Shown piece after piece: positions 1 to 56,110 of a stretch of 56,110 nt of DNA. Made by a program: the position numbers and the translations under genes. Numbering within the stretch: position 1 is the stretch's first letter; every line of letters begins with the position of its first letter. Location of the stretch: the NCBI GenBank assembly GCA_017520155.1, contig JAFXGR010000060.1:1-56110 (forward strand), given 5' to 3'. Source of the stretch: Lachnospiraceae bacterium (GTDB lineage Bacteria; Bacillota; Clostridia; Lachnospirales; Lachnospiraceae). The notes beneath the pieces were generated by a model, which was not told the origin of the DNA, did no database searches, and was given only the letters and a program-made list of their open reading frames with translations.

Positions 1-1700
1 TCCAAGCCTTCTACTACTACAACCTTTTCCTTTTCGGGTTCCTCTTCAGATACACTTACTAATGTATGCTCAAATCCTGTTTTCTTAAATTGAAGCGAAT
101 AGGTAGAGTATATTTTCTTCCCATATTTCTGATCGGCAGAAAAAAAACCGGGGTCTGAACAATCATTAAATTTAACGATTGAATAATTTTCTCCCTCTAA
201 TCCAGCCAATAAGCCTTCTACAACTATATTATTTTGCTCTGATCCTAGCCAACCATTCACATTAACTTCTTTTCCATTAATATCTCTTTTAAGCTCATAG
301 TTATTTTTCGCTTGTATTGTTCCTATACGTTCCCCAGGCTCACTATTCTCATTATAATTAGCAGTATAATTGATGGAATTAGGATTGCTTGAATCCCCTT
401 CTCCATAATCATACATGGTAACTTTTGCATCCATGTCACCAGTTTTATTTTGATAATAAATATCAACCGTAGATTTATTATTTGTTGTGTCAATAACAAT
501 TTTTTCCGTAGTTTCTATACGAGTATTATCTACAGATATTTTATTTACAGTAAAGCTATTTTCTCCCTTTTTAAACTTTTCAATACTTCCTCCCTTTTCC
601 ACATATACTGTATCTGAAAGGAATAATTTATTCTCCTCTTTAGCCTCTTCACCTAAATAATGATTTATGGTAACTTCTATTTTTCCCTTTTCTCCCATTA
701 CCGCAACCATAAAGGTAGAAAAATGACTAGTTTCCATCTCAACTGCTGCCCCATTTTCTTCACTGGTTTCTAAGGGCATTTTTTCAATTTCGTTATTATC
801 ATCTACGTGATACACCACGATATCTTCTTCCTCTTTTGCCGCAAGAAAATCACCTTCAAATTTTACGGTAATCTCTTCTTCATTTAACGGCTGTACCTCT
901 TGACCCTGGTGATGCAAAGTAATATCGAAAGCTTTATAACGCATTACCCATCCATCTCCCATTTCTTCTACAGACTCAATTACTTCTTCCACAGGTTTTA
1001 CTTCCACAGCCTGCACTGTAGTTCCTTCTGCAAAGGATGTTTTTGCACCACTCACTGTAATGGTTACTCCATTTACTGTTACCGGCTCTAATATGGTTAA
1101 TTCATTAAAAGAAACACTTTGATCTAAATCATTTTGGGATACTGTATTTTGAGATACAGAATTTTCAGATACGCTATTCTCAGATACACTTTCTGTCTCT
1201 TCCTGATTATTGGACACTTCTTCTGCAGTATCTTTGTTATCCGCGAGATTTTCCTCTGCAGTATCTGTATTCATATTATTTCCGGATACTTCATCAGTTT
1301 CTTCGGTATCCTGTGTATTTTCAATATTTTCTCCACTTTCCTGGCTGTCAACTTCCTCTAACTTCTGGTCTTCAGTATTTTGTCCCTGCTCATCACCATG
1401 TTCAGAATCTTGATTAAAACCTTGTTCTGCCAAGTTATCATCAGAGGATTCCCCTAAGAACTGTTGTGCTCCCTCTTGAACCAAACCTTCATCAGGTGTT
1501 TCTCCCTCTGTCTGCTGACTTTCAGTATTTTCTACTGAAACCTCTCCTTCACTGTCAACCTCCACTGCTGCACTGCTTGCAGTTACTTCCTCAGACAGTT
1601 CCTGGGCTCTTACAAAGTCAACAGAAATTGGTGAAATATCGCTTACCAATAATGTTGCTACTAATGCTATTGCAAGTACTTTTTTCAAAAAACCAGCCAC
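1..1700 (-). CDS. Large secreted surface adhesin, N-terminal part (runs off left edge)
   Basis: The reading frame is open from a GTG at 1700 to the window edge (566 codons), and the C-terminus is missing. An AAGGAGG site sits 7 nt upstream of the GTG. Residues 1-32 form a signal peptide with a hydrophobic stretch ending near VRAQE. Residues about 35-185 are a low-complexity acidic Ser/Glu/Asn linker with the tandem motif VSENSVSENSVSQNTVSQND just before residue 190. A domain follows with an edge motif SHFSTFMVAV, seen in many clostridial surface proteins. A later segment has TMYDYGEG and NGWLG blocks that recall fibro-slime-type adhesin modules; that last assignment is tentative. No sortase signal can be seen because the end is outside the window. 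The promoter carries the SARP-type repeats described at 1766-1798. Confidence 0.85.
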   Translation of the reverse strand, partial: MAGFLKKVLAIALVATLLVSDISPISVDFVRAQELSEEVTASSAAVEVDSEGEVSVENTESQQTEGETPDEGLVQEGAQQFLGESSDDNLAEQGFNQDSEHGDEQGQNTEDQKLEEVDSQESGENIENTQDTEETDEVSGNNMNTDTAEENLADNKDTAEEVSNNQEETESVSENSVSENSVSQNTVSQNDLDQSVSFNELTILEPVTVNGVTITVSGAKTSFAEGTTVQAVEVKPVEEVIESVEEMGDGWVMRYKAFDITLHHQGQEVQPLNEEEITVKFEGDFLAAKEEEDIVVYHVDDNNEIEKMPLETSEENGAAVEMETSHFSTFMVAVMGEKGKIEVTINHYLGEEAKEENKLFLSDTVYVEKGGSIEKFKKGENSFTVNKISVDNTRIETTEKIVIDTTNNKSTVDIYYQNKTGDMDAKVTMYDYGEGDSSNPNSINYTANYNENSEPGERIGTIQAKNNYELKRDINGKEVNVNGWLGSEQNNIVVEGLLAGLEGENYSIVKFNDCSDPGFFSADQKYGKKIYSTYSLQFKKTGFEHTLVSVSEEEPEKEKVVVVEGL

Positions 1701-1765
1701 TCTTTTTTCCTCCTTATAATCTGAGCTTACTGTTTTAGTAACCTATCTTCCTATCATTAGTAGAT

Positions 1766-1798
1766 AATATAACAACCTCTAGTCACACGTTGGTCACA
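1766..1798 (-). promoter_or_regulatory. SARP-type operator and -10 of the adhesin gene
   Basis: On the minus strand two TGTGAC repeats (1793-1798 and 1782-1787) are exactly 11 bp apart. After 10 nt comes the -10 TATATT (1766-1771). There is no good -35 hexamer; the repeats occupy that place. The same layout occurs upstream of the fibre operon at 6436-6468. Direct heptamer repeats spaced 11 bp and close to the -10 are the known binding pattern of SARP activators, and a SARP gene lies between the two sites. Confidence 0.7.
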
Positions 1799-1805
1799 TC
1801 AACAA

Positions 1806-1838
1806 GAAAAAAAGACAATAACCAAAAAAGTTATTGCC
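1806..1838 (-). terminator. Rho-independent terminator after the regulator pair
   Basis: Minus-strand stem GGCAATAAC / GTTATTGTC (1830-1838 with 1814-1822), a 7-nt loop, then a run of seven T. It directly follows the 147-residue gene ending at 1840 and separates it from the adhesin promoter. Confidence 0.8.
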
Positions 1839-1839
1839 T

Positions 1840-2283
1840 TCATCGCTGTCTATTCTCTATATAATTAATAATTCCATCCATCAGTGCCAATTCACCGGAA
1901 AATGATTGAATTGTGCTTCCTTCCAAATCTAATAAATATCCCTGCCAGCTGGTATTTTTTCGGGCAGTAATCATAACATCAAGTGTTACCTCTTCTCCCT
2001 TTTTCTCTCTGATAATTTTTGACTCCATCTGATACCCGGGAAGTCCCCGATAACGATTTTGAAGCTTTTTTTCTTTTTCAAAACTTCTTTTATCCTGAAA
2101 GGATTGGGGATATCCCTGTTGATCAAAAATAGCATCCATTTTCACCAAAAGTTCTCCCAATCCATAAAACGGAATGGCATATTTGGTCAATGGTGAAAAA
2201 GCGGTTCCCAATACATCCTTTTTGCCATGATCAATACAAATTCGGAAAGCATTTAAAGGAAAGGGTTTGCTGGTATCCTGCAT
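1840..2283 (-). CDS. Conserved hypothetical protein, partner of the SARP regulator
   Basis: 147 residues with no signal peptide or membrane segment, so probably cytoplasmic. The start codon at 2283 directly abuts the stop of the regulator gene (TAA then ATG), which implies translational coupling. I do not recognise a family. The protein is mixed alpha/beta with a charged middle (KEKKLQNRY) and a possible ligand-binding or PilZ-like beta-rich centre; that last idea is only a guess from the YQMESKIIREKKGEEVTLDVMI-like alternation. Because it is co-transcribed with a regulator that has a GGDEF-like tail, it may modulate that regulator. A terminator follows. Confidence 0.75.
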   Translation of the reverse strand: MQDTSKPFPLNAFRICIDHGKKDVLGTAFSPLTKYAIPFYGLGELLVKMDAIFDQQGYPQSFQDKRSFEKEKKLQNRYRGLPGYQMESKIIREKKGEEVTLDVMITARKNTSWQGYLLDLEGSTIQSFSGELALMDGIINYIENRQR

Positions 2284-3495
2284 TTAAAACCTCCCAAGTG
2301 TTGAGTGATTTGATATCTGCTCAAATTCTGTTTTAATTTTTACTTTATTCTTTTTATTATGTATCTGAAAGGCATTCAGAACTCTTTCTGCCACAGCTTT
2401 ACTGCTTTCACAAGTGCAGGTGGGTAACAATACCATATACTGACTGTCACTGTATCTTGTTGCAACATCACCAATACGAAGTACTCTGCACAGAGTATCC
2501 TCTAAGGATTTCATTCCTTTTTCAATTAAGAACTTTTTCATCTGGTCATTCTCTGTTTTCAGACCATCCGCCAAATCCATGGTAAATAATACCACGTAAT
2601 GAGACTCCCCGATTCTGGCATTCTTTCTTACTTCTAATCGATAAATTTCTTTAAAAATTGGATAACCGCAGAAAAATACTCCGCTGGAATCCTCTTCCTC
2701 ATCCATATCATCATAGATATTCTCCAAGGGTTCTGCATTTATTCCTTTTTTCATCTGCAGTAATTCCTGCTGTACCTGTTTAAGTTTAGGAGGATTACGC
2801 ACTCCCAAAGTATCATAAATAAGATTAACTGCCTTTTCATATCGTTGTACTGCCAATTCATATTTATGTTCTTTCAATAATGACATAATATGGAAATAAT
2901 GAAGTTCTTCATCTGCTACATCAATCCGCAAAGCTCTGGACGTTAAAATTTCTGCTTCATGATACTTTTCTTCTTTTAAAAAATAATCTGCAAGATGTTT
3001 TACCCCATCCAAATATAAAGAATGGTAATAGGCAGACAAGGTAATTATCCAATGACTGTCAGCACTATTTTCCATAAAATTTCCATAGTAAAAAGAAATT
3101 GCCTCTTCGTAATACAGAATCTTTTCTTTTATATCTGACTGTACTTCTGCCAATCTACAGCATTTTTCAAATTGTTCTGCATCAAAATCAACTTCTATTT
3201 CCTGATTCCAGGAATAGCTCCCCTGTCCTGTAAGGATATATTGTTTGTCTCCAATATGTTTTTTCATCAATGTTCGAAGACGATACATCAGATTCTTTAA
3301 TGCCCCTGAAGGATTTTCTACTTCATGCTCTCTCCATAAAGCTTCCGATAATTCTTGTACACTGACCGGATGCTTTCTGTGTGTCATTAGATAAATCACT
3401 AACTTCTTTAACATATCAGAACGAAGAACATCATCATTTAATACATGTTCCCCTTCTGAAATTTCAAATCTCCCCAAGGTTTTTACTGTTATCAT
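2284..3495 (-). CDS. SARP/BTAD-family transcriptional activator with degenerate GGDEF-like tail
   Basis: 403 residues from the ATG at 3495 (GGATTTGGGACGA upstream); the frame also permits a TTG nine bases earlier. Residues 1-90 form an OmpR-like winged helix (MITVKTLGRFEI... LMTHRKHPVSVQELSEALW). Residues about 100-245 are the all-helical bacterial transcriptional activation domain typical of SARP proteins. After an acidic linker (DDMDEEEDSS), residues 275-390 resemble a GGDEF/nucleotidyl-cyclase fold (VVLFTMDL..., DVATRYSDSQYMVLLP), but the GGDEF signature is absent, so an active diguanylate cyclase is unlikely. It lies between two operons with matching SARP-type operators and is their likely activator. 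Confidence 0.88.
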   Translation of the reverse strand: MITVKTLGRFEISEGEHVLNDDVLRSDMLKKLVIYLMTHRKHPVSVQELSEALWREHEVENPSGALKNLMYRLRTLMKKHIGDKQYILTGQGSYSWNQEIEVDFDAEQFEKCCRLAEVQSDIKEKILYYEEAISFYYGNFMENSADSHWIITLSAYYHSLYLDGVKHLADYFLKEEKYHEAEILTSRALRIDVADEELHYFHIMSLLKEHKYELAVQRYEKAVNLIYDTLGVRNPPKLKQVQQELLQMKKGINAEPLENIYDDMDEEEDSSGVFFCGYPIFKEIYRLEVRKNARIGESHYVVLFTMDLADGLKTENDQMKKFLIEKGMKSLEDTLCRVLRIGDVATRYSDSQYMVLLPTCTCESSKAVAERVLNAFQIHNKKNKVKIKTEFEQISNHSTLGRF

Positions 3496-3659
3496 TCGTC
3501 CCAAATCCTAACTTCCTACTTTTTTAAATATACCTTATATTTATTATCCTCATTCTTCCTTTAGGCAATGATGTTATGTTATTTTTTGTTCCCCCCGCCG
3601 GAAAAGAAAGTTTTCAAATTGAAGATATTTTATACTATATTGATTCTCCTTGCAACAAG

Positions 3660-3703
3660 AAAAGTACATTTTCTCTAAGAAACTTAAGAGAAAATGTACT
3701 TTT
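3660..3703. repeat. 17-bp perfect inverted repeat (AT-rich hairpin)
   Basis: Arms AAAAGTACATTTTCTCT (3660-3676) and its exact complement (3687-3703) enclose a 10-nt loop. It lies in the 385-bp non-coding stretch 3496-3880 between the fibre operon and the regulator gene. With TTTTCTTG following on the minus strand it may be a weak terminator for the fibre operon. The rest of the gap holds the long inverted repeat 3718-3884 and the regulator's upstream region, where no clear promoter was found. Confidence 0.7.
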
Positions 3704-3717
3704 AAAACCGGTGTATT

Positions 3718-3884
3718 CTAGTGCAACGTTTTTAAATCAACTATACCATATCACATGCCTATTTTCCTGATAGCAAAGATTCAAAAATCCTCAGCGTAGC
3801 CCGATACTCCTACGTTTTTTGAACTTCACTCTCAGAAAAATATACTATGTGAATGGTATAGCTATTTAGAAAACGTTACATTAG
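3718..3884. repeat. About 167-bp imperfect inverted repeat (MITE-like or long RNA hairpin)
   Basis: The two halves are complementary over nearly their whole length. CTAGTGCAACGTTTTTAAAT at the left pairs with ATTTAGAAAACGTTACATTAG-type sequence at the right. The match continues through CTATACCAT / ATGGTATAG, CACAT / ATGTG and TTCAAAAA / TTTTTTGAA to a central CGTAG / CTACG with a 10-nt loop. Mismatches are scattered, as expected of an old element or a conserved hairpin. The right end overlaps the stop codon of the gene ending at 3881. Confidence 0.7.
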
Positions 3885-4921
3885 TCCTCTTTTTTATTCT
3901 CTATAACTGTGCTGCGTTTTCTTTTCATCATCAGCCACATCACAGCTACCAACGCTGCTGCTGCAGAGAAAACAGTGGCTCCAATTAATGCCATATTAGG
4001 CTTTTGCTGTTCCATAGAAGAAAGGGGTACTTCTTCTTCAGAAATTTGTACCAAATCTTCGCCGTTTCCTTCAGGTTCCAGCTGGACATTATTTAACGGT
4101 ACTTCTTCTTCCTCTACTACAACTAACTCCTGTTCTCCTTCTGCTCCCTGTGCCGGTGCCACGGCTTGTACAGCTCCTTCTACCGCTGCCGGTGCGGCCT
4201 CTGCGGGAATAACTGTTGTTACGGTATCCGTGGTAGTAATAATACGTCCTTCACCGTCAATCAATACTTCATCCACTACAGTTGCTGTAGGATCTGCAAC
4301 ATATTCAAAAGTAATAACATTTTTTGCTGCATCTTTATCTAAAAGAATAGTCTGAGTAGCTTGTGATACAAGGCGGTAAACTGCTGCATCACTAAGTATA
4401 ATCACTGCAGGAGCAGTTATGCTCCGTTCCTCTCCTTCATTAGCCTGTGCAATATATACCGGTGCAACAGATTCTTTCGAAACCTGATCCACATATTCCA
4501 CAGTGTACTCTACTCCATTGATCAACTTTCCGTAATCTACTACATAATCCTCATTTCTTGTTGCTGTTCCCTGAGGTGCCCAGGATGAAGAATCTTTAAC
4601 AAAATACCCATCTTCCGGCTGTATATAAGTTGGTGCTGCAGGAATCTGCTGGTTTTCTTTCACCTCTACTTTAATAGCCCCATGTTTTGTTACTTCGTAT
4701 GGATAAGCCCCATATAAACGGGAAGCAACCTCCTTAGCCATTTCATTACGATCTCCCTGGGGATTTTTTGAAACTGCAAAATATCCCACATTTCCCGGAC
4801 GGAAAGTAATCGTATAGGTATCCTCTTTTGTTTCCTGAGCATATACCTGAAGATTAAAAACTACTGTAGATAAGGCCAGTGAAAGACAAGCCATTATGAT
4901 TATATTTTTTAATTTTCTCAT
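3881..4921 (-). CDS. Membrane-anchored surface protein, third gene of the fibre operon
   Basis: 346 residues. A signal peptide (residues 1-29, ending VYAQE) is followed by a beta-rich exported region; EYTVEYVDQVSKESVAPVYI resembles a MucBP-like repeat. Next comes an Ala/Glu/Val-rich stretch (about 230-300) and a C-terminal membrane helix (about 310-332) with a KRKR tail that keeps it in the membrane. There is no LPxTG motif. Two EEEVPL motifs precede the helix, and VPL motifs also occur before the helix in the neighbouring gene and in the small gene at 14072. The ATG overlaps the previous stop by four bases, so translation is coupled. It may anchor the TasA-like fibre to the cell. Confidence 0.8.
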   Translation of the reverse strand: MRKLKNIIIMACLSLALSTVVFNLQVYAQETKEDTYTITFRPGNVGYFAVSKNPQGDRNEMAKEVASRLYGAYPYEVTKHGAIKVEVKENQQIPAAPTYIQPEDGYFVKDSSSWAPQGTATRNEDYVVDYGKLINGVEYTVEYVDQVSKESVAPVYIAQANEGEERSITAPAVIILSDAAVYRLVSQATQTILLDKDAAKNVITFEYVADPTATVVDEVLIDGEGRIITTTDTVTTVIPAEAAPAAVEGAVQAVAPAQGAEGEQELVVVEEEEVPLNNVQLEPEGNGEDLVQISEEEVPLSSMEQQKPNMALIGATVFSAAAALVAVMWLMMKRKRSTVIENKKED

Positions 4922-5736
4922 GCTTCTTCCTCCACCTTTTTCTTTTTTCCAAGAATAACCAAAATAATTCCTGCTGCTAATACTGCAAGTCCTACGCCGA
5001 TCATAGCACCATCTCCGGTAGCCACTGCTCCCAAAGGAACTCCCTCTTCAAAGACCTCTACCAGCTTTCTGACATAGCGAACATTGCCCTCATTATCTAC
5101 TTCTCTGACAATTCTTGTAATTCCTGTAGGATCTTCATAGCCTACCTGAAATTCAAAGGCCAGCTGTCCCTGTGTCAAACTGTAATCTGCATTACCGGAA
5201 TTATCCATTGCCTCTCCATCAAAATGAATAGACAGCTTTATTTCTTTAGACTCTCCCTTTTTCATCGTTCCCAGAAGGATAAAATCTTCCAGGGATTCAT
5301 TCATCCCCTTAATCCCTTCCTTACTGGCTGTGGCGGCATCTTTATATCCACCCAACGCTGAATCATATAAAACGGTTAAATCAGACTCTGCTGCTCCCGG
5401 GGCTCCTACCGTTAATTTCACTTCATATCCTGCCCCCTGGGCATTTGCCTTTCCTTCTTCCAAGGCCTTCACCGCTTCTGAACTCATATAAAAATCTGCG
5501 GTACGTTCATTTTCATTTTTTAATGTTATAGTCTGTACTCTGGTTTCTCCCGGCACTACATTTTGAAAGGCATCTCCCAAATTAACATGTCCTTCTTCTT
5601 CAGTTACCCCACTATACTCCAACTTCTTATCCTGTGTAAAGCTTACGGTTGCCGTTTCTTGTGCAAAGGAAAAAGATCCTGCTGTACAAAATACGGTAAG
5701 AGATAATATCATTGCTAATATCTGCTTCTTCATCAT
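4918..5736 (-). CDS. Membrane-anchored exported protein, second gene of the fibre operon
   Basis: 272 residues. It has a signal peptide (1-25, ending FAQE), a beta-sandwich-like ectodomain with the phrase VVPGETRVQTITLKN (also seen in TasA-like proteins around the ordered-fibre domain), and a C-terminal helix (240-262) with a KKKK tail. The sequence EEGVPLGAVATGDG precedes the helix; it sits where a sortase signal would be but lacks LPxTG. GAGGAGTAGAAA precedes the ATG, and the first gene ends 3 nt upstream. It is a likely anchor or assembly partner of the fibre protein. Confidence 0.82.
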   Translation of the reverse strand: MMKKQILAMILSLTVFCTAGSFSFAQETATVSFTQDKKLEYSGVTEEEGHVNLGDAFQNVVPGETRVQTITLKNENERTADFYMSSEAVKALEEGKANAQGAGYEVKLTVGAPGAAESDLTVLYDSALGGYKDAATASKEGIKGMNESLEDFILLGTMKKGESKEIKLSIHFDGEAMDNSGNADYSLTQGQLAFEFQVGYEDPTGITRIVREVDNEGNVRYVRKLVEVFEEGVPLGAVATGDGAMIGVGLAVLAAGIILVILGKKKKVEEEA

Positions 5737-5739
5737 TTT

Positions 5740-6381
5740 CTACTCCTCTATTCCTGTAATCTTGCCCTCTGCATCTATTACCGGGTAAATTCCCCATTCC
5801 GAGGGCATGGCATCCTCTGCGGCAATCACCTGAATAGCATCTGCTTTAAAGGATAAATCTACTTCAGCACCGGTATAAGTGTTGTCCATGGTATAATGGA
5901 AATCCAAAGCACTAATAAAATCAGCTGTACTTTCTCCTGCTTTTAAGGGTAAGGAATAATACATGATCACCTGCTCTTCGTCTGCATATTCTACCTGCCA
6001 GCCATTAACTTGTGTACCCTTAACCAACTCTTTTTTTTCTTCTCCTGCATACAGTTTAATCAAGGACGGATCTAAGCTTTCGTCTTTCCACTTTTTATCA
6101 ATGGTTACACGGGTATAAACATCGTAACCACCTTCCACATTGTTCATAATATTCTTTTCCACAATGGCTGTCCCTCCGGGAACAATGGAATCCAGTGAAA
6201 TTTCTTCCACAGTAGCTTCATTCTGACCTGTTCCCACCATGGTAATCCCCAAGGACTTTACCGTAATATCCGAAACCGCCTGCTTCTGCGCAGAAGTATT
6301 AAATCCTGCTAAAGTTCCTCCTATTACCGCCGTCATTACAAGTACACCTGCGACACACATGAGCAAAAATTTCTTTTTCAC
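5740..6381 (-). CDS. TasA/CalY-like matrix fibre protein with SipW-type signal
   Basis: 213 residues. The N-terminus has the SipW-cognate signature: a charged MKKK start, a hydrophobic stretch, then IGGTLAGFNTSAQ, the pattern of TasA and camelysin-like proteins. The mature part is beta-rich with a PGG turn (SIVPGGTAIVEKNI) shared with TasA-type fibre subunits. In Bacillus such proteins need the signal peptidase SipW and form biofilm fibres. No SipW gene is in this window, so processing must rely on one elsewhere. It is first in a three-gene operon, behind the SARP-type promoter at 6436-6468. TasA-family membership is well supported; a biofilm role is inferred. Confidence 0.85.
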   Translation of the reverse strand: MKKKFLLMCVAGVLVMTAVIGGTLAGFNTSAQKQAVSDITVKSLGITMVGTGQNEATVEEISLDSIVPGGTAIVEKNIMNNVEGGYDVYTRVTIDKKWKDESLDPSLIKLYAGEEKKELVKGTQVNGWQVEYADEEQVIMYYSLPLKAGESTADFISALDFHYTMDNTYTGAEVDLSFKADAIQVIAAEDAMPSEWGIYPVIDAEGKITGIEE

Positions 6382-6435
6382 CTATTCTCTCCTCTTAACT
6401 TCAAAATTTACAGATTCTTTCTAATACTGTGATTT

Positions 6436-6468
6436 ATTATAGAAATGACTTGTCACACGGAAGTCACA
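6436..6468 (-). promoter_or_regulatory. SARP-type operator and -10 of the fibre operon
   Basis: Minus strand: TGTGAC (6463-6468), five bases, TGTGAC (6452-6457), ten bases, TATAAT (6436-6441). Repeat word, 11-bp phase and 10-nt gap to the -10 are identical to the adhesin promoter at 1766-1798. No -35 consensus is present, which fits activator dependence. Confidence 0.75.
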
Positions 6469-6484
6469 CCACCTTATTTTGAAG

Positions 6485-6525
6485 TAAAAAAACAGCAGAA
6501 AAGTGATTTTTCACTTTCCTGCTGT
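6485..6525 (-). terminator. Terminator after the TRAP permease gene
   Basis: 15-bp stem with one mismatch (ACAGCAGGAAAGTGA with its partner, 6492-6525), a 4-nt loop, then seven T on the minus strand. It ends the TRAP transcript upstream of the fibre operon promoter. Confidence 0.92.
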
Positions 6526-6547
6526 GACTGATATTTTCTTTTTATCC

Positions 6548-8500
6548 CTATACAGTTTTCTTTTCTCTGTTTTTATCCACAAACTGCATTACTACCATAA
6601 CCGCTACGAAGGCAAGACCGGTTATATCTGTTACCAGGCCCGGATAGATTAACAGTAATCCACCGATTAAGCTAAGAACCCGCTCATACCATTTCATATG
6701 ACATTTAAACCAACCCTCCAGGGAAGCTGATACAGCAAATATTCCCACAAGAGAGGTAATACAAATCAGTACAATGGCTCCCGGTGTAGTATCAATAAAC
6801 AACATTGCGGGATTTAAGGCAAATACATAAGGTACAATAAAGGCTCCAATAGCCAGCTTAGTTGCCGTAAACGCTGTTTTCATGGGATTTGCCTGTGCAA
6901 TGGCTGCTCCCGCGTAGGCAGCTAACGCTACCGGCGGTGTTAAATCTGCCACAATACCAAAGTAAAATACAAAGAAATGAGCGGCTAAAGTGGGAACTCC
7001 CATACGAATTAAGATGGGGGCACAGGTAGCTGCCATAATACAGTAATTAGCGGTAGTAGGTACTCCCATTCCCAATACAATACAGCAAAGCATGGTAAGA
7101 ACTAAGGCAATAATTATCTGATCTCCTGCTAAGGCTACAATTCCGTTAATCATCATATTGGCAAGACCGGTCATGGTAATGGTTCCTGCAATCATACCGG
7201 CTACACCACAGGCTGCGGCTACCGTAATCATTCCCTGTCCTCCGGCAGCCAATGCTTCCCATATTCTTTTTGGAGTAATTCTGTTTTCTTTGTTAAATAA
7301 ACTTACTACGATAGCCACAATAATCGCAATGGCTGCAGCATACTGAATGGAACGCTGACTGGTTCCCACCAGATAAACTAATAAGATCAAAGGAAGCAGT
7401 AAATAAATCTGTTTTAGTAAAGGCTTAATTCTTGGAAGTTCTTCTCTGGTAAGACCACGAAGACCTTCCTTTTTCGCTTCCAGATGTACGGTAATAAATA
7501 CCCCTGCAAAATAAAGTACTGCAGGCAAAATAGCTCTCACCACGATATTGCTGTAGGGAACTCCCACATAATCTGCCATTAAAAAAGCTGCCGCTCCCAT
7601 AATCGGCGGCATAATCTGTCCTCCGGTAGAGGCAGAAGCTTCTGCTGCCGCAGCAAATTCCGGTTTATACCCTGTTTTCTTCATTAAAGGGATAGTCACG
7701 GAACCGGAGCCTACGGTATTTGCTACGGAAGAGCCGGATACCATTCCTTCCATGGCACTGGCTACTACTGCTACCTTTGCCGGTCCGCCGGAAAATCCTC
7801 CCACCACTGCATTGGAAATATTGATAAAGAAATCGGCAATTCCTGTTCTCTCCAAAAAGGCACCGAAAATAATAAATACCACAATAAACTTAGAACATAC
7901 ATTAATGGGAGTAGAAAAAATTCCTTCTTTACTATAAAAGAGGTAGCGTATGGCATAATTCAGCTTTCCTCCCAAAGTGGGATTAGATAATCCCCAAATA
8001 AGGGCATAGACCAAAAGACAGCCCAGTACAATCAAAATAGGTACACCTACACTTCTTCGACATACCTCTGCCAAAGATAAAATTCCCACCAGACCAATAA
8101 TAATCTGTATAGTATTGAAGTTACTTCCCTGCTGAATAATGGTTATGGCATTTACCGTATAATACAGGAAGGAACCGGTTCCAAGAAGCATTAATACAAT
8201 ATCATACCATGGCATATGATTAACCTTTTGTTCTCCCTTTTTAGCCGGAAATACAATATACCCAATTAAAATAATAAAAGCTACAAAGGATGTAAGTCGG
8301 ATTTCTTCCAACCAGCTGGTGAATAAAGTTACATAAATACAAAATAGTGCAAATATTGCAAGAATGGAACTTACTACCATCTTTGGCTTACCTTCCCAAA
8401 TACGGATATTAGATTCCCTGTCAAATTTTTTCATTACAGCATCCAAGTCCATAGGTTCCTGAACCTGAGGCTGTTTTTTCTTCTCAAAAAAATTCTTCAT
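6548..8500 (-). CDS. TRAP transporter fused permease (small and large subunit, TAXI type)
   Basis: 650 residues from the ATG at 8500, chosen because AGGAGG lies 5 nt upstream; the frame is open 16 codons further. A short cytoplasmic N-terminus is followed by about four helices corresponding to the small DctQ-like part. A long DctM-like part has the conserved MEGMVSGSSVANTVGSGSVT and GGQIMPPIMGAAAFLMADY stretches and many membrane segments. Such 4TM/12TM fusions belong to TAXI-TRAP systems, which use ion gradients and a periplasmic binding protein to import organic acids. The binding protein gene is immediately upstream. The substrate is unknown. Confidence 0.93.
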   Translation of the reverse strand: MKNFFEKKKQPQVQEPMDLDAVMKKFDRESNIRIWEGKPKMVVSSILAIFALFCIYVTLFTSWLEEIRLTSFVAFIILIGYIVFPAKKGEQKVNHMPWYDIVLMLLGTGSFLYYTVNAITIIQQGSNFNTIQIIIGLVGILSLAEVCRRSVGVPILIVLGCLLVYALIWGLSNPTLGGKLNYAIRYLFYSKEGIFSTPINVCSKFIVVFIIFGAFLERTGIADFFINISNAVVGGFSGGPAKVAVVASAMEGMVSGSSVANTVGSGSVTIPLMKKTGYKPEFAAAAEASASTGGQIMPPIMGAAAFLMADYVGVPYSNIVVRAILPAVLYFAGVFITVHLEAKKEGLRGLTREELPRIKPLLKQIYLLLPLILLVYLVGTSQRSIQYAAAIAIIVAIVVSLFNKENRITPKRIWEALAAGGQGMITVAAACGVAGMIAGTITMTGLANMMINGIVALAGDQIIIALVLTMLCCIVLGMGVPTTANYCIMAATCAPILIRMGVPTLAAHFFVFYFGIVADLTPPVALAAYAGAAIAQANPMKTAFTATKLAIGAFIVPYVFALNPAMLFIDTTPGAIVLICITSLVGIFAVSASLEGWFKCHMKWYERVLSLIGGLLLIYPGLVTDITGLAFVAVMVVMQFVDKNREKKTV

Positions 8501-8584
8501 TATTACCTCCTGTTTATTTTCTATTCTTTCTTCAGAAGTAATCTGCACTGTTGCAGATTGCTTCTCAAGGAAGGATCTCTTTAT

Positions 8585-8619
8585 TTAAAAAGAGCTGCGG
8601 CGAAAATCGTCGCAGCTCT
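8585..8619 (-). terminator. Intercistronic terminator-like hairpin in the TRAP operon
   Basis: Stem AGAGCTGCG-x-CGA with its partner (8591-8619), then TTTTT on the minus strand. It sits between the binding protein gene and the permease gene and probably lets the binding protein be made in excess. Confidence 0.85.
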
Positions 8620-8672
8620 AAAACCTTTTGTAATCATAGACTATGGTTTATCATTACAATTTCTTTTCCTGA

Positions 8673-9635
8673 TTAATTAGTAGGAACAGTGATTCCTTTT
8701 TCTGCAAAATATTTTGCAGCTCCGCTGTGGAAAGGTACTGTCATACCGCTTGTTGCGTTTTCAAGACTTAATTCTGCACCCTTAGCATTTTCAGCAGCAA
8801 TTGCTTCTGCATTATCAAAAATAGCTGCTGTTAAAGCATATACTGCTTCTTCAGATGCATCTGCACTTACAATTAATGTAGCTTTTACAGTTACTGTCTG
8901 TACGTCTTCAGTCTGTCCTCCATAGGTTCCTGCAGGAATAGTATGGATAGTATAGAAAGGACAAGAAGCCAGTAAGTTATCTGCCACTTCTCCATCAATA
9001 GGAACAAGATAAGCACTGTTTGTTGTGGTTAACTCGGTAATGGCGGGAGTAGGAGGCCCTGCTACGATAAAGGCTGCATCAATCTTTCCATCCTTTAAGG
9101 CATCTGCACTATCAGCAAAAGACTGATACTGTGCATTAATATCTGCTTCTGTTAATCCTGCTGCTGTTAACACATCTACTGCATTAAAGTAAACCCCGGA
9201 TCCGGGAGCTCCGATAGAAACTGCCTTACCCTTTAAGTCAGCTACACTTTTAATGGAAGGATCCATAGTAACCAGCTGAACTGCTTCTGCATAAAGACCG
9301 GCTACAGTACGGAAAGAATCCACAGCACCTTCTGCCTCAAAAGAACGTGTTCCCTCCCAGGCATAAGCCATAACATCAGACTGTACTGTCCCTAGCTGGT
9401 AATCTCCTGCAGCAATTCCCTGAATATTTGCTTTGGAACCATCAGTAGATACTACTACTACATCAATACCTGCTTTATTTTTAACGTATTGTCCCAAAAC
9501 TCCGCCATAACCATAATAAGTACCGGAAGTTCCTCCGGTTCCCATTGTCATCTTTGTTCCACCGGCACCACCGGAACAAGCAACCAAGCTAAAGGCTGTT
9601 GCTAAGGTCAATGCCATTGCAATGATTTTTTTCAT
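8673..9635 (-). CDS. TAXI-family TRAP substrate-binding lipoprotein
   Basis: 320 residues. The signal peptide ends in a lipobox LVACSGG, so Cys20 is the likely lipidated residue. The mature protein starts with the family hallmark TMGTGGTSGTYYGYGGVLGQYV and continues with TDGSKANIQGIAAGDYQLG, both typical of TAXI binding proteins. GAGGAGGAAG precedes the ATG. It delivers substrate to the fused permease encoded downstream. The ligand could be glutamate or another small anion, as in known TAXI systems, but the sequence does not decide. Confidence 0.94.
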   Translation of the reverse strand: MKKIIAMALTLATAFSLVACSGGAGGTKMTMGTGGTSGTYYGYGGVLGQYVKNKAGIDVVVVSTDGSKANIQGIAAGDYQLGTVQSDVMAYAWEGTRSFEAEGAVDSFRTVAGLYAEAVQLVTMDPSIKSVADLKGKAVSIGAPGSGVYFNAVDVLTAAGLTEADINAQYQSFADSADALKDGKIDAAFIVAGPPTPAITELTTTNSAYLVPIDGEVADNLLASCPFYTIHTIPAGTYGGQTEDVQTVTVKATLIVSADASEEAVYALTAAIFDNAEAIAAENAKGAELSLENATSGMTVPFHSGAAKYFAEKGITVPTN

Positions 9636-9707
9636 TTCATCTTCCTCCTCGTGACATTCTCAACATATTTCTGATAATCCACTATTCATCGTAAATATAT
9701 CTATAAT

Positions 9708-9736
9708 ACTATACAATTTCTTTTCCTTTTTTTCAA
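9708..9736 (-). promoter_or_regulatory. Sigma-A type promoter of the TRAP operon
   Basis: Minus strand -35 TTGAAA (9731-9736), 17-nt spacer, -10 TATAGT (9708-9713), about 70 nt before the start codon. Confidence 0.6.
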
Positions 9737-9755
9737 GAAAAAATGTAAAATTGTT

Positions 9756-11225
9756 CTAATTTTTAATATTTTGCTTTCCCAGTAAGGAATCAGAAAGTTC
9801 ATTGATTAACATATTGTCATCAATAATTTTTTGAATACTTTCTTTGTATACATCGATGGACTCTGTAAGAGAAGATACACAATCCTGGTTTTTTCTGGAA
9901 GATTCTTCCATATCCTGAATCTTATTTTCCAAATTTCCAAGGCTGTTATCCACCATATAAATATTTTCATTCTGCTCCCCAATATTTTCATGGAGATTTT
10001 TAAAACTTTTTGTTAACTCCTTAAAGTTTCGTTCAAAGCCATCCAGCTTTTCTATGGAATGCTGAATCGCTTGATCACTTTCCTCAATTCTCTTGGTACT
10101 TTCCTGTACCAGAGTTTCCATGGCTGCAACCACTTCCGCTATTCTTGCAGAACATTGATTACTGTCTTCGGAAAGCATCTGCACCTTATTTGCCACGACA
10201 GAAAAACCTGCACCGAACTGACCTGCTCTTGCCGCCTCAATAGAAGCATTCAATGCTAATGTGGTCGTGTTAGTGGCAAGTTTATTCAGCTCCTTAGTAT
10301 AGGAAACAATCGACATAATTTCCTGCTGAAGGGTGTGAAATACCTCTCCGGTTTCATCCATTACCTCCTTTAACTGTCCAATATCCGCTACCACTTCTTT
10401 CATATTTTTCTTGCTTACGGAAATGGAGCTTTCCACATTTTCCACCTCTGTATCAAGAGCGATTACCTGTTCCTGGGTAGTGGCCATTTTTTCCCGAATC
10501 TGATGGAAGGTTTCATTTACATTGGCAGCATCCCGACTGATTAACGTTGAACCCTCCCAAAGGTCACTTACTCCGTTTTCCAAATGGATGTTCACTTTTT
10601 CCAGTTTAGAAATTCGTGATACGGAGCGGCTGCAGCTGTCCTGAAGCTGATTTCCTGCCTCTTTTAATTCTCCCAAAAGGGCCTCCGCTTCCTTTGCTCT
10701 TATTTCTCCCATTACTATATAGGCTCTGCCACGTTTAATTACCATATAAAAACAAATGGTACAAACATTTAAAATAAACAGACACATAAGGTACTGAGAA
10801 AAAGGATCTGCCTTTTGAGGATGTATAAAATAGGCAATTATCATTAAAATATCAATAACCACCATTTGAATAATCGTATATCGGGGAACTAAGTATAATC
10901 CCGACAGGGCAATTACCGCAAGGTACATGGGAAAATCATCACTGTAAAAATTACCACTGGAAAGGGAAATAATAAATACCAAAAATACAATACTTAAGCA
11001 TACGGTAATCTGCAGCATTCCTGCTTCCACCTGTTTCTTTTTCATCACGAAAATCAGCAAAGAAAAGAAGCCCACTGTGCCTGCTATTACACCGGAGGCT
11101 ACGAAGGCTGCTGAAATTAAATTTTTTATTAAAAATACTGCCGCAACTCCATAAACAGTAATTAACATATTCCTTAGTACAGTTTCCTCAGAAATGGGAA
11201 CTTTTATTTTCTTTGTTTCTTTCAT
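9756..11225 (-). CDS. Methyl-accepting chemotaxis protein-like signal transducer with polytopic N-terminus
   Basis: 489 residues. The first 175 residues contain about six hydrophobic helices and no extracellular sensor loop. The C-terminal 300 residues are a chemoreceptor signalling coiled coil with the hairpin tip region [13 protein letters not shown] followed by FSVVANKVQMLSEDS. The typical HAMP domain is not evident. It may sense membrane or intracellular cues and signal to CheA, or act outside chemotaxis. It lies between a second chemoreceptor gene and the TRAP operon. The stop is close to the TRAP promoter. Confidence 0.9.
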   Translation of the reverse strand: MKETKKIKVPISEETVLRNMLITVYGVAAVFLIKNLISAAFVASGVIAGTVGFFSLLIFVMKKKQVEAGMLQITVCLSIVFLVFIISLSSGNFYSDDFPMYLAVIALSGLYLVPRYTIIQMVVIDILMIIAYFIHPQKADPFSQYLMCLFILNVCTICFYMVIKRGRAYIVMGEIRAKEAEALLGELKEAGNQLQDSCSRSVSRISKLEKVNIHLENGVSDLWEGSTLISRDAANVNETFHQIREKMATTQEQVIALDTEVENVESSISVSKKNMKEVVADIGQLKEVMDETGEVFHTLQQEIMSIVSYTKELNKLATNTTTLALNASIEAARAGQFGAGFSVVANKVQMLSEDSNQCSARIAEVVAAMETLVQESTKRIEESDQAIQHSIEKLDGFERNFKELTKSFKNLHENIGEQNENIYMVDNSLGNLENKIQDMEESSRKNQDCVSSLTESIDVYKESIQKIIDDNMLINELSDSLLGKQNIKN

Positions 11226-11253
11226 ACCGCATCACCTTATCTTCTTATGTTTA

Positions 11254-11292
11254 AATACAAAATTCCCCATTGATAAAATGAGGAATTTTGTA
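11254..11292 (-). terminator. Hairpin between the two chemoreceptor genes
   Basis: 16-bp near-perfect inverted repeat ATACAAAATTCC... with its partner GGAATTTTGTAT, separated by a short loop. It lies 41 nt after the stop of the upstream chemoreceptor gene. The T-tail is poor (TTTAAAC), so termination may be partial. Confidence 0.55.
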
Positions 11293-11332
11293 TCTCTTTA
11301 ACTTCTTTCTTATTCAGAATAGACTTCCTGTC

Positions 11333-12943
11333 TTATTTTTCTAATTCAAATCTGGATACCAAATCTCTCATGCTGTCTGCCTGTTCCATAGTTAAGGCCT
11401 GTCCTGCAGAAATTTCTTTCATTTCCTTTGCACTTTCTGCTAAGGAGTGAACACCTGCCACTACCTCCTGTAAAGATTCTGAAGCATTGACTGCCACTTT
11501 ATTTCCATTGGCTACCTCTGCAAGAGAGGCCTCAATCAACTGTCGGGAATCTACTGCCGACTTAGCACTTTGTTCTGCTAAAGTTCTAATCTGATCTGCC
11601 ACTACAGCAAATCCTCTTCCTGCATCCCCTGCTCTTGCCGCTTCAATGGAAGCATTTAAACTAAGTAAATTAGTTTGACTGGCAATATCTTCAATCTCTC
11701 CGATAATATTTCCGATTTTTTCTGAAGCATCACTGATTTTTTCCATAGCTGCCATAAGGTTTTCCATGTCAGCTCTGCTGTTTTCTGCTACCTGAGCATA
11801 TCGTTGGGCCTGATGATAGGCCTCATCCAACTGATTGGAGGTACTGTGAATTCCTTCATTCAGGGTATTGATGGTGGCCTGCATTTCTTCCACGGTAGCT
11901 GCCTGTTCCGTTGCCCCCTCTGCTAAATCCTGGGATGCATTGGCCAAATGATTGGCTCCTTCGTATACCTGAAGGGAGGCAATTTCTACCTCTCCTAAGG
12001 CCAGGCTCATCTGCTGATTCATTCCCATAACACCATCCAGTAAGCCTTTAAACTCACCCTGATACTGTTCCTCAACCTTGCTTCTGATTCTAAAATTACC
12101 GGCTGCCATTTGCTCCATCATTCCTGCTGTATCTGAAAGAATACTGTACAGACGTTCTGCCATTTCTCCTGCAGTTTCCACCATATGGGCGATCTCATCC
12201 TTACTGTCAACCTTCGGAAATGGAGCAGATAATTCTCCGTGGGCAAACTCCTCCAGTCTCTCTTCCAAATCCTGCAAAGGTTTTTCTATTCCTATAGCTA
12301 TGATTGATGCAATTCGCATAGAAATAATCACTACCCCAATAATAGAAACTAAAATCAATCCCAGGCTGATCCATTCTAAGGTCCGTAAGATTCCCTGTGA
12401 CTCTGCTCCCTTTTGTACATTTACTTCCATTAAGTTCTTCATTGCTTCGTCCAGTTCACGATATAAGGGGGTCAGTTCACTGATCATTCTCTCCTGAGCC
12501 AAAGCACATTGATCCGGATCCGTACTGTCTCCCAAGGCTACAATTTCATTTTCCAGAGTATAGTATTTTTCCCAGGCCTCATCAATGGCCGCCATACAGG
12601 CATCTCCCTCCGGGGTAATCATCGTAGGACGAACCTTCTCTATGTAATAATTAAAATCGCTTATGAATTGATCTCTTTGCCCCTTTACGGCATCAATCAG
12701 CTCTCTGGTTTCATAACCGATAATGGCTCTTGTGGCACTTCGAATTTCTGCTGTTGCGTTCATTGCCATTCCAATATCTCCCTGAGGAAAAGCATAATAA
12801 GTCAACACCTTATCATAATTTTTCACCATGAACATCATACTTCCAGCCACTACAACTGCCACCAGAACAAAAATAGAGATTACAATAGTAAAGGCTGAGA
12901 CAAGCCGTTTCTTAATCTTCATTTCCTTAAATTTTTTCTTCAT
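11333..12943 (-). CDS. Methyl-accepting chemotaxis protein with four-helix-bundle sensor
   Basis: 536 residues. Membrane helix at about 15-37; extracellular all-helical sensor about 40-190, of the 4HB_MCP type; second helix about 195-215. A HAMP-like segment ([18 protein letters not shown]) follows, then the long signalling coiled coil with tip [33 protein letters not shown]. It probably relays ligand occupancy to the CheA kinase. Its promoter region is shared with the divergent flagellin gene, which suggests a motility connection although no flagellar assembly genes are in the window. Confidence 0.93.
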
Positions 12944-13075
12944 CCCTCTATCTCCCCTTTATATATACTATTTCACAGTAGCAAACTTCCCAGTCCTTTA
13001 TCTCCCACTCTTTCTTATCTTTCCCCATAGATGAAAGAGTCTGAAAAAACCAACACTACTGCAACATTATTTTTT

Positions 13076-13081
13076 ATTATA
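13076..13081 (-). promoter_or_regulatory. Candidate -10 of the chemoreceptor gene
   Basis: TATAAT in the context TGTGATATAAT on the minus strand, about 135 nt before the start codon. No clear -35 is seen. The 340-bp gap 12944-13283 otherwise holds only the flagellin promoter and AT-rich DNA. Confidence 0.4.
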
Positions 13082-13228
13082 TCACAAAACAATAAAATGA
13101 GATAGTGCACAAAACATAGAAAAATTATACAAAAATAATCCTGGTTTCAGGGTAATTAACAGAACTTTTTTATTCATAAGGACGAAAAAAATAATTATTT
13201 TTCTTCCTATGATATTTTCCTTTTATTA

Positions 13229-13237
13229 TGTTATAAT
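13229..13237 (+). promoter_or_regulatory. Extended -10 of the flagellin gene
   Basis: TGTTATAAT is a perfect extended -10 motif. No -35 and no sigma-28 motif (TAAA / GCCGATAA) is found, unlike many flagellin promoters. Confidence 0.45.
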
Positions 13238-13283
13238 GGTATATAACTATAATTTAATTTTGCCAATGAAGAAAGGAGTATTT

Positions 13284-14033
13284 ATGGCTATTTCCGGAAT
13301 TCAATCCAGTAAAGCTTACGAAGCAATGTCCAGTGGATACCGTATTAATCGTGCTGCTGATGATGCTGCCGGTTTGGCGATCAGCCAAAAGCTCTTAACA
13401 CAATCCAACGGTTTTTCCGTAGGCTCTGATAATGCAAAGGATGGCCAGAGTCTGCTCAATATTGCCGATGGTGCCTTGGCCGGTATGCAGGACTCCATGC
13501 AGAGAATGTACGAGCTTTCCATTCGTTCCCTGAATCCCTTCGCCAGTGATTCTGACAAACAGGCTTACCAGATGGAAATCAATGGATTAAAAGACCATAT
13601 TCAGTCTATTGCTGTTAATACTAATTTTAATACCCTTAAATTATTAGACGGAAGTATGGCTGATTTACATCTTGCCACAAACCCGGAGGGCGGCGGACTG
13701 TCCATTCAATTAGAAAACAGTACTCTGGCTTCTCTTGGTCTGGCTGATTACGATGTTACCGGTAATTTTGATCTGAAGGCTTTAGATCAGGCCATGGAAA
13801 GAATCAGTACTGCCAGAAGCCGTATGGGAGCCCAATATAATCGTTTGGACCACACTGTTGCCTATAACGATTATGCCAACTACAATACAGTTGCCGCCAA
13901 CAGTCGGATTCGGGATACAGATTATGGTGAAGAAAGCATTAAGAAAAATCGGGATGAAGCCCTTCAGTCTTACCGAATTTTTACCATGAAATCTCAAATG
14001 AATCAAAATGCAGGCTTTTTAGGATTATTTTAA
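13284..14033 (+). CDS. Short flagellin-like protein lacking the N-terminal D0 segment
   Basis: 249 residues from the ATG at 13284, preceded by AAAGGAG at 7 nt; the frame is open upstream but has no ribosome site there. It has the flagellin D1 signature SSGYRINRAADDAAGLAIS and the C-terminal core RMGAQYNRLDHTV and SRIRDTDYGEE. The usual first 25-30 residues before SSGYRIN are replaced by MAISGIQSSKAYEAM, so most of the N-terminal D0 helix is missing. The C-terminus ends QNAGFLGLF rather than the usual polymerising end. There is almost no variable central domain. It may be a minor filament component, a flagellin-fold protein with another role, or a relic. Confidence 0.88.
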   Translation: MAISGIQSSKAYEAMSSGYRINRAADDAAGLAISQKLLTQSNGFSVGSDNAKDGQSLLNIADGALAGMQDSMQRMYELSIRSLNPFASDSDKQAYQMEINGLKDHIQSIAVNTNFNTLKLLDGSMADLHLATNPEGGGLSIQLENSTLASLGLADYDVTGNFDLKALDQAMERISTARSRMGAQYNRLDHTVAYNDYANYNTVAANSRIRDTDYGEESIKKNRDEALQSYRIFTMKSQMNQNAGFLGLF

Positions 14034-14070
14034 AAAAAAGAGAAATCGGATTTTCCGATTTCTCTTTTTT
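14034..14070. terminator. Bidirectional terminator
   Basis: Stem AGAGAAATCGGA with its complement, flanked by A-run and T-run, between the convergent flagellin gene and the small gene at 14072. Confidence 0.9.
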
Positions 14071-14071
14071 C

Positions 14072-14287
14072 TTAGTCTTTCTTTTTTAAAATTACAAGAT
14101 AACTTCCCAGTACTGCTGCCGCTCCCACAAGAATACCTAAAATAACCATTAAAATTCCGTTAATATTGGTGCTGTCTTCTGTTATCTCCAGCTGTGTCTG
14201 CGCCAAAGGAACTGCTTCCTCTTTTTCTTCATTCGCTTTAATATGCTCATGAATTCTTCCTCCGTTTATTTTTGATATTCTGTGCAA
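14072..14287 (-). CDS. Small single-pass membrane protein or surface-protein remnant
   Basis: 71 residues at most, from a TTG with poor ribosome site; the true start is unclear. A good GGAGG lies before an ATG in another frame that soon stops, so this may be the decayed 3' end of a longer surface-protein gene. What remains is a charged segment, a VPLA motif (EEAVPLAQTQLEI), one membrane helix (about 44-65) and a KKKD tail. That is the same C-terminal layout as the two anchored proteins of the fibre operon. Confidence 0.45.
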   Translation of the reverse strand: MHRISKINGGRIHEHIKANEEKEEAVPLAQTQLEITEDSTNINGILMVILGILVGAAAVLGSYLVILKKKD

Positions 14288-14375
14288 TCTTCAAATATCA
14301 TTTTAATATAAGACGAATTTTTCAAATAAAAAGGACCTTCTTTCTCTCCTTTTTTACCTTTTCTATTATAAACAA

Positions 14376-14428
14376 AAAAACTTTTATTTTCTGTTAATTA
14401 TCACGAATAACATAAAATAAAAGTTTTT
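14376..14428 (-). terminator. Long AT-rich hairpin after the ArsC-like gene
   Basis: 15-bp perfect arms AAAAACTTTTATTTT (14376-14390) and complement (14414-14428), with an inner TGTTA / TAACA pair, ending in a T-run on the minus strand. It lies about 65 nt past the ArsC-like stop. The rest of 14288-14494 shows nothing else. Confidence 0.65.
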
Positions 14429-14494
14429 ATCACACTGCAATAAATAATAATTTTTACTAAAAGCTTTTATTGCATCTTATACGGCTGTTTTTGC

Positions 14495-14845
14495 CTAGCA
14501 CATTTTTTCTTCCCAGTCTGCTTCCTTAAATCCTGTAAGGATGAAATCATTTGCCACTACTAAGGGACGTTTAACCAGCTTTCCGTCTGTGGCAAGAAGT
14601 TTCAGTTGTTCCTCCTCAGACATGTCGGGAAGCTTATCCTTTAATTTCATTTCCTTATATAGGACTCCGCTGGTATTAAAAAATCTCTTTAGGGGAAGTC
14701 CGCTTCTTTCATACCATTCCTTTAACTCCTCATAAGTGGGATTACTTTCCACAATGGCACGCTCCTCATAGGAAATTCCCTTTGCCTCTAACCATTTTAA
14801 TGCTTTAACACAGGTACTGCATTTTCGATATACTAAAACTACCAT
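14495..14845 (-). CDS. ArsC/Spx/YffB-family thioredoxin-fold protein
   Basis: 116 residues, the usual family length. A CSTC motif (residues 9-12) follows the first beta strand and resembles the redox site of Spx-like proteins. VKRPLVVANDFILTGF near residue 92 is the conserved Arg-Pro region of the ArsC fold. GAGGAG is 6 nt before the ATG. Members include arsenate reductases, Spx regulators of RNA polymerase and uncharacterised YffB proteins. There is no ars operon here, so a redox or stress role is as likely as arsenate reduction. Confidence 0.85.
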   Translation of the reverse strand: MVVLVYRKCSTCVKALKWLEAKGISYEERAIVESNPTYEELKEWYERSGLPLKRFFNTSGVLYKEMKLKDKLPDMSEEEQLKLLATDGKLVKRPLVVANDFILTGFKEADWEEKMC

Positions 14846-14966
14846 ATACTTCTCCTCTTTTTATCAACAATGTTTTTTCTTTACTTAATGGGTTTTCCCC
14901 TTTTATGCTCAAACAAAAGATTACGTTTTTATTCTATACTATTTTACTCCAGTTTTCAAGGTATGG

Positions 14967-14995
14967 TTGCTTATTTTCCCCCTATAGAGTAAAAT
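14967..14995 (+). promoter_or_regulatory. Promoter of the first M3 peptidase gene
   Basis: -35 TTGCTT, 17-nt spacer, -10 TAAAAT. It would give a leader of about 110 nt that contains the hairpin at 15003-15050. Confidence 0.5.
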
Positions 14996-15002
14996 TATGG
15001 TA

Positions 15003-15050
15003 GTGCATGAGGGTAAAACCTTCACTTCAAGGTGATGTTTTTCCTATGCA
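15003..15050 (+). other. Hairpin in the 5' leader of the M3 peptidase gene
   Basis: TGCAT / ATGCA at the base, then GGTAAAAC with GTTTTTCC, then TCAC / GTGA at the tip form a long interrupted stem in the transcript. A second smaller stem CTTCAC / GTGAAG lies just before the ribosome site. The function is unknown; it could be a regulatory leader. It matches no riboswitch I know. Confidence 0.4.
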
Positions 15051-15111
15051 GGATGATTGAAAAAGAAAGGATCTTCACTTTTACCATTATCGTGAAGAAA
15101 GGTAGAATATT

Positions 15112-16899
15112 ATGGAATTAAAAGCAAGAAAAGATATGGATCCCAAATACCAATGGGACGTTTCTCATATTTTTCCTTCCATGAAGGAATGGCAGGCTTC
15201 CTTTGAGGAAGTGGAAGCTTCCATTGCTGTTTTGGAAAGCTTTGCCGGTACACTGCATACTTCTGCAGCTCACTTAAAAGAGGTGTTAGATACTATCTTT
15301 AAGGTGGAAGAAAAATTTAATAAGGTTTATATTTATGCCATGTTAAACAAGGCCGCAGACGGCGGTGATAAGGATGCCCAGACTATGATGGCCAAGGTAT
15401 CTTCCCTGATGACAAAATTAGGAACTGCTGTCTCCTATTTAATTCCGGAATTTCTTTCCATGGAGGAAGAAAAGGTACAGGAATTTATGGCCACCGGTCT
15501 TTTAGAGGAATATGCTCACTACATCGATGATATTTCCAGAAAGAGACCTTATACACTGGATGCCCAGGGGGAAAAAATGCTGGCTATGTTATCTGATGCT
15601 GCCTCCGCTGCGGAAAATACCTTCGATGCCTTTACGGATGTGGATATGGAATTTCCCAAGGTGCATAATGAAAAAGGAGAATTAGTACAGCTTACCAGCG
15701 GAAATTTTGGCGTATTTCGTGAAAGTCCCAGCCGTCAGGTACGTGAGGAAGCATTCCTTGCTCACTTTGGTCAATACAAAAAATATGTAAATACCATAGC
15801 GGAAATGTATGCCGGCTCCGTTAAATTTGACTGCTATTTCTCCTCTGTGAGAGGCTATGACAGTGCTGCCCATGCAGCTTTATTTGTGGATAATGCTCCT
15901 CTTAGTGTATATCACTCATTAGTGGAAGCTGTCCATAACTCACTTCCTTCCATGAAAAAATATTTAACCCTGCGAAAAAAGGTAATGGGACTGGATAAGA
16001 TTGACTTATTTGATCTTTACACTCCCATGGTGGCTGAGGTAGATTATCCTATGCCCTATGAAGCTGCTAAGGAATTGGTAAAAAAGGCGCTTCTTCCTTT
16101 AGGTGAACGTTATCAGGAGTTATTAGATAAGGCCTACAGCGAAAATTGGATTGACGTATATGAAAATAAAGGAAAACAATCCGGTGCTTTTTCCTGCGGT
16201 GTACACGGCGTTCATCCCTTTATTAAGTTAAATTATACAGAAACTTTAGATTATGCCTTTACTTTGGCTCATGAATTAGGTCATGCAATGCATTCCTATT
16301 TTTCTTCCGAAAAACAGACCTTTGCAAACCATCATTATAAAATTATGGTGGCAGAAGTGGCATCCACCTGTAATGAGGTACTTCTTACCAAATATTTGTT
16401 GCAAGAAGAAAAAGATTCTATGCGCAGAGCCTATATTTTAAATCATTTCCTGGAAGGCTTCCGTACTACCGTATTCCGTCAGACCTTATTTGCAGAATTT
16501 GAATACCAGGTTCATGAAATGTATGAAAAAGGACTTCCCTTAACACCGGATTCCTTATCCGATACTTATAAAAAGTTGTTGGAGTTATATTATGAGGGTG
16601 CAGAAATTCCGGAAATTATGAAATATGAATGGTCTTATATTCCTCATTTTTATAATGCTTTCTATGTATACAAATATGCCACCGGCTTCTCCAGTGCCGT
16701 TGCCATTGCCAATAAGATCTTAGAAACCGGAGATGCTTCCGATTATCTGAAATTCCTCTCTCTTGGAGGCAGTGATTATCCTGTAGAAGAGTTAAAAACT
16801 GCAGGCGTGGATTTATGTAATCCCCAAACAGTAAGTGATGCGCTTAAGGTTTTTACAGAAACCATTGATGAATTAGGAGCTTTATTAACAGAAAAATAA
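15112..16899 (+). CDS. pepF: Oligoendopeptidase F (M3B metallopeptidase)
   Basis: 595 residues, the normal PepF length. The zinc motif HELGHAMHS (around residue 387) has the two His, and the third ligand Glu lies in EVASTCNEVL some 25 residues later. It is a cytoplasmic endopeptidase that cuts peptides of roughly 7-17 residues. AAAGG precedes the ATG. A second M3 peptidase gene lies convergently downstream, and the oligopeptide importer follows further on, so imported peptides are the likely substrates. Confidence 0.95.
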   Translation: MELKARKDMDPKYQWDVSHIFPSMKEWQASFEEVEASIAVLESFAGTLHTSAAHLKEVLDTIFKVEEKFNKVYIYAMLNKAADGGDKDAQTMMAKVSSLMTKLGTAVSYLIPEFLSMEEEKVQEFMATGLLEEYAHYIDDISRKRPYTLDAQGEKMLAMLSDAASAAENTFDAFTDVDMEFPKVHNEKGELVQLTSGNFGVFRESPSRQVREEAFLAHFGQYKKYVNTIAEMYAGSVKFDCYFSSVRGYDSAAHAALFVDNAPLSVYHSLVEAVHNSLPSMKKYLTLRKKVMGLDKIDLFDLYTPMVAEVDYPMPYEAAKELVKKALLPLGERYQELLDKAYSENWIDVYENKGKQSGAFSCGVHGVHPFIKLNYTETLDYAFTLAHELGHAMHSYFSSEKQTFANHHYKIMVAEVASTCNEVLLTKYLLQEEKDSMRRAYILNHFLEGFRTTVFRQTLFAEFEYQVHEMYEKGLPLTPDSLSDTYKKLLELYYEGAEIPEIMKYEWSYIPHFYNAFYVYKYATGFSSAVAIANKILETGDASDYLKFLSLGGSDYPVEELKTAGVDLCNPQTVSDALKVFTETIDELGALLTEK

Positions 16900-16906
16900 C
16901 TATAGG

Positions 16907-16944
16907 GACAAAAAAAGAGGGACTAACATCCCTCTTTTTTTGTC
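16907..16944. terminator. Bidirectional terminator between the two peptidase genes
   Basis: 16-bp perfect stem GACAAAAAAAGAGGGA with its complement and a 6-nt loop, A-rich on one side and T-rich on the other. Confidence 0.93.
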
Positions 16945-16969
16945 TTAACTTAATACTGTTTTTTATTTT

Positions 16970-18772
16970 CTATAAAGCCAAAAAGCTGTCCACGGTTTTA
17001 GCAATCTGCTCCATTCCACCGCACCAGAAGACCTTGTCTGTAAGATCAATTCCCACCATTTTTCCTGCATCTTCTGCAGAACAGGTTACGGTCGCCTTTA
17101 ATAACGCTTTATATTTTTCCACAAACGCTTCCCCTTCTTTTTCAAAGATGTTGTAAAGTCCTAAGGCAAAAAGATTACCGAAGGCGTAAGGGAAGTTATA
17201 GAAGCTTAACCCTTCACTGTAATAATGAGGCTTGCAAATCCACATTCCGGGATTTAAATATTCGGGATCCAGACCATCCCCATAAGCTTCTTTCTGGGCA
17301 TTTACCATTAATTCATTTAAATCCTCTGCCATAAGGAATTTACTCTGACTTTGTTCAAACACTGCAGTTTCAAAAAGATATCTGGAATAGATATCAAGAA
17401 TTACCTGTGTATGCTCCTTCAGATCATTTTCCAAAAGATTCAGTCTCTCTTCTCCTTCTGCTTTACTTAATGCATATTTTCCAAGATGCACTTCATTGAA
17501 GGTAGAAGCTGTTTCCGCTACCGGCATAGGATAGTCCTGATTTAAAATACGTTCATTTTCAATCTGCTTATTATGGTAAGCGTGCCCCAGCTCATGAGCC
17601 AATGTTCCCACTGCATTAAAGGAGCCGTCAAAGTTGGTTAAGATACGGCTTTGCTTTAAGAAAGAAACACCGGAGCAAAAAGCACCTCCTCTTTTTCCTT
17701 TTCTTGGATAAAAATCAATCCATTCCTGTTCAAAAGCATCCTTAATCATGCCGGATAAATCACCGGAGAAGGAACCAAAGCAGGTTACCAGATAATCCTT
17801 TGCCTCCTCCACCGTAAATGTACGGTCTGTTTTTCCCATGGGAGCAAATAACTCGTACCAGGGAAGTCCGTTGGTATAGCCCATCATCTCTGCTTTTTTG
17901 CGAAGATATTTTCTTAATACAGGGGCATATTCCCTAATAGCTTCCATCATGGCATCCAAGGTTTTTCTTTCCATTCTTGACTGATTTAAGGTCATCTCAA
18001 GAACTGATTCATACCCTCTCTTTTTACAAAGCATAGTTACCTGATTTTTAATATTATTAATGGAAAAGGCTACCGAATCCTGAATTTTTTTATAGGAAGC
18101 AAGCTCTGCTTCATAAGCTTTTTTACGCACTTCTGCCTCTTGGCTATAGGCAAGATTTCTTACCTCGGATAAGGTAATTTCCTTTTCTTCATAGTCCACC
18201 TTTACGGTAGAGGTAAGAAAGCTTTGCAGCTGACTCCACTGAGATCCTGCCACCATATTCATGGCAGAGGCCATTTCTTCTGCCTCCTCAGAAAGCAAAT
18301 GCTTTGCTTCCTCTTTATTTTCTTTTACTAAAAATTCATAGGCCTTAATCAGGCTGCTTTCTTTGGTCAAATTTTCTATATTGTCAATTTCCGCCATCAT
18401 TTTTTTCATTGCAGAGTACATGGGAGAAAAACGGGCGTATAATTTCTGCAGTCTGGCTGACTGAGCCATTAAGTCTCCGTTCTCTGTATCTACAGACTGG
18501 GATAAATCCACATACTGCATCAGCTTATAGAACAGAGTATATACCTTTTCCCATTGGTAAAGGATGGCTTCTGCCTTTTCTCTTTCCTCCACAATTCCTC
18601 CGTGACAGCTTTTTTTCGCTTCACAGGAGCAGGGGGTAAGTTTATTTTCCTTAAGCTGTTCTAAAATACATTGAGTTTCTTCTATGGCCCCTTCCAGTAA
18701 TTTTATATCCTGCTCATAGGCCGGATCAGTAAGTCCCTGGTAAATAGGACTTAAATTCCATTCTGTTTTCAT
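16970..18772 (-). CDS. M3-family oligoendopeptidase
   Basis: 600 residues. The zinc motif HELGHAYHN lies near residue 397, with the downstream Glu ligand in VAETASTFNEVHL. It is clearly divergent from the neighbouring PepF, with a different N-terminal helical region and a Cys-rich stretch (TPCSCEAKKSC) near residue 45. AAGGAG precedes the ATG. It is probably a cytoplasmic peptidase acting on peptides taken up by the opp system encoded just upstream on the same strand. Confidence 0.93.
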   Translation of the reverse strand: MKTEWNLSPIYQGLTDPAYEQDIKLLEGAIEETQCILEQLKENKLTPCSCEAKKSCHGGIVEEREKAEAILYQWEKVYTLFYKLMQYVDLSQSVDTENGDLMAQSARLQKLYARFSPMYSAMKKMMAEIDNIENLTKESSLIKAYEFLVKENKEEAKHLLSEEAEEMASAMNMVAGSQWSQLQSFLTSTVKVDYEEKEITLSEVRNLAYSQEAEVRKKAYEAELASYKKIQDSVAFSINNIKNQVTMLCKKRGYESVLEMTLNQSRMERKTLDAMMEAIREYAPVLRKYLRKKAEMMGYTNGLPWYELFAPMGKTDRTFTVEEAKDYLVTCFGSFSGDLSGMIKDAFEQEWIDFYPRKGKRGGAFCSGVSFLKQSRILTNFDGSFNAVGTLAHELGHAYHNKQIENERILNQDYPMPVAETASTFNEVHLGKYALSKAEGEERLNLLENDLKEHTQVILDIYSRYLFETAVFEQSQSKFLMAEDLNELMVNAQKEAYGDGLDPEYLNPGMWICKPHYYSEGLSFYNFPYAFGNLFALGLYNIFEKEGEAFVEKYKALLKATVTCSAEDAGKMVGIDLTDKVFWCGGMEQIAKTVDSFLAL

Positions 18773-18828
18773 TTATCTCTCCTTTTTTTCTACTTATTGT
18801 ACTTAACTTAGGAAATTCTTTAAGATAA

Positions 18829-18857
18829 GCCGGCTTTCTCTTTAAAAGAAAGCCGGC
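18829..18857 (-). terminator. Hairpin overlapping the end of the small membrane-protein gene
   Basis: 11-bp GC-rich stem GCCGGCTTTCT with its complement. One arm codes the last residues of the 76-residue protein. It likely ends the opp transcript before the peptidase gene; the T-tail is short. Confidence 0.7.
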
Positions 18858-19072
18858 ATCATTCCAATAAAACACATAATAAGTACCACAATCATAGCTG
18901 CAGGAAGAAATACCAGCAAAGCGGAGATAATCAAAGCAGGAAGGTCTCCTTTTTCCAGGGAGGAGGAAAGAAACTCCTCTTCTCTCTCCCCGGGATTTAC
19001 TTTGCCCTTATTTTCCTCAGCTTTATCTTTCGAATACTTCATTGCACGATCTACTCGTTTTTGAAATAACAT
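18842..19072 (-). CDS. Small membrane protein at the end of the opp operon
   Basis: 76 residues from the ATG at 19072, chosen because GGAGG lies 8 nt upstream (the frame is open nine codons further). A basic and charged N-terminal half (QKRVDRAMKYSKDKAEENK) is followed by one long hydrophobic stretch (about 48-76) with no charged tail. I do not recognise a family. It starts 52 nt after oppF, so it is probably an accessory part of the importer or a neighbour by chance. Confidence 0.65.
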   Translation of the reverse strand: MLFQKRVDRAMKYSKDKAEENKGKVNPGEREEEFLSSSLEKGDLPALIISALLVFLPAAMIVVLIMCFIGMMPAFF

Positions 19073-19124
19073 TAAGCTTCCTCCAGCCTGCTGCACCATT
19101 TTTATCTAAAACAATGTGCAGGGT

Positions 19125-20639
19125 TTATATTCTTTTATGGTGACAAGCTACAAAATGGTTTGGACGAACCTCTTCCCATTCAGGAACAACCTGACGACAG
19201 ATTTCTGTACAATAAGCACAACGGGTATGGAACTTACATCCTTTTGGAGGGTTCACCGGACTGGGAATATCTCCCTCTAAAATCTGAAGTTCTTTACGGC
19301 TTTCATCTTCCGTAGTAGGAATAGCATTTAACAGAGCTTCTGTATAAGGATGAATGGGATTAGCAAAAATATCCTGAGAATCTGCTAATTCCACCATATT
19401 TCCTAAGTACATAACACCAATTCTGTCAGAAATATATTTTACAACGGATAAGTCGTGTGTAATAAACAAATAGGTAAGGTTTGCTTCTTCCTTTAAATCC
19501 TGGAGAAGATTAATAATCTGTGCCTGAATAGATACGTCCAAAGCAGAAACTGCTTCGTCACATACTACGAATTTAGGCTGTGTTGCCAACGCTCTGGCAA
19601 TACCGATACGCTGTCTCTGTCCTCCGGAGAACTGGTGAGGGAAACGATGAAGGAAATAAGGTGCCAAACCACACTGGTCCATAATTTTTAACACACGCTC
19701 CTGCATTCTTTCATCCTTACGTTTGATCATGTTGTGAGCCTGCATACCTTCACTGATAATCTGTCCCACACTCATACGAGGATTCAAGGAAGAATAGGGA
19801 TCCTGGAAGATTAACTGTAAATCCCGACGAAGCTTACGCATTTCGTTATAATTTAAACGTGCCAAGTCAATTCCTTCGTCACGATATTCTTCGTACTTTA
19901 AGAATTCAGGATTATTTTTATAGGGAGCACGCATCTGTTCTATTTCACTGCGAAGATTTTCCAGCTCTTTTTTGGCCTTTTCAATCTGTGCACTAACGTC
20001 ATCTACGTTCATTCTGCAGCTGTCTACCTTACTTTGGCTTCCTTTTCCCTTATCCAAGGCAAATTCCGCATCTGCAAGATCCACATTGGCATCCTGTAAG
20101 GAATCATGAAGTCCGGCAATTTTACGGGAAAGATCATATACTTTTCCATAGATATTCTGAACAGGTGTTAGGTCTTCCACAGTAATAAAGCCGCCCACAA
20201 TCTTTGTCATGTTGAGCATAGCATCCTCTGCCAGCTTTCTGGCTGTATCCAGCTCTTCATGCTTAGCAAACTGCTGCTCCTCGGTAAGCTTGCTGTATTC
20301 ATTTTCCAGCTTTTCTTTTTTGCTTTCCAGCTCTTTCCAGTTCTTTCTCAGCTTAGGAAGATTTTTTATAGTGGTCTGGAAATACTTAGGTGCCAGCTCT
20401 TCCAAAGAACGACCATAATACATGGTACGTCCGTAGGTTTGATGATACAGCTGAAGAATGGTACGTCCCAGGGTTGACTTACCACAGCCTGATTCTCCTA
20501 CCAGACCAAAGGTCTCCCCTTTATAAATATCAATGGACACCCCATCATTTGCCTTAACAACACGTCCCTTTTTTATAGGGAAATATTGCTTCAAATTACT
20601 TATACTTAATAAAACTTCTTTATTATTCTTATTTACCAC
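19125..20639 (-). CDS. oppF: Oligopeptide ABC transporter ATPase OppF with a large internal insertion
   Basis: 504 residues from the GTG at 20639, chosen because AAGGAGG lies 8 nt upstream and the start overlaps the end of oppD by 11 nt. Walker A GESGCGKST (48-56), Q-loop IFQDPYSSLNPRM (near 277-289), signature SGGQRQRIGIARAL, Walker B VVCDEAVSALD and the C-terminal oligopeptide/dipeptide zinc-binding-like CKFHTRCAYCTEIC are all present. Between Walker A and the Q-loop there are about 220 residues instead of about 50. The extra 170 or so (85-255) are highly charged and heptad-like (KELESKKEKLENEYSKL, KKELENLRSEIEQM), predicting an antiparallel coiled coil. The ATPase core looks intact. Confidence 0.93.
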   Translation of the reverse strand: MVNKNNKEVLLSISNLKQYFPIKKGRVVKANDGVSIDIYKGETFGLVGESGCGKSTLGRTILQLYHQTYGRTMYYGRSLEELAPKYFQTTIKNLPKLRKNWKELESKKEKLENEYSKLTEEQQFAKHEELDTARKLAEDAMLNMTKIVGGFITVEDLTPVQNIYGKVYDLSRKIAGLHDSLQDANVDLADAEFALDKGKGSQSKVDSCRMNVDDVSAQIEKAKKELENLRSEIEQMRAPYKNNPEFLKYEEYRDEGIDLARLNYNEMRKLRRDLQLIFQDPYSSLNPRMSVGQIISEGMQAHNMIKRKDERMQERVLKIMDQCGLAPYFLHRFPHQFSGGQRQRIGIARALATQPKFVVCDEAVSALDVSIQAQIINLLQDLKEEANLTYLFITHDLSVVKYISDRIGVMYLGNMVELADSQDIFANPIHPYTEALLNAIPTTEDESRKELQILEGDIPSPVNPPKGCKFHTRCAYCTEICRQVVPEWEEVRPNHFVACHHKRI

Positions 20640-21621
20640 TGTTGCGATCCTCCTTCTTAGGATAGAAGCAGCGCACCTGCTGTGTATCACTAACACGGGT
20701 CAGCTGCGGCTCCTCTTTGCGGCAGCGTTCCGTAGCATATTTACAACGTGGTGCAAACTTACAGCCTACAGGCAGATCCAAAGGATGAGGAACTGCACCG
20801 GGAATTGCCTCCAAACGAACTCCCGCCGGTGTATCCAAACGGGGAATAGAAAGCATTAATCCTTCTGTATACGGATGGGAATATTCGCTTACATGGAATA
20901 TGGTGTGGGCAGGAGCAAGTTCTACTACCTGACCGCAATACATAACTGCCACATCATCTGCCATCTGGTTAATTACTCCCAGGTCATGTGTAATGAAAAG
21001 AACAGCCGTACCGTTTTGTTCCTTTAATTCGTTCATCAGCTTCAATATCTGAGCCTGAATTGTTACGTCCAAAGCTGTTGTGGGTTCATCCGCGATTAAC
21101 AGCTTAGGCTTACAAGCCAATGCCATAGCAATCATAACACGCTGACGCATACCACCGGAAAGCTGGTGAGGATATTGATTGGCAACAACAGAGGGGTTGG
21201 CAATCTTTACATCAGCCAACAGTTCAACGGCCTTTTTAGCCGCTTCTTTCTTATTCATTCCCTGATGAATCATCAAAGGCTCAGACAGCTGCTTACTAAT
21301 GGTAAATACAGGATTTAAGCTTGTCATCGGTTCTTGAAAAATAACGGAAATTGCATTTCCACGAATCTGATATAATTCATTTCTTGTAAGCTTTGTTAAA
21401 TCCTTTCCTTCAAATAAAATTTCACCACTGTCAATATAACCATTATTATCCAACAGCTGCAATACGCTCATGGCAGAAACACTTTTTCCGGATCCGGATT
21501 CTCCTACAACACCTAAAACCTTTCCGGCATCCAAGGAGTAACTAACATCGTTTACGGCTTTCACAACTCCCTTTTTGGTATTGAAGAAGGTTTTTAAATG
21601 ATTTAATTCCAATAATGCCAT
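20629..21621 (-). CDS. oppD: Oligopeptide ABC transporter ATPase OppD
   Basis: 330 residues, normal length. Walker A GESGSGKS, Q-loop IFQEPMTSLNP, signature LSGGMRQRVMIAMAL, Walker B LLIADEPTTALD and H-loop ITHDL are all complete. The C-terminal oligopeptide domain has CKFAPRCKYATERC. Unlike its partner OppF it has no insertion. AAGGAGG precedes the ATG. It sits between oppC and oppF in the operon. Confidence 0.96.
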   Translation of the reverse strand: MALLELNHLKTFFNTKKGVVKAVNDVSYSLDAGKVLGVVGESGSGKSVSAMSVLQLLDNNGYIDSGEILFEGKDLTKLTRNELYQIRGNAISVIFQEPMTSLNPVFTISKQLSEPLMIHQGMNKKEAAKKAVELLADVKIANPSVVANQYPHQLSGGMRQRVMIAMALACKPKLLIADEPTTALDVTIQAQILKLMNELKEQNGTAVLFITHDLGVINQMADDVAVMYCGQVVELAPAHTIFHVSEYSHPYTEGLMLSIPRLDTPAGVRLEAIPGAVPHPLDLPVGCKFAPRCKYATERCRKEEPQLTRVSDTQQVRCFYPKKEDRNSGK

Positions 21622-21632
21622 AATAACCCTCC

Positions 21633-23435
21633 TTAACGTTCCATAGATTTGGGATCGAAAGCACTTCTTAGTGCATCTCCCACAAGGTTAATACAAACCG
21701 TACAGATACCAAAAACTGTGGCAGGAAATACCCATCTCCACCAAAACTGCTGAATAACTACTGAGTTATTTGCACTGGTCAGCATATTTCCCCAGGTTGG
21801 TGTAGGGGCAGAAATTCCAAATCCTAAATAAGACAATGTGGATTCTGTTAACATACAAGTAGCAAAATCTAAGGTGGCAGTTACTAAAATCATGGAAAGT
21901 ACATTGGGAAGAATATGACGGAATACAATGGCGCCTTCCTTTACTCCCATAGCCTTGGCAGCAATTACGAATTCCTGCTCTCTCTGACTAAGGATCTGTG
22001 CACGAATCAATCGACATGTTCCCGGCCAGGAAAGTACTCCAAGTACGATCATAATTAAATACATACGCTGTTCCACAGAAATTCTGGTTCCGATAATGGC
22101 TGATAAAATCATGGCAAAAGGAAGGAAAGGCAATCCTCCTACAACTTCAGCAACACGCATAATCAACATATCGATCCATCCACCAAAATAACCGGCAACA
22201 CCACCTAAAATAATTCCGATAATTAGGGAAATAATAACGGCAATGGCACCTACTGTCATGGTAACACGACCACCGTTGGCAATTCGATTAAGTAAATCTC
22301 TTCCTAAATCATCAGTTCCGAAAAGATATCCTCTTAATCCCCAGGTTTCCACTTCGCCTTCATCTGTTAATGCATAATTCTGATAGAAGCCTGAGAAAAT
22401 ATTCTCAATATTTTTACTGTGAACGGAAGCAGGAACATCACATACATCATGTGTTTCGCTTCCCCAGGTAATCACATCACCGTTTTCCAATAATGCAGTA
22501 TAGTGGTTTAATCCACCATAAATTTTTACCGGTTTGCTGTCCATAGCAGGAACTTCATTTTCACCGTTTATCATATTTCCCCAAACGGTAATGTTACCTT
22601 CTGCATCTACTGCCGCTACAGTAGACCCTGTTGATGAAATATCCACAATGCCTGATGCCGCACTTTCCGGAACATCACTAAAGGCATTCTTCTGAAGTCC
22701 TCCGTAAACTACGCTTCCATCTTTCAACAAAGCAATATAGCTGTAAGTAGTCAGTGCTACTTTTTCAATCTGACCTTCATATTCTCTGCGTAAATTTAAA
22801 TCTGCCATATTGCTGTTTCCCCACAGATACAGCTGTCCATCTTCTGTCACTGCAGCACTGAATTGATATCCTGCTTCAATCTGCTTAATTTTCAGATTTT
22901 CATTTTTACGCATGGCCCCTTTTATCTCCTGAGGAAGACGAGCCTGTCCCAGACGTTCATTTCCCCAAACATAAACCCCGCCATTTTCATCCAAGGCTAC
23001 AATATGGTCATAACCGGTAGCCACTTTTACTATTTTTGCCTGCTGAACTTCCTCGGGAATATCTGCCAAGTTGATAGTATCAGTAATTCTTGTATATCCC
23101 CAGGTATAAACCTTACCGGTATCCGATACACCTACGGCAAAGGTAGTTCCGGGAGCAATATCTGCTACATGCCCTTTTAATTCCTTAGGAATCTCCATTA
23201 ATTTCATGGTTGGGGGCACGTTTGCCTGTGTATTATCCTGAAAACTTAAATCTAATACAATAAAACGAGGTGCAATCATCACAAATGCAAAAATAAGGAT
23301 GAATACAATCAAACCTGTCATTCCCAGGGGATTGTGGAGAAAATTACGAAGCACCAGTCGTCCGGGGCTTTGTACCTGTTCCTCCTCCATAAAATTCTGT
23401 TCCTTGTTTCTGTTGCCAAAAAGGCGGGAAAGCAA
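21633..23435 (-). CDS. oppC: Oligopeptide ABC permease OppC with a seven-repeat RCC1-like propeller in loop 1
   Basis: 600 residues. The first membrane helix is at about 40-57. Residues about 76-369 hold seven repeats with the RCC1 pattern (YTWG, YVWG, YLWG, VYGG, TVWG, ITWG, ETWG, each preceded by a G-x-x-x-x-x-A-L type strand). The normal OppC sequence then resumes at LFGTDDLGRDLLNRI, with five more helices and the permease EAA-like region (AAKAMGVKEGAIVFRHILPN). Topology puts the propeller outside the cell, next to the OppA docking site. The start is uncertain. The frame begins at a TTG (23435), or at an ATG at 23390 after AAGGA. A perfect AAGGAGGG-ATG at 23464 lies one base out of frame. 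Confidence 0.93.
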   Translation of the reverse strand: MLSRLFGNRNKEQNFMEEEQVQSPGRLVLRNFLHNPLGMTGLIVFILIFAFVMIAPRFIVLDLSFQDNTQANVPPTMKLMEIPKELKGHVADIAPGTTFAVGVSDTGKVYTWGYTRITDTINLADIPEEVQQAKIVKVATGYDHIVALDENGGVYVWGNERLGQARLPQEIKGAMRKNENLKIKQIEAGYQFSAAVTEDGQLYLWGNSNMADLNLRREYEGQIEKVALTTYSYIALLKDGSVVYGGLQKNAFSDVPESAASGIVDISSTGSTVAAVDAEGNITVWGNMINGENEVPAMDSKPVKIYGGLNHYTALLENGDVITWGSETHDVCDVPASVHSKNIENIFSGFYQNYALTDEGEVETWGLRGYLFGTDDLGRDLLNRIANGGRVTMTVGAIAVIISLIIGIILGGVAGYFGGWIDMLIMRVAEVVGGLPFLPFAMILSAIIGTRISVEQRMYLIMIVLGVLSWPGTCRLIRAQILSQREQEFVIAAKAMGVKEGAIVFRHILPNVLSMILVTATLDFATCMLTESTLSYLGFGISAPTPTWGNMLTSANNSVVIQQFWWRWVFPATVFGICTVCINLVGDALRSAFDPKSMER

Positions 23436-23476
23436 GGATACTTTATTCTTTTTATTCTGTACATTATTTCCCTCCT

Positions 23477-24496
23477 TTACTTATCTACACGAACTCTGGG
23501 GTCTACCAGTCCGTAGCTTAAGTCCATAATTAACTGACCAATCAAACTTACGGCACAATAGAACATCTGTGTTGCCAGTGCCAGTTCATAATCACTATTT
23601 CTTAATGCCAGGTAATATACCTGTCCCATACCATTTAAGGTAAAGGTGGTTTCTATGATAACAGAACCACTGAAGATAGTAATAAACCATCCGATAATAA
23701 CAGTAACTACAGGCAGTAACGCATTTCTCCACGCATGAGAATAAATTACCACTTTTTCCCGAAGACCCTTTGCACGGGCTGTACGAATATAATCCATTCC
23801 CAAAGCATCAATCATGGCGGTACGAACGTAACGTGTCATTCCTCCTAAGGAAGCAAAGGTCATAATTAATACCGGCAAGGTAAGATAATAAATTCTGTCT
23901 AAAAATGCCTGCATACCCTGGTAATTGGATCCCGGAGTCTCCATACCACTAACCGGAAGCCAACGAAGCTTTACCGCAAAAAGCCAGATAAACACCAGCG
24001 CAATAATATATATAGGAATACTGTAACCAATAATGGTCATAAACTGGACGGCATTATCAAATTTACCGTTTTTGCGCACCGCACAAAAGATTCCCAGGGG
24101 AATGGTAATGGCTAGAGCCAAAAAGGTAACAAACAGATTGATAATCATGGTATTCTTCATTCTGATGGGCAATACTTCCGTTACATCCTTTTTGAAGAAG
24201 TTGGAATATCCAAAATATCCCTGAAGCATTCCGTGAAGCTCACCGGATTCCTTCTCCGGTGCAAACCCCATCCATCTGGCATAACGCAGAAGAATAGGGT
24301 CATCAAGTCCCATTTGTTCTCTCAGATTCTGATATCTTTGTTCGTATTCTGCCGGTCTCAGTGTTGTCTTAATTCCTTCCAGCTCTGCTCTCGCAGGGTC
24401 ACTGGGAATGAGATTGTATAATAAATACATCAAGACAGAGACAATGAGAAACACAAAAATCATATAAATAATTCGTTTCACGATGTATTTCTTCAT
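23477..24496 (-). CDS. oppB: Oligopeptide ABC permease OppB
   Basis: 339 residues with six membrane helices. The start MKKYIVKRIIYMIFVFLIVS and the permease loop TARAKGLREKVVIYSHAWRNALLPVVT are typical of OppB/DppB. The segment between helices 1 and 2 is of the usual size, so only OppC is enlarged. GGAGG is 9 nt before the ATG. It is the first gene after the hairpins that follow oppA. Confidence 0.95.
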   Translation of the reverse strand: MKKYIVKRIIYMIFVFLIVSVLMYLLYNLIPSDPARAELEGIKTTLRPAEYEQRYQNLREQMGLDDPILLRYARWMGFAPEKESGELHGMLQGYFGYSNFFKKDVTEVLPIRMKNTMIINLFVTFLALAITIPLGIFCAVRKNGKFDNAVQFMTIIGYSIPIYIIALVFIWLFAVKLRWLPVSGMETPGSNYQGMQAFLDRIYYLTLPVLIMTFASLGGMTRYVRTAMIDALGMDYIRTARAKGLREKVVIYSHAWRNALLPVVTVIIGWFITIFSGSVIIETTFTLNGMGQVYYLALRNSDYELALATQMFYCAVSLIGQLIMDLSYGLVDPRVRVDK

Positions 24497-24528
24497 CGTA
24501 CATTTTCCTCCAATTTCCTGTTTTTTTC

Positions 24529-24592
24529 TTTTTCACACAGATAATCATTTTGATGTAAATGTGAAAAAGCAAATAATCATTTGTGTGAAAAA
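24529..24592. repeat. Inverted and direct repeats between oppA and oppB
   Basis: Arms TTTTTCACACA (24529-24539) and TGTGTGAAAAA (24582-24592) are perfect complements. Inside are two copies of ATAATCATTT and a further TGTGAAAAAG. In the transcript this forms a second stem just after the terminator hairpin and could stabilise the oppA message. Confidence 0.6.
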
Positions 24593-24615
24593 GACGGGGC
24601 AAAAAGTGCCCCGTC
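24588..24615 (-). terminator. Intercistronic terminator after oppA
   Basis: Stem GACGGGGC / GCCCCGTC with a 7-nt loop and TTTTT after it on the minus strand, 21 nt past the oppA stop. It probably makes binding protein more abundant than the membrane parts. Confidence 0.9.
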
Positions 24616-24636
24616 TCAAAGATTCACAGGGAAAGG

Positions 24637-26607
24637 TTATTCAGCATTTGCGATGGTAGCGTAAAGAACTGCGTCTTCGAACTCCCAATAGCTACTCTGA
24701 TCATATCCTTCCAACCAATCTGCATGAACTGTGTAGTAAATGTTAGAATACAGCGGAACGTCAGGAAGAAGTTCATTCCAACGATCCATAAACTGCTGCC
24801 ACATATCCAAATAAGTTGCATCATCACCTGCTTCTACACCATATACCATGTCCCAAGCAAGGGTAGCAAGCTTTTCATCTTTAATAAAGTTGTTATTGTA
24901 AGTACCCATGTACTCATCTTTCATGCTCATTTCATAAGCCTGGCTGTACAGCTGTGTAAATCCTGTAGCAAGGTTGAACATACCGTAAGTAGGAACTCCG
25001 TATTTTGCATCTACAGAAGCATCACGATACATATAGTTCAAAAGATCTGTAAAGGACATAACTGTCTGCTCAATTACCATACCGGCATCAGCAGTCTGCT
25101 GTCCGTTAGCAAGCATAACAACTAAAAGTTCAGATACAGGGTTGTCTTCAGAAGAAGACCACATAATGTGAAGAGGCATTAAGATACGTCCATCAGGAAG
25201 TGTTACATTTAATGCATATGTTCCTGCTTCTTCAGCAGTAACTTCTTTATAACGTGTTCCTGTTCCGGAGTACTCGCTTCCGTCTGCGTTTAATACCCAT
25301 CCGTCTGCTTCTAATAATTCAATAGCTTTTGCAGGGTCATAGGAGTAAGAATCAATATTGTCTGCAAAGAATTCCTGAGAATCCTGATACATCCACATGC
25401 AAAGGCCATAAGGTCCGTCTACTACAGAACCGTATCCTGCACAGAACTGATTTGCAAACTCATTACGATCTAATAAATAAGCTACTGCCTGACGAACAGC
25501 GGGGAACTGAGTAGGACCGAAGTCACAAGCAAACTGAAGTTTGCCGTATCCGTTACGTTCAAAGTCTACATAAGTAAATCCGCCTGCATCTACTAAGTCA
25601 AGGGCAGGGTTAATTTCAAGATTTCCATCTGTTAATGTATCAAGAAGGTCTACTGCTCCTGTCTTTAAAGAGTCAATTGCTGTAGCAGATTCTGTTTTTA
25701 CAATAACTAAAGTTTCGATAGTAGGTTTCTGTCCTTCGAAGTTACCTGCATAGTTAGGGTTGATTACAAGTTCAGCCTGAAGTGTTCCTGTATCTACCTT
25801 CTTGATCTGGTAAGGTCCTGCAGAAACACGTCCTTCATAAATGAAACGGCTTGCATTGATATCATCTGCATTTAACTCACCACCGTCAAGGTATACACCT
25901 TCTCCGTCATCTTTTACTGTTAATGTAGCATTAGGAGCGTACATAGGAAGATATAAAGGAGAAAGATCTGCGTAGCTTAACTCATAGAAGTAAGGAAGAT
26001 ATTCAGGTACGATTGTAATTGCATAGGTATAATCATCTAAAAGACGAAGACCGCTGATTACATTAGATTCACCACTCTGATATTCAGCACTTCCTACTAC
26101 ACTGTCAGCTACAACTCCTGCTGCTGCCTCTAAAGTAGCAGGTGAGTAAGCAACTAATGCATAAGCAACATAGTCAGCTGCTGTAATCGGTTCACCGTTG
26201 TTATAAGTTAAACCTTCTTTAATCTTAACGGTAAAAGTTTTGGATCCATCTTCATTTTCAGTAGATTCAATGTCACCATCTACAACTGTAGAGTTAACTA
26301 ACATTGCACCTTGCTGATCAAAAGTAATAACATTATAGTCATTAATTAAATCACGGATTTTTTTGTCGCTGGCATTGTTTGTCCACCATGCATTTCCTAA
26401 GTCACCACTGATTTCTGTAGTAGAACCATAAATCAGACGGTTAGGACGGCTAGCTGCTTCTTCTGCTGCAGCTTCTTCTGTTGCAGCTTCAGTACTGTCT
26501 GCTGCAGTAGTACTGCTCTCCGGTGCATTCTGTGCTGTTCCGCCACAGGCAACCAAAGATACGGCCATTGCTGCTACAAGCAACATAGACACTAATTTCT
26601 TTTTCAT
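24637..26607 (-). CDS. oppA: Oligopeptide-binding lipoprotein OppA
   Basis: 656 residues, larger than the usual 540. Lipobox LVACGGT gives a lipidated Cys21. A short Ala/Glu/Thr-rich tether follows (SSTTAADSTEAATEEAAAEE). The family 5 solute-binding fold is seen in VKIKEGLTYNNGEPITAADYVAY-like and YLLDRNEFANQFCAGYG-like segments. It captures peptides outside the cell for the OppBCDF pore. The extra length may relate to the unusual extracellular domain in OppC. GGAGG lies 6 nt before the ATG. Confidence 0.94.
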   Translation of the reverse strand: MKKKLVSMLLVAAMAVSLVACGGTAQNAPESSTTAADSTEAATEEAAAEEAASRPNRLIYGSTTEISGDLGNAWWTNNASDKKIRDLINDYNVITFDQQGAMLVNSTVVDGDIESTENEDGSKTFTVKIKEGLTYNNGEPITAADYVAYALVAYSPATLEAAAGVVADSVVGSAEYQSGESNVISGLRLLDDYTYAITIVPEYLPYFYELSYADLSPLYLPMYAPNATLTVKDDGEGVYLDGGELNADDINASRFIYEGRVSAGPYQIKKVDTGTLQAELVINPNYAGNFEGQKPTIETLVIVKTESATAIDSLKTGAVDLLDTLTDGNLEINPALDLVDAGGFTYVDFERNGYGKLQFACDFGPTQFPAVRQAVAYLLDRNEFANQFCAGYGSVVDGPYGLCMWMYQDSQEFFADNIDSYSYDPAKAIELLEADGWVLNADGSEYSGTGTRYKEVTAEEAGTYALNVTLPDGRILMPLHIMWSSSEDNPVSELLVVMLANGQQTADAGMVIEQTVMSFTDLLNYMYRDASVDAKYGVPTYGMFNLATGFTQLYSQAYEMSMKDEYMGTYNNNFIKDEKLATLAWDMVYGVEAGDDATYLDMWQQFMDRWNELLPDVPLYSNIYYTVHADWLEGYDQSSYWEFEDAVLYATIANAE

Positions 26608-26846
26608 TTTTTACCTCCATTCTTTTGTCTTTTTAAGACACATTTATGACATATCTTTTACACAATGTCTTTTCAAGAATATCATATTTCCTTTTTCTTG
26701 TAAAGATTTAAGAGTAACCGTTTTTCTCCAATTTTAAAAAATCTGAATTAGATAACTATAATCTGTTAACTAAATCAATAGAGAAAAGACCATCTGATTC
26801 TCACATTAAAAATACATATGTTTGTCCATCAAAGACACGCACTATC

Positions 26847-26874
26847 ATTTTACATAAAACTGTTTATTTGTCAA
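26847..26874 (-). promoter_or_regulatory. Candidate promoter of the opp operon
   Basis: Minus strand -35 TTGACA (26869-26874), 16-nt spacer, -10 TAAAAT (26847-26852). The leader would be about 235 nt. The 438-bp gap 26608-27045 holds this promoter, the divergent promoter at 26957-26985 and otherwise AT-rich DNA with no gene. Confidence 0.5.
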
Positions 26875-26956
26875 TGTTCTACAACATTCTTTTCCATTTT
26901 TTCTTTTTTTCTGCTTATTCACCAAATTTACTTTATTAATTATTCCTTTATTTTCT

Positions 26957-26985
26957 TTGAATATTCCGAAGAATAGTGATATATT
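26957..26985 (+). promoter_or_regulatory. Promoter of the bacteriohemerythrin gene
   Basis: -35 TTGAAT, 17-nt spacer, -10 TATATT, about 60 nt before the start codon. Confidence 0.55.
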
Positions 26986-27045
26986 AATTTTATTATCTGA
27001 TTATAATAATGTAGATTTAATACTAACGTTTTAAGGAGGAATCAT

Positions 27046-27939
27046 ATGAAAAATACAGAGTCTTTAACCTGGGATCCTCGACTAAATTTAGGAATCGAAG
27101 AATTAGACAAGGATCACCAGCGATTATTTTCCATTATCCGCAAAATCCTTCTTCTTTCCGAGGAAAAAGATGATGAAAAAGTTATTCATGCCGCCAAGGA
27201 AGGGATTAAATTTTTTATTTCCTACACTTTAACCCATTTTGGTCGAGAAGAAAAATATATGCTGGACCATGGTTATCCGGAATATAAGCTTCATAAGGGA
27301 ATGCATGATGATCTAAAAAACAATGTTCTTCCTGCCCTAAAGGAGGATTTGGAAAAAAACGAATATAATCTTGACAGCATCCGCCATTTTTTAGGGGTTT
27401 GTGTAGGCTGGCTGTCCACCCACATTATGATAGTGGATCAAACCATTATGCATCATGATAAATATCAGCGTATGGACTTAAATTTTAGCCAGGTTTCCGA
27501 TTCTTTAAATGAGATAATGAAACAGGTAATTCATAATCTTTATCATATGGAAGCTCAGCTTATCAGTGATCACTATACCGGATGGGATTTTGGAAAAGCC
27601 TTATTTTATGAATTGACTTATATTACTCAGGAAAAGAAAGCCATTCACCTTTTATTTACTATTGAACAAAAGGGAGTGTTTACTCTTGCCAGCCAAAGAA
27701 CAGGAACAGAAATTAAAAAAGTAGATCCCTATCTTCTTGCCCTGATTAAGGAAATTCTTTCCAGTATGACCCAGCAGATTGCCTACTATCTTAAGTTAAG
27801 CGGAGAATATAAACAAAGAAGTGGAGCCATGCTGGAAAGCAGTGAAGTAGAGTCTATCTTTCTTAATAAGCATCTTACCTACAGTTCCCTGTTTAATACC
27901 CCTGTAGGAAAGCTGGCCTTTTCCATTTACGAACGTTAA
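27046..27939 (+). CDS. Bacteriohemerythrin with an extra C-terminal domain
   Basis: 297 residues, about twice a simple bacteriohemerythrin. Residues 1-140 form the hemerythrin domain. The diiron ligands are visible as His24 (DKDHQRLF), His-x3-Glu (THFGREEKYM), His-x3-His (YKLHKGMHDD) and a later HIMIVDQTI, the site for reversible O2 or NO binding. Residues 190-297 are a second alpha/beta domain ending NTPVGKLAFSIYER; it may resemble CheX/CheC-like phosphatases, but this is weak. AAGGAGG precedes the ATG. It likely serves oxygen or nitric oxide sensing in this anaerobe. A link to the nearby chemoreceptors or the nitrate pathway is possible. Confidence 0.88.
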   Translation: MKNTESLTWDPRLNLGIEELDKDHQRLFSIIRKILLLSEEKDDEKVIHAAKEGIKFFISYTLTHFGREEKYMLDHGYPEYKLHKGMHDDLKNNVLPALKEDLEKNEYNLDSIRHFLGVCVGWLSTHIMIVDQTIMHHDKYQRMDLNFSQVSDSLNEIMKQVIHNLYHMEAQLISDHYTGWDFGKALFYELTYITQEKKAIHLLFTIEQKGVFTLASQRTGTEIKKVDPYLLALIKEILSSMTQQIAYYLKLSGEYKQRSGAMLESSEVESIFLNKHLTYSSLFNTPVGKLAFSIYER

Positions 27940-27992
27940 TGATTATCCCTAAGGGATATTCCCGACGTAAGAATAATTTTTATTCTGCATAA

Positions 27993-28032
27993 AAAAAGAA
28001 GCCCTTGAACACTATCTTCCGGGCTTCTTTTT
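27993..28032. terminator. Bidirectional terminator
   Basis: Stem AAAAAGAAGCCC / GGGCTTCTTTTT with a 16-nt loop, between the convergent hemerythrin and AI-2E transporter genes. Confidence 0.85.
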
Positions 28033-28053
28033 CTTTATTTTCTTTTACTCTCT

Positions 28054-29181
28054 TTACTGTTCTTCCAATTCTTCCTTTATTTCTACCATATCCTTTTTCA
28101 TACTGCTTAAAATAGCAAGACTTACCGGGAAGAGAAACATACCGATAATGCCCAGAACTTTCAGTCCCACATAAAGAGAGATTAAGGTGGCTAACGGATG
28201 AAGACCAATCTGCTTACCTACCAGCTTTGGCTCCAGAATATTACGAATAATGGTAATCACCAGATAGATCACCAGTATTCCCACTCCCAGGGAAATATTT
28301 CCTGTAACCAAAAGAATTACTCCCCAGGGCATCAATATTCCTCCCGTGCCAAGAACCGGAAGGATATCAAAAATTCCGATTAAAGTTCCCCAGATTACGG
28401 CATAGGGAATACCCAGGATTTTTAATCCTAAGGATAATTCCACGCAAGTTAAACAAAAAAGGAAAAAATAAGATCTCACATAGACCAGCAAAGTGTTTTT
28501 TACGTATCCTTTTCCTATTTCTATTTTCCCTCTGTATTCCTTAGGAATCATCTGATAGAAAAAGGAAATAATTTTATCGTAATCCAGCATAAAGAAGAAG
28601 CTGGAAACAATGCAGATAATCAACTTAATAATCAGACCGGGAATTCCTGCCAATCCACTGGTAAGCTTTCCTACCGCATTCATGGAAAAATTGGAAATAA
28701 AATTACCTACAGTTTTCAAAAAATTGTTAAGAATCATATCAATTTTGGCGGCTACTTCCACATCCGCAAATTCCACTCTTTGCCGTATGGTATTTAGAAA
28801 ACCATTAATAAAAGGAAGAATCTCATTTTGATAAATGGTGGGAGCTATTTCCAAAAAGTTTAAAAACAAATTGAAGGTTTTAATTCCTACGTAAGCAATC
28901 AAGAGAAAAATCCCTGCAAAAAATATCACGCCCACGATTACGGCAATCTGACGTTTCCACCTTGTTCCCTGCTCCCACATTCCGGATATTTTCTTTACCG
29001 GAAACTGAAGAATACTGGCAAAAATAAAGGCCAAAATAAAGGGAATTAAGATGGGTACCAGATATTTTACCACCAATAATACAATACAGATAATAATGGC
29101 GTAAAAAATAGTATTAATAATAAATTTTTTCTTCTTGTCTATGTTCAACTGCTTGTCCTCTTTTTCTTTTTTCCTTCTCAT
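28054..29181 (-). CDS. AI-2E family (YtvI/PerM-like) membrane transporter
   Basis: 375 residues. A lysine-rich N-terminus is followed by an early pair of helices with VPILIPFILAFIFASIL, a long soluble-looking middle, and four to five C-terminal helices with the family motif ILPVLGTGGILMPWG and EPKLVGKQIGLHPLATLIS. The family (UPF0118) includes the proposed autoinducer-2 exporter TqsA and Na+/H+ antiporters. The substrate here cannot be told. The start has only a weak ribosome site. It stands alone between terminators. Confidence 0.9.
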   Translation of the reverse strand: MRRKKEKEDKQLNIDKKKKFIINTIFYAIIICIVLLVVKYLVPILIPFILAFIFASILQFPVKKISGMWEQGTRWKRQIAVIVGVIFFAGIFLLIAYVGIKTFNLFLNFLEIAPTIYQNEILPFINGFLNTIRQRVEFADVEVAAKIDMILNNFLKTVGNFISNFSMNAVGKLTSGLAGIPGLIIKLIICIVSSFFFMLDYDKIISFFYQMIPKEYRGKIEIGKGYVKNTLLVYVRSYFFLFCLTCVELSLGLKILGIPYAVIWGTLIGIFDILPVLGTGGILMPWGVILLVTGNISLGVGILVIYLVITIIRNILEPKLVGKQIGLHPLATLISLYVGLKVLGIIGMFLFPVSLAILSSMKKDMVEIKEELEEQ

Positions 29182-29254
29182 ATTCTACCATAAAATACTC
29201 TGTTTCCATAGCAGTTTTTCCAAAAAGATCTTCCTTTAATCTTTCTTTCAGATC

Positions 29255-29289
29255 GTAAAAAAGCGATATCCTTTTAAGACATCGCTTTT
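29255..29289 (-). terminator. Terminator after nifU
   Basis: Stem AAGCGAT / ATCGCTT with a 13-nt loop and six T on the minus strand, 16 nt after the nifU stop. Confidence 0.82.
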
Positions 29290-29304
29290 ATCTTTCCTTA
29301 TGAT

Positions 29305-29748
29305 TTATTCTTCTTCCTCTTCTCCATGATCATGCTCATGAATATCTGCTACAGGCTCCTTCAATCCTTCAAATTCCAGATTATTTTTCTTGGCATAATC
29401 CCAAAGAGCTGCATGAACTGCCTCTTCTGCCAATAAGGAACAGTGAACCTTTACCGGAGGAAGTCCGTCTAAGGCTTCACATACTGCCTTATTTGTCATC
29501 TTTAACGCTTCTTCTACGGTTTTTCCTTTAATCAATTCTGTAGCCATACTGCTGGTAGCCACTGCTGCACCGCAGCCAAAGGTTTTAAATTTTACATCCT
29601 GAATCACCTGGTTCTCATCAATATCCAGAAAGATTCTCATAATATCTCCACATTTTGCATTTCCCACAGTTCCTACACCGCTGGCATTCTCCAACTCTCC
29701 CATATTTCTGGGATTCATAAAATGATCCATAACTTTTTCTGTATACAT
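29305..29748 (-). CDS. nifU: Iron-sulfur cluster scaffold protein (NifU/IscU-type)
   Basis: 147 residues. The three scaffold cysteines are in GNAKCGD, TFGCGAA and KVHCSLLAEEA, in the usual order and spacing, with the conserved Asp of KCGD. The C-terminus has a His/Glu-rich tail (DIHEHDHGEEEEE) that could bind metal. It assembles Fe-S clusters with sulfur from NifS. GGAGG precedes the ATG, 19 nt after nifS. It is the clostridial NifU/IscU form without the ferredoxin and C-terminal Nfu domains. Confidence 0.95.
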   Translation of the reverse strand: MYTEKVMDHFMNPRNMGELENASGVGTVGNAKCGDIMRIFLDIDENQVIQDVKFKTFGCGAAVATSSMATELIKGKTVEEALKMTNKAVCEALDGLPPVKVHCSLLAEEAVHAALWDYAKKNNLEFEGLKEPVADIHEHDHGEEEEE

Positions 29749-29767
29749 AATGTTCTATCCTCCATTT

Positions 29768-30949
29768 TTACTGTTGTTCTTTAATAAAATCTTCATAAAG
29801 GGGAGACATCTCCCTTAATCTTTGTACAATTGTCTTTAATTTTTCTACTACATAATCCATTTCTTCTCTCGTATTTTCCTCTGAAAGTGTTAAACGAAGA
29901 GAACCGTGAGCAATTTCATGAGGCAGCCCAATAGCCAATAATACATGAGAAGGATCCAAAGAACCTGAAGTACATGCAGAACCGCTGCTTCCGCAGATCC
30001 CTGCCTGCTCTAATAAAATTAACAGAGCCTCTCCTTCAATAAATCGGAAAGAGAAGTTTGTATTGTTAGGTAATCGTAATTCTCTGTGACCGTTTAACTT
30101 TGTATAAGGAATTTCTTTTAACATCTTCTCAATGAGATAATCTCTTAAAGCAACTTTAGCTGCAATTCTTTCCTGATATTCTGCCATGGCGATCTCTACA
30201 GCTTTTCCCATTCCTACAATCCCCGGTACATTATTTGTTCCGGCACGCTTTCTTCTTTCCTGTGCACCACCGTGAATAAAGGCTCCTGCACGGATTCCTT
30301 TTTTCATATATAAGATTCCGATTCCCTTAGGACCGTTAATCTTATGACCACTGGCACTTAACATATCGATATTCATTTCCTTTACATCAATGGGAATCTG
30401 GGTAAAGGCCTGCACTGCATCAGTATGGAATAATACCTTATGCTCCTTCGCCAGCTCTCCAATTTCCTTTAAGGGCTGAAGAGAACCGATCTCATTATTT
30501 GCAGCCATGATAGAAATCAAAATAGTGTCAGGACGAATAGCTGCCTTTAATTCTTCCAGCTTAATAATTCCGTCTTCATCCACACCTACATAAGTTACCT
30601 CATATCCTTTTTTCTCAAGATATTTACAGGTGTGTAAAATTGCATGATGTTCAATGGTAGAGGTTATGATATGCTTACCCTTAGAGGCATAAGCTTCTGC
30701 TGTGGAAATCAAGGCCCAGTTATCACTTTCTGTTCCTCCTGCCGTAAAATAAATCTCCGCAGGATCTGCATTTATTGCCTTAGCAATAACCTCTCTGCTT
30801 TCTTCTACCACATTCTTTGCATCTCTGGCAATGCTGTAAAAGGCAGAAGGATTACCAAAATTCTCGGTAAAATAAGGAAGCATTTCCTGTAATACGCGAG
30901 GATCTACTTTTGTTGTTGCTGCATGATCTAAATATATTAATTTATCCAT
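29768..30949 (-). CDS. nifS: Cysteine desulfurase
   Basis: 393 residues. A PLP-dependent group I desulfurase: YLDHAATTKVDP at the start, the PLP lysine in SASGHKINGPKGIG, and the mobile catalytic loop GSSGSACTSGSLDPSHVL carrying the active Cys. It supplies sulfur for the scaffold encoded 19 nt downstream. The large number of Fe-S proteins in the nitrate/Asr cluster gives an obvious demand. GGAGG lies 5 nt before the ATG. Confidence 0.97.
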   Translation of the reverse strand: MDKLIYLDHAATTKVDPRVLQEMLPYFTENFGNPSAFYSIARDAKNVVEESREVIAKAINADPAEIYFTAGGTESDNWALISTAEAYASKGKHIITSTIEHHAILHTCKYLEKKGYEVTYVGVDEDGIIKLEELKAAIRPDTILISIMAANNEIGSLQPLKEIGELAKEHKVLFHTDAVQAFTQIPIDVKEMNIDMLSASGHKINGPKGIGILYMKKGIRAGAFIHGGAQERRKRAGTNNVPGIVGMGKAVEIAMAEYQERIAAKVALRDYLIEKMLKEIPYTKLNGHRELRLPNNTNFSFRFIEGEALLILLEQAGICGSSGSACTSGSLDPSHVLLAIGLPHEIAHGSLRLTLSEENTREEMDYVVEKLKTIVQRLREMSPLYEDFIKEQQ

Positions 30950-30982
30950 TTGACTCCTCCAAAATTATGTTGTCTGTCATTA

Positions 30983-31067
30983 CTGCAGGCATCTCCTGCA
31001 GCTTTCATATATTGTTTTCTCTTATTTTATCAAGAAGCTGTGTTCCTAGCATATATAATAGGAACAC
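30983..31067 (-). other. Two hairpins in the nifS leader
   Basis: GTGTTCCTA / TAGGAACAC (31040-31067) and CTGCAGG / CCTGCAG (30983-31001) are perfect inverted repeats in the roughly 150-nt leader between promoter and start codon. They could be an operator and an mRNA stem. No known riboswitch fits. This explains most of the 383-bp gap 30950-31332, together with the two promoters. Confidence 0.5.
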
Positions 31068-31109
31068 CTTTTCCTGCATAAGAAGTTTCCTTATCATTTC
31101 TACTCTCTT

Positions 31110-31138
31110 AGTATATTTTTATTTTTGACATATGTCAA
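31110..31138 (-). promoter_or_regulatory. Strong nifSU promoter with palindrome over the -35
   Basis: Minus strand TTGACA (31133-31138), 17-nt spacer, TATACT (31110-31115). The -35 is half of the perfect 14-bp palindrome TTGACATATGTCAA (31125-31138), a likely repressor site. Confidence 0.7.
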
Positions 31139-31260
31139 GTATATCTTTCTTTTTTTATTCACAGATTAAGATTTTTGTATTGTGATTATCATCAAAAAGT
31201 CAGATAATATTTTTTTATAAGAAAAAATACCTGAAGATGTCTTTAATATAAGGGAAATAG

Positions 31261-31307
31261 TTGAAAAAAATTTTATTTTCATCTAAAATATAAGTAACGT
31301 TTTAGAT
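31261..31307 (+). promoter_or_regulatory. Promoter and dyad of the DHH phosphoesterase gene
   Basis: -35 TTGAAA (31261-31266), 17-nt spacer, -10 TAAAAT (31284-31289). The dyad ATCTAAAA / TTTTAGAT (31281-31288, 31300-31307) overlaps the -10. Confidence 0.5.
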
Positions 31308-31338
31308 AACTGAAGAAGATAAAGAGAGGGATATGAAT

Positions 31339-32265
31339 ATGAGATTGATTACACGTTCTGATTTTGATGGTCTTGCCTGCGGTGCCTTATTAAAGGAAGC
31401 CGGTATTATTGATTCCTGGAAGTTTGCTCATCCCAAGGATATTCAGGATGGATTAGTTGAAGTAACGGAAAATGACTGTCTTGCCAATGTTCCCTTCGTT
31501 GAGGGCTGCGGTTTATGGTTTGATCATCATTCCAGCGAGCATGAACGTCTTGCTTTGGAAGGAAAATATAAGGGAGAAAGCCGACTCACTCCTTCCTGCG
31601 CAAGAATTATCTACGAATATTACGGTGGAAGGGAAAGATTTCCTCAGTTTGATGATTTAATGGAGGCAGTAGACAAGGTAGACTCCGGTAATCTCACCAT
31701 TGATGAGGTATTAAATCCCAAGGGTTGGATTCTTCTTGGTTTTATTATGGATCCCAGAACCGGTCTTGGAAGATGGAGACAGTTTACCATTCCCAATTAT
31801 CGTTTAATGGAAGAGCTTATTGATGCCTGCCGTACCATGACTACAGAAGAAATTTTAAAGCTTCCTGATGTGGTGGAACGTATTGATGTTTATTTTGAAC
31901 AGACTGCTAAGTTTAAGGAAATGGTAGAGGCCCACACCCGTGTAGAGGGAAATGTGATCATCTCCGATTTACGTGGTGTAGACCCCATTTATTCCGGTAA
32001 TCGTTTTATGATTTACAGCATGTATCCTGAGCAAAATATTTCTGCCTGGATTGTCAGCGGTAAAGGAGGCGAAGGCTGCAGTGCTGCTGTAGGCTACAGT
32101 ATTCTGAATAAAACCGCTACTGTAGATGTAGGAAGCCTTATGTTAAAATATGGCGGCGGCGGTCACAAGAAGGTGGGAACCTGCCAATTCAGTAATGAAA
32201 ATATGGAGCAGGATCTTCCTAAGATGCTGGAAGAACTGATTTCCTTATCCAACGAAAATAAGTAA
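31339..32265 (+). CDS. DHH/DHHA1-family phosphoesterase (exopolyphosphatase-like)
   Basis: 308 residues from the second ATG at 31339, which lies 8 nt after GAGAGGG; the ATG at 31333 is too close to that site. The DHH-type motifs are RSDFDGLACG at the N-terminus (Asp pair), WFDHHSSEH (DHH), and the DHHA1 end motif GGGGHKKVGTCQF. The family includes exopolyphosphatases, oligoribonucleases and cyclic dinucleotide hydrolases; a standalone protein like this is usually annotated exopolyphosphatase. The substrate is not decided by sequence. It is transcribed alone. Confidence 0.9.
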   Translation: MRLITRSDFDGLACGALLKEAGIIDSWKFAHPKDIQDGLVEVTENDCLANVPFVEGCGLWFDHHSSEHERLALEGKYKGESRLTPSCARIIYEYYGGRERFPQFDDLMEAVDKVDSGNLTIDEVLNPKGWILLGFIMDPRTGLGRWRQFTIPNYRLMEELIDACRTMTTEEILKLPDVVERIDVYFEQTAKFKEMVEAHTRVEGNVIISDLRGVDPIYSGNRFMIYSMYPEQNISAWIVSGKGGEGCSAAVGYSILNKTATVDVGSLMLKYGGGGHKKVGTCQFSNENMEQDLPKMLEELISLSNENK

Positions 32266-32280
32266 TACTAAATCTCCAAT

Positions 32281-32318
32281 AAAAAATCTGCTTAGCCTTT
32301 ATGCTAAGCAGATTTTTT
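32281..32318. terminator. Bidirectional terminator
   Basis: 16-bp perfect stem AAAAAATCTGCTTAGC with its complement and a 6-nt loop, between the convergent phosphoesterase gene and metQ. Confidence 0.94.
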
Positions 32319-32319
32319 A

Positions 32320-33129
32320 TTAGAACACAGGGACAACTGCTCCTGCGTATGTTGCTTCAATATAATCCTCTACTTCATCAGATAAAATAGCATCTACCAA
32401 TGCTTTTGTTTTTTCACTGTTTTCTTCTCCTGCCCTTACCGCAATAATATTTCCATAGGTCTGAGCGGCTAAAGACTGGGCAGATTCTACTGCAATTGCA
32501 TCGGCTAAAGTATAGCCTGCTTCCTGAGCATAATTTCCATTAATGGCTGCCACGTCTACATCAGGAAGAACTCGGGGAATCTGTGCAGCTTCCAATTCAA
32601 CAATTTCCAAGTTCAGCGGATTTTCCACGATATCTACAATAGTGGCTGTAATTCCTGCACCTTCTTTTAAGGTAATAAGGCCTTCTGCTTCTAACAGTAA
32701 TAAAGCTCTGGCTTCATTGGTGGTATCATTGGGAACTGCAATTTTTGCTCCTTCTGTTAACTGATCCAAAGAAGCAGTTCTTCCGGGATAAATACCAAAG
32801 GGTTCAAAGTGAACATTAGCTGCACTTACCAGATCAGTTCCGTTTTCTGCATTAAAGTTTTCTAAGTAAGGAAGATGCTGGAAATAGTTAGCATCAATTT
32901 CTCCATCCTGAAGAGCAGTGTTGGGAAGAACGTAATCATTATACTCAATGACTTCAAGAGTATATCCCTCTTCTGCCAGTTCTGCCTTTACGATTTCCAA
33001 AATTTCTGCATGAGGTGTGGGACTTGCCCCAATTTTAATCACCTTGTCATTTCCGCCCTTTGCTCCGCAGCCTGCTAATACTGCTGCAGTTAAAATAAGT
33101 CCTGTAAGTCCTATTCTGAATTTTTTCAT
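32320..33129 (-). CDS. metQ: Methionine-binding lipoprotein MetQ
   Basis: 269 residues. Lipobox LAGCGAK. The NlpA/MetQ family motifs are KIGASPTPHAEIL, VIEYNDYVLPNTALQDGEIDANYFQH and the NGNYAQEAG loop. It binds L- or D-methionine (or a related amino acid) outside the cell for MetNI. AAGGAG precedes the ATG. It is last of the metNIQ operon. Confidence 0.94.
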   Translation of the reverse strand: MKKFRIGLTGLILTAAVLAGCGAKGGNDKVIKIGASPTPHAEILEIVKAELAEEGYTLEVIEYNDYVLPNTALQDGEIDANYFQHLPYLENFNAENGTDLVSAANVHFEPFGIYPGRTASLDQLTEGAKIAVPNDTTNEARALLLLEAEGLITLKEGAGITATIVDIVENPLNLEIVELEAAQIPRVLPDVDVAAINGNYAQEAGYTLADAIAVESAQSLAAQTYGNIIAVRAGEENSEKTKALVDAILSDEVEDYIEATYAGAVVPVF

Positions 33130-33155
33130 TTTCTTTTCTCCTTTTAATTATATTT

Positions 33156-33815
33156 TTATTTCAAACGCTTGTCTGATTTTATAACAATACGATTTCCCAG
33201 CTCCTGAAAAATCTGAACAATAATAATTAACAATACTACCGTAACCGTCATCATTCCTCCCTGATAACGATAGTAGCCGTAATTAATGGCAATGGCTCCC
33301 AGTCCTCCGCCGCCTACAAAGCCTGCCATGGCAGAGTATCCCAAAATTGTTGCCACCGCAATGGTCATTCCTGACAGAAGAGAAGGCTTTGCCTCAGGAA
33401 GAAGCACCTTTGTTACAATCTGCAGCTTAGAACAGCCCATGGCCTTTGCTGCTTCAATTACCCCTTCTTCCACCTCTCGAAGAGAAGACTCCACCATACG
33501 GGCGATAAAGGGAGCTGCTGCTACCACTAAGGGTACAATAGTGGCATTGGAGCCAATGGTGGTCCCTACCACAAATCTTGTTACCGGAAGAATAAATACC
33601 AGTAAAATTAAAAAAGGAACGGAACGAATACTGTTAATCACAAATCCCAGTACCATATTCACTGTTTTATTGGGAAAAATTCCCTTTTGGTCTGTTCCGT
33701 ATACTAACACTCCCAAAGGTACTCCCAAAACATAGGCTATGGCAGTGGAAACAAGAGTCATATATATGGTTTCCCAGCATCCTTGTACTAATAATTCCAC
33801 TAATTTTCCATCCAT
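33156..33815 (-). CDS. metI: Methionine ABC permease MetI
   Basis: 219 residues with five membrane helices, as usual. The conserved LGFVINSIRSVPFLILLV and the EAA-type loop EEGVIEAAKAMGCSKLQIVTKVLLPEAKPSLLSG are present. The start codon follows the metN stop directly (TAA-ATG), so translation is coupled. Confidence 0.95.
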   Translation of the reverse strand: MDGKLVELLVQGCWETIYMTLVSTAIAYVLGVPLGVLVYGTDQKGIFPNKTVNMVLGFVINSIRSVPFLILLVFILPVTRFVVGTTIGSNATIVPLVVAAAPFIARMVESSLREVEEGVIEAAKAMGCSKLQIVTKVLLPEAKPSLLSGMTIAVATILGYSAMAGFVGGGGLGAIAINYGYYRYQGGMMTVTVVLLIIIVQIFQELGNRIVIKSDKRLK

Positions 33816-34562
33816 TTATTTTTCCTCTCCTTCTGTAAGAAGTAATTTTTTTGTCACTTCAGATTTTGGTGTGGTAAATACCTGGCTTACCAGTCCTTCC
33901 TCCACTACCTTTCCTTCTTCCATAATGGCCACCTTGTGACAAATCTGTTTTACCACCTCCATCTGGTGAGTAATAATCACGATGGTAAGTCCCAGCTTCT
34001 CATTAATTTCCTTTAACAAGGCTAAAATATTGGAAGTAGTAATGGGATCCAGAGCACTGGTGGCTTCATCACAAAGCAAAATATCGGGATCTGTTGCTAA
34101 GGCTCTGGCAATCGCTACTCTTTGCTTTTGCCCTCCGGACAGCTGTGCCGGATAGGAGCTTTCCTTATCCCCCAGGCCTACCAGCTTTAGCAGCTCTCTC
34201 GCTTTTTCTCTTGCCTGCGCTTTTTTCTTTCCCGTAATTTCCAAAGGGAAGGTTACATTATCAAGAACTGTTCTTTGTGCCAAAAGATTAAAGTGCTGAA
34301 AAATCATTCCCATCTTTTGTCTTTCTTTTCTTAATTCTTCTTCTGACAGCTCCAACAGATTGGTATTACGAATCCATACCTTTCCTTTACTTGGAACCTC
34401 TAACAAATTAATACAACGAACCAAGGTGGATTTTCCTGCACCGGAAAAACCGATGATTCCAAAAATGTTCCCTTGATCTATAGTTAAGCTTACATCATTT
34501 ACTGCATGTAAATTAGTTTCCTTCGTTTGAAAGGTTTTGGTAATATGCTCCAAACGAATCAT
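33816..34562 (-). CDS. metN: Methionine-type ABC ATPase lacking the regulatory NIL domain
   Basis: 248 residues. A full ATPase core: Walker A GFSGAGKST, Q-loop GMIFQHFNLL, signature LSGGQKQRVAIARAL, Walker B ILLCDEATSALD, H-loop IITHQME. Canonical MetN is about 340 residues and ends in an ACT-like NIL domain that binds methionine and shuts the transporter. Here the protein ends about 15 residues after VFTTPKSEVTKKLLL. There is no frameshift and metI follows at once, so the short form is genuine. It should lack substrate trans-inhibition. Confidence 0.93.
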   Translation of the reverse strand: MIRLEHITKTFQTKETNLHAVNDVSLTIDQGNIFGIIGFSGAGKSTLVRCINLLEVPSKGKVWIRNTNLLELSEEELRKERQKMGMIFQHFNLLAQRTVLDNVTFPLEITGKKKAQAREKARELLKLVGLGDKESSYPAQLSGGQKQRVAIARALATDPDILLCDEATSALDPITTSNILALLKEINEKLGLTIVIITHQMEVVKQICHKVAIMEEGKVVEEGLVSQVFTTPKSEVTKKLLLTEGEEK

Positions 34563-34591
34563 ATAGGCGCCTCCTTTTGTATAACATCATG

Positions 34592-34661
34592 ATATTTTCG
34601 AAAATATTAGGAAATGTTGTATCCTGTGTTAATTATACACATCTAACCCTTTTGGTGTTAA
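34592..34661 (-). promoter_or_regulatory. metNIQ promoter with operator-like palindrome
   Basis: Minus strand -35 TTAACA (34656-34661), 18-nt spacer, extended -10 TGTGTATAAT (core 34632-34637). TTAACAC occurs twice around it. Downstream, ATATTTTCGAAAATAT (34592-34607) is a perfect 16-bp palindrome. No SAM or T-box leader is seen. Confidence 0.55.
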
Positions 34662-34664
34662 TTC

Positions 34665-34706
34665 TAAAAAAAAATGGCCCGTTATAGTTTTAAACTATAA
34701 CGGGCC
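34665..34706 (-). terminator. Terminator after the LysR gene
   Basis: Stem GGCCCGTTATAGTTT with its full complement (34676-34706), then nine T on the minus strand. Confidence 0.95.
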
Positions 34707-34720
34707 TATTATTTTCTTCT

Positions 34721-35629
34721 CTACAATACCTTTTCTCTATATTTTTTCAATTCTTCCACATAGCGGTTTCCCACCTTGCTTAACGGAACTTTTTTCTGCT
34801 TAATATAGCCAATATTCATGATCTCTGCCGTGTCTAAGGGAACAGCAATATACTCCTGTCTGTTTAATTCCTGGCAGATAATCCCGGAACAAAGGGTGTA
34901 GGCGTTAAGTCCCAGCATCAGATTTAAAAAGGTAGCTCTGTCATCAGCCTTAATAATTCTTGGATAATCTGCAGTGCTTAGTACTTCCTCGGCAAAATAA
35001 AAGGAATTACTGTCTCCTTGTTCAAAAGAAAGACAAGGATAGAGCTGAAGCTCTTCAAAACGGATTCTATCCTTTCTTGCCAAAGGGTGATACTGGCTCA
35101 TATATACATAAATATTACATTCAAACAAAGGACAAAATTCCAAGTCAGCTTCCCTAAGGATTTTGGAAATAAACTTATCGTTAAATTCATTTTTGTAGAT
35201 AATCCCCACCTCACTTTTTCTGAGACGGACATTTTCTATTACATCCTTTGTTTTTGTTTCATGAATGGCAAATTCGTACTTATCCATACCAAAACTTCTG
35301 GCCAAGGCAATAAAAGCCTCTACTGCAAAGGTATAGTGCTGGGTAGAAACAGAAAATTTCTTTTTAAAGGAATCACTTTCAATGTAGCGCTGTTCAATAA
35401 GCTGATATTGCTCCAGCATCTGTCTTGCATAGCCTAAAAATTCTTCTCCCTCCGGCGTGGGCACAATCCCTCTGTTGGATCTGGAAAAAATAGAAATATG
35501 GATCTCCTTTTCCAAATCTTTAATGGCATTGGATAAGCTGGGCTGACTAATAAATAGTTCTGCCGCTGCTTTATTCATGGACTTTTGTCTGGCGATCTCT
35601 ACCACATACCGAAGCTGCTGTAATGTCAT
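34721..35629 (-). CDS. LysR-family transcriptional regulator
   Basis: 302 residues. N-terminal winged helix-turn-helix (MTLQQLRYVVEIARQKSMNKAA... FISQPSLSNAIKDLE), followed by a type 2 periplasmic-binding-like effector domain. It starts 22 nt after the fecE-like stop with no terminator between, so it may share the transporter transcript. It is also next to metNIQ, whose promoter has a palindrome. Its target could be either. The effector is unknown. Confidence 0.92.
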   Translation of the reverse strand: MTLQQLRYVVEIARQKSMNKAAAELFISQPSLSNAIKDLEKEIHISIFSRSNRGIVPTPEGEEFLGYARQMLEQYQLIEQRYIESDSFKKKFSVSTQHYTFAVEAFIALARSFGMDKYEFAIHETKTKDVIENVRLRKSEVGIIYKNEFNDKFISKILREADLEFCPLFECNIYVYMSQYHPLARKDRIRFEELQLYPCLSFEQGDSNSFYFAEEVLSTADYPRIIKADDRATFLNLMLGLNAYTLCSGIICQELNRQEYIAVPLDTAEIMNIGYIKQKKVPLSKVGNRYVEELKKYREKVL

Positions 35630-35651
35630 ATACTTTTTCCCTTCTTGCGTT

Positions 35652-36407
35652 TTAACAATAATAGTACTTCCATTCTTTTCCTATTTGAAAACGTCCCATG
35701 GAAATACCAAAAACCTTCTGTATCACATCACTGTGATAAATTTCTTCCGGACTACCCATTTGTCGGATTCTTCCCCTTTCCATGATGACAAGATGATCTG
35801 CCTGGGAAAAAACCTGAGTAAGATCATGCAGTACCATAATAACGGTTTTTCCCTCTTTTGCCAATAGTTTTGCTTCCTCCATCACCTTCTTTTGGTGAGC
35901 CACATCCAGATTGGCCGTGGGCTCATCCATTAAAATTACCGGAGTCTGCTGGGCTAAAATCATAGCCAGATAAACTTTTTGCACCGTTCCTCCTGATAAT
36001 TCACTGAGACTTTTTTCCGCCAAATTTTCAATTCCCATAGTTTCCAAAGCCTCTTGTGCTATTTTATTATCTCTTTTTGTATATCTTCTGGGATAAGACA
36101 AGTGAGGAAATCTTCCATGAAGCACCATTTGAAATACGGTAATTTTGGAAGAAACCTTACTTTGGGGAAGATAGGCTATTCTTTTTGATCTCTCTTTTGG
36201 GGTGAGCTTTGTAAGAGACTCTTCACCAAAATATATTTCTCCCTGCTGTTTTGGCAGTAAACCGATAATGGACTTTAATAAGGAGCTTTTTCCGCAGCCA
36301 TTAGGACCTATTATTACATTTACTTTTCCCACAGGAAATTCTGCCTGCAGCTGATGAAGAACCTCTTCCTGCCCATAACTGCCGGACAAATTCTTTACCT
36401 TAATCAA
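35652..36407 (-). CDS. FecE/BtuD-type ABC transporter ATPase
   Basis: 251 residues. Walker A GPNGCGKSS, Q-loop YLPQSKV, signature LSELSGGTVQKVYLAMILAQ, Walker B VILMDEPTANLD and H-loop VLHDL are all present. It belongs to the class that energises siderophore, cobalamin and MolA-type molybdate import. The start overlaps the permease end by 8 nt. Together with the two genes upstream and the leader RNA at 39372 it forms one importer. Confidence 0.93.
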   Translation of the reverse strand: MIKVKNLSGSYGQEEVLHQLQAEFPVGKVNVIIGPNGCGKSSLLKSIIGLLPKQQGEIYFGEESLTKLTPKERSKRIAYLPQSKVSSKITVFQMVLHGRFPHLSYPRRYTKRDNKIAQEALETMGIENLAEKSLSELSGGTVQKVYLAMILAQQTPVILMDEPTANLDVAHQKKVMEEAKLLAKEGKTVIMVLHDLTQVFSQADHLVIMERGRIRQMGSPEEIYHSDVIQKVFGISMGRFQIGKEWKYYYC

Positions 36408-37449
36408 TCCTGTGTCCTCCCTTTCGTTTCAGCAAAAGATAAATAAAAAATATTCCTCCTATCAGGGAAATGAAAATCCCCACCGGTACTTCATAGGGCT
36501 GAAAGAAAACTCTTCCTGCCAAATCACAGCTGATTACAAAAAAAGCACCAAAAAATATACAAAAAGGTAAAAGCCGACTGCTTTGGGCACCTACCAGACT
36601 TCTTCCCAAATGGGGAATCATTAAGCCTACGAATCCCAAAAGTCCGCAAAAGCTTACTGCACATCCTGCCAACAAAGCTGAAAGAAGTAAAAATACTGTT
36701 CTCATTTTCTTTGCAGAAATCCCCAGACTTTGGGCTGTTTCCTCTCCCAGACTCATTAGATCCAGCTCCTTTGACAAGGTAAGTAAAAAAAGAAGAGCCA
36801 GAAGAATCAAGGTTCCTGCAGGAAGTAAACGGCTCCAAACCACAGAGGCAAATCCCCCCACCTTAAAATCCGTACTAATTAAAGATAAATCAGGCTTCAA
36901 GGTTAATATTCCTTCTGTGGCAGCATTTAATATGCTGTTCATCGCTACTCCCCCTAAAATAACAGTGGAACGGGAAGCACCAATCTTTTTTGCTCCAAAG
37001 GTAATAAAAAAAGCAGCGGTCATGGCTCCCAAAAAAGAAGACAGGGATATGGTCCATCCTCCCAAGGCTCCCAAGGCACAGGAAAGCACTATCCCGAAAC
37101 CGGCTCCTGAGTTTACCCCAATGATTCCCGGAGATGCCAATCCATTGGCCAGTACCGCCTGAATTACTGCTCCGGAAACTGACAGGGCTGCTCCTGCCAA
37201 GGCACAGGCCATGGTCCTGGGAAAACGGGCATACCAGAAGATATTTCCTTCCATAGAGCTGCCTCCTCCCTGAATAATTCCCTTCCAAAGTTCACCAAGG
37301 GTAAGCCTTGCCGCTCCCATGCAAAGACTAAGCAGGAAAACGACAAAGAGCAGTGCCACAGACAAGAAGATAACCAGTCTTTCTCTCTCTTTTTTGTTTT
37401 TTTTCCTATTCTTGTTTTCCTGTTGCCAGGATTTGTTCCAATTGTTCAT
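36400..37449 (-). CDS. FecCD-type ABC permease
   Basis: 349 residues from the ATG at 37449, chosen because GGGGAG lies 6 nt upstream. It overlaps the binding-protein gene by 44 nt. After a very basic N-terminus (NKNRKKNKKERER) there are about nine to ten membrane helices with the FecCD motifs GAALSVSGAVIQAVLANGLA, LGVNSGAG-like INSGAGFGIVLS, and GLLGFVGLMIPHLGRSLVG. The same permease family carries iron-siderophores, cobalamin and, in Haemophilus MolB, molybdate. Context here favours a molybdenum or tungsten oxyanion. Confidence 0.93.
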   Translation of the reverse strand: MNNWNKSWQQENKNRKKNKKERERLVIFLSVALLFVVFLLSLCMGAARLTLGELWKGIIQGGGSSMEGNIFWYARFPRTMACALAGAALSVSGAVIQAVLANGLASPGIIGVNSGAGFGIVLSCALGALGGWTISLSSFLGAMTAAFFITFGAKKIGASRSTVILGGVAMNSILNAATEGILTLKPDLSLISTDFKVGGFASVVWSRLLPAGTLILLALLFLLTLSKELDLMSLGEETAQSLGISAKKMRTVFLLLSALLAGCAVSFCGLLGFVGLMIPHLGRSLVGAQSSRLLPFCIFFGAFFVISCDLAGRVFFQPYEVPVGIFISLIGGIFFIYLLLKRKGGHRID

Positions 37450-38767
37450 AAGCTTCTCCCCATCGGGCATTAGGTTTTAAATTATAAAGATTCTTGTCCA
37501 TCAAAAAAACTTTATTTTTCTTTACCGCCGTTAACTGATTCCATAAGGGATTTTCACGAATAAAATCCTGCAGATGTTTTTCTGCCTCTTCTTTTTGGTC
37601 TCCTACCTGTACCCAAAAGATATAGTCAGGATCTTGTGCTAAAATATGCTCCACACTAAGATTTTCCAGCAGACTTTCATTACTGTCTGCAATATTAATA
37701 CAGCCTAGATCTGCAAGCATTTCTCCCAGTACATTTTCCTTACTGTTTTTTGCTCGGATACTGGCCGGTGACACTCTTAACGAGAGAATCTTTTTTTCTC
37801 CCTCTTTTTCCACTCTCTGTCTGCTTTTTTCCATAACCTCTGCAATCTTTTGCTGATTTAAGGTACCGTTTTTCTCATAAAGATCTTCTCTTCCTGTAAT
37901 CTCTGTACAAATTTTCAATACCCTTAAATAATCCTCAACATCCGTTACATCAAAATAAGCTGTGGGAATTTTTGCCGCCTCCAAAGTTTCTTCCCATTCT
38001 CTGTCTATCCTTGTATTGGTGCTTGCCAGCACAAAATCAGGCTCCGCCGCAAAAAGCTTTTCCAAGCTTAACTCCTTGGTTTTTCCCAGATTTACCACAT
38101 CTTCTTTTAAGGGAAGATCAAAATCATCCCAGGCATCGTCTGCTGAGGCCACAACCTCTCCTCCTGCAAGATACCACATATCTGCAAAACTCCCCAAAAG
38201 AGCAGCTACTCTTTTGGGGCCTTTTACCGTTACTTCTTTTCCCAAATCGTCAGTAAAGGTAATTTCTTTGCTGTCATTTTCCAAACCTTCTGACTTGTTG
38301 GTTTCTTCCTTATTTATAATAATCTCTACTACATCGGAAACACTTCGCTTACTGTTTTCATCTCCGAAAACAACCAGTCTAAGTTCCTCTCCTTCATAAA
38401 GAAGATACGCCTTATCCTCCAGCATAATTTCTTCTTTTAAAATCTCTGCTCCATAGGAATCGGAGGATACCACCTTTATAGAGCTATACTCTATTATTCC
38501 CTTATCTTCCAAAAGAGTTCTGATGAGAACACCCTGGCCACTTACCTTTTTTTCTTCTCCTTTTCCGTTAATCCTTGTTCCTTCCACCTGAATTAACGTT
38601 AAACCATCCAGGTCAACCAAAAGATCCTCCCCTTCCAGGGTAATCTTTAAGGTATTCTCAGGTATCTCCTCTCTGGACAAAAAATGAATACCGGCCATTA
38701 CTGCCGTCAATAGGATAAGAACTCCTATAAATAAAAGTAAACGATGATTATTTTTCTGTTCTGTCAT
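37406..38767 (-). CDS. Substrate-binding protein with an added N-terminal domain, membrane-anchored
   Basis: 453 residues. An N-terminal membrane helix (9-28) without a lipobox Cys is a signal anchor. Residues about 38-152 form a beta-rich domain (LDGLTLIQVEGTRINGKG, VLIRTLLEDKGI, VVEIIINK) that recalls the fold of molybdopterin-binding oxidoreductase (sulfite oxidase-like) domains without cofactor residues; this is tentative. Residues 165-453 are a FecB/BtuF-type binding domain (TDDLGKEVTVKGPKRVAALLGSFADMWYLAGG..., LFAAEPDFVLAS). It binds the substrate outside the cell for the FecCD permease. GGGAGAGAAG precedes the ATG. Confidence 0.88.
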   Translation of the reverse strand: MTEQKNNHRLLLFIGVLILLTAVMAGIHFLSREEIPENTLKITLEGEDLLVDLDGLTLIQVEGTRINGKGEEKKVSGQGVLIRTLLEDKGIIEYSSIKVVSSDSYGAEILKEEIMLEDKAYLLYEGEELRLVVFGDENSKRSVSDVVEIIINKEETNKSEGLENDSKEITFTDDLGKEVTVKGPKRVAALLGSFADMWYLAGGEVVASADDAWDDFDLPLKEDVVNLGKTKELSLEKLFAAEPDFVLASTNTRIDREWEETLEAAKIPTAYFDVTDVEDYLRVLKICTEITGREDLYEKNGTLNQQKIAEVMEKSRQRVEKEGEKKILSLRVSPASIRAKNSKENVLGEMLADLGCINIADSNESLLENLSVEHILAQDPDYIFWVQVGDQKEEAEKHLQDFIRENPLWNQLTAVKKNKVFLMDKNLYNLKPNARWGEAYEQLEQILATGKQE

Positions 38768-38786
38768 TGCTTCTCTCCCTTTTCCT

Positions 38787-39353
38787 TTATAATTTCCTTA
38801 ACAGCCCATGATGAAGTTTATTTTTTATTCCAAATCCTAATAATCCAAAGGCAGTTCCACTGCTGCAGGATACACATAAATATAATCCTAAAACCTGAAG
38901 TGGCAAAGAAAATACAAGCAGATTGGCAAAGGCAGAAGCCATTACCGCTGCGACAGCATTTGCAAATACCATTCTCTCTTTTGCAGAAAAGGAAAGAAGC
39001 TTACCTGCTTCATAGACTAAATCAATGGTTATTCCCGTAACCATAAAGCCTAAGGGCATAAAAATCCCCATACTCCCCACTCTGCCAAGGGCCAGGGCTA
39101 AAAATCCCTGAACCGTACCCATTAAGGTTGCCACAAAACGTTTTTCCTTTTCTGAAAATTCCGTATCAGAAAAACGAACAACTTCAGAGGCAATGACCAA
39201 AAACATTATGGAAAATGCAGTACTGACACCTCCGGGAATGTGGAGTGCTTCTGTAATAATATTTGCAAATGGATTAATCATTTTCTTGGTAAATATTCCA
39301 AGTACACAGCATAAAGCCATGAAATTTAACATGGCTAATTTTGAATATTTCAT
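38787..39353 (-). CDS. S-component-like integral membrane protein
   Basis: 188 residues from the ATG at 39353 (AAGGAG upstream); the frame is open further but that part is the leader RNA. Five to six hydrophobic helices, with GGVSTAFSIMFLVIASEVV and GSMGIFMPLGFMVTGITIDLVYE, resemble the substrate-specific S components of ECF transporters. No ECF T or A component is nearby. It is the first gene behind the candidate riboswitch and is followed by the FecBCD-like importer, so it probably serves the same substrate. Its precise role is unknown. Confidence 0.75.
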   Translation of the reverse strand: MKYSKLAMLNFMALCCVLGIFTKKMINPFANIITEALHIPGGVSTAFSIMFLVIASEVVRFSDTEFSEKEKRFVATLMGTVQGFLALALGRVGSMGIFMPLGFMVTGITIDLVYEAGKLLSFSAKERMVFANAVAAVMASAFANLLVFSLPLQVLGLYLCVSCSSGTAFGLLGFGIKNKLHHGLLRKL

Positions 39354-39371
39354 CTTCGAACTCCTTCTCAA

Positions 39372-39457
39372 CATGGGAAAGCATATCCGTTTCCAAATAT
39401 ACTCCGGTGGATTTATCCACGGTCGCACACCATGCAAAATTGTTTAGGTGAGACGAC
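39372..39457 (-). ncRNA. Structured leader RNA, candidate molybdenum-cofactor riboswitch
   Basis: On the minus strand after the mobA stop come three hairpins. The first is GTCG..CACC with GGTG..CGAC (39422-39457), whose loop carries CCTAAA... and GCATGG. The second is GTGGATAAATCCAC (39407-39420). The third is a 9-bp stem GTATATTTG / CGGATATGC closed by a GAAA tetraloop (39381-39402), flanked by GGA and TTTCC. CCUAAA/CAUGG is a near match to the 11-nt GNRA tetraloop receptor (CCUAAG/UAUGG), so the third loop could dock into the first stem. Moco riboswitches control molybdenum transport and Moco genes, which fits the position. The class assignment is from memory of the motif and needs a covariance search. 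Confidence 0.5.
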
Positions 39458-39474
39458 TCGAAATTCGTTAGTTG

Positions 39475-40047
39475 CTATTTTATTTTTTTATACTCTTCTT
39501 GTGTATTAATGTTTTGCAGCTTTAGACTTTGTTTTTCATCCAGCTGCACATATTTTACTGTTATTTTATCTAAAAAAACAGTAAGTCGGTAATTATTTTC
39601 TAAAATCTGTTTTTCCAGCAAAGGGGCCAGCTTTTTTTTATATACTCCGCAAAGGGGCTGAATACGCCCCTCTGCGGTTACTGCAATGACTGCATCTGTT
39701 TCTTCTGTCATTTCTCTGCAAAGCACCTCTGTCAGTTCTTTGGTAAGAAAAGGCATATCACAGGAGGTTAAAAACATGGCTTCCGACCGGCATAACGATA
39801 AAATGGTATGAATTCCCCCCATAGGTCCTCTGTGGGGATAATCATCGGAAACACTGTTAAAGCCGGCGGCAGAAAGTTCCTGCCTGTCTCCCCTTGCAAT
39901 AAACTTTTCCTCAAAGTCATTCAACTCCTCACAAAGTCGTTCAATAAAGGTTTGCTCTCCCAGAAAAAGCAGGGCCTTATCCTGTCCCATTCTGCTGCTT
40001 TTTCCTCCGGCTAAAATGCCGCACCCTATATTTTTTTTTAGGTTCAC
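39475..40047 (-). CDS. mobA: Molybdenum cofactor guanylyltransferase MobA
   Basis: 190 residues from a GTG (AAGGATTAGAAA upstream). The nucleotide-binding loop GILAGGKSSRMGQDKAL and the DDYPHRGPMGGI and TSCDMPFLT motifs define MobA. It joins GMP to molybdopterin to make the bis-MGD form needed by nitrate reductases of the NasA type. The gene is in the same direction as, and just downstream of, the nitrate reductase genes it serves. Confidence 0.93.
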   Translation of the reverse strand: MNLKKNIGCGILAGGKSSRMGQDKALLFLGEQTFIERLCEELNDFEEKFIARGDRQELSAAGFNSVSDDYPHRGPMGGIHTILSLCRSEAMFLTSCDMPFLTKELTEVLCREMTEETDAVIAVTAEGRIQPLCGVYKKKLAPLLEKQILENNYRLTVFLDKITVKYVQLDEKQSLKLQNINTQEEYKKIK

Positions 40048-40059
40048 ACTTTCTAATCC

Positions 40060-40992
40060 TTACTTTCTTTCTACTTTTGCTACCATAATTACAAAATTAA
40101 CAAGCACATAACCAATAATCATGGTGGTAAGATAAATCTGAATTCCACTGATTTGTGTTACTGTTTTTGCTAAGGACTCATTACCTATTCCGGTTAAATA
40201 GCCTGCCATTTTCTGACTTGCCACAATACCGATTGCCATAGGGAAGGTTAAACCGGCAAATCCGGGAACAAAGGAGTAAGCAAAAAATTTAGGAAGTTTT
40301 ACTACCACAAAAACTAAGGAAGCAAGTACGCAGGCATACAGCAGATATACCATAGCTTCCTTAGGCTCTTTAATTACATTAAGGTAACTTACCACACAAA
40401 GGGAACAAGGGGCCAGTACAACTGCCATAGTATGATATACAGAATCCTTTACTTCCACCTTAATTAATCTCCAAATCATAATGGGAATAAGGATGAAGTA
40501 AATAATAATTCCGTAATATACTACATATTTTAAAATTCCTGCTGCATTCATGGCACCTCCAACAACGCAGCTTACCATAATTCCATTGTAAGTTACAAAC
40601 CAACTGGGAACAAAGGTATTAATGTTTCTTTCCTTAATCACGTTGCGGTAGGTAAATACCAGCAAATGAACTACATGAATTCCCAGTCCAATTGCCCAAA
40701 GAGTCTTACCAAAGCCGGGAAGATAGTCAAAATAATAGCTTCCAAGAATCATTAATATCATATCAAAGGCTGCATATAAGCTGCAGGGCACTGTATTTTT
40801 GTATTCATTTACACATACTTTGGGATAAGTAATTATCTTTACTATATACAAAATCAGAATAATGGTTGCAGCCCACATGGTAAGGTGTCGTACCGTAGAA
40901 AATCCCATTCCATTATAAACATTACTTAAAGTCAGGGCTCCCACAAAGGTTGGTAATACGGGAACCGGCATCTTTTCCAGTCTTTTTATCAT
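40060..40992 (-). CDS. TDT-family (TehA/SLAC1/Ssu1-like) anion transporter
   Basis: 310 residues with about ten membrane helices. The start PVPVLPTFVGALTLSNVY and the helix TFVPSWFVTYNGIMVSCVVGG are typical of the tellurite-resistance/dicarboxylate transporter family, which also contains the sulfite exporter Ssu1 and plant anion channels. In this operon the cargo is likely nitrate, nitrite, sulfite or formate; the sequence does not decide. AGGAGGAG precedes the ATG. Confidence 0.88.
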   Translation of the reverse strand: MIKRLEKMPVPVLPTFVGALTLSNVYNGMGFSTVRHLTMWAATIILILYIVKIITYPKVCVNEYKNTVPCSLYAAFDMILMILGSYYFDYLPGFGKTLWAIGLGIHVVHLLVFTYRNVIKERNINTFVPSWFVTYNGIMVSCVVGGAMNAAGILKYVVYYGIIIYFILIPIMIWRLIKVEVKDSVYHTMAVVLAPCSLCVVSYLNVIKEPKEAMVYLLYACVLASLVFVVVKLPKFFAYSFVPGFAGLTFPMAIGIVASQKMAGYLTGIGNESLAKTVTQISGIQIYLTTMIIGYVLVNFVIMVAKVERK

Positions 40993-41006
40993 CCGTTCTC
41001 CTCCTG

Positions 41007-42239
41007 TTATTCTTCCTCAAAATAAAATTCAAAGTTATCATCAATATTAAAGAAATCAGAATAATCAATATCAAATAAAGGCTTCTTTACCTTAGATATA
41101 TCAATTCTTAAAGCAATAAGTTGCTGAAGGATACCGCAGTAAGCCAAATCCCCCTGTAAAATGGCCCCTTCAATTCTTCCTTTATAATGTACAATTTTCT
41201 TATAACTGTTTTCTGTTTCCTGAATTTCCACACTGTGATGTGCTCCTACAGGATTGGCAACTCCCAAAGACATAGTGGGAATTCCCAGAAAATTCATAGT
41301 GGATTTACTGGCAAAGAAATCCGTCATCTCTGCTTCGTTTCCTGTCATGGTAGTTGCTGCAATAATACTTTCCTTTACGGCAACAGGCCAGATAGGACTA
41401 AGTCCGGATACATCTCCTGCACCAAAAATATCTTCTTCACTGGTTCTTCCGGTATCATCATAAAGGAGACCAAACTTGTTGGTTTCAATTCCTGATCCTT
41501 CCAAAAATTCTACATTGGGACGAACACCGGCAGTAACGATAACATAATCACAGGCAATTTTTCTTCCGTCTGATAAAATCAAAGAAGTAACCTGGTGATT
41601 TTCATCCAACACTGCCTTGGAAATTCCTACACCGTAATACTGCTCTACTCCTTTTGCAGCAAAAGCATCCTGATATACCTTTGAGGCTTTTTCATCCAGC
41701 TGTTTAATCAGCATCCAACTTTCCCTTTCCACAATAATGGGTTTAACTCCCACTTCTAAAAGGCCTGTTACACAATCCATTCCCACAAGACCGGCACCAA
41801 TTACCACAAATCTGCTTTTTGTTTTGGCTGCCTCTTTGATTTCTTCCACATCTTCAATGTTTCTAAAGCCAACTACATTTTTTGCTTCCTTCAAATTTTC
41901 AATGGGTGGAATAAAGGTATGGGATCCGGTGGCAATTAACAGCTTATCATAATCAACCTCTTCCCCATCCTCTAATACTACCTTTTTCACTTCCGGTTTT
42001 ACTGCCGTGCAGGCCTTTCCCCTTTTCCATTCTACCTGATATAAGGTTTCAAAATCCGGCTCTACAAAATTTAATTTTTCCATATTCCGGATTCCTCCCA
42101 AATAATGGTGAAGAATACAACGGGAATAAATATCCTTATCTTTGGAAATCAAAACAATTTTTCCCTGAGGGTCCAGCTTTCTGATTTCTCTTACTGCATT
42201 AACACCTGCTGCCGAAGCTCCTAAGATTACGTATTTCAT
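41007..42239 (-). CDS. NAD(P)H/FAD-dependent reductase of the nitrate reductase complex
   Basis: 410 residues. The FAD-binding start is VILGASAAGVNAVREIR, the second dinucleotide fold is FVVIGAGLVGMDCVTGLLEVG, and the FAD motif is DIFGAGDVSGLSPIW. This is the NirB-N/rubredoxin-reductase-like group, also seen as the third gene of clostridial nitrate reductase operons. The start overlaps the ferredoxin gene by four bases. It probably passes electrons from NAD(P)H via the polyferredoxin to the molybdopterin subunit. Confidence 0.9.
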   Translation of the reverse strand: MKYVILGASAAGVNAVREIRKLDPQGKIVLISKDKDIYSRCILHHYLGGIRNMEKLNFVEPDFETLYQVEWKRGKACTAVKPEVKKVVLEDGEEVDYDKLLIATGSHTFIPPIENLKEAKNVVGFRNIEDVEEIKEAAKTKSRFVVIGAGLVGMDCVTGLLEVGVKPIIVERESWMLIKQLDEKASKVYQDAFAAKGVEQYYGVGISKAVLDENHQVTSLILSDGRKIACDYVIVTAGVRPNVEFLEGSGIETNKFGLLYDDTGRTSEEDIFGAGDVSGLSPIWPVAVKESIIAATTMTGNEAEMTDFFASKSTMNFLGIPTMSLGVANPVGAHHSVEIQETENSYKKIVHYKGRIEGAILQGDLAYCGILQQLIALRIDISKVKKPLFDIDYSDFFNIDDNFEFYFEEE

Positions 42240-42664
42240 GAATCCACCTCCTCAAATGTAATGGCACCCATAGGACATTTTTCCACGCACATTGGAGCTC
42301 CTTTTTCATCTTCCGTTCTATGAATACACATATTACATTTCATGATTTCCACATGATTAATACTGTCTTCCTTCAATACTCCGTAAGGACAGGACATAAT
42401 ACACATATAACAGCTTGCACACTGTTCCTTATCATAGTCCACATAACCTGTGGAAGGATTTTTTTTCATTGCCCCTGTCATACAGGTATATACGCATTCC
42501 GGTCTGTCACAATGACGGCAAAAAATAGGAGCCGGCTTTGTTTCACTATCAATTACTACTCGGTTTCTTGAGTCTCCGCTGTCACTTTCGTGGCTCACAA
42601 CACAGGCTGCAACACAGGTAAGACATCCAATACAAAGATTGCGGTCAATTTTTATACGATACAT
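42236..42664 (-). CDS. Four-cluster ferredoxin subunit of the nitrate reductase
   Basis: 142 residues with four cysteine groups: CIGCLTCVAAC, CRHCDRPECVYTC, CASCYMCIMSC and CNMCIHR...CVEKCP. This is the pattern of HycB/DmsB-type electron-transfer proteins with four [4Fe-4S] clusters. There is no signal peptide, so the complex is cytoplasmic. It sits between the catalytic subunit gene (17 nt gap) and the FAD reductase gene (4-nt overlap). Confidence 0.93.
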   Translation of the reverse strand: MYRIKIDRNLCIGCLTCVAACVVSHESDSGDSRNRVVIDSETKPAPIFCRHCDRPECVYTCMTGAMKKNPSTGYVDYDKEQCASCYMCIMSCPYGVLKEDSINHVEIMKCNMCIHRTEDEKGAPMCVEKCPMGAITFEEVDS

Positions 42665-42681
42665 AGATATTCTCCTTCTAC

Positions 42682-44766
42682 TTACATTTTTTCGAATCGG
42701 ATTGGTGTTGCTTTATAAGAAGGCTCCTTAGAGTAGGAGTCGTATAAAGAAGGGGTAAGCTTATTACATTCAATATAATGAATGGGAGCAAATAATTCTT
42801 CGTACTGTACATTATCTGTTACCTTTACATGGAATACAGCATCCTGTCCGTTCACGGAATATACCCGGATCTTATCCATTTCCTTAATATCGTTTTCTTT
42901 TGCTCTCTTTGTGTTCATATAAACATAAGCTTTTTTAATGGAAACATCCTCTACAAATTTTACTTCCTTGGTACGGCTTTGTGTATGCCACTGTCCCACA
43001 CTGCCTCGTCCTGTATTTAATACCATAGGGAATTCTTCTGTACAAGGAAGCGGATTTTCTCTTACCTCTTCAAACATAAATTGTGCTTTTTTGGAAGGAG
43101 TAAAGAATTTACCGTCTCCATAAAGTCTTCTTTCATCTGCTTTATTTTCTTCTTCCTTTCCTTCCGGATAAGGCCACTGAATACCGTGAGAATCTTCTAA
43201 GCCCTCCCAGGTAACACCGGTAATATCACAAGGCATATTTCTGGAACATTCTCTCATCAGGTTAAAGCAGTCCTTAGGTGTTTCCCAGCCCTTTAACTGT
43301 TCTCCCATTCCTAACGCTTTTCCCACACCAAGAATAGCTTCATAGTCAGAGATTTCATTTTCTCCCTTGGGAAGTACAGGGCGCATAGCTGATAATCTGC
43401 GCTCCAGATTAATATAGGTACCTTCCTTTTTAATTCCCGGTACCACAGGGAAGTAAACGGTACAATCTTCTGCACTTTCAATAGTATCGTAAATATCCTG
43501 TACAATAAACAACTCTAATTTCTTTGTTGCCTCAGCAAAGGTTTCATTATTGGTCCAGCTGTGTCTTGGATTGGTACATAAAATCCAAAGTCCTTTAATA
43601 TTTCCTGCGTTAATTCCTTCAATAATCTGATTATAGGTAAGGGTAGACTTTTCTGCCAACTGATCCTCTCTTACCCCTAAAACTTCAGCAATTCTTGCTC
43701 TTCTGGCAGGATTGGTAAAGTCTCCTCCACCATACATTACTGCAGTATTACTGTAAGCTCTGGAACTCATGGCATTACACTGACCGGTAATGGAATTGGC
43801 TCCTGTTCCCGGCTTTCCGATATTTCCTGTCATTAAGGCAATATTGATAATCGACTGAGCGGTACGCACTGCTTCATATCCCTGATTTACTCCCATGGTC
43901 CACCAGAAGGATACCTTCTTTCCCTTATGAATCAGCTCTACCAGTTCTAAAATCTGTTCCTTGCTTAAGCCTGTTCCTTCCACTCCTCTCTCCAAAGTGT
44001 AGGCTTTTACAAATTCTTTAAATTCTTCAAATTTTTCCGTATTTTCTTCAATGAAGCTGTGATCCAGATAATCTTTTTCAATTAACTGATTGGCAATGGT
44101 GTAAAACAGCAGCAAGTCGCTTCTCCACTTTAAGCCATACCAATAATCTGCATTTTCTGCTGTTTCTGATTTTCTGGGATCAATTACAATTACCTTTTTC
44201 TCCGAAAGCTTATTATTTAATACTCTTCCCCATAAAATAGGGTGGGCCACTACAGGGTTGGAACCGATGAAAATAATGGTATCGGACAATTCCAAATCTC
44301 CCAGGGTATAACCGGGAGCATCAAAGCCATAGCTTTGTTTATGGGCAACTACTGCTGTAGCCATACATAATCTTGTATTTCCGTCCACATTGGTTTTTAA
44401 ATAATCACGCATTACATGACCAAAGAGGGCAAATTCTTCCAGAGTAAGCTGGCCGGTACTGATTCCTGCCATCCCTTCCGGACCATATTTTTCCTGGATT
44501 TCTTTAATTTTTTCTGCCACATGGGAAAAACCTTCTTCCCAGGAAACTTCTTCAAATGTTCCGTCTTCTTTTCTGATTTTAGGAAGACTGTTGGGTTTTA
44601 CCGTGGACTGCTGCTTATCTAAAGATAATCCTTTAATACAGCTGAAACCATCATTTACGGGATAGCCTCTGGTAGGAACAACCTTGACAATGCGATCATT
44701 TTCCACATAAAAATCTAAATTACAGTCAAGGGCACAATAGTTACAAGTCGATTGCACTTTTTTCAT
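42682..44766 (-). CDS. Molybdopterin nitrate reductase, NasA/NarB type catalytic subunit
   Basis: 694 residues. The N-terminal cluster motif is CNYCALDCNLDFYV...GFSCIKG. The probable Mo-ligand region NTRLCMATAVVAHKQSYG matches assimilatory nitrate reductases (RLCM), whereas formate dehydrogenases have RVCH or Sec. Bis-MGD motifs include TGNIGKPGTGANSITGQCN and the C-terminal NTGRGSVGQWHTQSRT. There is no twin-arginine signal, so it is cytoplasmic. It likely reduces nitrate to nitrite, which AsrABC could reduce further. A related oxidoreductase substrate cannot be fully excluded. Confidence 0.88.
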   Translation of the reverse strand: MKKVQSTCNYCALDCNLDFYVENDRIVKVVPTRGYPVNDGFSCIKGLSLDKQQSTVKPNSLPKIRKEDGTFEEVSWEEGFSHVAEKIKEIQEKYGPEGMAGISTGQLTLEEFALFGHVMRDYLKTNVDGNTRLCMATAVVAHKQSYGFDAPGYTLGDLELSDTIIFIGSNPVVAHPILWGRVLNNKLSEKKVIVIDPRKSETAENADYWYGLKWRSDLLLFYTIANQLIEKDYLDHSFIEENTEKFEEFKEFVKAYTLERGVEGTGLSKEQILELVELIHKGKKVSFWWTMGVNQGYEAVRTAQSIINIALMTGNIGKPGTGANSITGQCNAMSSRAYSNTAVMYGGGDFTNPARRARIAEVLGVREDQLAEKSTLTYNQIIEGINAGNIKGLWILCTNPRHSWTNNETFAEATKKLELFIVQDIYDTIESAEDCTVYFPVVPGIKKEGTYINLERRLSAMRPVLPKGENEISDYEAILGVGKALGMGEQLKGWETPKDCFNLMRECSRNMPCDITGVTWEGLEDSHGIQWPYPEGKEEENKADERRLYGDGKFFTPSKKAQFMFEEVRENPLPCTEEFPMVLNTGRGSVGQWHTQSRTKEVKFVEDVSIKKAYVYMNTKRAKENDIKEMDKIRVYSVNGQDAVFHVKVTDNVQYEELFAPIHYIECNKLTPSLYDSYSKEPSYKATPIRFEKM

Positions 44767-44802
44767 GTTACTTTTTCCGCCTTTCTTCTACCAAAAAAAC
44801 TT

Positions 44803-45777
44803 TTAACGATCAAAGTGGATACCACTCCAATATACACATTCTTTTACTATTGTCTCGGGCAGTAATTCCACATCTTTTAATGCCCATTTTTTGTATTCTT
44901 CAAATCCTACCCTGTCAATAATATAACCGATGTGCTCTTTTCTTCCGGGAGCATCAGGGGAAATATATTTATCTACAAAGGCATCGGTATTTAAGATGAT
45001 CTTAATAATATTTTCTGCATCTGCCCAAATCAGGAAATCTTCTCCCAGTCTGGGATTTCTCTTTCCTGTTCTTCCCATGAGGGTCAGCTTATAATATTTT
45101 TGTTTGCTTCTGGTAAAGGCTCTGGTAGGACACTTGGTAACGCAAACTCCACAGCCGATACACTTTTCCTTATCCCTTACAATTTTATAATTTTCCATGG
45201 TAAGGCAGTCTACAGACAAAGCCTTACATCCCTTCATACATGCCTGACAGCTGATACAGCGGGTAGGATCATACTGAGGCATGGTCATTCCGATGATTCC
45301 AAAATCGTGCATCCTTGCCTTTCCGCAATCATTGGGACAGCCGGTTAGCCCAATTTTAAAATGAAGGTCATTGGGAAATACCTTTTTTTCTATTTCCTTT
45401 GCCAGTTCTGCCGTATTATAGTTGGCAAAGGGACATACATTATTTCCGATACATGCACTAACATTTCTTGTTCCTGAAGCAGGATAGCCGGTATTGGGTA
45501 CTTCCTGATTAATTTCCAGTGTTTCGATAATGGGCTGCAGCATCTTATTAATTTCATCCATATCCTCCAAACGGATTCCTTCAATTTCAAATCCCTGTCT
45601 GGTGGTAAGATGAATAAATCCATTACCATATTTTTGTGCAGTTTCCTGAATGGTACTTAACACCTCCGCATTGAGATATCCTCCCGGCACTCTGATTCTG
45701 GAGGCTCCGATTCCCCTTTGCTTGGAAACTCGAAAGGCATTTTTCTTTAATTTTTTTGTATTAATATCTAATCCCAT
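44803..45777 (-). CDS. asrC: Anaerobic sulfite reductase subunit C (siroheme, sulfite/nitrite reductase)
   Basis: 324 residues from the ATG at 45777 (AGGAGG 6 nt upstream). The siroheme/[4Fe-4S] motif is in CIGNNVCPFA and TGCPNDCGKA. A two-cluster ferredoxin domain (CISCQACMKGC, CIGCGVCVTKC) is inserted after it, as in AsrC. It reduces sulfite to sulfide in Salmonella and clostridia. Direct linkage to a nitrate reductase suggests that here it may act mainly on nitrite, giving ammonium. Confidence 0.93.
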   Translation of the reverse strand: MGLDINTKKLKKNAFRVSKQRGIGASRIRVPGGYLNAEVLSTIQETAQKYGNGFIHLTTRQGFEIEGIRLEDMDEINKMLQPIIETLEINQEVPNTGYPASGTRNVSACIGNNVCPFANYNTAELAKEIEKKVFPNDLHFKIGLTGCPNDCGKARMHDFGIIGMTMPQYDPTRCISCQACMKGCKALSVDCLTMENYKIVRDKEKCIGCGVCVTKCPTRAFTRSKQKYYKLTLMGRTGKRNPRLGEDFLIWADAENIIKIILNTDAFVDKYISPDAPGRKEHIGYIIDRVGFEEYKKWALKDVELLPETIVKECVYWSGIHFDR

Positions 45778-45787
45778 TCTTCTCCTC

Positions 45788-46579
45788 CTAATCAATCAAG
45801 TCCTTTCCTACTGTATAATTAAATACCGGTCCGTCCAGACATACATAAGTGGAACCAATCTTACAATGACCGCATTTTCCAATACCGCAGCACATCTTTC
45901 GTTCATGAGAAATCCAGATATTTTTCTCCGGTACTCCTAATTTTAAAATTTCCATTACCGTAAATTTAATCATAATGGGAGGACCTACACAGATAAATGC
46001 AGAATTTTCAATATCCTTTATTTGTAAATCCGGAATATATTTGGTTACCATTCCTACCGGTCCCTCATATCCTTCCGGTGCCTGATCTACCGTCTGGATC
46101 ACTTCCAGCTTTTCCTTCCAAAGCTTAAAATCTTCTTTAAATAAAACATCCTCAGGAGATTTAAATCCGGCAATCAAGGTTGTGCTTACTGCTTCCGTAG
46201 GATTGGCAGCAAAATAATCTACTACTCCCTTTACCGGAGAAAGCCCTGTTCCTCCTGCTACTACCACCAGTTCTTTATTCTTAAAATCACTTATTTCAAA
46301 ACCATTGCCGTAGGGACCTCTAATCAACAGCTTGTCCCCTACATAATTTTCAAAAATTTCGTTGGTTACCTTTCCCACTTTTCGGATAGTAAAATCTACG
46401 GTTCCCTCTCCTATTCCGCTTACGGAAATAGGTGCTTCTCCATACTTTGGCAGAGAAATTTCAAAAAACTGTCCCGGTTTTACCTCTCCTTCATGGGTCA
46501 TACGAAAGGTATATTCCTGCTTAGTATGCTTAATTACCTCTTTGATCGTTGATAACCGGGGAAGATAATGATTTGTCAT
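45788..46579 (-). CDS. asrB: Anaerobic sulfite reductase subunit B (FAD/NAD reductase)
   Basis: 263 residues from the ATG at 46579, which overlaps the asrA stop (ATGA) and has AAGGAGG upstream. It is a ferredoxin-NADP-reductase-like protein: flavin motif RGPYGNGFE, NAD-binding VVAGGTGLSPVKGVVDYF, and a C-terminal [2Fe-2S] motif CCGIGKCGHCKIGSTYVC. It transfers electrons from NAD(P)H towards AsrA and AsrC. Confidence 0.95.
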   Translation of the reverse strand: MTNHYLPRLSTIKEVIKHTKQEYTFRMTHEGEVKPGQFFEISLPKYGEAPISVSGIGEGTVDFTIRKVGKVTNEIFENYVGDKLLIRGPYGNGFEISDFKNKELVVVAGGTGLSPVKGVVDYFAANPTEAVSTTLIAGFKSPEDVLFKEDFKLWKEKLEVIQTVDQAPEGYEGPVGMVTKYIPDLQIKDIENSAFICVGPPIMIKFTVMEILKLGVPEKNIWISHERKMCCGIGKCGHCKIGSTYVCLDGPVFNYTVGKDLID

Positions 46580-47574
46580 GCTTCCTGTTCCTCCTTCGCC
46601 AAACGATTTACACAGTTGGAATAAGAAATATATTCCGGACATACATCATCACAGCGACCGCAGCCTACACACATGGAGTAGCCAAAGCGTTTCTCATAAT
46701 CGTAAATCTTATGCATTACCTTAAAGCGCATTCTGTCACCATGACTTTTTCTGAATTCATGGCCTCCTGCCATTGTGGTAAAGCCATCCACCTCACAGGA
46801 TGCCCACACCCTTCTTCTCTCTCCCACTTTTGGATTATCTTTGTAAAAAATATCCTGCATAGTAAAACAGGTACAGGTAGGACATACAAAATTGCAACGG
46901 CCGCAGGCAATACAGCGGTCTCCGTATTCCTTCCAAATCTCCTTTTGGAAGGATTCATTGGACAGATTTTTGGGTAAGGTTACTTTTTCCTTATTTTCCG
47001 TTATATAGGCCGGCTCCACCGGTGTAGGCTGACAATCTACAAAATCTGCTAAAAGTACTTCCCATTTAACCTCAAATTGTACTTCTTCCTTTGCAGGTTT
47101 AATATAAAGATCATAATTATCACTTTTATTTGTTCCCATACTGACACAGAAGCCGGAGTCACAGGTACTTTCACACCCCATTAAGGCAAAATGAGCTTTT
47201 TCACGAATTCTGGCATAGTAGAAATCTTCAAACCCATTTTTTAAGTAAATCTCATCTAAACGCTTCACTGCATGTAAATCACAGGAACGCAGAAGAATGA
47301 GAAGCTCTTTTTCCGGTCCCTTGGGAACAATGGTCTGCTCCTCTGTAAAATAAAATAAGGTTTCATTTATTCCGATTAACGTTTCCTTAAAGGAATAATC
47401 AGACTTCTTCTCCCACTCAATTTCTTCCAGACTTTTTACCTGTTGATATCGGACAACATCAATATCGGAAAAACATCCCTCCCCTTCCATTAAAACAGGA
47501 GCAAAAATAGTATATTTTTCTGACCATTGTCTAAAAATATGTTCTGCTTTTTCTCTTGATAACCGGTATCCCAT
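46576..47574 (-). CDS. asrA: Anaerobic sulfite reductase subunit A (Fe-S protein)
   Basis: 332 residues. Two [4Fe-4S] motifs, CIACGRCNFVCPTC and CVGCGRCDDVCPEY, form the C-terminal ferredoxin-like part. The N-terminal half is the AsrA/HydB-type electron-transfer domain (LLILLRSCDLHAVKRLDEIYL). It is first in the whole nitrate/Asr operon. AAAGGAG precedes the ATG. Confidence 0.95.
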   Translation of the reverse strand: MGYRLSREKAEHIFRQWSEKYTIFAPVLMEGEGCFSDIDVVRYQQVKSLEEIEWEKKSDYSFKETLIGINETLFYFTEEQTIVPKGPEKELLILLRSCDLHAVKRLDEIYLKNGFEDFYYARIREKAHFALMGCESTCDSGFCVSMGTNKSDNYDLYIKPAKEEVQFEVKWEVLLADFVDCQPTPVEPAYITENKEKVTLPKNLSNESFQKEIWKEYGDRCIACGRCNFVCPTCTCFTMQDIFYKDNPKVGERRRVWASCEVDGFTTMAGGHEFRKSHGDRMRFKVMHKIYDYEKRFGYSMCVGCGRCDDVCPEYISYSNCVNRLAKEEQEA

Positions 47575-47607
47575 AAATGACTCCTTTCCTGTAAAACTTA
47601 TTGTCTA

Positions 47608-47646
47608 ATTTTATCACACTCTAGTACAAAAAGATACGTTTTTGTA
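47608..47646 (-). promoter_or_regulatory. Upstream region of the Asr/nitrate operon with a 22-bp dyad
   Basis: TACAAAAA-6 nt-TTTTTGTA (47625-47646) is a perfect inverted repeat. On the minus strand it is followed by a possible -10 TAAAAT (47608-47613) in the context TGTGATAAAAT. No good -35 is present, so an activator binding the dyad is plausible. Confidence 0.5.
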
Positions 47647-47693
47647 TAACTTGTATATTTTTTCCTATTCTTATTATTTTTTTTGTTATTTTT

Positions 47694-47966
47694 TTACAAA
47701 ATAACTAATGGAAAATTTTTTAAAAATCCAACAATTCCGTTTGTCAGTCGATTGCTACACCGCCACACAATCTTCTTTTTGCCATTTCTCGACCATGTGA
47801 CTCTTCTGTATTCCTGCCCGCAGTCTCCACAGAACAGTAAAACGGTGAGAGCATATTTTGAGGAAAACTTGCTCTTTTGGTTTTTCTTACGTGTGACTGC
47901 TGATTTGTTCATAGATGCACGTCTCACCAGTTCTTCCTGCACCGGTAAAATACTTCCTCTCCTCAA
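47694..47966 (-). pseudogene. Fragment of a large serine recombinase (zinc-ribbon part)
   Basis: About 90 codons with VQEELVRRASMNKSAV and SSKYALTVLLFCGDCGQEYRRVTW...VWRCSNRLTNG. This is the zinc beta-ribbon region of recombinases carried by integrative elements. The catalytic resolvase domain and the C-terminal coiled coil are absent, so it is a relic. It marks the junction between the conserved chromosome and the decayed element to the right. Confidence 0.85.
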
Positions 47967-48286
47967 GATCGAGCTTTTTATCGTGTTCTGTAGATTTACC
48001 TCTCAAATCCACAATTTTTATAATAGTATCTAACTTCAGTTATTTATTACGATCTTCTACATATTTGTTTGTGTGTCCTATTTTAAAAATATCACTCATT
48101 TTTTATGTTTTACTATATGTATTTGCTTATTTTACATCAGGTAATTATAACTACATCAGAATCTCCAAATTTTAGTTCTGCTATATCTCAAACAAATATT
48201 CCCTATAAAATAAAATGGAACTATTGGAAACATAAATGAACAAATTCATCTATGTTTCCAATAGTTCCAACTTAAATTAGTCTTAA
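47967..48286. other. Non-coding junction region
   Basis: 320 bp without a convincing gene. A short minus-strand stretch coding LRGKSTEHDKKLDLEER-like sequence around 47950-48010 could be another broken fragment. The only clear structure is the hairpin at 48216-48269. Confidence 0.4.
48216..48269 (-). terminator. Very long perfect hairpin (19-bp arms plus 5-bp inner stem)
   Basis: TGGAACTATTGGAAACATA (48216-48234) and its exact complement (48251-48269) enclose ATGAA-CAAA-TTCAT. On the minus strand it is followed by TTTTATTTTA, so it may act as a terminator. The perfection is unusual for decayed DNA. Confidence 0.6.
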
Positions 48287-48508
48287 TTATAAATTTATGA
48301 TTTCTATCAGTTGTTCAGCGAGTGTTTTACTTGAAATTCTATACGTTTCTTCATTTATTATTACTACATCCCCTGCTATCACCAATTCAATTTTTTCTCT
48401 ATCAGTAATGATTTCAAAAATATATCCTCCTTCCATCCAGGGATTTCTAATCTTTGCATAAGTAAATGAAAATAATATATCTTTTATACTTTGAATTTTA
48501 TTGATATC
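48287..48508 (-). pseudogene. Unidentified coding fragment fused after the VirB4 relic
   Basis: 73 open codons ending in TAA, in the same frame as the VirB4 fragment upstream but after its TAG. It reads as a plausible protein end (YAKIRNPWMEGGYIFEIITD..., VIAGDVVIINEETYRI) with no start codon or ribosome site of its own. I do not recognise it. It is probably the 3' part of another gene joined by deletion. Confidence 0.45.
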
Positions 48509-48688
48509 CTATTCATCCGTTGCAGTAGGATATTCTCTAAGCACCCAGACACTGCGGTATGTATTTCCACAGATATAGTGATCCGTATTAAACTGGATAA
48601 CGGATTGGGCAATCATATCTAAAAAACCTTTCAATTTTGCCTCGACTGCCGATTCCGTTACCGTGTTTTTCTTTCTGTTTTTATTCAT
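48509..48688 (-). pseudogene. N-terminal fragment of a VirB4-like conjugation ATPase
   Basis: 59 codons from ATG at 48688 (AGGAGG upstream) to TAG: MNKNRKKNTVTESAVEAK, then FNTDHYICGNTYRSVWVLRE and YPTATDE. This is the start of the VirB4-type ATPase of Firmicutes integrative conjugative elements, normally about 800 residues. The rest is missing. The TAG sits where these proteins usually have a Gln after DE. Confidence 0.8.
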
Positions 48689-48717
48689 GGATACCTCCTG
48701 TTTCCTAAATTTGGGCA

Positions 48718-48750
48718 GAAAAAAAGTACCAAACGCTTTCGTCTGATACT
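48718..48750 (-). terminator. Terminator after the Fic gene
   Basis: 11-bp stem AGTATCAGACG / CGTTTGGTACT (with G-U pairs), 4-nt loop, then seven T on the minus strand, 34 nt past the stop. Confidence 0.8.
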
Positions 48751-48783
48751 CATTTTTCTGCTATATTCTTTTCTTGTTTCTGA

Positions 48784-49545
48784 TTACATCGTCTGCACCG
48801 GCGGTTTCATTTCCTGCTCCTGCACATGGGAAAGATACTTATCAAGCTGCTTTTCTTCTAATGTGGCAACCAGTTCCATAAATGGCTGTAAGTCTCCCTC
48901 TGCAGCATATTTGTCCAGTGCATTATAATAATCCAGTCTGTCTTCCTTTGCTACAGATACCGGTAAAAAACCATTTTTTAATAGCTGATAGTTCATAAGA
49001 AGTCTTGAGGTTCTGCCATTACCATCTAAAAATGGATGGATACGGACAAATTCTGCATGGGTCCATGCTGCCAGTTCGATTCCGTTTAAGCTGCTTTTTT
49101 CTGCCAGCTCCATATAAAAGTTCTTAATCTGGGCATACATCTCATTCCCTGCCGGCGGTGTATGGCTGGCACCACTTATCACTACCTCTTCCCTGCGGTA
49201 AATGCCACCTATCAGGATATTCTCCATTAAAAGTGCATGAATGTCCTTAACGATTTTTTCATCCAACACCAGACCTTCTTTGATACAGTCCTTTACATAC
49301 TGATACGCTTTCTTGTGATTTACTACCTCATATATCTCGCGCAGGGATTTGCCTCCAATGGCAATCCCATCCTCCAATACTACTTTGGTTTCCATTAAGG
49401 TTAATGTATTACCCTCAATGGCAGTAGAATTATGCGCAAATTCAATCTCAAAGGCTTTCTCGTAAGAAGCAACTGTCATTTCCGGGAAGGTGTCCCTTGC
49501 CGCTTCATATCTCTTCTGTTTTTCCAATACTTCTGATAAATTCAA
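48784..49545 (-). CDS. Fic-domain protein (AMP transferase) with N-terminal inhibitory motif
   Basis: 253 residues from the TTG at 49545, chosen because GAGGTG lies 5-8 nt upstream; the frame is open 21 codons further. The Fic motif is complete: HPFLDGNGRTSR (from residue 170), with catalytic His and the phosphate-binding GNGR. The motif STAIEGN (residue 40) matches the inhibitory helix [S/T]xxxE[G/N] of class II Fic proteins. It probably AMPylates an unknown target and may act as a toxin or regulator. It lies within the decayed element but appears intact. Confidence 0.9.
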   Translation of the reverse strand: MNLSEVLEKQKRYEAARDTFPEMTVASYEKAFEIEFAHNSTAIEGNTLTLMETKVVLEDGIAIGGKSLREIYEVVNHKKAYQYVKDCIKEGLVLDEKIVKDIHALLMENILIGGIYRREEVVISGASHTPPAGNEMYAQIKNFYMELAEKSSLNGIELAAWTHAEFVRIHPFLDGNGRTSRLLMNYQLLKNGFLPVSVAKEDRLDYYNALDKYAAEGDLQPFMELVATLEEKQLDKYLSHVQEQEMKPPVQTM

Positions 49546-49635
49546 GATTACACCTCTTTCCCTAAAATATTTCACTATCATTATATCCGCAACTGTTTGG
49601 AATGGCAATCGAAATCACAAGTTTTTAATCAAGTT

Positions 49636-50136
49636 CTAATCATTTAAAATAATCCACCTTTCTCCGTCAAATTCTTCAAACTTTTCGGTTGTTACGTTCT
49701 GCTCAAAGTACACTACAAGGATTCTTCTGATATCCTCTTCCTCTGCTCTCTTTGATTTGAACCCCTGCTCCACAAGCATCTTTTCGATTCGGTTTAAGTA
49801 GGAGAAAATCTCATTTTCCTTCTGGTTATGGAGACGAATAATTAACGGAAACTCTCTTGCAGTAGCCATCTGCACCTACATGCGGTCCAAGTAATTTGCA
49901 TCCTTTTCCAGAAGTTTCCGCACCACAGGGTTGGTTTCTTCCTCCGTACGCTTCTTTAAATATCTCTTGTTGTCCTCAAAATTCTCTCTGGAATTTAAGC
50001 ACATCATCTCAATCTACGTGATTCCCTTAAGCACCGTCATCAGGCCATAAATTCTGGCAAACAGGCTCTCTTCCGAAAGTGCGGAGATGTTGCTCGGCTT
50101 AGGATCCAGAGCGGAGAGATCAGTTGCATCAAACAT
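49636..50136 (-). pseudogene. Conjugative-element protein broken by two in-frame amber codons
   Basis: From ATG 50136 the frame MFDATDLSALDPKP... runs 166 codons to a TAA, interrupted by TAG at 50014-50016 (KGIT-stop-IEMM) and at 49876-49878 (LDRM-stop-VQMATARE). On both sides it reads as one continuous helical protein of the kind found beside PrgI/VirB4 in clostridial integrative elements. Both stops fit CAG-to-TAG changes. The last 79 codons (49636-49875) remain as an open frame but have no ribosome site. The start overlaps the SymE gene by 8 nt. Confidence 0.75.
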
Positions 50137-50461
50137 AGTCTTTCCCCTGTCCCTTAGCATATTCTGCCTGCCGCTCTGCAACAAACTGAGCATGAAGCGC
50201 CTTCTTCTCCTTCAGGAATTTTTCATGCAGTTTTCTGGTTTCCTTCTCCAGAAATGCCTTCTCTGCCTCGATCAGCTCCGCTCTTGCCGTATCCAAGCTG
50301 ATGATGAGCCTACCACCCTCGTATTTAACCAATACCGGATATCCGATATGGAAACCAGCAGCTTCCAACCACTGCCCCATCAACCGGATTGACAGAACAG
50401 ATTTGTAGTTGTATCCGCTCTGTGCGCAAACCTTCAGTTCCCGTTCGTTCTTCTTTGCCAT
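50129..50461 (-). CDS. SymE-family protein (toxin-like, AbrB-related fold)
   Basis: 110 residues from the ATG at 50461, with AAGGAGG upstream. The SymE core is visible: VLSIRLMGQWLEAAGFHIGYPVLVKYEGGRLIIS. A charged helical tail follows (EKAFLEKETRKLHEKFLKEKK). SymE of E. coli is an SOS-induced toxin; versions in integrative elements are longer and of unknown role. No antisense RNA gene could be identified. It is intact but flanked by broken genes. Confidence 0.8.
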   Translation of the reverse strand: MAKKNERELKVCAQSGYNYKSVLSIRLMGQWLEAAGFHIGYPVLVKYEGGRLIISLDTARAELIEAEKAFLEKETRKLHEKFLKEKKALHAQFVAERQAEYAKGQGKDYV

Positions 50462-50583
50462 GTGTTTGTCCTCCTTTTTCAATCGACTATTTTGGCTTGA
50501 AACAAAACAAGCTGCAGATCTCGGATTATGTCCGCATCTGCAGCTTATCTATTCAAATTCCTATTCGATTGTGAGGCTGAACC

Positions 50584-50718
50584 TTAGGTGGTAGAATTCT
50601 TCCCTTCATTCTTGATGCGGTAGTAATCTACCATCTCCACATCAAGCGTAATATAGGACTCTTTCTTCTTACTTTGGGTGTTGCTCAAAAGGCACACTGT
50701 CTCCACATGCGGTATCAT
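50584..50718 (-). pseudogene. Short coding remnant, possibly the tail of an element-encoded methyltransferase
   Basis: 45 codons including IPHVETVCLLS, a phrase typical of element-encoded nucleic-acid methyltransferases, then a charged end YYRIKNEGKNSTT. There is no ribosome site and an in-frame stop lies just upstream. A second frame over the same DNA (YDAGSRYVECLKND...) is equally open, so the assignment is weak. Nothing recognisable is seen in 50719-50875. Confidence 0.35.
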
Positions 50719-50875
50719 TTTTCAGACACTCAACATACCGCGAACCCGCATCATAGAGCTACTTACGCGTCAATTTTACTATTCCTTTTTATTCTCCATT
50801 CTGGCAGCTCCTTCCCTTCGTATTTTTTGTTGCTATCCTCATATTTTCCTAGCGAAAACGCGTACTCAAAAAGTT

Positions 50876-51220
50876 CTAATTCTGCTGATTGTCGTTTTCG
50901 CTTAATAGAAAAACCAAGTCTTTTTTCATCTCTTCAAACTGTTCTATTATAGTATTAAGACTTTTTTCTATATTTTGAACTTGTACTTCTGATGTTCTTC
51001 CATATTTGTATGCAATTAATCTCTCACCAATTATGTGATATGACCAACTTTCAGAATATGTTCTATCTCTTTCCTTATTGTGAATTGCAAAACCAATTGG
51101 CAAAAGATTATTCCGCATACCAATACTCACTGCCATAGGAGAGATTCCGAGGTAATCTGCCGCTATTTTACATGTAATCTTATTCATATTTCTAATATCT
51201 TCATCTGTATATTTTTGCAT
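50876..51220 (-). CDS. Helix-turn-helix protein of phage/element type
   Basis: 114 residues with GAGGTG before the ATG. Residues 5-45 (YTDEDIRNMNKITCKIAADYLGISPMAVSIGMRN) form a winged-helix or excisionase-like DNA-binding motif. The middle WSYHIIGERLIAYKYGR and a coiled-coil tail follow. Similar proteins occur in phages and integrative elements as small DNA-binding accessory factors. It lies just downstream of the TOTE-type gene on the same strand and may regulate it. Confidence 0.7.
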   Translation of the reverse strand: MQKYTDEDIRNMNKITCKIAADYLGISPMAVSIGMRNNLLPIGFAIHNKERDRTYSESWSYHIIGERLIAYKYGRTSEVQVQNIEKSLNTIIEQFEEMKKDLVFLLSENDNQQN

Positions 51221-51296
51221 AATTCACCTCATTTTTATAACAGCAAATCAATATATCGATTTTTGATTAATGTATCAATTCTTAAATTTATTTTAA

Positions 51297-54251
51297 TCAA
51301 CTAGATACGTGCTTTGCTAGTGATAATTCCAACAATTCCTCTGCCACTGATGCTGACTTGATTCTCATTAGATTATCCCATACATCTTCCTTGCCAAGAA
51401 GATTCATACCTCCATGCCACACAAGTTCATCATCAATAAGTGCAAAATGCTCATCTACCTCATCTTTAACTATAACTTGAACTCCTGCTTCCTCCATCTG
51501 CCTTATCATCGAATAGTAATGCGCTGTACTTCCATACACTGTTCCGTCAGGATTAATTGTTATTACAGTAATCTTACAACCCGCTTCCACTCTTTGTCTT
51601 GTAACATAAATCATTCTGTCAATCTTATCTTGTGTAATTTGAGGACTTGAAATAATTATCCGCTTTTCAGCCTCAACCAAATCCTGTTCAAAAATATCTG
51701 AATAATTTCCGGAGTCATAAATCGCATTTGCAGTTTGTTTCTCTAGCACCATATTTGAAATTAAAGAATAACCTAGACGCTTATATGTACTAAGCCTCTT
51801 AGCATACATGTTTTCAAATACTCTTATGTGAGAATCTATATAATCATATACCACAACATCCTTCTTCCCAGTATAATCACGATGAAGTCTTCCCACATAT
51901 TGTTCCAAACGACCTCCAAAAGAAACCGGTGCTGCTAACATAAGTGTATCTAGCCTTGGGAAATCAAAACCTTCACCTATCTTCTGACCTGTTGCAATTA
52001 AAATAAGAGATTTATCATCTGGTATCTCTTTAAGTTTCCGTCTAATCTCCGAGTTTTCCTTATCGCTATTATCTCCATATAATAAAAATACATAATCAGC
52101 AGCTTCAGACAAATTATCATACAGCATCTTAGCCTGTTCCTTATATCTTGTAAGAATGACAGGAGTTCGTCCAGTAGCAATTGCCGATTTTGCGTCTTCA
52201 ACAATCATCTCGCTTCTAATCTGATTATCGCTTATCAGGTTATATGCACCATTAATATCATTTTTTGATTCATTTGTATCAATAACCCTTGTAAATCTTG
52301 GATATACAAAATGACCTATTCCTTGAGCCTCTGCACGTTCCTTTGCTGTATAGCTATGTCTTATCGGACCAAGCAACATATAAATGATTTTCTCAAGATT
52401 ATCGCCCCTCTTGGGAGTTGCTGACACACCATAAACATATCTCGCATTCACTTTCTGCATTACTTCAACAGAAGTATTCGAGCCACAATGATGACATTCA
52501 TCCATAATCACCATTCCATAGGAATTGATGAATTCATTAAAATTTCCCTTGCCATACATAGAGCCTACCATTGCAACATCAATTATGCCTGTAAGCGTAT
52601 TTTTATTTCCTGTAAGTACACCTATAGCACTATCTCTTTTCTTTTCTCTACCAGTCTTGGTCCTATACATAGGTGGTTCTTCATTTATGTTTAGAAACTT
52701 ATTTAATTCTTCTACCCACTGTTCCAGTAAGTCCTTGCTTTGAAGCAAGATCAATGTATTTATCTTTCTCTGCGCAATGAGATAACTGCATACAACCGTT
52801 TTACCAAATGCCGTTGTTGCACTAAGCACACCATGATCATATTGGAGCATTCTATCCGCCGCCAGATCTTGACCTGTACGTAAATCACCATTAAAAGTAA
52901 CTCTGATTGGTCTTCCTTTTTCCCGATGATCCACAACATCGTATTCCATGCCAGCTTCTTTACAATTACTTATCAATGTATCCCTAAGACCTCTTGGAAT
53001 CCGTATGTATCCATCTATGTCCTGTCCCATATAAATAGCACTAAAATTATAATAATTCGAATAACCCAGCCGCTTGTTTTTATAAAAAATAGGATTATCA
53101 AAGGCTGCTAAACTCCTAATCTGATTTTGAATTCTTGGCATAAGATTGAGTGCATCGACATACACCCCGTCACCAAGAACTATATGCATCTTACCAATAA
53201 CATCAGATTTGAAAAATGACTGTTTCTTTTTCCAAGGCTTTGGTCTATCGACAACCTCTGCTGACGAAACACCTGTTGTTTCAGATATTTCCGCTTTCCA
53301 TTTTTGCATAAAATATTCAATATCTTCAACTGATAATTTAGTAGTATGGTTCAAAAGTATATCCCACTGATCCGGATAAGCATTCCAATTCCTATCAACA
53401 AATGCACTATTACCATTCTTCAAGGCCTGTCCCTGGAGTGGTAAAGCTATTAAATTTCCAATACTGCTTGACACATCCTGGCATGGATACATTCTGTCAT
53501 AATACTGAAACGACTTCATATTTATTGAAGATTGGCCTTTATCAAGTAATAAGAAACCAAAATTCCTAGCAAGAGAGGCCGAAATCGGTCGCTTAAAGAA
53601 AATCCATACATGCGCACCTTTTCCTGACCTGGAACGCTCTATCAATGGTGTAATTCCATTCTTTTCACACATCATACGAAGTGCATCAACTTCTTTATGC
53701 CATTCTTCTGTAACATTGGCAAAGTCTGTAGCTTCGGCACCTTTCTCATGATTATCAAAATCAAATACTATAAATCTACATGTTCCATCCGGAAGCAGTG
53801 GATAAACACCAAGCACGTCCGATCCATCTTCCTTATAACCTACTAAATGTTCAACAATCTTTTTCGCAGTAAGTTTGGTCCACTTAGTATTCTCACAATC
53901 TTCACAGCGAATTTTCTCACCTCTTTGTTTTGGACATAGTCTATCATTCCAACGATTATCACATTGCGGGAAATATCCTCCATTTTTTCCACGCTTTGCA
54001 TATACATCGGTTCTTCCCCAAAACATAGCAAAATACTGATTGGCCATATCTTCAGTTATAAATTTGTCAATAATTCTTTCTCCCTGGTCAGGATCGTACT
54101 CTGCGGTATCTTCCATTTTATCTTCAAATACGTTATTTCCCGGATATGCTATATTTGCTTTCTTCAATTTTTCTTTTAAATAGGCATTCTCTTCTTGTAG
54201 CTCCCTTACCAATTTACGAAGCGAGTCAAGATTTTCTACTTCAATATTCAT
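51297..54251 (-). CDS. TOTE-type conflict protein: primase, DEAD helicase and PLD-like nuclease
   Basis: 984 residues. Coiled coil 8-33. Primase (AEP-TOTE) region about 60-330, with zinc-like cysteines 97, 106, 116 and 119, catalytic FDFDNH (163-168) and SGKGAHVW (209-216). Superfamily II helicase about 470-830, with LSATTAFGKT, MDECHH, GVSATPKRGD and QYVGRLHRDY. The C-terminal phospholipase-D-like part (about 860-975) ends HFALIDDELVWHGGMN, where the usual Lys of HxKxxxxD is not present, so nuclease activity is uncertain. The family is thought to act in conflict with mobile DNA. It is intact, unlike its neighbours. Confidence 0.88.
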   Translation of the reverse strand: MNIEVENLDSLRKLVRELQEENAYLKEKLKKANIAYPGNNVFEDKMEDTAEYDPDQGERIIDKFITEDMANQYFAMFWGRTDVYAKRGKNGGYFPQCDNRWNDRLCPKQRGEKIRCEDCENTKWTKLTAKKIVEHLVGYKEDGSDVLGVYPLLPDGTCRFIVFDFDNHEKGAEATDFANVTEEWHKEVDALRMMCEKNGITPLIERSRSGKGAHVWIFFKRPISASLARNFGFLLLDKGQSSINMKSFQYYDRMYPCQDVSSSIGNLIALPLQGQALKNGNSAFVDRNWNAYPDQWDILLNHTTKLSVEDIEYFMQKWKAEISETTGVSSAEVVDRPKPWKKKQSFFKSDVIGKMHIVLGDGVYVDALNLMPRIQNQIRSLAAFDNPIFYKNKRLGYSNYYNFSAIYMGQDIDGYIRIPRGLRDTLISNCKEAGMEYDVVDHREKGRPIRVTFNGDLRTGQDLAADRMLQYDHGVLSATTAFGKTVVCSYLIAQRKINTLILLQSKDLLEQWVEELNKFLNINEEPPMYRTKTGREKKRDSAIGVLTGNKNTLTGIIDVAMVGSMYGKGNFNEFINSYGMVIMDECHHCGSNTSVEVMQKVNARYVYGVSATPKRGDNLEKIIYMLLGPIRHSYTAKERAEAQGIGHFVYPRFTRVIDTNESKNDINGAYNLISDNQIRSEMIVEDAKSAIATGRTPVILTRYKEQAKMLYDNLSEAADYVFLLYGDNSDKENSEIRRKLKEIPDDKSLILIATGQKIGEGFDFPRLDTLMLAAPVSFGGRLEQYVGRLHRDYTGKKDVVVYDYIDSHIRVFENMYAKRLSTYKRLGYSLISNMVLEKQTANAIYDSGNYSDIFEQDLVEAEKRIIISSPQITQDKIDRMIYVTRQRVEAGCKITVITINPDGTVYGSTAHYYSMIRQMEEAGVQVIVKDEVDEHFALIDDELVWHGGMNLLGKEDVWDNLMRIKSASVAEELLELSLAKHVSS

Positions 54252-54281
54252 TTTTTATTCTCGCTTTCTTAAAGGGAACAT

Positions 54282-54333
54282 TTTACACCTACCTTTATCA
54301 CCTTACCTCATTTAGGAATATGGTAGGTGTAAA
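54282..54333. repeat. 12-bp perfect inverted repeat sharing the ACACCTACC word with the next gene
   Basis: TTTACACCTACC (54282-54293) and GGTAGGTGTAAA (54322-54333) enclose 28 nt. The word ACACCTACC also recurs in the gene to the right (about 54530-54560), where it codes the GVKVGVEVG stretch. The arm touches that gene's stop codon. Confidence 0.6.
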
Positions 54334-55697
54334 TTATTCATTTATTTTCCAATACCCTTGTTTATCTGTTCCAACACGAACAATTATTCCTTTATCACGC
54401 AACATTTTCATTCTTTTATATATTGTTTTTTCACTAACGCTAAGCTTTTCTGCCATAGTTACATAGGTCATTCCCGGATCAATTTCCAATAATTCAAACA
54501 CCATCTTTTCTCCATCAGATAATACTTCACCTACCTCTACACCTACCTTTACACCTACCCTATCAATCACCTTACCTGGGCCATGCACAACTCTATCTTC
54601 CGTCGCAGTAAATTTCACCATAATATCAACTGGATTTATTGTAAATTCAGGCATAGGTAAATCATCTGCTTTACATGCTTCGCATATTTTTTCAATACCT
54701 CTTCCCCAGCTTTCTATAAATCCAGCCAAATAGAAGACATTTGCAATATTAGGATGTAAGGTCTTGATGCATGTTTACCCATTAGATTTTCAGCAGTCCA
54801 ATTATCCGGTAACCGACCACAATTAGCGATATACATCTTATCTGCATATACGCTTATCTGAATTGGCACACCATAATTGTACTGTGAATGGCATAAAGCA
54901 TTAAGTAACGTCTCTCTTAGTGCCGCCTCCGGAACAAAATAACGCTCTCTACACTGCATTCCTACATATGTGATTTTTGCTCTCATATACTTGAAATATA
55001 TAATCTCAATAATTTTATCTACAATCTCAATCAAAGAACCTCTTACTTCATCCTGATACATAAGGTCTGCATCTGTTTCAAAATATCCAACCTTTACCTA
55101 TACACCCAGTTGCCATTTCTCTGGATCTTTTGAAAATAACATCATTACAGCATTTGTCAAATATCCACCAGCGGTAAGGTGAAGTTTTTCCAGTAATACT
55201 TCTTTGGACTCTTCAAGTAAAGAAGGCTCTATTCTTCCTTTTTTAGCTGCTAACTCTTTAAATTTATTAACTACCGAATCCTCAACATCAGCCATTGTAA
55301 ACGCAGGAATTGGCATATTATCCCAGGTAACGCCTCGCTTGCCGTTCAGGAAACTTTCCAACGCTGGGCCTGTAAGAACCTGCTTGGTGCTTCCACTGCG
55401 ATAATGATAAACGCCCTTATATGAAATGCTTGTAGAATAAGCCGGAACAACTATTTCGATATATTCTTTGTCATCTTTCTCCAGCAGATTTACATCCGCA
55501 ACAATCCCTAATGACTGGGTAATCTTATTTGGAATATCTTCCAACAACTTCTTTGAATCTTCTACACCTACAATTTTCCCATCATCATTACAACCAATAT
55601 ATATTTTTCCACCTTGAGCATTAGCAAAACCACATATCCATTTTAGGTATTCATCTCGCCATGACTCTTTCCATTCTATATTTTGACTCTCAACCAT
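54334..55697 (-). pseudogene. AlbA/Schlafen-like ATP-binding regulator, broken by amber stop and frameshift
   Basis: Three pieces make one gene. 55697-55098: AlbA_2 domain (VESQNIEWKESW, ICGFANAQGGKIYIGCNDDG). TAG at 55098-55100 (QLGV-stop-VKVGYFETDADL). 55097-54760: GHKL-like part (VPEAALRETLLNALCHSQY). A frameshift near 54755, where ASRPY should continue HPNIANVFYLAGFIESWGRG. The end at 54334 contains a GVKVGVEVGE repeat and a winged helix (MTYVTMAEKLSVSEKTIYKRMKML). Intact relatives are about 450-480 residues and act as transcriptional or defence-associated regulators. Confidence 0.85.
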
Positions 55698-55742
55698 ATT
55701 GTTACCTGCCTTCCTTTAATGCTCTCTATTATAGTTGACGTT

Positions 55743-55988
55743 CTAGTTTCTTTTATTCTTCTGTACCTTCTTAAATTCTATTAAATTCAATATTTCCTGT
55801 CGGTCAGAATCATCTAATTCCGAAAAACCACGCAATAATTCTTCATTTGATAACTCTATATCATCGCCCTCTAAAAGTTCATCTGCCGACACCCTGAAAA
55901 GCCTGCTAAAGAGACGTAATTCATCGGCCTTAACAGCTCTTTTTCCTGATTCAATTTCAACTATAGCAGTTAGAAAATTCATAATCAC
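55743..55988 (-). pseudogene. Truncated XRE-family regulator
   Basis: 81 codons. IVEIESGKRAVKADELRLFSRLF is the second half of a Cro/C1-type helix-turn-helix, followed by VSADELLEG and a short C-terminal region. The first helices, including the usual TQxxLAxxxG part, are missing; the upstream DNA codes the end of another protein (stop at 55985). It is probably a deletion junction. An alternative start with a shortened domain is unlikely to work. Confidence 0.7.
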
Positions 55989-56110
55989 ATAAAATTTCTA
56001 TATTCATAAATCATTCCTTCATATTGTGGCAATAACCATCCTACCTTTGCTATTGCATTAGAGGACTGAATTGTACATGGTAATTTTGAATATAATCCAA
56101 AACTATTCCA
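55985..56110 (-). CDS. 3' end of an unidentified gene (runs off right edge)
   Basis: 41 open codons from the window edge to TGA: LYSKLPCTIQSSNAIAKVG, then LLPQYEGMIYEYRNFM. The composition is protein-like, but I cannot assign a family. Its stop overlaps the start of the truncated XRE frame. Confidence 0.4.
   Translation of the reverse strand, partial: WNSFGLYSKLPCTIQSSNAIAKVGWLLPQYEGMIYEYRNFM

Follow-up and report, generated by a model that had tools for sequence, protein, structure and literature searches.

RCC1 repeats inside the permease subunit OppC of a clade of bacterial oligopeptide importers, with a paired insert in the ATPase OppF

Introduction

OppABCDF is the textbook importer of food and signal peptides. 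In another ABC importer, that for maltose, the permease subunit MalF carries an extra folded periplasmic domain (P2), which lies between TM3 and TM4 and beside the dock of the binding protein. The E. coli relative of the peptide importer, DppBCDF, provides a topological reference: according to PMC12136057, DppC has six transmembrane segments (TMs), exposes its TM1-TM2 region to the periplasm and pairs with the ATPase DppF, and the binding protein DppA caps DppB and DppC. Propellers of the RCC1/BLIP-II type are, for their part, mostly bacterial in the data set of a study of propeller amplification (PMC9218822), and in the text of that study the word 'transporter' does not occur. Among the open-access journal papers listed by our literature search, which addressed RCC1 as well as the Opp system and importer structure, none describes RCC1 repeats within the permease of an ABC transporter. 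Importer and domain are each known; as far as searched, their combination – and the paired OppF insert that we report below – is undescribed.

Here we analyse an opp operon from a Lachnospiraceae bacterium (assembly GCA_017520155.1, contig JAFXGR010000060.1, positions 1 to 56,110 of the forward strand). The whole stretch of DNA analysed, 56,110 nt in length, is referred to as the window, and coordinates are given on it.

Results

The operon and its surroundings

The operon lies entirely on the reverse strand. It opens with oppA (24637..26607), encoding a 656-aa substrate-binding protein of family 5 (Pfam) with a signal peptide and an LVAC lipobox recognised by eye, followed by oppB (23477..24496), the second permease subunit (open reading frame, Pfam and NCBIfam), and by oppC (21633..23435), the permease subunit with RCC1 repeats in its TM1-TM2 loop (600 aa, counted from a TTG at 23435). 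The two ATPase genes come last: oppD (20629..21621, 330 aa) and oppF (19125..20696, 523 aa), the latter with a long insert. OppC is thus accompanied by all of its operon partners, OppA, OppB, OppD and OppF, as identified by Pfam and NCBIfam, and the A-B-C-D-F order is retained wherever the contig of an RCC1 locus allows the operon to be read. OppD and OppF each have four C-terminal cysteines spaced as in an Fe-S site, a judgement made by eye against the DppD and DppF residue numbers in PMC12136057. The genome of the window is fragmented (189 contigs, 81% complete); in it no other OppC was matched by the query at E<=0.001.

Two variations in gene content were seen elsewhere. Three RCC1 loci (L153, L155 and L157) have two oppA-like genes upstream of a single oppBCDF, the nearer copy in L155 being split over two frames, and in certain non-RCC1 operons (L162-L167, L169-L171) the OppD open frames run to about 382-407 aa, against the usual 330 or so.

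Immediately 3' of oppF is a gene for an M3 oligoendopeptidase (16970-18772, reverse strand; Pfam Peptidase_M3) with no export signal discernible by eye, and beyond it a second frame that resembles such a gene by similarity (15112-16899) runs in the opposite, forward, orientation. An M3-type gene also directly follows oppF on the same strand in L031 and L032 and, by position, comes just after oppF in L197. Peptidase_M3 was confirmed by Pfam in all seven flank genes tested (five from RCC1 loci, two from controls) as well as in the window. We considered whether the peptidase might be a partner special to the fusion and rejected the idea: M3-type oligopeptidase genes occur in the fetched flanks of 14 of the 45 RCC1 loci, yet also in those of 3 of the 19 controls. 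Their presence near the operon fits a nutritional peptide importer and is not special to the fusion.

An OppC interrupted by an RCC1 unit

Pfam finds both domains by which an OppC is recognised, each over its cut-off: OppC_N at residues 23-75 (2.8e-9) and BPD_transp_1 at residues 407-596 (7.7e-31). Between them lies a strong match to RCC1_2 (PF13540; 2.4e-33, 113.5 bits against a cut-off of 22), joined by RCC1 itself (PF00415; 9.7e-8, 32.9 bits against 21.7) and by a WD40_RLD/RCC1-like domain model that stays under its cut-off (2.4e-37, 129.6 bits against 150). A search of PDB sequences draws the same boundaries, since E. coli OppC (8z21) matches residues 369-597 and, weakly (0.08), residues 10-59, and UVR8, RCC1, HERC2 and BLIP-II match within residues 70-367. 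The assignment to the RCC1 family made in the preliminary description is thereby borne out. The permease core, with its GTDxxGRD segment, was aligned to chain 8z21_B. The best-scoring NCBIfam model is the Opp4C equivalog, at 300 bits; because this falls under the cut-off of 350 we file the protein as Opp4C-like only.

Hydropathy and the order of the Pfam domains agree with the location first proposed for the repeats, between the first membrane helix and the GTDxxGRD segment. TM1 (residues 42-60; 23256..23312, reverse strand), which falls within OppC_N, is the sole hydrophobic segment before residue 395; none occurs in residues 77-366, and the next begins at 395. The inserted region comprises residues 72-366 (22338..23222, reverse strand), including an N-terminal stretch with an invariant proline, P83, and is followed by the permease domain (residues 370-600; 21636..22328, reverse strand; Pfam BPD_transp_1 and PDB sequences). 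Short linkers flank the insert: TM1 is followed by about 12-17 linker residues, and six residues separate the final WG from GTDxxGRD. Compared with the Opp4C-like OppC and DppC proteins exemplified by E. coli 8z21 and 8z1v, the window's protein shares TM1, the GTDxxGRD segment, the BPD_transp_1 core and the OppABDF partners, but differs in the RCC1 unit of about 290 residues housed in its TM1-TM2 loop.

The true start of oppC is uncertain. Close relatives begin at an ATG 10-11 codons upstream of the TTG, which is the earliest standard start codon in the window's frame, and the corresponding ATG in the window (23464-23462) is out of frame with the open reading frame, apparently by a one-base difference. 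The offset, between 23435 and 23464, is either an assembly error or a real change.

Seven repeats, probably one ring

A repeat HMM – seeded from the window, retrained on relatives of the same family and applied at a lax threshold – resolves seven repeats between residues 89 and 366, with scores of 32-58 bits, the number that had been counted by inspection. All on the reverse strand, they occupy residues 89-128 (23052..23171), 134-169 (22929..23036), 182-215 (22791..22892), 222-257 (22665..22772; here YGG replaces WGN), 263-297 (22545..22649), 303-336 (22428..22529) and 342-366 (22338..22412), the terminal WG of the seventh standing six residues before GTDxxGRD. Seven RCC1 units at these coordinates is a result far beyond chance. 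In sequence and number the repeats resemble those of the RCC1, UVR8, HERC2 and BLIP-II propellers; unlike them, the window's copy sits inside a membrane permease, and its best BLIP-II match spans residues 236-367 only.

P83 is invariant (weighted conservation 1.00) and resembles the tail proline of five other repeats (conservation 0.88-1.00), so that the two ends could join in a single ring, a requirement for an insert whose ends are adjacent. The residues ahead of repeat 1, P83 included, probably supply the strand needed to finish the seventh blade and so close the ring; we infer from the repeat pattern that the seven units would form a single seven-bladed propeller.

The count is stable among relatives. 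In 44 inserts (L201 excluded) seven repeats were detected in 40, six in L040, L041 and L155, and eleven in L161; the threshold was lax, and in L151, L152, L153 and L156 there are single repeats with scores of no more than 0-2 bits. The last of the exceptions to the count (L161:6447-9128, also L008) is an amplified variant with a propeller region of 555 aa, in which about 13 repeats can be made out by eye.

Searching the whole genome of the window for further RCC1 proteins gave no match with PF00415 at E<=0.001, because single repeats are weak. PF13540 found five repeats in oppC, three of them over the cut-off, and one sub-threshold match elsewhere; oppC thus seems to encode the sole RCC1 protein in this genome as assembled (81% complete). 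In a different genome, G245, a lipoprotein-like frame with RCC1-like repeats (L235:1-1185, reverse strand) is perhaps a free-standing secreted relative.

Distribution and ancestry of the fusion

The fusion is not confined to the window. It occurs in 8 of 145 relatives (window included), in 11 of 80 loci kept from a contig scan, in 17 of 391 genomes of the class (window included) and in 14 of 398 genomes of the phylum, the last count including the window and one genome already among the 17. Together these searches yield 45 non-overlapping loci (the window, L031-L041, L141-L161 and L190-L201), all complete in oppC save L201, which is cut by a contig end inside the gene. Identity to the window's protein ranges from 89% down to 37% among the first 16 relatives aligned. 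The 11 named contigs of the contig scan are metagenome-assembled genomes titled Lachnospiraceae, Oscillospiraceae, Christensenella sp., Mageeibacillus sp., Clostridiales or Clostridia, and seven of these titles refer to an animal or to its gut. In the genus of the window the distribution is patchy, with the fusion in three of seven genomes that are themselves 72-89% complete.

An assembly chimera or misread frame was a refutation envisaged when the fusion was first proposed, and the fragmentation of the window's genome and the one-base offset at its start-codon region give some reason to entertain it. The homologues dispose of it: the fusion stands in a single open frame at 45 loci (truncated by the contig end in L201), among them genomes assembled as one contig (L149, 3.13 Mb; L153, 1.81 Mb). 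We regard an artefact as ruled out for practical purposes, its probability being negligible, and the fusion as real and widespread.

In a carefully built tree of 100 permease domains from OppC (96 distinct), all 45 RCC1 rows group in one clade with support of 100/99. Outside it fall the 55 non-RCC1 rows (51 distinct), which include the best-scoring propeller-less OppCs fetched and none of which has a propeller; the few long branches flagged are all among these non-RCC1 rows. Quick trees of OppB (43 RCC1 rows, 19 others) and OppD (43 RCC1 rows, 18 others) agree with the OppC clade. Among the 100 rows compared no propeller-less row, and so no loss, was found inside the clade. Most simply read, the propeller was gained once and the whole operon then passed on, by descent or by transfer, as a unit.

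The TM1-TM2 loop has received an insert in at least one other lineage. A second group of OppCs (L013-L020, L024, L025, L030, L043, L044, L130, L131, L135-L140), lying outside the RCC1 clade and with a normal OppF gap where scored, also has a large insert in this loop, of 151-291 aa (21 inserts, 170 of 210 pairs mutually similar). No Pfam domain was found in the four scanned (L014, L137, L140 and L130), and the best match of a propeller profile to the 21-sequence set has an E-value of 0.0065; the idea that these inserts are decayed propellers is unsupported.

A second insert, in OppF

The preliminary description overlooked a further departure from the norm, in OppF. The window's protein shares Walker A, the Q-loop and the oligo_HPY C-terminus with the OppF and DppF ATPases of E. 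coli (8z21_D, 8z1v_D). However, where 42-48 residues separate Walker A from the Q-loop in all 17 of the 19 controls that could be scored (L205 and L209 gave no score), the distance is 188-239 residues in each of the 41 RCC1 operons, out of 45, that were scorable. The contigs of L039 and L192 lack OppF, and in L191 and L201 no Walker A is recognisable. The additional sequence, roughly 145-197 residues, begins after a conserved YYGR-like motif, and a conserved GIDLxxL...EMR motif marks its end. Residues E, K, L and A abound in it, and it is coiled-coil-like, its heptad periodicity exceeding the 95th percentile of shuffled sequences in 30 of 41 cases. Comparison with Pfam and the PDB gave only generic coiled-coil-type matches (best PDB E-value 0.0025), and a known domain was accordingly rejected as its identity.

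A profile built from the Walker A to Q-loop stretch of the window (19821..20450, reverse strand), which holds the insert, matched 18 of the 391 class genomes strongly (E<1e-30) and four weakly (4e-4 to 8e-4). The strong matches comprise all 17 class genomes with the fusion plus G245, in which no RCC1-OppC was found. G245 is uninformative as a reverse exception, because its contig has 3742 bases and ends inside OppD, in a genome 78% complete. Since all 45 operons form one clade, the pairing of the two inserts counts as one joint gain with retention and not as independent events.

Rates and constraints

Identities were compared across eight parts in 35 operons, nine of the 45 being dropped for a missing part and L161 in addition. 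Mean pairwise identity falls from the OppF core (0.722) through OppD (0.720), the permease domain (0.603), OppB (0.514), the TM1 region (0.427), OppA (0.395) and the propeller (0.384) to the OppF insert (0.302), the most variable of all. The propeller has therefore evolved at about the pace of the binding protein. It is nonetheless under purifying selection: dN/dS (omega) is 0.038-0.176 in the nine of 14 pairs for which it was computable (the other five being saturated for the propeller), and in all nine it exceeds that of the permease; several of the underlying dS values lie above 1 and are rough.

Within residues 60-372, 43 positions are conserved at 0.80 or above, of which 31 are W, G or P; among the others are strand residues, H144, Y354, N72 and two columns of Gln. 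As the conserved positions are mainly those that we read as fold residues, the fold appears to be kept while most of the surface varies, and no docking-like patch could be distinguished from fold residues over this range. A crude loop-by-loop comparison of the propeller, with one cell undefined, showed no clear face. In a mirror-tree comparison the propeller and OppA have the highest raw distance correlation (r 0.877), but after correction the partial r of 0.443 for OppA stands beside 0.439 for OppB and 0.442 for the OppF ATPase core. Net charge is negative for the propeller in 42 of 44 cases and for OppA in 40 of 40.

Discussion

The locus, in our reading, represents a distinct OppABCDF subtype. 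Homology with E. coli DppBCDF, as documented in PMC12136057, puts the inserted unit outside the cell, next to the place where the binding protein caps the permease, and on the half of the pump formed by OppC and OppF; the extracellular location initially suggested on grounds of topology agrees with this. On the outer face of that half a seven-bladed propeller would stand next to the landing site of the binding protein, where it may serve as a fixed platform above the entrance that holds or orients OppA, itself lipid-anchored, or else the peptide of OppA. Such a platform would work like the P2 domain of MalF. Both are extra extracytoplasmic domains of a permease subunit, but fold, loop and importer family differ, and we claim no homology. 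Inside the cell, the OppF insert would form a coiled-coil-like arm that belongs to this half as well and might lend it stability or bind a partner in the cytosol.

That the propeller is an outer docking platform, most likely for OppA, is the reading that we favour, though tentatively and at somewhat less than an even chance. For it speak the position of the unit, its short linkers, a rate of evolution like that of OppA, an operon shared with OppA and OppB, and the lack of a second OppC match in the window's 81%-complete genome. Against it stand the disappearance of any special correlation between propeller and OppA upon correction and the lack of an evident conserved patch; moreover, with both partners acidic, a simple charge-driven contact is not favoured.

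The propeller could also recognise a target other than OppA – part of the cell wall, say, or an enzyme outside the cell that acts on peptides or on the wall – and so place the importer where peptides are released. We consider this rather unlikely, but it has a precedent in BLIP-II, a bacterial relative that is a secreted protein binder (PMC9218822) and whose chains match part of the window's propeller, and a variable surface over a conserved fold is what one sees here. Comparison of the flanking genes with the proteins of the window's operon, however, brought up no candidate extracellular partner, and the M3 peptidase, with its occurrence near controls and the lack of a visible export signal in the window's copy, does not fill the role. 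Less probable again is that the propeller shields the importer from phages, bacteriocins or proteases, or is a tolerated insertion with no task of its own. The unrelated insert in the same loop of another Opp clade indicates that the site tolerates additions, and in every computable pair the propeller has changed at a higher rate than the permease; neutrality, on the other hand, sits poorly with a near-constant seven repeats, with an omega well below 1 and with the failure to find a propeller-less row inside the clade.

The pairing with OppF invites a bolder proposal, namely that the outer propeller and the inner coiled-coil arm together make the pump a transceptor, as a signalling or regulatory module that reports on or gates peptide import. 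Both additions fall on the same half of the pump by homology, they co-occur with no clear exception, and the arm has its heptad pattern; but a single common origin accounts for the co-occurrence, and the arm is the least conserved of the parts compared. We hold this to be improbable. In its strongest form it would make the system a new class of importer, in which a built-in extracellular sensor or receptor (the propeller) is mechanically linked to the OppF arm and the pump acts as a transmembrane signalling or gating device, a prospect that we likewise rate as a long shot.

Whichever task the propeller has, a whole clade of OppABCDF importers, sampled here at 45 loci, appears to have rebuilt one half of the machine by adding an RCC1 propeller to its outer side and a coiled-coil-like arm to its inner side, and family models built on the permease only would miss both additions. 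Propeller and arm together suggest an undescribed mode of cargo docking or control. Should the propeller dock OppA or capture peptides, it would represent a novel means by which Gram-positive cells feed an ABC importer; should it be a sensor, importers of this clade would become receptors.
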